In this document: piece by piece, positions 1 to 35,095 of the stretch | How positions within the stretch are numbered: position 1 is the first letter of the stretch | How the letters are laid out: every line of letters starts with the position of its first letter | Virus record (IMG/VR): IMGVR_UViG_3300020187_000102 | Coordinates: 1 to 35,095 of that record | Direction: 5' to 3' (one strand) | DNA length: 35,095 bases | Source of the DNA: a virus | The notes under the pieces: generated by a model | What the model was told of the DNA's origin: nothing | Database searches by the model: none | The model's input: only the letters and a program-made list of their open reading frames with translations | Made by a program: the position numbers and the translations under genes

Positions 1-159
1 CGCTCGGCGCATACGTCAATAAAATTTAAACCCGCTGCCGCTGTAATAGCAGTCAAGGTTCCCGTCCCCATCTCAACCATCAATTTATTTGCTTGCTGAT
101 CTTTTAGCGGATCAACCCAAGCCCAGCCGCGAGGTTGCCAATTCACTTTGGTAAACTTT
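1..159. repeat. Left copy of 159-bp terminal overlap
   Basis: Positions 1-159 match 34937-35095 at 157 of 159 bases. The differences are at 27 (T against C) and 33 (C against T). The repeat lies inside the portal coding sequence and keeps its frame, so it is most simply the closure overlap of a circular or permuted genome, not a biological terminal repeat. Confidence 0.95.
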
Positions 160-1379
160 TTAAACTTCTTTTCTGGCAAATTAAGCGCTTGTGTTCTTAG
201 CGACTGAGATAGCCACGCTTGGTAAACAGGACGATGTAATTGTTCAGCGACCCACTTTTGCAGTATTCGCCAATGTTCACGCTCTTCTAAAACGCCACTT
301 CTTATGGAGCTAAAGTTAACTCCCTCAAGGTCGTTTGCTAGGCCGTTGTAAGCCACATTAAGCCCACTAGACGCGCCTCTTAGCACAGTCTTGATAAACA
401 CTTGGTAGGCTGAATTGGGGTGGCTAGGGTCGAAAGTCTCAACGCTCATCCCTGCTGGAAGCTGTTCAAAGACTCCTGGTTCCATATCAGTTAATAAATT
501 ACCTGACTCATCCTCTTCACCTACATAAGAATCAGAATCAGGGGAAGTGTAGAAGCCCATTTTACTTGCGCCAATACGCGCAGCAATTAGCTCTGCCTCT
601 TCATAGCCAGCCACCATATTTAAACGCTTCATAGCGGTATTCATCCAAGGGATGCCGCGCATTTGACTTGGCCGTTCTGCTATAAATAAGTGGCAAATAT
701 CAGTGGCAGGAACGCGGTTATATTTTCTGCCCTTGTACATAATGGAGGTTTCATTGGGGTGGTCAGTTAAAAGATGGTAGGCCACTGGCGCATCCCATTC
801 ATTAACTTCAACCGACATAATTATTCGATTGCCATTAGCTAGCGTTAGGTTAAAATCCTCGTCTAAATGATCTGCTTCAATAATCTGAACGGCAAAGCCA
901 AAAGGATTATCAAAGTTACGAACCTTAACCACTAAAACTTCACCATCTCTAGCAACACTTTCAATTACGAGCCGCTGAATATCTACCCACGATAATCGAC
1001 CTGTAACTGAGCAATTCTCAGGTAGGCTCCATTCAGCAAAGGCTTCCTCAATGGTGTCGTTATCTTGCTTGTCCAGCGAACCATCTTCTCTCACTGAACG
1101 CGCTTGAAGTTGAATCCCATGAACGCCAACAACATTGGCCTTAACCATCTTTAAGAACTTAGAGGCGTAATCATTATCCATTGCTAGCTGTCGTGATCTA
1201 GCTCGCATAACTCTCAAGCTAACTTCTAGCTCTCCATTGGAGGTTAGCGTAGAGCCTTTGAAATCTTGCGTAAGGCGGTCAATAACACTAGAGCCATATC
1301 TGCGTAAAGCTGTTTTCCGTTTTTTCCCAGTAGGATTTTCTGGCTTGTTTCTCTTGTCTAAAAAGCTCAAGATTCCCAT
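1..1379 (-). CDS. Portal protein, N-terminal part (gene continues at right end)
   Basis: This is the dodecameric portal of the capsid vertex, where DNA enters and the tail attaches. I translated it by hand from ATG at 1377-1379; the frame stays open to base 1. Joining across the terminal overlap to the stop at 34852 gives 487 residues, close to the lambda gpB family (Phage_portal_2). Typical stretches are the N-terminal RARSRQLAMDNDYASKFLKM and WMNTAMKRLNMVAGYEEAEL in the middle. The ATG directly follows the stop of the upstream connector gene, which indicates translational coupling. Order (terminase, connector, portal, protease/capsid) matches lambda. The family call is firm; only the split is an artefact of where the circle was opened. 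Confidence 0.92.
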   Translation of the reverse strand, partial: MGILSFLDKRNKPENPTGKKRKTALRRYGSSVIDRLTQDFKGSTLTSNGELEVSLRVMRARSRQLAMDNDYASKFLKMVKANVVGVHGIQLQARSVREDGSLDKQDNDTIEEAFAEWSLPENCSVTGRLSWVDIQRLVIESVARDGEVLVVKVRNFDNPFGFAVQIIEADHLDEDFNLTLANGNRIIMSVEVNEWDAPVAYHLLTDHPNETSIMYKGRKYNRVPATDICHLFIAERPSQMRGIPWMNTAMKRLNMVAGYEEAELIAARIGASKMGFYTSPDSDSYVGEEDESGNLLTDMEPGVFEQLPAGMSVETFDPSHPNSAYQVFIKTVLRGASSGLNVAYNGLANDLEGVNFSSIRSGVLEEREHWRILQKWVAEQLHRPVYQAWLSQSLRTQALNLPEKKFKKFTKVNWQPRGWAWVDPLKDQQANKLMVEMGTGTLTAITAAAGLNFIDVCAE

Positions 1380-1967
1380 TTAAACAAACCTCGCTTTTAT
1401 TGTTCCAGATTGGCCCAGACCAGCTTTAATACGCTCCATGCGAACTTCTTTCACATATTTAGCCGCGTATCTGTCTCGCCAAACCATAAGGTCAGGAAGT
1501 GGGATTCTAGTTATTGATCGACCAGCAATGGAGTAGCCCATTTGATCTTTGGTTGCTCGTCCAGCTAGTAAAGCGTCAATAGCATCTAGCATCGCTTTGT
1601 TGTTAGAGCGGGGGTCGGTTGTTGCTGTGGCTTTATTCGGCTGAATAATAAATGCGCCAGAATCTAAAGTAATGCGCTCGTTATCAGATGTGCGCTTGAT
1701 GTACATCTGCCAATGGTAACGCCCAGCGCTGTAGTTCGCTGTCGTAGAAGCAGGAATAATAATCTGATAGTTAGAGCCAGAAGCGGAAGCTGTCGCTGTA
1801 ATGGATACAGTTCCCGCGCCTTCTTTTCTAGCGGTATAACTGAGGGAATAAGAGGCTGGGGGATAATCGCCGCCTATATCAACTCTAGTCCAAGCCACTC
1901 TATCCCCTGCCGTAAATGACAAAGGTTCTGTGGTCGTGAAGCTAGATGTGTCGAAAAGGTTAGCCAT
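1380..1967 (-). CDS. Probable head-tail connector, gpW-like C-terminus with an added N-terminal beta domain
   Basis: A 195-residue protein in the slot where lambda has the 68-residue connector gpW, between terminase and portal. The C-terminal part (about 125-175, from MLDAIDALLAGRATKDQMGY to RDRYAAKYVKEVR) has the gpW pattern of helix, beta hairpin and helix, including the LLAGRA...I...LPDLMVWRDRYAAKY layout. The first about 110 residues are Ser/Thr-rich and read like an Ig-like beta sandwich (AGDRVAW, YSLSYTARKEGAGTVSI, GRYHWQMYIKR). If correct, it sits under the portal to close the capsid and receive the tail. Placement is well supported; the gpW relationship rests on pattern alone. Confidence 0.55.
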   Translation of the reverse strand: MANLFDTSSFTTTEPLSFTAGDRVAWTRVDIGGDYPPASYSLSYTARKEGAGTVSITATASASGSNYQIIIPASTTANYSAGRYHWQMYIKRTSDNERITLDSGAFIIQPNKATATTDPRSNNKAMLDAIDALLAGRATKDQMGYSIAGRSITRIPLPDLMVWRDRYAAKYVKEVRMERIKAGLGQSGTIKARFV

Positions 1968-2027
1968 TCTGCGCCCAAAGCATTGATTTATGCTGTTGGG
2001 TTAGCTGTCTTTGTCGCTAAAAGCAAG

Positions 2028-2270
2028 TCACCGCGATTGAGTAACTTCTTGGGTGTTCATAAATGCGTATGATCTGTTGTCGAGAACTTCAATCACCATG
2101 CCTATAAAACGAAGGGTCGGTAATTCATCGTCATAAAGATTAAAGCAATACTCCTCTCCAATCTCTATGTCGTCCACACCAAACACCCTGCCTGAGATGT
2201 TTCCATCAAGGTCGTTTGCTGCGTCAAGTATCCACTGGTCTTGCGCTAAATGTAGGTCAGATAAAGGCAT
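2028..2270 (-). CDS. Small acidic hypothetical protein
   Basis: An 80-residue acidic protein (DLDGN, VDDIEIGEEYCFNLYDDE) with beta-rich character: FGVDDIEIGEEYCF and LRFIGMVIEVLDNRSYAF look like paired strands of a small barrel. It is the first leftward gene after the rightward cargo block, 60 bp ahead of the connector gene. It could be a minor head protein or part of the cargo insertion. I do not recognise a family. Its start lies only about 55 bp from the divergent cargo promoter. Confidence 0.55.
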   Translation of the reverse strand: MPLSDLHLAQDQWILDAANDLDGNISGRVFGVDDIEIGEEYCFNLYDDELPTLRFIGMVIEVLDNRSYAFMNTQEVTQSR

Positions 2271-2325
2271 AAATCATTCTAACATCATAAATATAAAAAT
2301 AATTGAATTAAATTGGATTATCGAC

Positions 2326-2353
2326 TTGCATAGGTAGCGCATTGTGCTATTAT
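2326..2353 (+). promoter_or_regulatory. Predicted sigma70 promoter of the cargo block
   Basis: A -35 TTGCAT at 2326-2331 and a -10 TATTAT at 2348-2353 are separated by 16 bp, in the AT-rich gap between two divergent genes. It would start RNA about 30 bases before the amidoligase ATG. This strand opposes all surrounding late genes, so the block needs its own promoter. Confidence 0.6.
2335..2349. promoter_or_regulatory. Operator-like inverted repeat in the promoter spacer
   Basis: TAGCGCATTGTGCTA is an imperfect palindrome: six of seven arm positions pair around the central T. It fills the gap between the -35 and -10 boxes, where a bound protein would block polymerase. It does not match the CI/Cro operator (TGTAA-N6-T[AT][AT]CA), so a different regulator is implied, perhaps the HTH protein encoded in the same block. 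Confidence 0.4.
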
Positions 2354-2389
2354 AGATACATACAAACAACGCAGCAAAAGGAACACACC

Positions 2390-3166
2390 ATGAGCCAAGT
2401 TACTAAATTCGGAATTGAAATTGAAGCCATTGCTCCTAGCCACATGGGACGCGAGGCGCTAGCCGCTAGAATTTCAGAGTTAGCAGATGTTGATTGCGTA
2501 TTTGAAGGTTACAACCACCGCACACGCGCACACTGGAAGATTGTTACAGATGCTAGCTTGAGCGGTGACGGCGTTTGTTTTGAAGTAGTTTCGCCAATCT
2601 TAGATGGTGAAGATGGTTTAGCCCAAGTTACCCGCGTAATGGATGCGCTTGAGGCTTTAGATTGCACAGTTAATCGTAGCTGCGGCTTACACGTTCATCA
2701 TGACGCTAGAGAGTGGAATGTAAAAGAGCTTAGAAATATTTCTCGCTTATGGGTTAAGTATGAAACAGTTATTGACCAAATCATGCCACCATCACGCAGA
2801 GGTAACGCAGGGCGTTGGTGCAGAAGCAATGTTACAAGCTCAATGCCACGCCAGCTTGCCGCCATAAGCCGCTGCAACACTGTTGATGATGTTATCCAAA
2901 CCATGAGTGGCGGCAGCCGCTACGTTAAGCTAAATCTTCATAGCAAGCTAGTTCATGGCACTGTTGAGTTTCGCCAGCACAGCGGAACAGTAAGCGCCGA
3001 GAAAGCAGTAAATTGGATCAAGCTGACCGCTGGATTTATGCGTAGCGCAGAACGCGCCACTCGCATTAATGTTGCTGGCACAGGTAAATTTGAGAATCTT
3101 GCCAAGATTGGCAAAGATCGTATGTTAACCAAGTATTTAAAAAACCGCCGCGCAGAAGTGGCATAA
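2390..3166 (+). CDS. Amidoligase (Amidoligase_2, glutamine-synthetase/GCS fold)
   Basis: A 258-residue enzyme expected to use ATP to join an amino acid to an amine or peptide through an amide bond. Family hallmarks are visible: the metal-binding FGIEIEAI near the N-terminus, DASL...CFEVVSPIL, CGLHVHHDA, and VEFRQHSGT followed by WIKLT. The start is the ATG at 2390, six bases after AAGGAA; an upstream start at 2342 would add an unrelated leader. It leads a rightward block inserted between leftward late genes, and the next gene is a gamma-glutamylcyclotransferase. Amidoligase/cyclotransferase pairs are a known association from comparative genomics of this superfamily, proposed to make or edit gamma-glutamyl or peptide conjugates. 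The substrate here is unknown. Confidence 0.88.
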   Translation: MSQVTKFGIEIEAIAPSHMGREALAARISELADVDCVFEGYNHRTRAHWKIVTDASLSGDGVCFEVVSPILDGEDGLAQVTRVMDALEALDCTVNRSCGLHVHHDAREWNVKELRNISRLWVKYETVIDQIMPPSRRGNAGRWCRSNVTSSMPRQLAAISRCNTVDDVIQTMSGGSRYVKLNLHSKLVHGTVEFRQHSGTVSAEKAVNWIKLTAGFMRSAERATRINVAGTGKFENLAKIGKDRMLTKYLKNRRAEVA

Positions 3167-3227
3167 CGGGAGAGTTATTATGGGCAAGTTAAAAAATTCA
3201 CAAATAATCAAAAACGAGGAATTACCA

Positions 3228-3716
3228 ATGACTAAATTATATTTTGCATACGGCGCTAATACTGACATGGATAGTATGAGCATGCGCTGCCCAAAAGCCA
3301 AGCCAGTTGGCAGGGGTACGCTTTGGGATTACATGCTAGTGTTTAGACGCGTTGCTGACATTATCCGCAATAATAACCACGTTGTTCAAGGCGGTTTGTG
3401 GGAGATTACCGCTGACTGTGAGGCATCACTTGATCGTTTCGAGGGCTTCCCTAACTTTTACACCAAGCGTGAGGTATCTGTTGTTGTTAAAGGTTCTGAT
3501 CGTCCAGTAAAAGCTATGGCTTATGTGATGAATACTGATGATACGCTGTTCACGCCACCGCCTAGCAGTTACCACGCGACACTACAGCGCGGGTATAAGC
3601 ATTTTGATATTGATTATCAACAGCTAGCGGAAGGTGTAGAGCGCAGCAAAGTTGATGCTTTGCCTGAGTTTGAATTTGATCAGCCTAACGATGATTTTTA
3701 TTATGATCAAGTATAG
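3228..3716 (+). CDS. Gamma-glutamylcyclotransferase-like protein (GGCT/AIG2 fold)
   Basis: A 162-residue GGCT/AIG2-type enzyme. The N-terminal LYFAYGANTDMDSM is the family's substrate loop (YGxN), and LDRFEGFPNFYTKREV carries the catalytic glutamate region. GGCT enzymes release 5-oxoproline from gamma-glutamyl amines, so this could remove or remodel what the preceding amidoligase attaches. I chose ATG 3228 because GAGGAA lies just upstream and the YGxN strand then begins at once; the earlier ATG at 3180 gives a polar extension. The C-terminus is very acidic and aromatic (FEFDQPNDDFYYDQV) and overlaps the next gene by 14 bases. The family call is strong; the partner relation is inferred from adjacency. 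Confidence 0.88.
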   Translation: MTKLYFAYGANTDMDSMSMRCPKAKPVGRGTLWDYMLVFRRVADIIRNNNHVVQGGLWEITADCEASLDRFEGFPNFYTKREVSVVVKGSDRPVKAMAYVMNTDDTLFTPPPSSYHATLQRGYKHFDIDYQQLAEGVERSKVDALPEFEFDQPNDDFYYDQV

Positions 3717-3909
3717 CAATAACGCAGAGCTTGCCGCTCTGCTAAAGCTTCACGGGCTTAGTAGCCAAGCAGTAGTTGACCTTTACGCTGGTGACGGCGT
3801 GAGGGTTAGCATCAGCACCATTGAGAAATGGAGGGCTGTTGGCAAAGGCATTAGGAATATGCCAGATGTATCACTGGCGCTACTAAAGCGTATACTGGAT
3901 GAACAATAA
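3703..3909 (+). CDS. Small helix-turn-helix protein of the cargo block
   Basis: A 68-residue protein beginning MIKYSNNAELAALLKLHG. The segment LAALLKLHGLSSQAVVDLYAGDGVRVSISTIEKWRAVGKGIRNMP has Cro/YdaS-like helix-turn-helix spacing, with STIEKW as a plausible recognition helix start. Its start is inside the end of the cyclotransferase gene (14-base overlap) and its stop overlaps the next ATG (TAATG), so it is translated with the block. A likely job is autoregulation through the palindrome at 2335-2349, but nothing in the sequence proves that target. Confidence 0.6.
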   Translation: MIKYSNNAELAALLKLHGLSSQAVVDLYAGDGVRVSISTIEKWRAVGKGIRNMPDVSLALLKRILDEQ

Positions 3910-4025
3910 TGACCAAGAGAAACCGCATTAAATGCCTAAGCAAAAGCTTGGAAAAAGCTTACAAAAAAGCTGATAAATCCAAGACTAGAAAAGCTGGAAA
4001 AAAAGAAATAGCAGGAGAATCATAA
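3909..4025 (+). CDS. 38-residue lysine-rich small protein
   Basis: Not a long reading frame, but its start and stop are each joined to neighbours by TAATG overlaps, which favours a real coupled gene. It encodes MTKRNRIKCLSKSLEKAYKK followed by a second lysine-rich half: 14 of 38 residues are Lys or Arg against 4 acidic, with one Cys. Such a peptide could bind nucleic acid or an acidic partner. GCAGGAGAATC within its end supplies the ribosome-binding site for the next gene. No family recognised. Confidence 0.45.
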   Translation: MTKRNRIKCLSKSLEKAYKKADKSKTRKAGKKEIAGES

Positions 4026-4270
4026 TGGACGAGTTTGATCTAAAAGTTAAGAGAGAAATATTTGTAAAAACTGCGGAAGTTAGGGTGAACCGAGCTTTAA
4101 AACATATAAAAATAATTGGAGCCTTGAACGACAAAAGCGCCTATGTATACAGTGACGCTGATGTAAAAAAAATAGTTAAAGCGCTTAAAGATGCTGTTTT
4201 AGAAATCGAGACTAAATTTAAAGAGCCTGTAATTATTAATAAAAAAGAAAAGTTTAAACTAGAGGAATAA
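4025..4270 (+). CDS. Hypothetical helical protein
   Basis: An 81-residue, Lys/Glu-rich and mostly helical protein. It shows alternating hydrophobics in REIFVKTAEVRVNRALKHIK and DVKKIVKALKDAVLEIETKF. AGGAG lies about eight bases before the ATG, the start overlaps the preceding stop, and the next gene starts three bases after its stop. I do not recognise a family; it belongs to the cargo block by strand and spacing. Confidence 0.6.
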   Translation: MDEFDLKVKREIFVKTAEVRVNRALKHIKIIGALNDKSAYVYSDADVKKIVKALKDAVLEIETKFKEPVIINKKEKFKLEE

Positions 4271-4273
4271 AAA

Positions 4274-4447
4274 ATGAAAAATGAAACTTTAAATTATGTG
4301 CGAGTGGCAAGAGAATCAAAAGATAATCATAATGGTTTTCTTTACGTTCACAATTGGCCGACAGGATTTCAAGAGTTAATTTTTAGCTCAAAAAAATCTG
4401 CCGAAACTTGGATTAAAATTCAAAATGAAAGAATTACCAGCGACTAA
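4274..4447 (+). CDS. 57-residue hypothetical protein ending the cargo block
   Basis: Encodes MKNETLNYVRVARESKDNHN and a tail with NWPTGF...SSKKSAETWIKIQ. AGAGGAATAAAA precedes the ATG. The 3' end overlaps the convergent large-terminase gene by 14 bases, so there is no room for a terminator between the two transcription units. The pattern of a strand-rich start and SAETWIK helix resembles small phage proteins of unknown role. It is too short for a firm call. Confidence 0.5.
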   Translation: MKNETLNYVRVARESKDNHNGFLYVHNWPTGFQELIFSSKKSAETWIKIQNERITSD

Positions 4448-6239
4448 CGAAACTACTGGATCGGCGCTTAGGTGAGCTTTTGGTTTTTCTTTGTGTACTG
4501 GTTGGCATAGGCTCCTCCACTAATACTGGGGGAGCTATTTTTCTGGCCCTAACTTTTAACAGATCAGGGTTTAAATTATTTAACGCTGCATAAGCGTAAA
4601 CAAAACAATCAAGCGCCTCGTTTCGCTCTCTAGTTTTAACCCATTCTAAAACTGAAAAGCCTTTCCTAAACTTAGTAACCAATTTTTCTGCCGTTAACTG
4701 AGCAAAAAACTCCTCGTCTAAATCTGCTGAAAAATGCACCTTATCATTATGAAGCCAAGAATAAACAGTTCGCTTGGCTGTATCCACGCCAACCTGATAC
4801 AGCATGACCCTCTGCCGCCCTGTTTGCCTTGGAGTGCTTGTTAATGGCCTACCCATACCACTAACACCCTTAATAGCAAAAACCCTTCTGCCAGCCCTTG
4901 GCTTGGTAAAGGCGTAAGCATGTTCAGTTAAATAACCAGAATCCACAGCCACGCCAATAATCTTATGACCACAGTAAGTTTTTAAAAGAAATGAATCTAA
5001 ATTTGCCCAGACTTCTTTTTCTGTAGGCTCTCCATAAAAGACCTTCTGAGTAAATATCCAAGGCTCATTATCAAGACCCCACCCAACTACTTGAACCTCT
5101 ATCCTGTCTTTTTGAACATCGACCCCCGCCGTGAGAATTAAAACATCATCGGGTATTGCCGTTAAATCATAAGCTTCTCTTTTTGACATTAAGCTATCAC
5201 CTTCGACTGTTTCGCCCTCCTCTTCCCACGTTTCGCCAAGGCTTGTATTGACCCAAGCTTTTAAAGTTTCTGGCGACCTTTTTGCAGACAGAAAATCCTC
5301 AACAACTTCTGACCATTTTCGCCAAGGTGAATAAAGCTCATTGATGTGAAACCCTGCTGTTTTGCCTTCGATTCCAGTAGCTATCCACTCCCCCTCTTTT
5401 AGCATCCAAGGTTTGCTCGACTCTTCAATAATTGACCCACAATGTTCACACACGCAATGACATTTTTTAGGCTCGTTTTCGGGCCATTGAATATTGGCCC
5501 ATTTCAAAGTTTGCTTAGTTTTGCACTCTGGGCAAGGCACATGATAACGCCGCTGATCAGATTGCTCCCATTCCATTTCTATTCTTGAGACCCCTTTAAC
5601 AGTTGGAGTGCTAGTTAAAATAATTTTACGATTCCAAAAGGTTGTTGTTCTCTTTCTTGCGAGGGTTACAGGATCACCCTCGGTTCCTGCTGATAAAGGG
5701 TATCTGTCAACCTCATCAGCCATTACCAATCGAATAGGTCGGCTAGCCAAGCTAGCTGGGCTGTTGCTGCCGCCAATGGTGATATGACCGCCAGCAAAGC
5801 TTTTGTGCATGGTTGTGTTTCCACTATCTCTTGATCTAGGGCTTTTGATTAAACCAGATAGAATTGGGGTGTCTCTTATCATTGGAGCAAGCCGATCTTG
5901 CGACCACGTTTTCCCCATTTCAACTGTCGGTTGAAGCACAAGTATAGGCGCTGGATCTTGCACCATGTAATAACCGACAACATTGTTCAACACTTCTGTT
6001 TTGCCAATTTGTGCCGATGACATAATCACCACTGTTTCAATGTTGCGCTCGTTCACTGCATCCAGCATGCCCCTTTGATAAGGAGCGCGGTCAGTTCTCC
6101 ATTGCCCTGCCTCTGCGGAAGATTCTGCTGACAGGCGGCGGTAAGTATCAGCCCACTCACTCACTTTCAGTAATGGTGGGGGTGTCCATATCTTTGAAAC
6201 TCTGTTCCACGCGTTTTCTAAATTTGTCAGGCAATCCAT
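4434..6239 (-). CDS. Terminase large subunit, GpA family
   Basis: The 601-residue packaging motor and nuclease. The ATPase half has a Walker A-type SSAQIGKT at 74-81 and Walker B LVMADEVD around 171-178. A cysteine cluster at about 236-267 (CPEC, then CHCVCEHCG) resembles a zinc finger. The nuclease half begins near GVDVQKDR (Asp374) and continues through AVDSGYL. The N-terminal KVSEWADTYRRLS is typical of lambda gpA relatives. GpA-type terminases usually cut at cos sites, so a cos-packaged genome is expected. The start overlaps the small subunit by 83 bases. No clear Shine-Dalgarno is seen before 6239, so coupling to TerS translation is likely. Confidence 0.95.
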   Translation of the reverse strand: MDCLTNLENAWNRVSKIWTPPPLLKVSEWADTYRRLSAESSAEAGQWRTDRAPYQRGMLDAVNERNIETVVIMSSAQIGKTEVLNNVVGYYMVQDPAPILVLQPTVEMGKTWSQDRLAPMIRDTPILSGLIKSPRSRDSGNTTMHKSFAGGHITIGGSNSPASLASRPIRLVMADEVDRYPLSAGTEGDPVTLARKRTTTFWNRKIILTSTPTVKGVSRIEMEWEQSDQRRYHVPCPECKTKQTLKWANIQWPENEPKKCHCVCEHCGSIIEESSKPWMLKEGEWIATGIEGKTAGFHINELYSPWRKWSEVVEDFLSAKRSPETLKAWVNTSLGETWEEEGETVEGDSLMSKREAYDLTAIPDDVLILTAGVDVQKDRIEVQVVGWGLDNEPWIFTQKVFYGEPTEKEVWANLDSFLLKTYCGHKIIGVAVDSGYLTEHAYAFTKPRAGRRVFAIKGVSGMGRPLTSTPRQTGRQRVMLYQVGVDTAKRTVYSWLHNDKVHFSADLDEEFFAQLTAEKLVTKFRKGFSVLEWVKTRERNEALDCFVYAYAALNNLNPDLLKVRARKIAPPVLVEEPMPTSTQRKTKSSPKRRSSSFVSRW

Positions 6240-6696
6240 CGTTTGATAACTCCGTTAAAGCTTCCGTAATTTCTACTTTTATAATCTGCTCGGCCTCTCC
6301 AAAGTCTTTAGCTGCTATAACTAGGCTAGCTGTTTTTGAGGGTACTCCCAGCAATTTTGATTTAGCATTAGCGGTATAGTGCTGCCAACATTCGACCACC
6401 CACTCAACTTGTATGTATTCGCCCCGCATTTCCCCGACTTCTATTTCAATGCGATCCGCTTGAGCTTTTGCTAGCCTCGTTCTTTCCGAGTGCAAATCAG
6501 TAGCGGCGACCTCTTTACCAAAAGCCCTCTCTCTTAAAAACCTAACATAGCCTCTCACACATTTAATTAAATCCCAGCGGCCTTTTTCTTGCGGCTTAGG
6601 GATCACTCCATCATCTGCTAGCCTCCTGATGTGGCGCTCAGAAAGGTCTAAAACAGAAGCAATTACAGCAATTGGGTAAGTGTTTCTATCAGCCAT
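6157..6696 (-). CDS. Terminase small subunit, Nu1-like
   Basis: A 179-residue DNA-recognition subunit. A MerR-like winged helix opens the protein (YPIAVIASVLDLSERHIRRLADDGVIPKP), as in lambda Nu1, and a long charged helix follows (LHSERTRLAKAQADRIEIEVGEMRGEYI), a feature shared by Nu1-type subunits. It binds cos-type DNA and hands it to the large subunit. Its ATG overlaps the stop of the upstream ParB-like gene (TAATG), so there is no non-coding DNA before it; a cos site in the usual lambda position directly upstream would have to lie in coding sequence. Confidence 0.88.
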   Translation of the reverse strand: MADRNTYPIAVIASVLDLSERHIRRLADDGVIPKPQEKGRWDLIKCVRGYVRFLRERAFGKEVAATDLHSERTRLAKAQADRIEIEVGEMRGEYIQVEWVVECWQHYTANAKSKLLGVPSKTASLVIAAKDFGEAEQIIKVEITEALTELSNDGLPDKFRKRVEQSFKDMDTPTITESE

Positions 6697-7193
6697 TATT
6701 TAGGAACCCACGCCTCACTATACCTGTGAGCCTCAATCTTTAGCGCTTTAAAAACATTGTCCTGTAAGAGCAACTCGACCTCATCTTTAGTTGCTCCAAT
6801 TGCTTCTTTAACTTCGTCAATTGTGTACTCATATTCCTGAACAACAATTTTAATCAACTCAGCCATTTTTACGCTAGCGTGAACACCCTTTGCCCTGTTA
6901 ATGCGAACAGTCAAAAGCATGCGCTCTGGCTCGGATAACTGCAACACAGTGCATGGGACTTTGCCGCCACTTAGCGCTTTAACCTTTTTAGAAGTCTTGG
7001 CGAGAGTTACCCTGTGAAACCCATCAATAATGACATTATCTTGGGTGACTAGAATGGGCTGAATCCATCCGTTCTTTAACAGCGAATGTTCAAGCAATCT
7101 AAACTCATGCCGCAGCACTACGTTAGGATTATAGTCATTAGCAGTGAGTAGCTCTGCATCTATCCACTCAATTGAATCTATAGGATGCTTCAC
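6696..7193 (-). CDS. ParB-like nuclease-domain protein (second ParB)
   Basis: A 165-residue protein with a ParB/sulfiredoxin-type N-terminal domain: IEWIDAELLTANDYNPNVV, LLKNGWIQPILVTQDNVIIDGFHRVTLAK, then VPCTVLQLSEPERMLLTVRINRAKG. The NPN and DGFHR motifs are the conserved nucleotide-binding parts of ParB folds. The start is GTG at 7191-7193, preceded by GGGGAG at five bases and overlapping the upstream stop by four. It ends against the terminase small subunit. ParB-type proteins bind and hydrolyse CTP or act as nucleases; in phages they often sit beside PAPS-reductase homologues, as here. The specific role is unknown. Confidence 0.8.
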   Translation of the reverse strand: MKHPIDSIEWIDAELLTANDYNPNVVLRHEFRLLEHSLLKNGWIQPILVTQDNVIIDGFHRVTLAKTSKKVKALSGGKVPCTVLQLSEPERMLLTVRINRAKGVHASVKMAELIKIVVQEYEYTIDEVKEAIGATKDEVELLLQDNVFKALKIEAHRYSEAWVPK

Positions 7194-7600
7194 TGAATCT
7201 CCCCTTTATAAATATCTGTACTTAGCAGTTCCCACCAAGTTCTACCTTCTTTGTATTCAAAATAATCCATATCTTCCCAGCGACTAGAGCGTAAGAATAA
7301 TGACCCCATACTTGGGATAAAAAGTTGAACACCATTTCTTCTTATATCTTCTTTGTATTCATTCCACCGATTAGGAAACCTAAACCGCAAATGCAGCATG
7401 GCATGGCATCGACCACAAAGAGAGTGCATGCTTGCAAAATAATCCTCCTTTGTTGGCCCATAATCTTCGGCGTGCCTCATGGTGTTTAAATGTTGACCAC
7501 ACATTTCGCAATCGGATACTTTAGGCTTATCCACTGCGCCCCTGTATTTAGTTGACATTTTTATTCTGGTTTTGCCAGACCACTGTTTATAATCTTTCAT
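7190..7600 (-). CDS. HNH-like zinc protein
   Basis: A 136-residue protein with two cysteine pairs: CEMCGQHL near residue 32 and LCGRCHAMLHLRFRFP near residue 61, the latter resembling the C-x-x-C-H...H end of an HNH nuclease. The intervening MRHAEDYGPTKEDYFASMHS carries further histidines. The aromatic C-terminus (WEDMDYFEYKEGRTWWELL) is unusual. The start overlaps the upstream stop by four bases (ATGA) and the end overlaps the ParB-like GTG the same way, so it is a coupled member of the cassette. It could be a nuclease or only a zinc-bound adaptor; the catalytic His-Asn-His set is not clearly complete. Confidence 0.6.
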   Translation of the reverse strand: MKDYKQWSGKTRIKMSTKYRGAVDKPKVSDCEMCGQHLNTMRHAEDYGPTKEDYFASMHSLCGRCHAMLHLRFRFPNRWNEYKEDIRRNGVQLFIPSMGSLFLRSSRWEDMDYFEYKEGRTWWELLSTDIYKGEIQ

Positions 7601-7980
7601 TTGAAAATTCGACCCCCGTAAACTATTCCGTATTTGTTCTTCTTATATTCAACAAAATCATAAATATCATAGCTAGGCCAACTTATGGGCGTGCTAAATA
7701 CAGTGGCTTTGCCTATAAATCCATCTAGGCGTTTCATCCTAGCTGCTAGCATGGCTTTACCAACGCCATTCATTCGATAGTTAGGGTGAACAAAGTTGCT
7801 CTTAAATCGAACATTTGCGCCTTTAAACACTAGCGCACAACACCCGATTACTTTTCCATCAAACTCTGCGCTAAACCAGACGCACCCCTCTGGGTTCTCA
7901 AATGTGACCCGCTCTTTTTTCCCTAACTTAATTAGCGGTTTTATGTTTTCATAATCGCATTCTTTAATTAATGTTTTCAT
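7597..7980 (-). CDS. GNAT-family acetyltransferase-like protein
   Basis: A 127-residue protein with the GNAT acetyl-CoA signature VHPNYRMNGVGKAML (R-x-x-G-x-G), preceded by the strand VIGCCALVFKGANVRFKSNF. It starts at ATG 7980 or at the ATG three codons upstream (7989); neither has a clear ribosome-binding site, and both overlap the end of the PAPS-reductase gene. Phage GNAT-fold enzymes include DNA-modifying acyltransferases such as Mu Mom as well as protein or metabolite acetyltransferases. The placement beside a sulfur-type enzyme and ParB proteins makes nucleic-acid modification possible, but the substrate cannot be read from this sequence. Confidence 0.75.
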   Translation of the reverse strand: MKTLIKECDYENIKPLIKLGKKERVTFENPEGCVWFSAEFDGKVIGCCALVFKGANVRFKSNFVHPNYRMNGVGKAMLAARMKRLDGFIGKATVFSTPISWPSYDIYDFVEYKKNKYGIVYGGRIFK

Positions 7981-9088
7981 AAGCAACATGCGCCTTAGTT
8001 GGTATTTTTAATGGCTGTATTTTTCGCTTATAAGAGCCGTTAATGACCTGCTGGAAAACATACATAATTGGATAGCCCCACATATTCTCTGGCCTCCCTG
8101 CGCTCCCTGTTGCTTGATTGTTGGCTCTTAATTTTTGCGTAAACTCAACCCGCTTATAAGCCATAGCTCTCATTTTAGGATCATTAATGTTTTCCTTAAT
8201 GTACAAATGGATACCCCTCCAGCTTTTAGGGTATCGGTTGATTATTGAAAACCGATCTAAATCTTTAAAGTAGCGCTCATGGGTGATCATCTCAGGAAAT
8301 AAATCCATCACCTGTTGATAGAATATTGGATACAAGGTCTTGAGCTTATAAAGCTCCTTTGCAGTCTCAGCATGGAGAGGAGTCGAAACTCTTAGCGCTT
8401 GTTTGTTCCATACTTGAAGGTCATATATTGAGCAGTAACGAATTTGCTTGTCGTAAAAGTAACGGAACACATCATTTTCTGACCAATCAAATATTGGCTT
8501 AACCAGTTTTACGTTGGGAGATTCAGTGGCATTGATGTAATTTTCATTTCGCTTGTTAATACAAGACCTAAACCTTACTAATGATTCATCACTCCTAATT
8601 CCGTTTACCATTGCAACCTTGCCTTTTAAGCCTTGGATGCAAAATTTATCCATGCTGTACTGGCTTAATGGCTTGTGTGAATTTGTTGTCGTAATTGCAC
8701 AATCTGGCTTTGGCCTAATCCATTCTCGGTCATTGTCCCATTGTATGTACTCATACTTTTTTCCCAGTAAGTATTTTTCACTCATCATCGGGATTGCAAA
8801 ATAGGTTAAATCAAATCGCTTAGTGTCAGCTTTAACGTCTAATACAAATTGAATCACATCGTCTGGAATCAATTCCTCATCTCGAAAAATAACTTTAACA
8901 GGCTGGCTCATTCCCAGTTCATCGTAAACCTCTCGCACTAAATGAATAATCACTAAGGAATCTTTGCCGCCAGAAAAAGCACAGACCAATTCATCAAAGC
9001 TGCTAATAACATGGCGTATTCTATTCTTGGCTTCTGTTAGTACATCGACCCCAATGTACCGAACATTTTTTTTCTTATTTTGAATCAA
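7964..9088 (-). CDS. PAPS reductase/PP-loop family protein, IbrA-like
   Basis: A 374-residue PP-loop ATP-binding protein. The P-loop CAFSGGKDSLVIIHLV is at about 36-51, and VNGIRSDESLVRFRSC at about 161-176 is the second family motif. Cysteines at 36, 130, 150, 176 and 219 leave open a metal or Fe-S site. A long C-terminal extension (MAYKRVEFTQKL, ENMWGYPIMYVFQQV) resembles the IbrA/DndC-side phage proteins, not biosynthetic CysH. IbrA is known to occur beside the ParB-like IbrB, and here a ParB-like gene lies immediately upstream with a 14-base overlap. Such enzymes activate a target with ATP, sometimes for sulfur transfer to DNA or tRNA; the reaction here is not established. Confidence 0.82.
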   Translation of the reverse strand: MIQNKKKNVRYIGVDVLTEAKNRIRHVISSFDELVCAFSGGKDSLVIIHLVREVYDELGMSQPVKVIFRDEELIPDDVIQFVLDVKADTKRFDLTYFAIPMMSEKYLLGKKYEYIQWDNDREWIRPKPDCAITTTNSHKPLSQYSMDKFCIQGLKGKVAMVNGIRSDESLVRFRSCINKRNENYINATESPNVKLVKPIFDWSENDVFRYFYDKQIRYCSIYDLQVWNKQALRVSTPLHAETAKELYKLKTLYPIFYQQVMDLFPEMITHERYFKDLDRFSIINRYPKSWRGIHLYIKENINDPKMRAMAYKRVEFTQKLRANNQATGSAGRPENMWGYPIMYVFQQVINGSYKRKIQPLKIPTKAHVAYENIN

Positions 9089-9668
9089 TCATTGCTCCTT
9101 GAGTAAAGGCCACCAAGCGCTCAGATATTGTGACTGATCCTGTGTATTCACTTTTTAACCAGCGCAGAAAATCCATCCACTGTTTCTGTTCCTGTTCATC
9201 ATTAAAGATAATGTTGTACTGAATGGTATAGCTATCATCCAAAAGCCCATCATCTTCATCTTCCTCCTCTTCTGGCTCTGCCATTAATATGTCCAGTTCT
9301 GGCAAAGTGAATCCAGTGTTTTCTAGGTCGTAACTTTCCTGATCTAAATCCTCTAGCTCAATTTTTAAAAGCACATCATCCCATTTAGAGTCTTGAGCAA
9401 CCCTGTTATCTGCTATGCGATAAGCTTTCTTTTGAGATTCAGTTAAACCCTCTGCAATATGAACTGGAACTGACTCAATACCTAGTAGCTTGGCGGCTGC
9501 TAGCCTAGTGTGTCCAACCAAAATAACATACTCTTCATCCACCACAATCGGCTGTCGAAAGCCAAACTCCTTAATGCTTGCCGCAACCTTATCAACAGCC
9601 TCTTTGTTGTTTCTAGGGTTGTTTTCGTAAGGAATGACCAGGTCGAAATTTACTTGTACGACTTTCAT
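9075..9668 (-). CDS. ParB-like protein, IbrB-like (first ParB)
   Basis: A 197-residue protein with a clean ParB N-terminal domain: NFDLVIPYENNPRNNKEAVDK, IKEFGFRQPIVVDEEYVILVGHTRLAAAKLLG, VPVHIAEGLTESQKKAYRIADNRV. The NPR and GHTRLAA motifs are the conserved boxes. The C-terminal third has an acidic run (EPEEEEDEDD) and a separate domain (YTIQYNIIFNDEQEQKQWMDFLRWLK). This is the first gene of the five-gene cassette and is preceded by the 99-bp gap at 9669-9767. It pairs with the IbrA-like gene; with the second ParB at 6696 the cassette holds two diverged ParB copies. Confidence 0.85.
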   Translation of the reverse strand: MKVVQVNFDLVIPYENNPRNNKEAVDKVAASIKEFGFRQPIVVDEEYVILVGHTRLAAAKLLGIESVPVHIAEGLTESQKKAYRIADNRVAQDSKWDDVLLKIELEDLDQESYDLENTGFTLPELDILMAEPEEEEDEDDGLLDDSYTIQYNIIFNDEQEQKQWMDFLRWLKSEYTGSVTISERLVAFTQGAMIDSK

Positions 9669-9767
9669 AAATAATTACACTCGGCTGTGACATTGATGTT
9701 TCAACACTGACACTAAGTAAAGATCGAGCCTTAGCACACCTCCATTGCTTAAATGGTCGGTAGTACC
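9669..9767 (-). other. 99-bp non-coding gap in the leftward operon
   Basis: This is the longest untranslated stretch between the P-like gene and TerL, where genes otherwise overlap. It holds a weak stem-loop at 9742-9756 (CCATT, 5-base loop, AATGG) and GC-poor sequence, but no convincing promoter. It could carry a late promoter, a processing site or part of a packaging site; the sequence does not decide. Confidence 0.3.
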
Positions 9768-10364
9768 TTAACGTCTAGTAGCCATTGCTCTATTAAATGC
9801 TTTAGCAAATTCATTATCGAACTTACTGTTGATTACTCCTTGGGCTATCTTGTAGAAGGGGAATAGCTTTTTGTACTGAGCTTGCTTAACAAACTTATGC
9901 AATAGTTTGATTCTAGGCTGCGCTCTTGTACCGCTTTGCCACACACCTGTTGTTCCATTAATAGTTCCAATGAACTGCTTCTGAGTTTTAACTAAGCCTT
10001 TCTTGCTTCTTGGTACGTTGCCATATTGGTTTAGCTTTACGTTATCCGTTGGAACTGCTATCCACTTCTTTGATGCTCTTCTACTTCCCCCCTCAACTTG
10101 ATACCACATGTAGGCTGCAACCCTTGGGATAAAGAACACACTACCTTCCAATAAGGTTTTCTTAGCCTTGCCTACTCTTACTCCTCTTACTGTGTAAGGT
10201 GTTGGCCTATCTATGTACTTAGGCAATTGAACCTGCACTGCTTTGCGAACACTAAACGCTGTGTTGTTGATAGCAGAAGCAGTAGCAAATGGTATTTGTG
10301 TTTTAGCTTCTCTGCTTAGTTGACGAGCTACCTTGTTAATATTGCTTGATACACTTATTTGCAT
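9768..10364 (-). CDS. Basic phage protein resembling minor tail protein Z (gpZ)
   Basis: A 198-residue, strongly basic protein. The layout IPFATASAINNTAFSVRKAVQVQLPKYIDRPTPYTVRGVRV, then a middle region with GVWQSGTRAQPRIKLLHKFVKQ, and a basic helical end (NEFAKAFNRAMATRR) resembles lambda-type gpZ, which completes the tail at the head-proximal end. I chose ATG 10364 over the in-frame GTG at 10373; AAAGGGTGG lies upstream and the start overlaps the preceding stop by ten bases. It sits upstream of the terminase, far from the usual Z position between the FII and U genes, where there is no equivalent here. Function is inferred from weak resemblance. Confidence 0.5.
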   Translation of the reverse strand: MQISVSSNINKVARQLSREAKTQIPFATASAINNTAFSVRKAVQVQLPKYIDRPTPYTVRGVRVGKAKKTLLEGSVFFIPRVAAYMWYQVEGGSRRASKKWIAVPTDNVKLNQYGNVPRSKKGLVKTQKQFIGTINGTTGVWQSGTRAQPRIKLLHKFVKQAQYKKLFPFYKIAQGVINSKFDNEFAKAFNRAMATRR

Positions 10365-10564
10365 GATAGCCACCCTTTAACGCGCCAAGGTGTTTTTGCT
10401 AATCGTCCTGCTGATGCCTTACTGTATAGATCAGTGGTCATTGCCTTTGATACAGGCCACCCCCTACTAAGGCGCTTATGCAATACATCAGTAGATAACC
10501 CGCTCCTCATTGAGATTTCTTTAACAGTTAAGCTCTGTCCTTCTACATTGAATGTTCTAGGCAT
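10355..10564 (-). CDS. Small HTH-like hypothetical protein
   Basis: A 69-residue protein with LTVKEISMRSGLSTDVLHKRLSRGWPVSKAMT, matching a repeat motif in phage DNA-binding proteins in which a short helix-turn-helix ends in a GW-x-V-x-x-A tail (often linked to HNH proteins). GAGGAA lies just before the ATG. The ends overlap the RusA-like gene (22 bases) and the gpZ-like gene. It probably binds DNA; target unknown. Confidence 0.6.
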   Translation of the reverse strand: MPRTFNVEGQSLTVKEISMRSGLSTDVLHKRLSRGWPVSKAMTTDLYSKASAGRLAKTPWRVKGWLSCK

Positions 10565-10974
10565 ATTTCCTCAATAACAATCCATAGCCCATTTGGGGCT
10601 TTTCGGTTAATTACTGGCTTCTTAATGGCAAAGCACACCACCTTGTCAGCCTCATCCCCCGATAAGATTCCCCGCTTAACCAATCCATCCTCTATCATTT
10701 TGCATGTGTAAGAGTAATTAGAGCAGTCTCTTTCCCTGCCGCCCTTGCCTACCTGTGGCGTAAAAAAAAGCCTTACAGGGTTAATAAATAAATCAGTATC
10801 TAAAGCTTGCACCGCCTTATGTGCTTTATCAGCTTCCTTGGCTCTCTTTGTCCAGTGCTGCCCCGCATAGATCGCATTAGTGCTTGGCCCCATGTACTCA
10901 ATAAAAAAGCTCTCACGGCGCATTTTCTGCCTCTCCCATTTAGCCATTTTCCCATCAGCTTTTTCACTTAGCAT
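10543..10974 (-). CDS. RusA-like Holliday junction resolvase
   Basis: A 143-residue protein whose middle carries the RusA pattern: VRLFFTPQVGKGGRERDCSNYSYTCKMIEDGLVKRGILSGDEADKV. The acidic residues of RERDCSN, IEDGL and GDEAD stand where RusA places its metal-binding aspartates. RusA-type enzymes cut four-way DNA junctions so that branched phage concatemers can be packaged. It lies with NinB and a Ref-like nuclease, as in the lambdoid nin region. The ATG overlaps the upstream stop (TAATG); an internal ATG at codon 10 is an alternative start. Confidence 0.75.
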   Translation of the reverse strand: MLSEKADGKMAKWERQKMRRESFFIEYMGPSTNAIYAGQHWTKRAKEADKAHKAVQALDTDLFINPVRLFFTPQVGKGGRERDCSNYSYTCKMIEDGLVKRGILSGDEADKVVCFAIKKPVINRKAPNGLWIVIEEICLEHSM

Positions 10975-11288
10975 TAATAGCCCACAGTCATAGAGTGGAG
11001 GCTTGATACATCTGATCGTGTTTGTATCAACAAATCAGCTTGCTTGCCGAATCTACGCTCCCAACCTGCGGGAGCCGCATGATAAGCATCATCACCTAAC
11101 CTGTGATGCCGAGGGCATAATGGAATAACGTCCCAATGGCTAGACCTTCGGCCCATCCCTGTAGCTATGCGAACATGGTGTATTTCTGCGGGACTTTCTC
11201 CATAGCCTAAATTTCTGCAAACAACACAGCCGAGGCTTGCCACATGATTAAGCCAGCGGCGCTCATCTTTTGTTTTGTTCTTTATCAT
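10974..11288 (-). CDS. Ref-family/HNH recombination nuclease
   Basis: A 104-residue protein with WLNHVASLGCVVCRNLG, EIHHVRIATGMGRRSSHWDVIPLCPRHHRLG and WERRFGKQADLL. The C-x-x-C, HH and LCPRHH residues form the zinc-bound HNH core seen in phage P1 Ref, a RecA-dependent nuclease, and in related lambdoid nin-region proteins. It is coupled to NinB by an ATGA overlap. The role is likely DNA cleavage during recombination; RecA dependence is known for P1 Ref and only presumed here. Confidence 0.78.
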   Translation of the reverse strand: MIKNKTKDERRWLNHVASLGCVVCRNLGYGESPAEIHHVRIATGMGRRSSHWDVIPLCPRHHRLGDDAYHAAPAGWERRFGKQADLLIQTRSDVSSLHSMTVGY

Positions 11289-11716
11289 GCTGCTTGCCTA
11301 TATGTTTGGTAATTGCTTAACGCTTTGCCGCCCCATTGAACGCCTTGCTCTGCGCCAAACGCATAGGTCAATTCAATTAGGTCGCTAAAGTCTTGCTTGG
11401 ATAATGATCGAGTGGGGGAGCCTAATGACACAAAACCACCATCAATGGCGGGTACTATTTTTTGGCGTTTTAATGAGGCTGTTAAAACAATCTTCCATTC
11501 TGAATTTTTAAGGGTGTAGCCATACCAATTAACTTGTTTAGAGATTTCTGTAAGCATGGGCCAAAGCTTTCGATTTTGAGCAAGTGTTCTAGTGGGCCGT
11601 CTTATGATTATTTCTATAGCCCCGCCTTGAACAACCTCAACTATAATGGCGTGCATCTTTCTAAGGGTTGGGTTTATGCCCTGACCTTCCTCAATAAAAA
11701 ACCTCATAGCTTTCAT
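11285..11716 (-). CDS. ninB: NinB/Orf recombination mediator
   Basis: A 143-residue member of the NinB family, which in lambda (Orf) binds single-stranded DNA and replaces RecFOR in loading recombinase. Conserved points are IRRPTRTLAQNRKLWPMLTEISKQV, the tryptophan-rich WYGYTLKNSEWKIVLTASLK, and the C-terminal FGAEQGVQW. AAGG lies nine bases before ATG 11716; an ATG three codons in is possible. It stands with RusA- and Ref-like genes in a nin-type recombination block. Confidence 0.85.
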   Translation of the reverse strand: MKAMRFFIEEGQGINPTLRKMHAIIVEVVQGGAIEIIIRRPTRTLAQNRKLWPMLTEISKQVNWYGYTLKNSEWKIVLTASLKRQKIVPAIDGGFVSLGSPTRSLSKQDFSDLIELTYAFGAEQGVQWGGKALSNYQTYRQAA

Positions 11717-11721
11717 TTTTA

Positions 11722-11889
11722 TTAGCCTTGATTTTCTATTTTTTCGAGCAGCTTTATTAAGCTTTCATACACATCAACTGGCACAATCACATGACCTAAA
11801 AATCCATGCCTAGTGACCCCGATAACATCGTTGCTATCGAGGATTTCTTTCATGTTTTCTTTTAGCGTGTTTGTGCTGATCTCAACCAT
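11722..11889 (-). CDS. Phd/YefM-like antitoxin without a visible toxin
   Basis: A 55-residue protein reading MVEISTNTLKENMKEILDSN, VIGVTRHG and VIVPVDVYESLIKLLEK. This matches the prevent-host-death fold: an N-terminal strand and helix that bind DNA, a hydrophobic strand, and an amphipathic tail that would clamp a toxin. ATG 11889 is chosen because it overlaps the upstream stop (TAATG). The next gene downstream is NinB, not a Doc- or RelE-type toxin, so this copy is solitary. Confidence 0.65.
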   Translation of the reverse strand: MVEISTNTLKENMKEILDSNDVIGVTRHGFLGHVIVPVDVYESLIKLLEKIENQG

Positions 11890-12164
11890 TACGCGGCGCA
11901 CCAAGTCATAGCTAATCGCCCACTAACACCACAGCGTTTATTGTCGCTATTTCTTACTGTTCCCGCCTTTGCCATTTCAGATAATCGGCGTGCAAATTGG
12001 TATCTGTCATAAACAGGGGATATTTTACCAAGCTCATGGCTGGTCAATCCGCTGTTTCCTTTCAAAAACTCCAGCATTTCAATACGCTGTTTTTCGTTAT
12101 TTTGCTTTGAATCATTAGCGGCTAAATGGCTAGTGATTGGGTCTGTCTTTCTTGCTTGGCTCAT
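11889..12164 (-). CDS. Small winged-helix phage protein
   Basis: A 91-residue protein: TDPITSHLAANDSKQ, EMLEFLKGNSGLTSHELGKISPVYDRYQFARRLSEMAKAGTV, then CGVSGRLAMTWCAA. The middle is a winged-helix pattern (GLTSHEL...YQFARRLSEMAKAG), common in small phage early proteins of this layout. GAGGAAAGAAAA precedes ATG 12164; an in-frame ATG ten codons earlier lacks that spacing. It probably binds nucleic acid. Confidence 0.65.
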   Translation of the reverse strand: MSQARKTDPITSHLAANDSKQNNEKQRIEMLEFLKGNSGLTSHELGKISPVYDRYQFARRLSEMAKAGTVRNSDNKRCGVSGRLAMTWCAA

Positions 12165-12351
12165 TTTTCTTTCCTCTTCGTTTAGCTTCTTCAATTGCTT
12201 TTGCTAGCATTTCTTTATAAGGCTTTGTTAGGCCACCTGATTCACCATGGCTGCAATGCTGAATTTTTAATCCTCTGGACAAATATTCTTCTAGCTTTTC
12301 ATGGCTAAAAGGCGAGGCTTGATCCTTCTTTTTTAAATAGTCTTTTCCCAT
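12130..12351 (-). CDS. Small basic hypothetical protein
   Basis: A 73-residue, Lys-rich protein: MGKDYLKKKDQASPFSHEKL, SHGESGGLTKPYKEMLAKAIEEAKRRGKK. It overlaps both neighbours (19 bases upstream and 35 downstream), as is usual in this compact early operon. No family is recognised. Confidence 0.5.
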   Translation of the reverse strand: MGKDYLKKKDQASPFSHEKLEEYLSRGLKIQHCSHGESGGLTKPYKEMLAKAIEEAKRRGKKNEPSKKDRPNH

Positions 12352-12488
12352 TTATCCCCCTCAATTGCTCGTTTAACCTCTTCTTTATTTTTAGTGCTTA
12401 AAATCCACTCTTTACCGCTTAATCTAAAAACTTTTCCGTATAGGCCAATTTTAAAAAATGAGTAGCCAATCCTTGCAATATTTTTCAT
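12333..12488 (-). CDS. 51-residue hypothetical protein
   Basis: Encodes MKNIARIGYSFFKIGLYGKV followed by FRLSGKEWILSTKNKEEVKR and a short tail. The ATG overlaps the stop of the P-like gene by four bases (ATGA), good evidence for a coupled gene although it is short. The pattern of basic strands and a final helix suggests a small folded protein; no family is recognised. Confidence 0.55.
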   Translation of the reverse strand: MKNIARIGYSFFKIGLYGKVFRLSGKEWILSTKNKEEVKRAIEGDKWEKTI

Positions 12489-12964
12489 CGAAACATCCCC
12501 TTTAAATTGTTCATTTGCTCCTTGCCGTATTCAATTTCTTCTGCTGTGGCCTGTTTAGTGATCATCAATGGCCTTGCTTCACTTTGCCTTGCTTGTTGTG
12601 CAGCAATGGCACATTTTGCGGCTGGTCTGCTGTAGCCAATAAACTCAGCATAACTAGGCGGGTAAACTTTCTTTTTAGCCTTTACAGATTTAGATATTTC
12701 CTCTTCAAGAGCATCAAACGCTCTGCCAAAATCTTCTGTAGTTAAGGCTGCTAGCTTCTTGCTCCACGTTAAAAAATCCTCATTGGTGCGGCTTGGCACG
12801 CCATACCGCTTGCCCCAAAGGTCTTTAAATAGAACCTCCATACGCACCCATAACTCAGCGGTTAACTTCATGCTGCTATTGGATGGTGTGGAGGAACTCC
12901 CTTGCTGCATCGTGCATTCGGTTTGCACTTGTTTGGTTAGGCTGTTGGCCTGTGCTATTGCCAT
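12485..12964 (-). CDS. Replication protein P-like helicase loader
   Basis: A 159-residue protein in the P position of a lambda O/P pair. The region LWVRMEVLFKDLWGKRYGVPSRTNEDFLTWSKKLAALTTEDFGRAFDALEE resembles the conserved core of phage replication protein P, which brings the host DnaB helicase to the O-origin complex. ATG 12964 is chosen because a strong AAGGAG lies five bases before it. The start lies inside the end of the O-like gene with an 89-base overlap. Context and core motif support the call; no helicase-contact residues can be confirmed here. Confidence 0.7.
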   Translation of the reverse strand: MAIAQANSLTKQVQTECTMQQGSSSTPSNSSMKLTAELWVRMEVLFKDLWGKRYGVPSRTNEDFLTWSKKLAALTTEDFGRAFDALEEEISKSVKAKKKVYPPSYAEFIGYSRPAAKCAIAAQQARQSEARPLMITKQATAEEIEYGKEQMNNLKGMFR

Positions 12965-13610
12965 ATTGACTCCTTGGTGCATACACTGATTTCCAGTTAC
13001 TCAGTATTGCCGTTTCCAACAATTCATCTGGATCACTGCCTTGGCTTGCTAGCTTCATAATTTTGTTAACAAGTATTTTTAGGGCTGCTTGTGTCATAGG
13101 CGCTTTTATTGCCTTACGCATTTCTACATAACTGGTTAACAGTGGGATTGAGATTGCTGGAGGAATACCATCAAAACTAAGCATTTTTTTCCCCGCCGCT
13201 TTTGGTTCATTGATAGGGTAAGAAGGGTTATAGGGTATGGGTGCAGAATTTTCACCACGGGGTAGTGCAGGAATTTCACTAGGTGGTGCAGAATTTTCAC
13301 CACTCTCTAGCACTAGCGGTATAACTGGGTCTAAGGTTAATCGGTAAATATTTGAGCTATTCCAATAGGCTTTTTCTGTTTTGCCAGTGTTCTTTCTATG
13401 GCTAATTTGTAACAGCCCCATTTCTTCTAGCTTAGAGATATGCGTAATTACAGAGCGCCTAGACATTTCACAAACATCTGCAATATGTCGATAGCTTGGA
13501 AAGCAATTACCTTCATCACTAGAGCTATCCGCAAGCATCATTAAAACCAACTTTCTGCCAGAATTGCCCGTTTTAATCACACTAGCTTTAGCCATCATTG
13601 TAAAACTCAT
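12876..13610 (-). CDS. Replication initiator, O-like winged-helix protein
   Basis: A 244-residue protein. The N-terminus (about 15-90) is the helix-turn-helix domain of phage replisome organisers: GRKLVLMMLADSSSDEGNCFPSYRHIADVCEMSRRSVITHISKLEEMGLLQI. A Pro-rich linker follows, with a repeated GENSAPP/GENSAPI motif near 102-129, then a helical C-terminal domain likely to meet the P-like loader. In lambdoid phages the origin lies within the O gene as iterons; the linker repeats are candidate iterons but I could not establish regular spacing. AGGAGAG precedes ATG 13610. Confidence 0.8.
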   Translation of the reverse strand: MSFTMMAKASVIKTGNSGRKLVLMMLADSSSDEGNCFPSYRHIADVCEMSRRSVITHISKLEEMGLLQISHRKNTGKTEKAYWNSSNIYRLTLDPVIPLVLESGENSAPPSEIPALPRGENSAPIPYNPSYPINEPKAAGKKMLSFDGIPPAISIPLLTSYVEMRKAIKAPMTQAALKILVNKIMKLASQGSDPDELLETAILSNWKSVYAPRSQYGNSTGQQPNQTSANRMHDAAREFLHTIQ

Positions 13611-13642
13611 ATCTCTCCTATGCTCATGTATCTTATATATCC

Positions 13643-13825
13643 CTATTCATCTAAAAGGGGTTGGTATAAATTCAGATCACGCATTTTTTCATTATATTTA
13701 TCTTGGAGAGCTAACCTAATGACCGCACTTAAATCAGTACCAGTATGCTCAACAGTAAGCTTCACAAATTTGTACAGTTTGTCGTCAAGATGCACAGTAA
13801 CGGGGTTCGTTAATTTGTCTGTCAT
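13643..13825 (-). CDS. Ribbon-helix-helix regulator
   Basis: A 60-residue protein with NPVTVHLDDKLYKFVKLTVEHTGTDLSAVIRLALQDKYNEKM, the strand-helix-helix pattern of MetJ/Arc-type DNA-binding dimers (VTVHLDD strand, then two helices). AAGGA is placed well before its ATG, which overlaps the cro-like stop (TAATG). Between cro and the replication genes it occupies the position of lambda cII, so it may act as an early transcription factor; the fold is different from CII. Confidence 0.7.
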   Translation of the reverse strand: MTDKLTNPVTVHLDDKLYKFVKLTVEHTGTDLSAVIRLALQDKYNEKMRDLNLYQPLLDE

Positions 13826-14019
13826 TAATGATTCCTTAACTGTTCAGCTTGAGCTATTTGGGTCAACAAATAATGAATGTGATACAGCCGCGAATCAGGC
13901 ACATACTCGCCCCATTGATATACGGCGTGTGGAGTTATGCCGACAGCTCTAGCTACTTTGGATTTGTTTCCAAAAGCAGCGATTACTTTGGCGGTTGGTA
14001 TTTGTTTTGGTATTTGCAT
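13825..14019 (-). CDS. cro: Cro-like repressor
   Basis: A 64-residue protein: MQIPKQIPTAKVIAAFGNKS, KVARAVGITPHAVYQWGEYVPDSRLYHIHYLLT. The KVARAVGITPHAVYQW segment is the helix-turn-helix of Cro/YdaS-type repressors. It reads left, divergent from the CI gene, with three operators between. I place the start at ATG 14019; upstream in-frame ATGs would begin inside the operators. The predicted -10 ends eight bases before this ATG, so the message may be leaderless. It should favour lytic growth by repressing CI expression. Confidence 0.82.
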   Translation of the reverse strand: MQIPKQIPTAKVIAAFGNKSKVARAVGITPHAVYQWGEYVPDSRLYHIHYLLTQIAQAEQLRNH

Positions 14020-14026
14020 ATACAGA

Positions 14027-14055
14027 ATGATAGCGTGCTTACAATTACTTAGCAA
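14027..14055 (-). promoter_or_regulatory. Predicted leftward early promoter (pR equivalent)
   Basis: Read on the minus strand, -35 TTGCTA (14055-14050) and -10 TATCAT (14032-14027) are separated by 17 bp. Operator 1 covers the -10, so bound CI or Cro would block polymerase. Transcription would start near 14019, at the cro-like ATG. Confidence 0.7.
14028..14043. promoter_or_regulatory. CI/Cro operator 1
   Basis: On the minus strand the 16-mer reads TGTAAGCACGCTATCA, an imperfect palindrome with half-sites TGTAA and TATCA six bases apart. It overlaps the -10 of the leftward promoter and closely matches operator 4 (TGTAAGCGTGCTAACA) in front of the other early operon. Confidence 0.75.
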
Positions 14056-14059
14056 CACC

Positions 14060-14075
14060 TGTAAACCCATTATCA
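14060..14075. promoter_or_regulatory. CI/Cro operator 2
   Basis: TGTAAACCCATTATCA has the same half-sites and six-base spacing as operator 1. It lies between operators 1 and 3, starting 32 and 25 bp from them, in the cro-cI gap. Confidence 0.65.
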
Positions 14076-14084
14076 TTAATTGGA

Positions 14085-14100
14085 TGTAAACTGGCTTACA
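14085..14100. promoter_or_regulatory. CI/Cro operator 3
   Basis: TGTAAACTGGCTTACA is the most symmetric site, with perfect TGTAA/TTACA half-sites. It is nearest the CI gene, just upstream of a TATAAG-type -10 at 14108-14113, so it may control CI's own promoter. Confidence 0.72.
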
Positions 14101-14128
14101 TTTTTCATATAAGAGAGCAACATTAGTC

Positions 14129-14758
14129 ATGGATTTAGGTAAACGGGTGAAGGCTTTACGCAAGCAAAAAGGCTGGTCTCAAGAGGAGCTAGCTAAACGC
14201 ACATCTATGAGTAGAGGCCGAATAGGTCAGCTAGAAACAAACCCGTTAGCCGAGGTGAAAGGAGCTAATTTAGTTTCTTTGGCGGCTGCATTAGGCTTTT
14301 CAACCGAAAAGCTATTATCAAAAGAGGAGTTATTATTAGTTGCAGGAATAAAAACAAAACCATTAACAAGGAAAATCCCCATACTTTTATGGGCCTCCCT
14401 GAGCAGCATAAATAAAGGAGAGAAATTGATGCTAGACAGTGATCGTTGGATTGGATGTCCTGACGATATTGGAGAAAACAGTTTTGCTTTAGAGGTTGAG
14501 AACGATCTTATGACCAGCAATTCGGGTAGAAGCTACCCTGTTGGCTCATTTGTATTTGTAGATCAAGATAAACCCGTAAAGAGCGGAGACAGGGTTATTG
14601 CTGTTAACTTAAAAACTTTGGACTCAGTATTTCGTGAATATGTAATTGAAGGCTCAGTGAGTTATTTGAAGCCGCTGAATACTCAATACTCAACTAAGGA
14701 GTGTGATGAAAACACTCAAATCATAGGAGTTGTGGTCGGTAGTTATATGGCTGAATAA
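14129..14758 (+). CDS. cI: CI-like repressor with a degenerate self-cleavage domain
   Basis: A 209-residue lysogeny repressor. Residues 1-65 form the HTH domain (GWSQEELAKRTSMSRGRIGQLE). The C-terminal half is the LexA/CI S24 fold and aligns with lambda CI: FALEVENDLM against FWLEVEGNSM, PLNTQYSTKECDENTQIIGVV against [21 protein letters not shown]. Catalytic Ser149 of lambda is Leu127 here, Lys192 is Arg169, and the Ala-Gly cleavage pair (in lambda VQAG) is Leu91-Ser92 (WASLSS). The dimerisation fold looks intact while autoproteolysis should be lost. It is transcribed away from cro, with three operators upstream and a weak ribosome-binding site (AGAGAG, eleven bases from the ATG). Confidence 0.88.
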   Translation: MDLGKRVKALRKQKGWSQEELAKRTSMSRGRIGQLETNPLAEVKGANLVSLAAALGFSTEKLLSKEELLLVAGIKTKPLTRKIPILLWASLSSINKGEKLMLDSDRWIGCPDDIGENSFALEVENDLMTSNSGRSYPVGSFVFVDQDKPVKSGDRVIAVNLKTLDSVFREYVIEGSVSYLKPLNTQYSTKECDENTQIIGVVVGSYMAE

Positions 14759-15077
14759 TTATGTTAGTAATCAATCTTAATAATAATCAATCCAAAAAGA
14801 AGGCGTGGATGCTAGAAAAATGTTGGTCGTGGTGGTTAATACACACCGATTACATGGCAAACACATGCCCGCTTTTGAATTATCTATCGCCAATTTTTTT
14901 GTTTCTGCAAACCAATTTTGGAAATAATATAAACGAGCAATGTCCGCAAGGGCCACCAACAATATAAATCACCCCTCCTACCATCTAAGAATTATTCCTA
15001 GTTATAATTTATACAGACCTTCCTAATTCCTCAAAACTTACAAAAACTATCTTTTTTTATCAATTACAGGTAGAAAC
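14759..15077. other. Intergenic region after the repressor, no convincing gene
   Basis: About 320 AT-rich bases separate the repressor from the rightward early promoter. A 68-codon frame at 14761-14967 has no ribosome-binding site and no recognisable domain. I see no clear hairpin terminator for the repressor message. A regulatory RNA cannot be excluded. Confidence 0.4.
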
Positions 15078-15105
15078 TTGCTTAAATTTGTAAGCGTGCT
15101 AACAT
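15078..15105 (+). promoter_or_regulatory. Predicted rightward early promoter (pL equivalent)
   Basis: A -35 TTGCTT (15078-15083) and -10 TAACAT (15100-15105) lie 16 bp apart. The layout mirrors the cro promoter: same TTGCT core, and an operator covering the -10. Confidence 0.7.
15089..15104. promoter_or_regulatory. CI/Cro operator 4
   Basis: TGTAAGCGTGCTAACA shares twelve or more positions with operator 1 and has the same six-base spacer. It overlaps the -10 of the rightward early promoter, placing the recombination and integration operon under the same repressor as cro. Confidence 0.75.
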
Positions 15106-15140
15106 AGAGATTGTACGTTATTGATAACGAGGAAAATAAA

Positions 15141-15566
15141 ATGAACTTACAAGATGCAAATATAGCTGATATAGAGGAAGCATGCGCCCAATGGCAAGAT
15201 GCTGAATTTGAAAAATATATGCGCCAGTTTGATGTTGAGCCTGACACTAAAATATTTGATGAAAAATCCGATATACCTAAAATCCTTGAAGAAATGATAT
15301 TAGAGGGTGAGGTGTATTTTGAACCTTCATGGCAAATAAAGCCCACGCTATACACTCTCCAATCAGTAATTCTAGACCGCCTAGAATGGGGCGCAGAAGA
15401 GGATCAATTTGCAATTTCTAAATGTTTTGTTGCCGCTTTTTCCAATAGAGATAAAGGATGCTTGGCGGTTGAAATTGCCCAATCAGTTGATTTAGAAATT
15501 TGGATTAGCGAATTTTTTAAACGAGAAATTGAGAATGTGCCTACTTATTTGAGGGTTAAAGAATGA
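15141..15566 (+). CDS. Acidic hypothetical protein, first gene of the rightward operon
   Basis: A 141-residue acidic protein: MNLQDANIADIEEACAQWQD, then ILEEMILEGEVYFEPSW, DRLEWGAEEDQFAISKCFVAAF and SVDLEIWISEFFKREIENV. It is mostly helical and has no membrane segment. GAGGAAA lies six bases before ATG 15141; a TTG at 15111 is in frame but sits on the transcription start. The first gene behind pL is where lambda has the antiterminator N, but this protein lacks the arginine-rich RNA-binding head of N. No family is recognised. Confidence 0.7.
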   Translation: MNLQDANIADIEEACAQWQDAEFEKYMRQFDVEPDTKIFDEKSDIPKILEEMILEGEVYFEPSWQIKPTLYTLQSVILDRLEWGAEEDQFAISKCFVAAFSNRDKGCLAVEIAQSVDLEIWISEFFKREIENVPTYLRVKE

Positions 15567-15658
15567 ACATATCGGCCTACACACTAATAATTAACACGCT
15601 AGGAATAATTATATGGGCAATATGCTCATGGTGTTTCTGGGTAGGAATTTCTGCATGA
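15563..15658 (+). CDS. 31-residue single-pass membrane peptide
   Basis: Encodes MNISAYTLIINTLGIIIWAI and a Trp/Cys-rich end (CSWCFWVGISA). Nearly the whole chain is a hydrophobic helix. Start and stop each overlap a neighbour by four bases (ATGA), the coupling used throughout this operon, which argues that the short frame is real. It could be a toxin-like or exclusion peptide acting in the inner membrane; no family is recognised. Confidence 0.55.
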   Translation: MNISAYTLIINTLGIIIWAICSWCFWVGISA

Positions 15659-15723
15659 ACGCCCCTTCGCAAGTTTGGGTATTTATTGCTCTTTTATTAT
15701 TAGCGGGAGTTGAATTGCCATGA
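15655..15723 (+). CDS. 22-residue membrane peptide
   Basis: Encodes MNAPSQVWVFIALLLLAGVE followed by Leu-Pro. A run of about 14 hydrophobic residues could be membrane-inserted. Both ends are joined by ATGA overlaps to the 31-residue peptide and the next gene. It may instead be mainly a leader that carries ribosomes onward. Confidence 0.4.
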   Translation: MNAPSQVWVFIALLLLAGVELP

Positions 15724-15899
15724 ATGTTGCACAGTTGCAGTTTTTAGCAGCCAGCACCGCTGATCTTGATTGGCAAAAAGTGGGGGGAAATGAGAACCCA
15801 TATAACCCCACAACACAAAGCGAATCATATACAGCCTATGAAAAAAGATGGGATCAAATTTGCTTTGAATATGATGAATTTAGAAGGGGAGCGCCATGA
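15720..15899 (+). CDS. 59-residue hypothetical protein
   Basis: Encodes MNVAQLQFLAASTADLDWQK, a Gly/Asn/Pro-rich middle (NENPYNPTTQSESYTAYEKR) and an acidic, aromatic end (WDQICFEYDEFRRG). It is joined to both neighbours by ATGA overlaps directly before the annealing-protein gene. The TAYEKRWDQICFEYDEF stretch suggests a small helical accessory protein; no family is recognised. Confidence 0.55.
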   Translation: MNVAQLQFLAASTADLDWQKVGGNENPYNPTTQSESYTAYEKRWDQICFEYDEFRRGAP

Positions 15900-16480
15900 G
15901 TTTAGCAAAAGAAATTTGGGATACATTAAACCACGTTAACGTAAATGACAAAAAGAAGCCCAAGGGTAAGTTCGATTATCTTAGCTGGACTTGGGCATGG
16001 TCTACCATGATGGATCATTACCCTGATACAAATTATGTATTTACAGATCGGGTATTTGCAGATGGTTCAATGGAGGTTATTTGTGAGGTCACTATTACTG
16101 TAGGCGAGGAATCATTGGCTAGATCAATGTGGCTACCTGTTAAGGATTTCCAGCACAAAGCAATACTTAATCCATCTTCTAGCGACATTAATAATTCAAA
16201 AATGCGCTGCTTAGTTAAATGTTTAGCCATGTTTGGCTTGGCAATTTACATCTACGCTGGCGAGGATTTGCCGCCAGACGAGGGTGCATCTGATTCTGCC
16301 ATTGCTGCAACAGCCGCGATTACAAACGCTTTAAATAATGCAAACAACAGCGGCGCAATAAAAGCATGGAATTCAATTGATGAAAGTGAGTTGCAAATGG
16401 TTTGGGATTCAATCAGCCAAAACAACCGAGACACATTAAATGTGTTGATTGCAAAAAGCCAATTGGAGGGTGCAGCATGA
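15896..16480 (+). CDS. Single-strand annealing protein, Sak3/DUF1071 type
   Basis: A 194-residue protein of the Sak3 (DUF1071) recombinase group. Diagnostic stretches are KGKFDYLSWTWAWSTMMDHYPD near the N-terminus, WLPVKDFQHKAILNPSSSDINNSKMRCLVKCLAMFGLAIYIYAGEDLP in the middle, and a variable helical tail. Such proteins anneal complementary single strands in phage recombination and concatemer repair. The Gp157 and SSB genes that follow are its usual companions. The stop overlaps the Gp157 start by three bases. Confidence 0.85.
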   Translation: MSLAKEIWDTLNHVNVNDKKKPKGKFDYLSWTWAWSTMMDHYPDTNYVFTDRVFADGSMEVICEVTITVGEESLARSMWLPVKDFQHKAILNPSSSDINNSKMRCLVKCLAMFGLAIYIYAGEDLPPDEGASDSAIAATAAITNALNNANNSGAIKAWNSIDESELQMVWDSISQNNRDTLNVLIAKSQLEGAA

Positions 16481-16986
16481 ACAACATGACCCTGTTTGAA
16501 GTAACCGCTGAATATAACAACGCGCTAAATGATCTTTACGACCTAGAACAAAGTGGTGCAATTGATTCCCAAACTTTTTTAGACACCATGCAATCACTAG
16601 AGGGTGGGTTGGTAGATAAAGCTAAAAGAGTAGGCGCTTATATCCGCAATACAAAGGCAATGGCGCAGCAAATTAAAGATGCTGAATCTGATATGGCAAA
16701 GCGCCGCAAGAGCCTAGAAAGCCACGCTAAAGGGCTTGAGGATTATCTTCTAAACAACATGATTGAGAGTGGAATTACAGAGATCAACAGCCCTTGGTTT
16801 GATTTGAAAATAAAAAAAACTCCAGCCGCCGTAAAGATTGCTGACAACACTAAATTACCAGAGGAATTTTTAACAATAAAGACAATAGAAGCGCCCGACA
16901 AAACTGCTTTAAAAGCTGCCCTAAATAGTGGGCAAAAAATTAACGGGGTCAGTCTAGTGGCTGGTCAAAGATTGGAAATCAAATAG
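16477..16986 (+). CDS. Siphovirus Gp157-family protein
   Basis: A 169-residue protein with a long coiled-coil middle ([44 protein letters not shown]) and the C-terminal Gp157 end: [28 protein letters not shown], then [20 protein letters not shown]. Gp157 proteins regularly accompany phage annealing proteins and SSB. Their reaction is unknown; a phage-resistance link was proposed in streptococcal phages. The ATG at 16477 overlaps the upstream stop. Confidence 0.85.
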
Positions 16987-16996
16987 GAAAATAATC

Positions 16997-17512
16997 ATGG
17001 CTAAGGGAATTAACAAAGTAATTTTAGTGGGTAATGTTGGGCAAGACCCAGAGACAAAGGCAATGCCTAATGGCTCTATGGTGACCAATATTTCTATAGC
17101 AACCAGTGAATCTTGGACTGATAAAAACACAGGCCAAAAGCAAGAGCGCACAGAATGGCACAGAGTTGTGTTCTTTAACCGCCTTGCTGAAATTGTTAGC
17201 CAGTACACCCGTAAAGGCTCCAAGCTATATGTAGAAGGTTCTTTGAGAACCCGACAATGGGAGCAGGACGGCGTAAAAAAATACATGACTGAAATCATTG
17301 GATCAGAAATGCAGATGCTTGATTCTAAAGGAGAGAGCCAGCAACAGCCTCAACAAAATACAAGCCAGCCAGCGCCCAGACAACAGCGCTCTAACGGCAT
17401 GAATCATAATGGTACGCAACGCTCACCTTATGCCCAAGCACCACAGCAACAAGCACCGCAGCAACAGCCAGCGGGGTTTGATGATGAATTTGATGATGAT
17501 CTACCATTTTAG
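16997..17512 (+). CDS. ssb: Single-stranded DNA-binding protein
   Basis: A 171-residue SSB. The OB fold is clear: [20 protein letters not shown], then [39 protein letters not shown] Gln/Pro-rich disordered linker follows, and the last residues ([11 protein letters not shown]) are the acidic tip that recruits host SSB partners. It protects strands for the annealing protein encoded upstream. The ribosome-binding site AGGAAA lies just before ATG 16997. Confidence 0.95.
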
Positions 17513-17520
17513 GAGACTTT

Positions 17521-17742
17521 ATGGCTATTAAACTTGATATAAGAACTAACCCCTTAGCCTACGCTTCTGACCAAGAGTTAGTTGACGAGCTAAATAGAAG
17601 AGAAGCCTTAGTGAAGTGGGCGCGTAAAGCGCTTGCTCCACCGAGCAATCTTTGTAGGTCTTTTGCAAGCCCAAGCTGCGAAGTAGAAAACTGGGATTGT
17701 ACCCAAAAAAACACAGTGATTAAAAGTAAGGAATTAAAATGA
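17521..17742 (+). CDS. Small hypothetical protein
   Basis: A 73-residue protein: MAIKLDIRTNPLAYASDQEL, VDELNRREALVKWARKAL, then a Cys-containing end (CRSFASPSCEVENWDC). GGAG lies nine bases before the ATG and the stop overlaps the next ATG by four. ASDQELVDELNRREAL is a short helix pattern seen in small phage proteins that follow ssb. Function unknown. Confidence 0.6.
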   Translation: MAIKLDIRTNPLAYASDQELVDELNRREALVKWARKALAPPSNLCRSFASPSCEVENWDCTQKNTVIKSKELK

Positions 17743-17957
17743 GCAAGTTATTGAGCAGGGATGAAATTGAAACAATTACTGATTGCGTGCAAGGAGCCGC
17801 TCAGTGCAAAGTTTTAACCGACAATAAAATATTATTTATTAAAGATAGAAACGGACTGCCTCATGTAACTTGGGAGGCTTTGCATAATCCTATTCATTTG
17901 CGCTCTAATGAAAAATTAGCGCATAATGTTGAACCAAGTTTTGATTGGATGGATTAA
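17739..17957 (+). CDS. Small hypothetical protein
   Basis: A 72-residue protein: MSKLLSRDEIETITDCVQGA, AQCKVLTDNKILFIKDRNGLPHVTWEALHNPIHLRSNEKLA. The middle resembles a DUF4224-type excisionase-like helix (LSRDEIETITD), often placed directly before phage integrases. It could therefore be a recombination directionality factor, but the resemblance is limited to that first helix. The start overlaps the preceding gene by four bases and integrase follows two bases after its stop. Confidence 0.55.
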   Translation: MSKLLSRDEIETITDCVQGAAQCKVLTDNKILFIKDRNGLPHVTWEALHNPIHLRSNEKLAHNVEPSFDWMD

Positions 17958-17959
17958 AT

Positions 17960-18994
17960 ATGGCCCCAAGAAAAAGAAGCAAAGGCCCAGATTGGCTCCC
18001 ATCAAGGGTCTATATGGGCAAATCTGCCTTTGAGTATCATCCACCAAAAGGCGGGGGCATTAGGCTTGGAAAATTGTCTGAACCCAAAGAAATAATCTTA
18101 GCAAAATATAACGATATAATTAATTTAATGGAGGAGCCTACAGGTTCCTTTGCTCAGTTAACGCGTGAGTATTTTGCGGGGGCTAGATACAAAAAAAAGA
18201 AAGTTAGAACTAAGAAAGATTACACCGCTCATTCTGAAAAAGTTTGCTTGACCTTTGGAGCAATGAATCGACACAGAATCAAACCGCATTTTATAAGGCA
18301 GTATATGGATAAGCGCGGGGTTAGCAGCGAAACTCAGGCTAATCGTGAGCACTCATTTATGAGCGCAGTATTTAGTTGGGCGTATGAAAATGGAAAAGTA
18401 GCATTTAATCCATGTATAGGAGTAAGCAAGTTCCATGAACCCCCAAGAGATCGTTACATTGAAGATTTTGAATATTATCTTGTGCTGAACGAGGCAGATA
18501 TTAAATGGCCTTTACTTTATGCGGCCATGGAAATCAGTTATTTATGTGCCGCTCGCCAAGGTGATGTTTGGGATTTAGAAAAAACTGATATTAGAAAAGA
18601 AGGTATATTTATTGAGCAGGGAAAAACGGGAGTTAAACAGATAAAGGAGTGGACTCCACGACTAAGAGCCGCAGTTGATGTTGCGTTATCCGTTCAAAAA
18701 GTATCAAGCCTAAAATACCTTTTTTGCGATAAGAGGGGTAACAGGCCAAAACAAACGACAATGGCTAGCTGGTATTCAAAAGCAAGAGCGCTAGCAAAAG
18801 AAAAATATGAGGCTAGCCAAAACCAAGAATGGATAACTGATTTTACATTCCACGATATTAAAGCTAAATCAATGAGCGATTATGAGGGAGGAGATTTAAG
18901 GCATTTCTCAGGTCATAAAACAGAAGCGCAAGCTCAATCTTATAACCGAAAAATTAAGGTCACTCCAACCCTAAAAAACATCAAGCCTGTATAA
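17960..18994 (+). CDS. int: Tyrosine integrase
   Basis: A 344-residue tyrosine recombinase that should integrate and excise the phage at host tRNA-Cys. The N-terminal arm-binding part (PRKRSKGPDWLPSRVYMGK) precedes a SAM-like core-binding domain (about 60-160). The catalytic set is Arg199 (CAARQGD), Lys222 (GKTG), His298 (FTFHDIKAKS), His319 (SGHK) and Tyr328 (AQSYNRK). The second catalytic Arg of HxxR is Lys301. ATG 17960 is preferred to an in-frame TTG at 17945 inside the upstream gene. attP lies just downstream. Confidence 0.92.
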   Translation: MAPRKRSKGPDWLPSRVYMGKSAFEYHPPKGGGIRLGKLSEPKEIILAKYNDIINLMEEPTGSFAQLTREYFAGARYKKKKVRTKKDYTAHSEKVCLTFGAMNRHRIKPHFIRQYMDKRGVSSETQANREHSFMSAVFSWAYENGKVAFNPCIGVSKFHEPPRDRYIEDFEYYLVLNEADIKWPLLYAAMEISYLCAARQGDVWDLEKTDIRKEGIFIEQGKTGVKQIKEWTPRLRAAVDVALSVQKVSSLKYLFCDKRGNRPKQTTMASWYSKARALAKEKYEASQNQEWITDFTFHDIKAKSMSDYEGGDLRHFSGHKTEAQAQSYNRKIKVTPTLKNIKPV

Positions 18995-19009
18995 ATATAC
19001 ACCACTGGA

Positions 19010-19017
19010 TATTAGGA
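19010..19017 (+). promoter_or_regulatory. Integrase arm-type site, left arm 1
   Basis: TATTAGGA. One of five T[AG]TTAGGA copies around the att core, at 19010, 19023 and 19033 on the left, 19164 (inverted) and 19227 on the right. Such a set is expected for the N-terminal domain of a tyrosine integrase. Confidence 0.5.
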
Positions 19018-19022
19018 CTTTA

Positions 19023-19040
19023 TATTAGGAACTGTTAGGA
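19023..19040 (+). promoter_or_regulatory. Integrase arm-type sites, left arms 2 and 3
   Basis: TATTAGGA at 19023-19030 and TGTTAGGA at 19033-19040, ten bases apart (one helical turn), same orientation as left arm 1. Confidence 0.55.
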
Positions 19041-19076
19041 AGTTAGCAACCACTATCCCCGCAGACCCCGTGAGAA

Positions 19077-19122
19077 TGGAGGCCGAACCCAGAATCGAAC
19101 TGGGGTAAACGGATTTGCAATC
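19077..19122 (-). other. attP core identical to the 3' half of tRNA-Cys(GCA)
   Basis: On the minus strand the segment reads from the anticodon loop TTGCAAA (GCA anticodon) through TCCGT, the T arm CCCAGTTCGATTCTGGG, and the acceptor end with U discriminator and CCA. It is only half of a tRNA: at the 5' side the anticodon stem already fails to pair (ACAGA against TCCGT has one mismatch), marking where phage and host identity ends. Integration here would rebuild a working tRNA-Cys gene. Confidence 0.88.
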
Positions 19123-19163
19123 TGTTATGTTAATGACTATTATCAACAACTTAGCACTCCATT

Positions 19164-19171
19164 TCCTAACA
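19164..19171 (-). promoter_or_regulatory. Integrase arm-type site, right arm 1 (inverted)
   Basis: TCCTAACA on the plus strand, which is TGTTAGGA on the minus strand, identical to left arm 3. Confidence 0.45.
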
Positions 19172-19226
19172 AAATTGTACTTTTCTGCCTTTTATATGCT
19201 GGTTTTATTTAATTTTAACTACTGTA

Positions 19227-19234
19227 TATTAGGA
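19227..19234 (+). promoter_or_regulatory. Integrase arm-type site, right arm 2
   Basis: TATTAGGA, identical to left arms 1 and 2 and inside the same ACTGTATATTAGGAAAG context, about 105 bases past the core. Confidence 0.45.
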
Positions 19235-19252
19235 AAGATTATTGAGTTATTT

Positions 19253-19477
19253 ATGAACAAAACGCACATCCCAAAAAAACGCCCGACACTTGAAGAGGCT
19301 CAACAGATGGTTGGCGGTTATGTTGAAATGGTAGTAAATAGACCAGACCTCCAATTGTTAGTTGATGAGGATGGATTATCTAAAGATTTAGATGTTAACC
19401 ATGAAGCCTCTTTTATTGCTAACCAGCGGATTGTTGGAAGTGTGGTTATTCTCAAAGATAAAGCAATGTGGGATTAA
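19253..19477 (+). CDS. DUF3846-like small protein
   Basis: A 74-residue protein: MNKTHIPKKRPTLEEAQQMV, GGYVEMVVNRPDLQLLVDEDGLSKDLDVNHEAS, RIVGSVVILKD. The order QQMVGGYVE, V-x-EDGL, and IVGSVVIL matches the DUF3846 family of phage and plasmid proteins of unknown function. ATG 19253 is chosen because the family motif starts at once; the frame is open upstream through attP. It lies past attP from integrase, so in a prophage it would be at the opposite end from int. Confidence 0.7.
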   Translation: MNKTHIPKKRPTLEEAQQMVGGYVEMVVNRPDLQLLVDEDGLSKDLDVNHEASFIANQRIVGSVVILKDKAMWD

Positions 19478-19504
19478 TACTTAATAAAAAAAGAGAAATA
19501 GATT

Positions 19505-19834
19505 ATGACAGTAGCAAAATGCACAGAATGCCATGCGCCACACACTACCTTAAACTTTGATCTTTATTGCGACATTGAAATTACACCTAGAATTGGTTTT
19601 ATGACGCCAGAATATGTTGATGAGGTTTGGTGTCAAAGCTGCGGCCACAACAATGTTTATTTTATAGAATTAGAAGATATTTTAGAAGAGGCGGTTTTAG
19701 GAGGCATTGAAAATGATCATGGAGAAAGTGCTCATTTAATAACTAAATTGCTGCGTGATTACGCTGACAAAATAGATGCAGAGGCATATAAGAATAAGTG
19801 GCGCTTGCTCAAAGAAAATCTGCCCCCAGATTGA
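19505..19834 (+). CDS. Zinc-ribbon hypothetical protein
   Basis: A 109-residue acidic protein with CTECHAPH at 6-13 and CQSCGHNN at 43-50, two C-x-x-C knuckles that could bind one zinc. The rest is acidic and helical (ELEDILEEAVLGGIENDHGESAH, LLRDYADKIDAEAYKNKWRLL). It is the last rightward gene and ends five bases from the convergent holin gene. No family is recognised. Possible roles are in lysogeny or as a small regulator. Confidence 0.6.
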   Translation: MTVAKCTECHAPHTTLNFDLYCDIEITPRIGFMTPEYVDEVWCQSCGHNNVYFIELEDILEEAVLGGIENDHGESAHLITKLLRDYADKIDAEAYKNKWRLLKENLPPD

Positions 19835-19838
19835 TTGA

Positions 19839-20192
19839 CTATTTCTTTTTCATTACGCTATCAGCCAAACCGCCGCCAAAATAAAACATCACAATTGTTA
19901 GCATTATCCAATCAATTTGAAATTCCGACAAAATGGCTTGAACCCCTGTCACATCCTTGCCCAGAAATGTCATTACAATTACTAGCACATAAGTTGATAT
20001 GTAAGTCACACTAAACATGGTCGCCATGATGCGCTGCGCGAGCTTAAATGGTGCGTAAGCACTCATTAAGTCAGCCTTTGCCTTAGCGCGAGCTTCAATC
20101 ATCTCAGTGTCGCTAGTGTGAAATGAATCAATTAAATCCATTCCTTTACTGATTACATCCCCGCTGCCAAATATACTATTCAACAATCCCAT
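19839..20192 (-). CDS. Holin, 3TM-type
   Basis: A 117-residue membrane protein: a polar N-terminus (MGLLNSIFGSGDVISKGMDL), a charged helix (TEMIEARAKAKADLMSAYAPFKLAQR), then two clear membrane segments (ATMFSVTYISTYVLVIVMTFLG and IDWIMLTIVMFYFGGGLA) and a lysine tail. The layout fits the Holin_3TMs family. It times lysis by permeabilising the inner membrane. AGGAG lies eight bases before the ATG, which is inside the endolysin gene (17-base overlap). It is the last gene of the late operon. Confidence 0.75.
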   Translation of the reverse strand: MGLLNSIFGSGDVISKGMDLIDSFHTSDTEMIEARAKAKADLMSAYAPFKLAQRIMATMFSVTYISTYVLVIVMTFLGKDVTGVQAILSEFQIDWIMLTIVMFYFGGGLADSVMKKK

Positions 20193-20589
20193 GATTTTCT
20201 CCTAGCTGAAAGTGGGGGCGGTCACAGAAGCCTTTCCATAATCCACCCCACTGAACCTCAATACCAAGCTCGGAAGCGCTCTGCAATACTGCCGCCGCTA
20301 CAACCGCCAAATGTTCGTGATCCCATGAGGCTTTACCTGTTTCTGGGTCTATTGCGAAAACGTCCACAGCATTACCGCTTTGATGGTGAGATTTATGCCT
20401 CACCCCGTCTGCTTTAGATAACCCCTGATCAAAAAGCTCTTTCTGTTGAGCCGCCGTTCTCACGCCCCCCGACTGGGGAATCCCAAAATCATAAATGCTA
20501 ATTTCAACAGCACGATCAAGAACAGCTATTAAATCAGGATTAATGCCAGCGCGATTCTTTAGACTGCTTTTGCCAAACTGATAGCTCAT
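20176..20589 (-). CDS. Endolysin, M15-type peptidase
   Basis: A 137-residue zinc peptidase of the M15 (D-Ala-D-Ala/L-Ala-D-Glu) type. Zinc ligands are visible in KSHHQSGNAVDVFAID (H-x5-G-x-A-x-D) and DRPHFQLGE (C-terminal His). SGGVRTAAQQKELFDQG is the usual preceding helix. It should cut peptidoglycan stem peptides. There is no signal peptide, so export depends on the holin. The start ATG 20589 overlaps the upstream stop by four bases; a longer in-frame start lies within the upstream gene and is less likely. Confidence 0.88.
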   Translation of the reverse strand: MSYQFGKSSLKNRAGINPDLIAVLDRAVEISIYDFGIPQSGGVRTAAQQKELFDQGLSKADGVRHKSHHQSGNAVDVFAIDPETGKASWDHEHLAVVAAAVLQSASELGIEVQWGGLWKGFCDRPHFQLGENHGIVE

Positions 20590-20765
20590 TTCGGTATCCC
20601 CTCTTGCAGAAAAACTAAAACCGCTGCCGCAACCGCTGCCGCTAGCCAAGCGCTTTTTTTAATAACAGATCGACCCACTGCTTGATGAAATTTATCAAAT
20701 GCTTTACTCGCCGCTAGTTCAGCAATCTTGTCTAGCTCAACATCAGTTAACTCTCTATCTTTCAT
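20586..20765 (-). CDS. Small membrane protein of the lysis cassette
   Basis: A 59-residue protein: a charged N-terminus (MKDRELTDVELDKIAELAAS) with a helical KAFDKFHQAVGRSVIKK and one membrane span (SAWLAAAVAAAVLVFLQ). The stop overlaps the endolysin ATG. It could be a second holin, an antiholin or a spanin-like accessory; the single alanine-rich span fits a pinholin-type or accessory protein. No family is certain. Confidence 0.6.
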   Translation of the reverse strand: MKDRELTDVELDKIAELAASKAFDKFHQAVGRSVIKKSAWLAAAVAAAVLVFLQEGIPK

Positions 20766-20770
20766 TAGTT

Positions 20771-21226
20771 TTATCTCTCAAAATTGTAAATCATATAAAT
20801 TGAAATCAAAGCGATACCGCCCAAAGCAATAATTAAGAAAAAAGCCTTATACAATGCGTCAAGGGTTGCTGCCCATTCAGAATCCCGCCTTGCTTTTGCT
20901 CTCGCTTGCGCCTTCACTGCGTTGGCCCTTTGCACTTTCCTTTTATTTTTAAATGACTCAAAATCCTGCCACATTCCAAGCCTCGTTTTTTGCATCAAAA
21001 ACTTTAAATCGGCCTCGGCTTTATTTAGTTTTTCAAGTTCATAAAATGCCTCTAAGTCGTTACTACTTGCACCGCTTTTAGAATTAACCTGCTCCTCAAC
21101 TTTTTCTTTGTGACCCAGATATGCGCCAATCGCTTTTGCACAATCGCTAATCTCTTTGCCGTTTTGAATGGCTTTTTTTACGACTGCAAAAGCAGCGTTA
21201 GCAGCAATAACCGACTCTAAGAGCAT
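20771..21226 (-). CDS. Coiled-coil, C-terminally anchored membrane protein
   Basis: A 151-residue protein with an N-terminal amphipathic part (LESVIAANAAFAVVKKAIQNGKEISDCAKAIGAYLGHKEKV), a long charged coiled coil (LEAFYELEKLNKAEADLKFLMQKTRL, KRKVQRANAVKAQARAKARRDSEW) and one C-terminal membrane span (AFFLIIALGGIALISIYMIY). Between fibres and lysis genes it could be a lysis accessory or a virion protein. The topology is opposite to an i-spanin, which starts with its membrane span. No family is recognised. Confidence 0.6.
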   Translation of the reverse strand: MLLESVIAANAAFAVVKKAIQNGKEISDCAKAIGAYLGHKEKVEEQVNSKSGASSNDLEAFYELEKLNKAEADLKFLMQKTRLGMWQDFESFKNKRKVQRANAVKAQARAKARRDSEWAATLDALYKAFFLIIALGGIALISIYMIYNFER

Positions 21227-21408
21227 TTAGCCACCCAATGAAGCGTTGATATAAATCTAGGATTTTCGTAGGCCACCACACCCGTAACTTTCGCCACGCT
21301 AAATCGCTCAGTCACTTCACGCTGAGAAGTCTGAGGTTCAGCCACGATTGTCTGGCCCATTGGGGCTGGCATAAAAACAGGGCAAACCTCTCCAATCGTT
21401 GACCACAT
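21217..21408 (-). CDS. 63-residue hypothetical protein
   Basis: Encodes MWSTIGEVCPVFMPAPMGQT and VTGVVAYENPRFISTLHWV. The ATG follows the previous stop with no gap, and the end overlaps the next ATG by ten bases, so it fits the operon. The WSTIGEVCPVFMPAPMGQ start reads like small phage proteins adjoining fibres; function unknown. Confidence 0.5.
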   Translation of the reverse strand: MWSTIGEVCPVFMPAPMGQTIVAEPQTSQREVTERFSVAKVTGVVAYENPRFISTLHWVAKCS

Positions 21409-21660
21409 TTATGGCGTAGATTCTTCTAAGTGGGCTTGATACTGAGCAACTATTTCATCGGTATGCACTGCTGCACAGATAGCTTGGACTTCTGTAGACT
21501 CTGCTGAGTAGTCGTCCCCTGCTGATACAACGTGTCTGCTAAATCCGCTAGAAAGTTCTACACCATCTTCCAGAACTTTGGTGCAAGTGCGTACTTGAAC
21601 GTGCTTGTAGTCGCCAACGATTTCAATCTTGTCTTGTGTTACTACTTTGGTTAATGCCAT
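21409..21660 (-). CDS. Small phage protein downstream of fibres
   Basis: An 83-residue protein: MALTKVVTQDKIEIVGDYKH, VQVRTCTKVLEDGVELSSGFSRHVVSAGDD, VQAICAAVHTDEIVAQYQAH. The strand pattern IEIVGDYKHVQVRTCTKVLEDG with SRHVVSAGDDYS is shared by small proteins placed after tail-fibre genes in marine phages, as I recall them; no function is assigned. A ribosome-binding site (AGGAAT) precedes the ATG. Confidence 0.6.
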   Translation of the reverse strand: MALTKVVTQDKIEIVGDYKHVQVRTCTKVLEDGVELSSGFSRHVVSAGDDYSAESTEVQAICAAVHTDEIVAQYQAHLEESTP

Positions 21661-21707
21661 GATGTTTATTCCTGTCTGTGCCTAAAGTCCATTAGGCGTA
21701 TGGTTTA

Positions 21708-22502
21708 TTAGCTTGTTCTGTATGTGATACTGCCGTAATAATACGCATTAAGTGTTGGGGTAATAGAAGTAACGCTAGTATTATTTCTATTTCTATTAAA
21801 TCGTAAATTGGATTCGTTTTGATGTAGACCTAAAAATTCACCACCAGCAACGGCTCCGTTGTAAATTCTTAACCCCCCTACTGCGTAGCCACTATCCATC
21901 ATGGCGAAAGGTAATGCTAATGTGTAATCTCCACCGCCACTGTTTGTATTTGAGATTCTAAACTCAAATAGGTAAGTAACTGAACTACCTATCTTTACAT
22001 AACGAGCAAGTGCCCCGTTGTGTAGTGACATGGTTGTAGTGCCATATTTAACTACTGGTGTCCCTGAGCCTTCTTCATAATCGTCAAGGGCTGTGGCTGC
22101 TCCACCTGTGTTACCTTTAAAAGTTAATCCATCGGCATCAATCTTCAATCGCTCAACAAAACTAATAGCACTACCTGCTGTGCCATACGCTCCATGTGAA
22201 AATCTATGCGCCCCGTCACCTTGCACATATAGTGTGGCTTCATCGTTTGCTATAAATTTAAATCCAGTGTCATACTCAGCATTGTGACTAATGTGTAAAG
22301 CCTTTCCAGCACCTACTGCCTTGTGCGTCCATATATCAGCCTGTCCCCCTACTTGAAGAACAGAGTAGTTACTATGCCAATCGGTTGCTGGTGTGGAGCC
22401 AATGCCCACATTCTCACTAGCATCTATCGTAACTGCGGTACTCGTAGCGTTATCATCAATGCCTAATTCATCGGCAAATGACCTTGTTGCTGATTTAGTC
22501 AT
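21708..22502 (-). CDS. Second tail fibre protein, without chaperone domain
   Basis: A 264-residue fibre. The N-terminal half repeats units of the longer fibre upstream: ENVGIGSTPATDWHSNYSVLQVGGQADIW here, GNVGIGVTPQANWHSNYDAVAIGEQSVLY there. The C-terminal half (YVKIGSSVTYLFEFRISNTNSGGGDYTLALPFAMMDSG) looks like a compact beta sandwich able to bind a receptor. It lacks the S74 self-cleaving chaperone of its neighbour. The ATG overlaps the upstream stop by four bases, so both are made together. Confidence 0.75.
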   Translation of the reverse strand: MTKSATRSFADELGIDDNATSTAVTIDASENVGIGSTPATDWHSNYSVLQVGGQADIWTHKAVGAGKALHISHNAEYDTGFKFIANDEATLYVQGDGAHRFSHGAYGTAGSAISFVERLKIDADGLTFKGNTGGAATALDDYEEGSGTPVVKYGTTTMSLHNGALARYVKIGSSVTYLFEFRISNTNSGGGDYTLALPFAMMDSGYAVGGLRIYNGAVAGGEFLGLHQNESNLRFNRNRNNTSVTSITPTLNAYYYGSITYRTS

Positions 22503-24229
22503 GGTGCTGCTCCTTCTAGTGCTTCAATGCGAGCAATAAGTTCTTGTATCGTTGCTGTTAATAGTGGAACCAATTTGCTTTGGTCAATGCCCTGCATATC
22601 AGGAACCGAGCGTGTACCCATGACTGCTGCTGTAGTCTCGTTACCTTCATCGTCTAAGACTGCTGGAGTGACTTCATACTCTTCATCACGCATGGCATCT
22701 TTAGTGCCACTTACTGCCTCTGGTACGACTTCTGCTAGTTCATGTGCAATGAAACCATTGACGTTACCGCCAACAATCCAATCAAAGTTGCATGGTTTAA
22801 GTAGTTTAGTCTGTGCTGTAGCACCTGACATTGGTGTGACGTTTTCTTTTAGTCGGTAGTCTGAGGATGTGTTGTATGAGGTAGATGAACCATTTGTAGT
22901 AATAGTACCTACTTGTCCATTTGGGTTATAGAACCAAAAATGCCCTCTTGTAGCTGTGTTGGTGACTGATGTAAAAATAGCCCCCGACCCATCGGCATAG
23001 TTATTGTAATGTAGTCTAACTCCACCTTCGCTCCCATTGGTTGTAAAATTACCAACTACAACATCATCGGTATTATTAATCGTCATAGCATTAGTAAAGC
23101 TTATCGCTGCGTCTGCTGTGCCGCTTGGGGCTACGCTGAAATAATGCGCCCCCTGAGCTTGCATATATCTAGCAGAAGCTCCAGTGGCAATGTATTCATT
23201 ACCTAAGTTGCCTACCTTGTAATTAGAACCTAAAAATGTTTGATGTCCTGATATATTAGCTTGAAGGAGACCAGATAGCCCAATTCTAAGATTAGAATAG
23301 CTACCTGTATTAAGGTCACTCTCTGGAACCACACCTATGCCCACGTTGCCTGAGTTATCAATAGTCATAGCAGTGTTCCAGCTTATCGCTGCGTCTGCTG
23401 TGCCGCTTGGGGCTACATAAAAGTCATGCTTTCCTGATTGTTGTCTATAAAGTGAAGACTTATCTGTGCGTAAATATTTAGATCCATTATTTTCATAGAC
23501 GTTTGTACCTAAATATGTTGCTGAGTCATTACCGATACCATCTGCGTGTGCGTATAAAACAGATTGCTCCCCAATAGCAACAGCATCATAGTTAGAATGC
23601 CAATTTGCTTGAGGCGTTACACCAATGCCCACGTTGCCTGTAAACACAGGGCTAGCAATAGGAGACTTAGCAGCCAACAACACATCAGCTTGAGACTGCG
23701 TGTAAGTATCAGCAACAGCAAAAGTGGTGAATGCAACAATTCGCACAATCTTGCCAACCACTGCTCCATCTGCCAAAGTTATTGAGCTGCCGTTGGTAGC
23801 GGTATAATCAGAAAATGCTAGGTCTAGGCCGCCATAACTTACAATAATGCTGCCGACTGTATACGATAAAGTATTGCTATTTAAATCACTTCCAGTAAAA
23901 GATGTTTGCCCTGCTGTTGCGATAAATTCATAAGTAATTTTTGATAGTTCACCACCGCCAGCCAGAGCGCCCCATTCCCCATCGTTGTACCCTTCAAACT
24001 GGTCTAGGGTGCTATTGTGCCGAAACATACCCAATGCGCCACTGGGCCGTTGGGCTGTTGTGCCAGAAGGCATTGACGCTGCGCCTGTTGTCGAGTTTTT
24101 AGAAACGTACCCAGCTAGTAAATTCGTACCAGTGATTTTCTTCGTGGTGCCACCATCATTAACCACCAACTCTTCTGCACCATCAGATGATGTTAATGCT
24201 GGTAATTCACTTATTTTTACGTCTGCCAT
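22499..24229 (-). CDS. Tail fibre with C-terminal S74 intramolecular chaperone
   Basis: A 576-residue fibre. The N-terminus (MADVKISELPALTSSDGAEE) is a head found on phage fibres and spikes; the middle has beta-helix repeats (SGNVGIGV, HDFYVAPSGTADAAISW, YFSVAPSGTADAAISF). The end carries the Peptidase_S74 domain: SSDYRLKENV holds the Ser and Lys of the autocleavage dyad, and FIAHELAEVVPEAVSG and a terminal coiled coil follow. S74 domains trimerise the fibre and then cut themselves off. Identical 36-bp repeats lie within the gene at 23099 and 23381. Confidence 0.88.
   Translation of the reverse strand: MADVKISELPALTSSDGAEELVVNDGGTTKKITGTNLLAGYVSKNSTTGAASMPSGTTAQRPSGALGMFRHNSTLDQFEGYNDGEWGALAGGGELSKITYEFIATAGQTSFTGSDLNSNTLSYTVGSIIVSYGGLDLAFSDYTATNGSSITLADGAVVGKIVRIVAFTTFAVADTYTQSQADVLLAAKSPIASPVFTGNVGIGVTPQANWHSNYDAVAIGEQSVLYAHADGIGNDSATYLGTNVYENNGSKYLRTDKSSLYRQQSGKHDFYVAPSGTADAAISWNTAMTIDNSGNVGIGVVPESDLNTGSYSNLRIGLSGLLQANISGHQTFLGSNYKVGNLGNEYIATGASARYMQAQGAHYFSVAPSGTADAAISFTNAMTINNTDDVVVGNFTTNGSEGGVRLHYNNYADGSGAIFTSVTNTATRGHFWFYNPNGQVGTITTNGSSTSYNTSSDYRLKENVTPMSGATAQTKLLKPCNFDWIVGGNVNGFIAHELAEVVPEAVSGTKDAMRDEEYEVTPAVLDDEGNETTAAVMGTRSVPDMQGIDQSKLVPLLTATIQELIARIEALEGAAP
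23099..23134 (-). repeat. 36-bp direct repeat in fibre gene, copy A
   Basis: Identical to 23381-23416. Both encode the beta-helix unit VAPSGTADAAIS. Starts are 282 bp (94 codons) apart, so recombination between copies would delete one repeat unit in frame. Confidence 0.85.
23381..23416 (-). repeat. 36-bp direct repeat in fibre gene, copy B
   Basis: The second copy; see copy A at 23099-23134. Confidence 0.85.
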
Positions 24230-25191
24230 TAGAAAAATTCCTCAATGATGCAAATTCCAGCGGCTCCAATGCCACCTCCCTGTATATTTTGATTTACTGA
24301 GCCACCGCCACCGCCGCCAGCCCCAGTGTTTGGCGCTCCTGCCTTTCCTGTTTCATTCTTACCACCACGACCACCGCCACCAAAAGAAGAATTGCCACCA
24401 TCACCACCCAAATAATCGTTAGTGTGTCCGTAGCCCCAAGCTGCACCCTTTATATTAATATCACCACCTGACGCGCTGGGGGAAGCTGGACCATTTCCGC
24501 TGCTTGATGGGCCAGTACCACCGCCACCGCCGCCAGCCGACATAGACTTAAATGTTGAATTTCCGCCAGATGAACCGCCTCCTGCAATAGTATCGGCAGC
24601 ACCACCCGCGCCCACTGTTACAGACTCAGTAGAGGATAGCTGCGCTGCTGTGTACCATTTAATTACTGTAGAACCAGACGCACCGCCACCGCCACCTTTA
24701 CCCGAACCAAGACTTCCACCTCCGCCACCACCGCCACCACCGCCACCAATTATAGTGACTTTTGCGCCAACCATTCCCGATGTTTTTGTGTATGTGCCAG
24801 AACTCGTAAAGGTTTGAACGGAAGGTGGCGTGTTTGCGCTAGTAGTATTATCAACCGCAGTCTTTACAAATGCTGTGGTGGCAATTGAAGTATCATTGTC
24901 GCCACTAGCGGGGGTGGGTGCTGTTGGATTGCCTGATAGATTTGGGCTAGCTAGTGTGGCTAATCCAAGGTTTGCAGCATCTAAAGTGCCAAGAGTAACC
25001 CACGCATTATTAGCACCATTGCGAATCTTCAAAAGTCCTGCTGAAGTATCTGCCCACTGCTGATAGCTGAATGTAGTGCTTGGTGCGCTGCTTCCGCTGT
25101 TTTGACTGACCACCGCGTCCAAGACATTATTAATGTCACTTCTTACGGCTGCGCCCGTCCCGTTTGCTATGTCATAGTCGTGTTGAGCCAT
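24229..25191 (-). CDS. Glycine-rich tail fibre/adhesin
   Basis: A 320-residue fibre. The N-terminal part (MAQHDYDIANGTGAAVRSDI, FSYQQWADTSAGLLKIRNGANNAWVTLG) is a common attachment domain. From about residue 130 it becomes a glycine-rich adhesin: VTIIGGGGGGGGGGGSLGSG, then GAGGAADTIAGGGSSGG, AGGGGGGTG, GGDGGNSSFGGGGRGG and GAGGGGGGSVNQNIQGGG, ending in ICIIEEFF. Such runs form polyglycine-II helices packed in a sheet, as in T-even gp38-type adhesins, with loops that contact the receptor. It is coupled to the tail-tip gene by TAATG. Confidence 0.82.
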   Translation of the reverse strand: MAQHDYDIANGTGAAVRSDINNVLDAVVSQNSGSSAPSTTFSYQQWADTSAGLLKIRNGANNAWVTLGTLDAANLGLATLASPNLSGNPTAPTPASGDNDTSIATTAFVKTAVDNTTSANTPPSVQTFTSSGTYTKTSGMVGAKVTIIGGGGGGGGGGGSLGSGKGGGGGASGSTVIKWYTAAQLSSTESVTVGAGGAADTIAGGGSSGGNSTFKSMSAGGGGGGTGPSSSGNGPASPSASGGDINIKGAAWGYGHTNDYLGGDGGNSSFGGGGRGGKNETGKAGAPNTGAGGGGGGSVNQNIQGGGIGAAGICIIEEFF

Positions 25192-28016
25192 TATGCTGCT
25201 TCCTTTCCATATCCTACGGCTTGCCAGTTTATTGACCTGACAATTCCAGTATTTGATGAGTTAAAACATTGAACTGTAAATCCCGTCCGAGCCTTGCTAG
25301 TCAGTCTAAAATAATCCCCAGAGTTAGCGTCTTGCATAGTTACTCCAATAACAGGAACAGCTTTAAAATTGCTGCCAAATAATACGTCTGTGCTGGTTGC
25401 TGCCACGCTCAAATCGCTAACTTTTTCGACCCTATCAGGCATATCCAAAGTGACCGATAGCGCAGTGATTGAGATGTTGTAATCTGAATCTGTGTTAGTA
25501 ACGATCACTCGAAACTCATAGGCTCTGGCGTGATAATCGCCCACCAAGAAAGGCGACCAAGTAGACCATGTTGGGTTTGACGCTGGGTTATCGGTAGTTG
25601 ATCTAAGCTCTAAAACTGCTGTGATTGCATCTGAACTGGCTCCGTCAAAGTTTTGCCATAAGTCTATATTCTGTGTTCTGTAGTCAATTAAATCTGAAAC
25701 CACTGAAACGGATGAACTTAGGTTAGCTGTTAGGCGGCTTGTGTAAGTTGAACCAAGGTCAACTGAGTTGGCAAAGTAATAAGAACCTAAATCCTCAATA
25801 ACCCCAACATCACCTATTTCACGGGCCAGCCTGTCTCCATTTTCTGCAATTAGAAAGTCACTTGCTTCGGTCAATAAGTATCTTGGCGCACCTTCTAGCT
25901 TTAATACATTGTTATCGACAACCATATCTATTTTAGTGCCAGTGAAATTAGGGTGTTCAGTGGCGACAACTACGGCATTAAAATCTAAGATGTTAGGAAC
26001 AGTGGTGGTTGCATACTTAGCATTTGTTGAGAATCGACCGCCAGAATCCACCGCCTTAATCATGTATGTGCCTGTCAATAAAGGCAAAACGGCAAAAGTT
26101 GCGCTACCAGCAATGGCCTCTCCAATCTCTTGCCCATCTTTCCATGTTGCGTTAGCCACTAAAGAAGAGTGGCGTATGATTAAACTGCCACCATTAGTAA
26201 CGTCCAAAACATTGACTTTTGACCAAGATAAATGACATTGCCCATCAAGTGCGCGAATAGAAAAGTTAGCAACATCAGGAGGAACGGCTGTCAATCCTGA
26301 TATGGTTTTATTATCCATATAAGCATAATCAGACTTCGCACCCATTGAGTTAATTGATCTAACTCTAAAGTCATATTGCCCAGCGGGTATATCATCAACT
26401 CTGGCCTCTAGTGCGCTTGTGTTGGTAATAAAGGTATAGGTTGATGCGCCATTAAGTTTATATTCAGCCTCATATGAAACAACAAAAGCATCATTGGGTG
26501 CTGACCAAATAAAAAACGCCCTTGATTGAGTACCCTTAGAATTTACTGTTGTGTATAACTCTTCTGTTACCCCAGTGGGTGAAGGTAAAGCCACCAAAAA
26601 AGGATTAGGAAGGTTGGTGTCTGGTATATCATCGGCTTCGGTTTTAGTTGACCAAGGATAGATGGAATCTTGATGCTCAATTAAACTCACGCTGACAGTA
26701 CCATCACTGCCTAAAGTTAACTTTTGAACCCGAAAAGCTTTAGCTGACCATGCGGGAGTGCTGTGCGTTACGCTGACTATTTCGCCAATCGCTGTGTTTA
26801 ATGCTTCGCTGGTTGCGGAAAAAGAAACAGTCAAAGCATTGCGTGATCGTTTTAATGCAATAGAGGCAATATCTTGGGCTGTGTATATATTTGTCGTAGC
26901 AGGTAAGTCCATTTGGCTTACCAGTTCAACGCCACCATCTTCTAAAATATAACCCGCCTCTTCTACGCTTCCAGCAACAGGGTATTCAATTTGATCCATT
27001 TGCCAGTTTGCATCAGGGTTTGGAAATGTAGCAATTATGCGATTAAACTTAGTCTTTTTTGATTCACTGCGAATTGATATGCCGCCAATGATGCAAGATT
27101 CATTAAAGGCAAAGGTTGCGCTGCCCTCATCCTCAACGATTAACCCATACTTTCCTTGGCGATAGGGCATTAAACCCCTCATGCCTGAGAGCAAAATCTT
27201 GACGTTATTCATTAAGGTGATGTTGGTGTCGATTACTGCGTTGCAAGAGAATATTTTCTGATTAGAGCCGCCAGAATACGGGGTAACAAATGAATCACAT
27301 TTATTAGCTGCTGTAACAAATTGAGCATTATCAATAAATGAACTATCAAGCCCTTTGCCGTATCGTGAGTTAGTTAGATAATCTCGCAAACACAGCGCAG
27401 GGTTAGAGCTATTTGCCACGCTTGCGTTTTGCCCAGTTCTTGGATCATAAACGACTTTGCCTTGAACGACTGCATGAATAGTTGGAATCCCACCAAAAAC
27501 GTCTTTATCCCATTTAATTCTAGCTGCAATATAAGCCACGCCAGATAGCTTGTGATCAGAAGTCCAGCCAATTCCTGCGTTAACGAGCGTTGAATCCGCA
27601 TTTTGCCCATCAGTGCCAACGTATTTATTGATGGTCAATAAACCTGAGAATTTAGAATCACTGCTCAAAATGTCGTTAATGTATACATCACCAATACTGT
27701 GAATAGTCCCCTCACATAATGCAATCACTATGTATAGATAAGTATTATCAGTGCCGCTTGTGGCTACAAAAACCCTAACACCGCCTACCTTTCTTTGCCC
27801 GTACACGACAGGAATGGAGGCTATATTGGATTGTTTGTTGACTAGAACGCCTTGGTATTTGGCTTCCAGATCATCCATATCAGGAATTTCAACAAACCAG
27901 CTAACAACATCGGAAATAACATCAACAGTAACGTCAATAATGGATTGCCCGATTTTTCCAATCGTGCCAATAGCAGTACCAATAGGGTCACTAATAAAAT
28001 CTCTAAGCCAACCCAT
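25191..28016 (-). CDS. Tail tip/host specificity protein, J-like
   Basis: A 941-residue central tail-tip protein. The N-terminus (MGWLRDFISDPIGTAIGTIG) has an amphipathic start, then a region typical of J and phage hub proteins: NIASIPVVYGQRKVGGVRVF, NPALCLRDYLTNSRYGKGLDSSFID, YTAQDIASIALKRSRNALTVSFSAT. A fibronectin-III-like domain lies near residues 475-570 (AFFIWSAPNDAFVVSYEAEYKLNG, GQYDFRVRSINSMGAKS), followed by a C-terminal beta-rich part. It should close the tail and direct receptor contact. Stops and starts overlap with both neighbours (TAATG). Confidence 0.88.
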   Translation of the reverse strand: MGWLRDFISDPIGTAIGTIGKIGQSIIDVTVDVISDVVSWFVEIPDMDDLEAKYQGVLVNKQSNIASIPVVYGQRKVGGVRVFVATSGTDNTYLYIVIALCEGTIHSIGDVYINDILSSDSKFSGLLTINKYVGTDGQNADSTLVNAGIGWTSDHKLSGVAYIAARIKWDKDVFGGIPTIHAVVQGKVVYDPRTGQNASVANSSNPALCLRDYLTNSRYGKGLDSSFIDNAQFVTAANKCDSFVTPYSGGSNQKIFSCNAVIDTNITLMNNVKILLSGMRGLMPYRQGKYGLIVEDEGSATFAFNESCIIGGISIRSESKKTKFNRIIATFPNPDANWQMDQIEYPVAGSVEEAGYILEDGGVELVSQMDLPATTNIYTAQDIASIALKRSRNALTVSFSATSEALNTAIGEIVSVTHSTPAWSAKAFRVQKLTLGSDGTVSVSLIEHQDSIYPWSTKTEADDIPDTNLPNPFLVALPSPTGVTEELYTTVNSKGTQSRAFFIWSAPNDAFVVSYEAEYKLNGASTYTFITNTSALEARVDDIPAGQYDFRVRSINSMGAKSDYAYMDNKTISGLTAVPPDVANFSIRALDGQCHLSWSKVNVLDVTNGGSLIIRHSSLVANATWKDGQEIGEAIAGSATFAVLPLLTGTYMIKAVDSGGRFSTNAKYATTTVPNILDFNAVVVATEHPNFTGTKIDMVVDNNVLKLEGAPRYLLTEASDFLIAENGDRLAREIGDVGVIEDLGSYYFANSVDLGSTYTSRLTANLSSSVSVVSDLIDYRTQNIDLWQNFDGASSDAITAVLELRSTTDNPASNPTWSTWSPFLVGDYHARAYEFRVIVTNTDSDYNISITALSVTLDMPDRVEKVSDLSVAATSTDVLFGSNFKAVPVIGVTMQDANSGDYFRLTSKARTGFTVQCFNSSNTGIVRSINWQAVGYGKEAA

Positions 28017-28570
28017 TACGCTCTACCCCATTTCAGGTCTTTAGCTGTGTTAGGCGCAAATTTAAAACCTTCGTCCCCAGAAAAGAACATACTTTGACTA
28101 TTGTGATTAGTGCGCCTACCTGACTTTTTCTGAAAATCTGCCCAATGGCTTGAGGCTGTAATGACAATTGTAGAGCTATCATTTGAATCTGTAATTGAGA
28201 AACTTTGAACCCGTCCATCATAGATTAAAATCGGGCTTCCAATAATCGAATAATCATTATTTAATAAAACACGCTGGATAGTAATTTGACGATCAATGTA
28301 CGATTGGCTTAATAAAATGGATATGTATTCTTGGCTAACGCCAGACAAGGTTACGCTTACAGAACCAACTTGCACCTCGCTCGTTTCCGTAACAGAAGAG
28401 ATTCCTTTTAATGCGCTGCTTGAAACATAAGTATCCCCAGAATAAGAAATATTCAATGGGCTTTCTGTCAAATAGATAGCTGTTTCAAAGTCTATTTTTA
28501 CCAAATGGGCAGTAATAAATGAGTCTTTAGCAAGCTCTGCAATTGTGTCAGCGTGAATAGCTCTACTCAT
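28016..28570 (-). CDS. Tail hub-associated protein, DUF2163-like
   Basis: A 184-residue protein with the order typical of small tail-assembly proteins next to the tip gene: VKIDFETAIYLTESPLNISYSGDTYVSS, SSVTETSEVQVGSVSVTLSGV, ILIYDGRVQSFSI, and the C-terminal RRTNHNSQSMFFSGDEGFKFAPNTAKDLKWGRA. In relatives these sit between the distal tail and tip proteins. The gene overlaps both neighbours by a few bases. It replaces the lambda K/I region, for which I see no homologue. Confidence 0.7.
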   Translation of the reverse strand: MSRAIHADTIAELAKDSFITAHLVKIDFETAIYLTESPLNISYSGDTYVSSSALKGISSVTETSEVQVGSVSVTLSGVSQEYISILLSQSYIDRQITIQRVLLNNDYSIIGSPILIYDGRVQSFSITDSNDSSTIVITASSHWADFQKKSGRRTNHNSQSMFFSGDEGFKFAPNTAKDLKWGRA

Positions 28571-29139
28571 GAAAGCGCCTCAATGAAGTCAACCTCATAG
28601 CGGAACAACATCCCAGCGCCCAGCTTGTAACCTTGAATGTCATTAGATAGCCGAACAGTAAAAGGCACATTGTTATAAATTACAGTATCAGAGCTTTGGA
28701 CTGCTGCAATCAGTGGCGGGGTAAATGCCATTGCGCCATTACCTGCCCGATCAGCCGTAAGCATATAGACCTTCGTGTGGCCTGAGAATTTAATCACATC
28801 ACCCGCTTTAAAAGTCCCTGTAAGCCCCGCTATCGTAACTGATACTAATCCAGCCGCAGCCGCAGAACACGTTACAGTGCCGCTAGCTGTGCCGCTGGGA
28901 GAGCTAATCTCACTAGGCGTTACTGTAAATACTCCATACCGCCCTTGTTGCGATACAGTGTAAGCAAATACAGGGTTAAACTCTGTCCTAGTCATGGGCG
29001 CGTAGGACGCGGTAAACGTCCATTTTTGACCGCCTATTTTTCGACTTTGCATCCTTCCGCTTACTGTTTCAGAAAATAGCGTTGGGCTTTCAGACTGTAG
29101 ATTTATGGCGCTAAACGCTGGGGATGTTGGATAGCTCAT
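28567..29139 (-). CDS. Distal tail-like protein
   Basis: A 190-residue protein directly after the tape measure gene, where siphophages encode the distal tail or gpM-type protein. Its N-terminus (INLQSESPTLFSETVSGRMQSRKIGGQKWTFTASYAPMTRTEFNPVFAYTVSQQGRYGVFTV) has the beta-rich layout of distal tail proteins, and the middle (GTVTCSAAAAGLVSVTIAGLTGTFKAGDVIKFSGHTKVY) looks like a small inserted barrel. The C-terminal YEVDFIEAL matches the closing strand in such proteins. Assignment rests on pattern and position. Confidence 0.65.
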   Translation of the reverse strand: MSYPTSPAFSAINLQSESPTLFSETVSGRMQSRKIGGQKWTFTASYAPMTRTEFNPVFAYTVSQQGRYGVFTVTPSEISSPSGTASGTVTCSAAAAGLVSVTIAGLTGTFKAGDVIKFSGHTKVYMLTADRAGNGAMAFTPPLIAAVQSSDTVIYNNVPFTVRLSNDIQGYKLGAGMLFRYEVDFIEALS

Positions 29140-31007
29140 GCGAGGGCTGGCCTCCCTCTTTCATTAAGCGATTGATTGATTAAATTCATTAGTGTCCCGC
29201 GCCTCTTTATAAGCAAATCATCAAATCCTGCTGTATCGTTTGCACTAATGTTGATAGTAAAGTTGCCCCCGTTAAGCTGGTCATTAGGAACCACATTTGC
29301 TGCTTGGTTTGGCACTATTAACTCTGGGCCACGCTCACCAACAATGTAAGGTGAACCCGCCGACATAGGGCCACCATTAGCGCGAAATTGAGTTGATTTA
29401 ATAGCAGCGACTTGGGCCATGCCATTAGCTAAAGCGACTGCGGCAAAACCTAAGTTAAGAGGAAAGGGGTTATTCATTGCCTTAGCTACACCATTGTAGG
29501 TGTTAATTAAAGCATCCTTAACGGCAAATGCTTTGTTAATGGCAAAGGCGGCTTTGTAGTGGCTGCTCAATGAAGCTAGCGCCCCCCTGCTTTCTTCTTT
29601 GAGATCGTCTGCATCTTTTCTACGGAAGTTTTCTAACCTGCGTGATGACATTCTTTGCTGCTCAAAAGCCACCCCATACGCCGCGCTTCTATCTGCTTTT
29701 TCTCGACCTAAATAATCTTGACGCAATTCACCCATTTTTCTTTGATGTGCAAATGCCAGATCATATTCCAGATGAAAAGCATTAGTCATTTCTGAACTTT
29801 TACTTGCTTCTTTAACCTCATCAGAAGCTATATCAACCTCTTTCATTTTCATTAAAAGTTCGTTAATTTCTAAGACTGCTCCGTTAGTATTAAAGTTTTT
29901 AAAAGGCTCAATGCTTTCTAAATAATTACCTGACTCTATAAGCCTTGTTTGAACCAACTCTTGCGCGTCTAGTGATTTAAGGCGCTCTTTTAATGCCCTG
30001 TTAGATTTCCCGTTAACAAGTAAGTTTTCTCTTTGAATGGCTATATCTAATAATTTTAATTCTATAGACTCTAGCGTTTTTAAACCGCCCAAACTGGCTG
30101 GCAAAAATTCTAAAACTTTTTGAATTGATCTTCCCGCGCCATTAGCGATTCTGCCTATACTATTTAGCATAGAAGTTGATGCAGTAACGATTGCACTAGC
30201 TGCCTCAAGAATAGTTATGGCTATATTTTTTGAAAAAGCTGTAATGCCGCCCTGTTTGTTTATTTTCATCTCAACAAAAGAGCGTACTGCTTCTGATGCA
30301 GACTCAATAATTGGCGCGATTGAAGCAACCACTCGGTGAAAAACATTGCCTAAATAATCAGAAAGCCGAGCGATTGAATCGTTTGCATTTTCAACGCCCT
30401 CAATAAGCTCCAAGCTCATCACCAAGCCAAGCTCGTCAGCCTCCTTTTTCATGGCCTCCATTGCGTCTTTGCCGTCTTTAAGCATGTTGATAACTTTAGC
30501 GCCACGCGCACCAAACAGGTCGTACACAAAGCTAGCTCTGTCTGTTTCATTAGTCATTGTTTCAAGAGCAGTGGCGGCTTGGCCTAGAACATCAGTTACA
30601 CTCCGAGTTGATCCATCAATATTTTTCGAGGATATGCCATAACGATCAAAAGCCTCTTTAGCAATGCCTGTTCCGCTAGCAACATCTGAGATATTGATTG
30701 CTAATTTTTGCATGGCTTTATCTAGCGACTTAGCCTCTAGGCCACCAATGCTTGCCGCATGCCTTAGCCTTTGCAATTCAGTAACAGAAATACCAATAGA
30801 TCGACTAACCTTAGCCATGCTATCAGTAGCATCCATTGATTTTTTAACTAGATAGCCAAGGCCCACCGCGCCAGCCGCAAGACCGATAGCGCTTTTCATA
30901 GAGAAAGCAGCGCGAGAAATTGATTTGAGGCCAGCCGTTACAGCCATAAACGCTTTCTTGGTTTTATTTACAGCCTTTATCTGTATTTTAACGTCTTTAT
31001 TTGCCAT
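29136..31007 (-). CDS. Tape measure protein
   Basis: A 623-residue tape measure. The N-terminus (MANKDVKIQIKAVNKTKKAF, ISRAAFSMKSAIGLAAGAVGLGYLVKKS) and long helical stretches are typical; the C-terminal FRANGGPMSAGSPYIVGERGPELIVPNQAANVVPN is a hallmark of lambda-H-like proteins. Length sets tail length; at roughly 0.15 nm per residue the tail would be near 90-95 nm, which is short for lambda relatives. Its start overlaps the end of the GT frameshift product. Confidence 0.9.
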   Translation of the reverse strand: MANKDVKIQIKAVNKTKKAFMAVTAGLKSISRAAFSMKSAIGLAAGAVGLGYLVKKSMDATDSMAKVSRSIGISVTELQRLRHAASIGGLEAKSLDKAMQKLAINISDVASGTGIAKEAFDRYGISSKNIDGSTRSVTDVLGQAATALETMTNETDRASFVYDLFGARGAKVINMLKDGKDAMEAMKKEADELGLVMSLELIEGVENANDSIARLSDYLGNVFHRVVASIAPIIESASEAVRSFVEMKINKQGGITAFSKNIAITILEAASAIVTASTSMLNSIGRIANGAGRSIQKVLEFLPASLGGLKTLESIELKLLDIAIQRENLLVNGKSNRALKERLKSLDAQELVQTRLIESGNYLESIEPFKNFNTNGAVLEINELLMKMKEVDIASDEVKEASKSSEMTNAFHLEYDLAFAHQRKMGELRQDYLGREKADRSAAYGVAFEQQRMSSRRLENFRRKDADDLKEESRGALASLSSHYKAAFAINKAFAVKDALINTYNGVAKAMNNPFPLNLGFAAVALANGMAQVAAIKSTQFRANGGPMSAGSPYIVGERGPELIVPNQAANVVPNDQLNGGNFTINISANDTAGFDDLLIKRRGTLMNLINQSLNERGRPALA

Positions 31008-31487
31008 TTTTTAATTCCAAATAAGCTGCCCAAAGCAAAATTTCATCTGTAGATAAGACCATAACCTCCTCCAATGTTTTATGGAGATGCTCTGCAAGAA
31101 TTATTGCAAAGCGTAGGTCATGATCTTTTTTTAGTTTTTTGTTGCTTCATCAAAATCAGGTTCATCTCCCCCCATTTCTGAAACAACTCGACTAATAACT
31201 TCGGGATCAACTGAACGCATTAGCTCAGTCATATTGGCCCGCTTAAAAATCATCTTTCCATCTTCATCTAGCGCTCGTAAAATAAACGTCATTGCCACAG
31301 CTTCGGCCTGTTTATTTTCAGCGTGCAATTTTAAAACCTCGCCTTGATCTTTAAAATTCATGGCGGGTTTGTAGTAAATAATCGACGGTTTTCCATCAAC
31401 TACCCACTCTGGTATTTCTGAACTTTGAAGTTTTCCGCTCATCCGATCACGGAATTGAACTTTTGCTGCTTCTAACATTAAACTCAT
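30997..31487 (-). CDS. Tail assembly chaperone GT, -1 frameshift product
   Basis: Extended product of the chaperone gene. Ribosomes that slip back one base at 31134-31140 read on through 45 more codons to a stop at 30997-30999, giving about 163 residues. The added tail reads LKKDHDLRFAIILAEHLHKT, then LEEVMVLSTDEILLWAAYLE, which matches the T domain pattern of other phages (KTLEE...STDEILLWAAY). In lambda G and GT bind the tape measure and recruit tail tube protein. No start codon or ribosome-binding site would serve the extension alone. Confidence 0.85.
31131..31487 (-). CDS. Tail assembly chaperone G
   Basis: The zero-frame 118-residue product: MSLMLEAAKVQFRDRMSGKL, SEIPEWVVDGKPSIIYYKPAMNFKDQ, ending DEPDFDEATKN at TAA 31131-31133. 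It occupies the lambda G position between tail tube and tape measure. The stop is directly behind the slippery run, as in other G/GT pairs. Most ribosomes should stop here, giving excess G over GT. Confidence 0.85.
   Translation of the reverse strand: MSLMLEAAKVQFRDRMSGKLQSSEIPEWVVDGKPSIIYYKPAMNFKDQGEVLKLHAENKQAEAVAMTFILRALDEDGKMIFKRANMTELMRSVDPEVISRVVSEMGGDEPDFDEATKN
31134..31140 (-). promoter_or_regulatory. -1 ribosomal frameshift slippery site
   Basis: On the minus strand the heptamer is A AAA AAC in the zero frame (codons ACA AAA AAC TAA). It fits the X XXY YYZ rule, and the stop follows immediately. Slipping keeps A-rich pairing and enters the open T frame. A second A-run follows at 31125-31131 but lies past the stop. 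Confidence 0.85.
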
Positions 31488-31521
31488 AATAAGTTCCCCG
31501 TTAATTAATCCCCGTTAAAAA

Positions 31522-31575
31522 TTCACTGGCAGAGCCACGGGGAGGGACTTTTTCGGCTTTAACCTAGCCAGTGAA
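31522..31575 (-). terminator. Long-loop hairpin with T-run between tail tube and chaperone genes
   Basis: TTCACTGGC (31522-31530) and GCCAGTGAA (31567-31575) form a perfect nine-base stem with a 36-base loop. In the leftward RNA a run of five U follows directly (with AA in the stem). A smaller AGCC/GGCT stem fits inside the loop. Twin CCCCGTTAA copies lie just downstream. It could be a leaky terminator that lowers expression of the chaperones and tape relative to tail tube. Confidence 0.45.
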
Positions 31576-31579
31576 AACT

Positions 31580-31966
31580 TTAAACAGTGCCCCAAGTTAA
31601 AGCGCCTGTTCCTGTAAAGCTAAAGCTAGTCTCAATCATTCCCTCAATAGCTCCGCTTACGCCAATCTCTGTGACAATGGCAGAGCCAGTGGCATAGGTT
31701 GCAGAACTTGCGCTGCCCTCTGGGTAAAGATTTAACACGACAACAGCACCAATAGTGATTGCTGCTTGCCCTGCATCAGCCTCATCCCAAAACATCTCAC
31801 ATGAACCTGAGAAAGTAGCTTGTCCTGCTTTATACGTTTTTGAAGTATCACCTAAAGTGGTATCTTCAATTGTTCCTACACTCTGCGATAAAGAGTAAGA
31901 CCTTAATTCGCCGATCGTGTCACTACCGATCTTTACAAGGCCCGCTGTTGCTGCATGGTTAGCCAT
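31580..31966 (-). CDS. Major tail (tube) protein, gpV-like
   Basis: A 128-residue tube protein: MANHAATAGLVKIGSDTIGE, LRSYSLSQSVGTIEDTTLGDTSKTYKAGQATFSGSCEMFWDEADAGQ, then GVSGAIEGMIETSFSFTGTG. The sequence SQSVGTIEDTTLGD and the final IEGMIETSFSFTGTGAL are typical of tube proteins that stack in hexamers. It lies between the U-like and G-like genes, as in lambda. The ATG overlaps the upstream stop by eight bases. Confidence 0.88.
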   Translation of the reverse strand: MANHAATAGLVKIGSDTIGELRSYSLSQSVGTIEDTTLGDTSKTYKAGQATFSGSCEMFWDEADAGQAAITIGAVVVLNLYPEGSASSATYATGSAIVTEIGVSGAIEGMIETSFSFTGTGALTWGTV

Positions 31967-32099
31967 TGACGGCCTCCTTTTTCGTTACGTTTTTGGTTTT
32001 AGATGAGGCTGGGGCTTTATCACTCCAACCGCGATTTTTCATGGTCTGAATCTGCGAGGCGTGAACATCCACGCTAGCTTTATCCTTGTACATCAGCAT
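31959..32099 (-). CDS. 46-residue basic hypothetical protein
   Basis: Encodes MLMYKDKASVDVHASQIQTM, KNRGWSDKAP and a Lys-rich tail. AGAGGA lies eight bases before ATG 32099; a second ATG at 32093 is possible. The stop overlaps the tube-protein start. The VHASQIQTMKNRGW stretch recalls the short protein with a repeated ...GW motif beside phage head-tail genes. Function unknown. Confidence 0.5.
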   Translation of the reverse strand: MLMYKDKASVDVHASQIQTMKNRGWSDKAPASSKTKNVTKKEAVNG

Positions 32100-32111
32100 T
32101 ATAAAATTCCT

Positions 32112-32552
32112 CTAGTTAGCCAGTGTTGATGGGGCGGCTGGATTTACTCTGTAAACACCATTAAACGTCAAGGTTGCTACCGCTATGGGTTTGTCAGATT
32201 CGTTGCTGTATTCAATGTCAGTGTCCTCTAGCATCACCTCAACTAGCTTTCCATTTAGCGTTTTATCAGCATAAATGGCGGTCTCTACTTCGGCGCAAAT
32301 GGTGTCTATTAAATCTTCCACTCCATCTTTAGTTTTAGCTCTTGCCTCAACTCTTAAAGTTAGGTCATGCCATGCTCTAGTTGCGCTGCTCAAGTCCTCG
32401 TTCACAATGTCTTTGTCTGCGTAAATTGTGAGGCATGGCAACGAATCATGGTCAACATAAATTCGGGTATCAAAAACTCTACTGCCCGTTGTCGTTAATC
32501 CTGTCAAAGTAGTTACTAGCTGCTCTCTAACTTGTTGTCTTGCATGAGCCAC
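32112..32552 (-). CDS. Tail terminator, gpU-like
   Basis: A 146-residue protein with the gpU layout: MAHARQQVREQLVTTLTGLT, VFDTRIYVDHDSLPCLTIYADKDIV, DLTLRVEARAKTKDGVEDLIDTICAEVETAI, VEVMLEDTDIEYSNESDKPIAVATLTFNGVYRV. gpU rings cap the tail tube and join it to the head. The order FII-like, U-like, tube matches lambda. It is coupled to the upstream gene by a one-base overlap of stop and start. Confidence 0.8.
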   Translation of the reverse strand: MAHARQQVREQLVTTLTGLTTTGSRVFDTRIYVDHDSLPCLTIYADKDIVNEDLSSATRAWHDLTLRVEARAKTKDGVEDLIDTICAEVETAIYADKTLNGKLVEVMLEDTDIEYSNESDKPIAVATLTFNGVYRVNPAAPSTLAN

Positions 32553-32830
32553 TAGGATTGATCCTCTAAAACTAGCTCGACCATTCCAGTACCATCGACT
32601 TGAATGCCGATCACATGGTAAGTAGTAGAGCCAATAGCCACGGAAGCACCATGACCCACTCCTTGAACATCTGCGTTAGCACACGCAAAAGTAGGGTGAA
32701 CGCCCTCAATGCCAGCGACCTCTATAAAAGCTTCATCTAAAATTCCACTGACCACTGAACCAGCGATTGTTGCATTAATAGCAAAATCATCCGTATCAAA
32801 AAACTCAGTAAAATCTTCAGCAAATGCCAT
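32552..32830 (-). CDS. Head-tail joining protein, gpFII-like
   Basis: A 92-residue protein: FTEFFDTDDFAINATIAGSVVSGILDEAFIE, GVHPTFACANADVQGVGHGASVAIGSTTYHVIGIQVDGTGMVELVLED. This is the pattern of lambda FII-type joining proteins: F-N-T-DFA start, PTF-x-C, G-x-TY-x-V, then G-x-V-E-L-x-L. Twelve-fewer-residue variants exist in relatives. It links the portal complex to the tail. It lies just before the U-like gene. Confidence 0.8.
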   Translation of the reverse strand: MAFAEDFTEFFDTDDFAINATIAGSVVSGILDEAFIEVAGIEGVHPTFACANADVQGVGHGASVAIGSTTYHVIGIQVDGTGMVELVLEDQS

Positions 32831-32832
32831 TT

Positions 32833-32994
32833 TTATTTACTCTTTTTCTTAGACGCTTTTGGGGCTTCACTATAAGCTTCCGCTCTACCCATCTGAATTA
32901 GCACCCGTCCATCACTATCGCTCACCTCGGCAATAGCTCCCTTTAATAAATCTACACCGCTAGCAGCGGTTGAACTTAAAATTTTAATCTGCAT
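32833..32994 (-). CDS. 53-residue small head protein (FI-position)
   Basis: Encodes MQIKILSSTAASGVDLLKGA, IAEVSDSDGRVLIQMGRAEA and a Lys-rich end. The order I-K-x-L-S...G-x-x-x-x-V-S-D-x-D-x-R-x-L-I-x-x-G-x-A-E matches short phage proteins that follow capsid genes, often annotated as head-tail or hypothetical. Start ATG 32994 lies after GAGG. It occupies the FI slot between capsid and FII. Confidence 0.6.
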   Translation of the reverse strand: MQIKILSSTAASGVDLLKGAIAEVSDSDGRVLIQMGRAEAYSEAPKASKKKSK

Positions 32995-33011
32995 AAAAAC
33001 CTCGTCTAAGT

Positions 33012-33031
33012 GGGCGGGTTTGACCCCGCCC
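33012..33031 (-). other. GC-rich hairpin just behind the capsid gene
   Basis: GGGCGGG and CCCGCCC form a perfect seven-base, all-GC stem with a six-base loop, 20 bases after the capsid stop. No U-run follows, so it is not a standard intrinsic terminator. It could stabilise the capsid message 3' end or cause pausing. Confidence 0.65.
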
Positions 33032-33050
33032 TATTTAAAGGATTAAGTGG

Positions 33051-34310
33051 TTATGAACCGCCAGAGCCTTTAGCAAATGACTGAGCGTGACGAACAGCAA
33101 TATCAACGTCCTGCATACAAACTACGCGAACAGTGCCAGAAGCAGAGCCAGTAGAAGTATCCACGTTAATATCAAGACCGCCCCACATGCCGATGATTAA
33201 ATCAGCGAAATTGCCAAACACAACTGTATTGGCAGTCATTTGGTTAGTAACTGCCATGTTGTAGCCGTTCACTTGACCATTTGCCATGACAAACTGACCC
33301 GAACCCGCATCTTTTGCCTTTTGCTTCATTGCGCCAGCCATTGCCGCCGTTGAAACATAACCAAGAGAACCGAACAAAGCGTTGTCAACAGAAACTTGCG
33401 ATTCAACATCAACCATTTCGCCAAAGGTTGGATTACCAGCCGCAGCAAATGTCTTTGCGCCGATGCCAGTAGTTGCCAAAATTCCTGTAGGCTGATTGCT
33501 TGATCCAGTGCCAGCAATGGCAGATAAATCAATTGCCATAGCTAGGCGCATTGCCAAGTCGTTACGCACAAAGCCCTCAATATCAATAGAGCTTTGAAGA
33601 AGTAACTTTCGGCTAATGTCAGAGAACGCGCCAACTGTTTTTGGTGTCATTGATACTTGGTCAAATGCTGCTTGACTCTCAGTAACAGCCGCAGACTCAG
33701 CGACCCAGTAAGCTGTTGCTCCACTGGTTTGACGAGGAATGGCTACATTGCCATTTAGATCACGAAGCATGGTTGCGCCCATGCTAGCAACGACCATTGC
33801 ATTCTCTAAACTATCAATAAATGAACTAGCGAGAAGATTTGTTGCAACAGTGTTGCCGCCCGCCGTTGCAGTGCCTACGTTAAGATCACGTTTTAAAACT
33901 TCACTTGGTACGAACAAACCTTGTGCAGTTCTGCCCATCTGATCTGCGGCTGCGCGAGAAGCTTCAAACTCAAACGCTGCATCTTCTTGAGCGCGGCGGT
34001 CACTAGGGTTAGCTAAAGCGTGAATTGCTTTCATAAAAGAAAAGTTACGAACTTCTTTGGCGCTTAAACCAATGTCATTATCTTTCTTTATTACTGGCTG
34101 GGCAGTTCCAATGGTATCTAACAATTGAGCGCGGAAAGCGTCAACAGATTTACCATCATTGATGAATGTACGAGCCATTTCTGGTTGGTTGTGCAAGTTA
34201 CCCGCTGCTTCAATGTTTTGAATGCGATCAACTTCTGAGCGGCGTGCCGCCTCTACTTCTGCCCGAACATCTACAGTCGGGGTTTCAATTACTGCTGCTT
34301 GAGATTCCAT
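33051..34310 (-). CDS. Major capsid protein from an internal in-frame start
   Basis: Within the fusion, the ATG at 34308-34310 has AAGGAA six bases upstream (34322-34317), the best ribosome-binding site of the region. It would make a 419-residue protein beginning MESQAAVIETPTVDVRAEVE, with a charged delta segment and the full HK97-fold capsid. That is a usual size for such precursors (HK97 gp5 is 385). It resembles lambda C/Nu3, where a second protein starts inside the protease gene. The alternative is capsid released only by protease cleavage. Confidence 0.65.
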   Translation of the reverse strand: MESQAAVIETPTVDVRAEVEAARRSEVDRIQNIEAAGNLHNQPEMARTFINDGKSVDAFRAQLLDTIGTAQPVIKKDNDIGLSAKEVRNFSFMKAIHALANPSDRRAQEDAAFEFEASRAAADQMGRTAQGLFVPSEVLKRDLNVGTATAGGNTVATNLLASSFIDSLENAMVVASMGATMLRDLNGNVAIPRQTSGATAYWVAESAAVTESQAAFDQVSMTPKTVGAFSDISRKLLLQSSIDIEGFVRNDLAMRLAMAIDLSAIAGTGSSNQPTGILATTGIGAKTFAAAGNPTFGEMVDVESQVSVDNALFGSLGYVSTAAMAGAMKQKAKDAGSGQFVMANGQVNGYNMAVTNQMTANTVVFGNFADLIIGMWGGLDINVDTSTGSASGTVRVVCMQDVDIAVRHAQSFAKGSGGS

Positions 34311-34859
34311 GATTGGTTCCTTAATTTCTTTAATTTCGTTAACTTCAACTAATGTTTTATGATTACTGTTTGCTGACCGCCCTACACCTACTGAGGCATC
34401 TGCGGGGATACTTACAATCGACACCTCGTATGGTTCCCAATCCAAAGCTCGGTATGATTCAGCACCTTCCTTTTCCTCTTCCATCACCATGCGGTGTATC
34501 CTGTAACCCACGGAAACGTGCTTACGAATACCATCCATTACATCGTTAAATATCTCTGTTGCGCGTGCGCTATTGCCAAAACGCACAGTGGCCCGACCTA
34601 CCCGATCACCATCAACAGAAACAGATTCCACAACGCCAACATGGTCAGAAGGGTCGTGATCTACAAGCACAGCACCGCCACCATTCAGTCTGCCAAGACG
34701 AATAGCGTTAGGGTTATGGTCAAGTATTTCATTGCCAAACCAGCGCTCAACAGGCTCCTCGCTGGAAAAAGCTAGGTCTACTGTTCGCGTTTCCGCATCA
34801 ACAGATTCCCTATTTAAATTAAAGGTGCGAAATAAATCGCCCGTATTTATCTCATTCAT
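33051..34859 (-). CDS. Prohead protease-major capsid fusion (HK97 type)
   Basis: A 602-residue fusion. Residues about 1-165 are an S78/U35-type prohead protease: LVDHDPSDHVGVVESV carries the catalytic His and HVSVGYRIH the Ser region, with VSIVSIPADASVGVGRS closing the fold. A helical delta-like segment (about 185-260) leads into an HK97-fold capsid (SFMKAIHAL, YWVAESAAVTESQAAFDQVSM, ISRKLLLQSSIDIEGFVRNDLA). ATG 34859 has AGAGG at six bases and overlaps the portal stop; an upstream frame to 34892 lies wholly in portal. An internal start at 34310 probably makes separate capsid. Confidence 0.9.
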   Translation of the reverse strand: MNEINTGDLFRTFNLNRESVDAETRTVDLAFSSEEPVERWFGNEILDHNPNAIRLGRLNGGGAVLVDHDPSDHVGVVESVSVDGDRVGRATVRFGNSARATEIFNDVMDGIRKHVSVGYRIHRMVMEEEKEGAESYRALDWEPYEVSIVSIPADASVGVGRSANSNHKTLVEVNEIKEIKEPIMESQAAVIETPTVDVRAEVEAARRSEVDRIQNIEAAGNLHNQPEMARTFINDGKSVDAFRAQLLDTIGTAQPVIKKDNDIGLSAKEVRNFSFMKAIHALANPSDRRAQEDAAFEFEASRAAADQMGRTAQGLFVPSEVLKRDLNVGTATAGGNTVATNLLASSFIDSLENAMVVASMGATMLRDLNGNVAIPRQTSGATAYWVAESAAVTESQAAFDQVSMTPKTVGAFSDISRKLLLQSSIDIEGFVRNDLAMRLAMAIDLSAIAGTGSSNQPTGILATTGIGAKTFAAAGNPTFGEMVDVESQVSVDNALFGSLGYVSTAAMAGAMKQKAKDAGSGQFVMANGQVNGYNMAVTNQMTANTVVFGNFADLIIGMWGGLDINVDTSTGSASGTVRVVCMQDVDIAVRHAQSFAKGSGGS

Positions 34860-35095
34860 CATTAGCCTCTTGATTGCTATTAATAATGTCATTAGTAGTT
34901 AGGCCAAAGCTTTCTAAAACTGCTAACTCAGCTTTACGCTCGGCGCATACGTCAATAAAATTCAAACCTGCTGCCGCTGTAATAGCAGTCAAGGTTCCCG
35001 TCCCCATCTCAACCATCAATTTATTTGCTTGCTGATCTTTTAGCGGATCAACCCAAGCCCAGCCGCGAGGTTGCCAATTCACTTTGGTAAACTTT
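34852..35095 (-). CDS. Portal protein, C-terminal part
   Basis: The end of the portal gene that begins at 1379 and crosses the window boundary. It encodes VNWQPRGWAWVDPLKDQQAN, KLMVEMGTGTLTAITAAAGL and CAERKAELAVLESFGLTTNDI, ending at TGA 34852-34854. The last eight bases overlap the protease-capsid start. WQPRGWAWVDPLKD is typical of the portal C-terminal region in this family. Bases 34937-35095 repeat the window start. Confidence 0.9.
   Translation of the reverse strand, partial: KFTKVNWQPRGWAWVDPLKDQQANKLMVEMGTGTLTAITAAAGLNFIDVCAERKAELAVLESFGLTTNDIINSNQEANDE
34937..35095. repeat. Right copy of 159-bp terminal overlap
   Basis: This repeats positions 1-159 with two third-codon differences (see left copy). 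The unique genome is about 34,936 bp if the copies are one locus. Confidence 0.95.

Follow-up and report, generated by a model that had tools for sequence, protein, structure and literature searches.

Comparative evidence for a nested, protease-free capsid precursor within a viral protease-scaffold-capsid fusion gene

The window analysed in this study, a stretch of 35,095 nucleotides corresponding to positions 1 to 35,095 of the IMG/VR record IMGVR_UViG_3300020187_000102, harbours a gene (33051..34859, minus strand) in which a prohead protease, a scaffold and an HK97-fold capsid protein are fused. Comparison with related genes suggests that it is a nested, two-product head gene: the 5' start would give rise to a protease-scaffold-capsid polypeptide and an internal start to a scaffold-capsid polypeptide without the protease, both products co-assembling into the same particle. 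We estimate the probability of this reading at approximately 0.87. The comparative data strongly support a selected site within the gene at which translation of a capsid precursor without the protease would begin, and since the start signal is conserved in more than 100 divergent relatives, the gene probably makes a small amount of fused protease together with a separate supply of the shell protein.

The full open frame extends from position 34892 to 33051 and could encode 613 amino acids. The ATG at 34859 was nevertheless preferred as the likely 5' start because it is preceded by AAGAGG (34866..34871, minus strand; duplex energy -5.8 kcal/mol), a likely Shine-Dalgarno (SD) sequence lying within the final part of the portal gene, whereas the ATG at 34892 is devoid of an SD (-1.5 kcal/mol). 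The resulting product comprises 602 amino acids (64.0 kDa). The 3' end of the portal gene (34852..35094, minus strand) overlaps the start of the fusion by 8 bases, and translational coupling of the two genes is possible. The product matches the PHROG family of the fused form of the major head protein (phrog_617) over its full length, residues 5-599 aligning with positions 5-622 of the 626-position profile (E 6e-169). In the case of the NCBIfam protease/capsid fusion model NF045541, the match was limited to the first half of the profile and scored 181 bits against a curated cut-off of 525; the gene is thus related to that family, yet outside its membership. Further downstream on the minus strand, between the capsid and head-closure genes, a frame of about 50 codons (32841-32994) resembles a small head gene, and relatives carry a small "hypothetical" gene at the matching position.

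The preliminary description, which left the strand unstated, had placed a protease and an HK97-fold capsid in one frame, and profile searches bore this out within a single open frame. The protease region (34379..34859, minus strand) shows a confident predicted fold of the S78/U35 type and matches Peptidase S78 (PF04586) at residues 64-159 with 34.1 bits (cut-off 21), while residues 334-598 match the HK97-fold capsid family (PF05065) with 154.6 bits (cut-off 24.2). Residues H68, S116 and E145, which we take to be catalytic from what is known of S78 peptidases, are conserved in 216, 218 and 220 of the 221 aligned sequences, respectively. An AlphaFold2 model, built from an alignment of 53 relatives, predicts the following order: the protease; a disordered linker (residues 162-197; 34269..34376, minus strand) with pLDDT below 50 at residues 175-195; a helical, delta-like scaffold region (residues 198-322; 33894..34268, minus strand); a second disordered stretch (residues 326-344), within which the cleavage site probably lies; and the capsid fold. 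The mature capsid region, from about residue 334 (33051..33860, minus strand), corresponds to all of the ordered residues of the capsid of Dinoroseobacter phage R4C (8GTA), which was retrieved by a Foldseek search with the predicted model at E 5e-23, structures of HK97 following at E ~1e-12.

The internal start proposed earlier is the ATG at 34308..34310 (minus strand), residue 184 of the fusion, with AAGGAA (34317..34322, minus strand) six bases upstream. Both the coordinates and the translation proved to be correct: this codon opens, in the same frame, a nested gene (33051..34310, minus strand) for a putative scaffold-capsid precursor of 419 amino acids (43.7 kDa) that matches PF05065 alone and contains no protease. 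In the AlphaFold2 model the start falls midway along the disordered linker, and the first scaffold helix begins 14 residues later. The alignment with TIGR01554, a model of free-standing capsid proteins, begins at residue 202, i.e. 18 residues past the internal start, and the nested product would therefore resemble in its layout a usual precursor of the HK97 type, delta domain included. No RNA structure peculiar to the internal start of this gene was found, the local fold (z 0.9) being not unusual.

Relatives of the fusion were collected from isolated phages, IMG/VR contigs and bacterial genomes. The 220 with an intact linker region were aligned, 110 of them being less than 70% identical outside the linker; one further sequence (L037) was excluded because its frame is broken in the metagenome contig that carries it. 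Although the linker is hypervariable in both length and sequence, the methionine, a residue otherwise rare there, recurs: all 110 divergent relatives possess an in-frame start codon there, 109 of them ATG and one (L139) GTG, the latter with AAGGAG upstream. When the identity cut-off was lowered to 60, 50 and 45%, a linker ATG was still present in 71/72, 27/28 and 15/15 relatives, respectively. Given the observed methionine frequency and the actual lengths of the linkers, a methionine would be expected by chance in about 76 of 109, and the maximum in 20,000 simulations was 92; the count set against these simulations was 107, as it stood before L109 and L217 were reassigned to ATG. Both of the latter had appeared to lack a linker start owing to artefacts, the portal frame having been taken in L109 and the methionine lying just beyond the aligned linker in L217, and each has an ATG with a good SD. 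By this comparison of sequences, a chance origin of the internal start is excluded. The fusion frame is open throughout in all intact relatives, and none of the relatives' loci that were fetched showed a split of protease and capsid at this linker.

Some fusions (L043, L061, L216) carry 200-300 extra residues N-terminal to the protease; the extra part in CRP-811 matches Hva1_TUDOR (E 2e-5), and that in L216 matches DUF5824 slightly below the cut-off. A fusion of this kind (L063; PQ671644.1, 5789-7789) was found in a record of 141 kb that is assigned to a T4-like Gaprivervirus (DCP80), where a mixed assembly or an odd acquisition is possible. The fusion of Salmonella phage PT1 (L048) bears the annotation "head-tail preconnector protease C / scaffolding domain Nu3", a label that obscures the identity of this gene as the major capsid gene. 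Plasmid records of Roseomonas, Klebsiella and Pseudomonas (H120-H126), probably phage-plasmids or prophages, contain related fusion genes as well.

The linker start codon is commonly accompanied by a putative signal for ribosome binding. SD strength was expressed as the energy of the duplex with the anti-SD. A threshold of -5 kcal/mol or better was reached by 67% of the ATGs in the linker and by 8.7% of the in-frame ATGs further downstream (p ~1e-39 for the difference); for other linker codons the value was 16%. SD-like tetramers form a sharp peak at positions -12 (49%) and -11 (40%) upstream of the linker ATGs, compared with 1% for control in-frame ATGs. In addition, RNA structure at linker ATGs is weaker than at other ATGs after correction for GC content (p ~3e-30). 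The internal SD was not found to be stronger than that of the 5' start among the relatives (-6.4 versus -6.9 kcal/mol, p=0.16). About a fifth of the relatives (21-23 of ~108) have an SD weaker than -5 kcal/mol. These include the cyanophages S-LBS1 (L049) and S-CBS3 (L052), in which the linker ATG is kept with hardly any SD, possibly owing to the start rules of the host; the others include contigs binned to other hosts, in which the ATG is likewise retained. There is a modest correlation between the strength of the internal SD and the strengths at the 5' start (rho 0.29) and at the next gene (rho 0.37), which is at most suggestive of weak internal SDs reflecting a low use of SD sequences in general.

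According to the nested reading, ribosomes initiating at 34859, adjoining the portal stop, would produce the 64 kDa protease-scaffold-capsid protein, and those initiating at the ATG at 34310 the 44 kDa scaffold-capsid protein, free of protease. The two products would co-assemble through their common scaffold and capsid parts, so that the procapsid would receive its protease from the fused copies, in a number below that of the capsid subunits. Cleavage by this protease near residue 330 would then strip off the protease itself together with the linker and the scaffold, leaving about 27 kDa. An excess of the short product over the fusion is only a prediction, because the 5' and internal SDs are alike in strength.

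The alternative that survives best, although we regard it as improbable, is that only the full fusion is made: each capsid subunit would carry its own protease, excised in cis or trans after assembly, and the internal ATG would be idle. The frame that stays open in all intact relatives is in keeping with this, and so is what is known of virions. R4C is itself a member of the family (L059), and its internal ATG has an SD of -9.5 kcal/mol. The gene product is present in its capsid in 415 copies (PMC10276861), and the solved chain 8GTA covers residues 362-629 of 629, i.e. the last 268; the protease, linker and scaffold, which precede residue 362, are therefore absent from the mature shell or not ordered in it. 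The mature R4C capsid would appear identical if all copies were cleaved fusions, and the structure paper mentions neither a protease, nor cleavage, nor an internal start (PMC10276861). In the virions of phage B8b the fusion product was the most frequent protein, with 937 spectra and 42.7% coverage (PMC4294664), a value that fits the presence of chiefly the mature part. The results for both phages are compatible with cleaved fusions as well as with an internal start. If the procapsid were of the T=7 type, like that of R4C, an all-fusion particle would contain 415 protease domains, or ~8.4 MDa, a heavy load, yet not one that we would call impossible, since by our own estimate it is not forbidden by volume alone. 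What full-length synthesis alone leaves unexplained is the linker ATG, the SD at fixed spacing, the choice among synonymous codons described below, the GTG swap and the weak RNA structure.

It may also be asked whether the conserved methionine and the Lys or Glu-Glu upstream of it serve the protein, e.g. as a protease cut site or a linker motif, the SD match being incidental. Lys-Glu and Glu-Glu are indeed common directly upstream of the methionine, but the codons used for them there strongly favour AAG and GAG. For Lys-Glu at the SD position the ratio of AAG to AAA is 25:3, compared with 93:121 elsewhere (p=2e-6), and for Glu-Glu GAG outnumbers GAA as the leading codon by 24:7, compared with 117:266 elsewhere (p=4e-7). 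In linkers with a single ATG, the mean SD energy is -6.4 kcal/mol for the real sequences versus -4.2 for synonymous recodings (p=6e-13). Moreover, SDs occur in each of the three codon phases (62/12/9) and arise from differing amino acids, being built also from RG, QRS, LED and others, one relative has valine, encoded by GTG, in place of the methionine, and the predicted structure places the methionine within a disordered stretch. A reason for the methionine at the protein level leaves this pattern of SD, synonymous codons and RNA structure unexplained, and such an origin seems very unlikely. Equally hard to credit is an SD-like site acting as a pausing or frameshifting signal that tunes the folding or release of the protease domain, given that, while some programmed frameshifts do use intragenic SD-like sites, the motif here is fixed at -12/-11 of an in-frame start codon, and every intact case continues downstream in the capsid frame, which makes a shift unnecessary. 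Hence the preliminary proposal that the internal start yields a protease-free capsid precursor gains strong comparative support from the conserved methionine, the SD at fixed spacing, the synonymous choice, the GTG case and the weak RNA structure.

The nested reading has a familiar parallel in the C/Nu3 genes of phage lambda, a protease-scaffold gene with a nested start for the scaffold. In both instances there is one in-frame gene, whose 5' start gives the protease fusion and whose internal start gives a protease-free product. The earlier suggestion that the present gene works as C/Nu3 does stands as far as the mechanism is concerned, a selected in-frame start with an SD following the protease domain. 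It does not extend to the product: lambda nests the scaffold only, has its capsid protein gpE encoded separately and employs another type of protease, whereas here scaffold and capsid are nested together and the nested product contains the PF05065 capsid. The gene is therefore C/Nu3-like in its working and was not classed as a member. The gene of Gifsy-2, which reportedly encodes a ClpP-like protease in contrast to the S78 protease found here, is the nearest precedent and is similar in combining protease, scaffold-like middle and capsid in one gene; going by the title of the paper describing it, it is a "tripartite capsid gene" (Effantin et al. 2010, Virology 402:355, cited in PMC8538268). With HK97 the gene shares the protease and capsid families and the delta scaffold at the capsid N-terminus, but gp4 (protease) and gp5 (capsid) are separate genes there and fused here. 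The gene also resembles that of R4C, a homologous fusion with an internal ATG and a strong SD, and the annotated protease-capsid fusions of phrog_617, which have the same domain order.

Protease-capsid fusions as such are already well known (NF045541, phrog_617, SEA-PHAGES usage in PMC9671004), and nested starts in head genes are known from lambda C/Nu3; what appears to be new here is the conserved internal capsid start in S78 fusions. The records and papers examined for annotated fusions give the long product only, and no report of such a start was found in the literature searched, most subscription papers, including that on Gifsy-2, lying outside the search.

The arrangement does not appear to be confined to close relatives. 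Seven distant fusions, those of B8b, S1, RcMeacham, PBb002, 1.050.O, the actinophage Anseraureola and LPPA33, all have a linker ATG after the protease with an SD of -5.6 kcal/mol or better, in a non-random sample chosen as annotated or evident fusions. We lean, with some reserve, towards the view that protease-capsid fusions in general, across several unrelated lineages and including an actinophage, are two genes in one, that selection has repeatedly placed or kept a linker start which sets the ratio of protease to capsid, and that the annotated capsid N-termini would be wrong for most of the protein made.

The nested start offers a concrete answer to the question of how single protease-scaffold-capsid genes avoid one protease per shell subunit, and it makes the dosage of the protease in procapsids testable through a change of one codon. 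If the reading is true, the N-terminus recorded for the main precursor would be incorrect in hundreds of capsid entries in the databases. Comparison of the starts further suggests that a two-gene module can fuse and yet retain separate control of dose.
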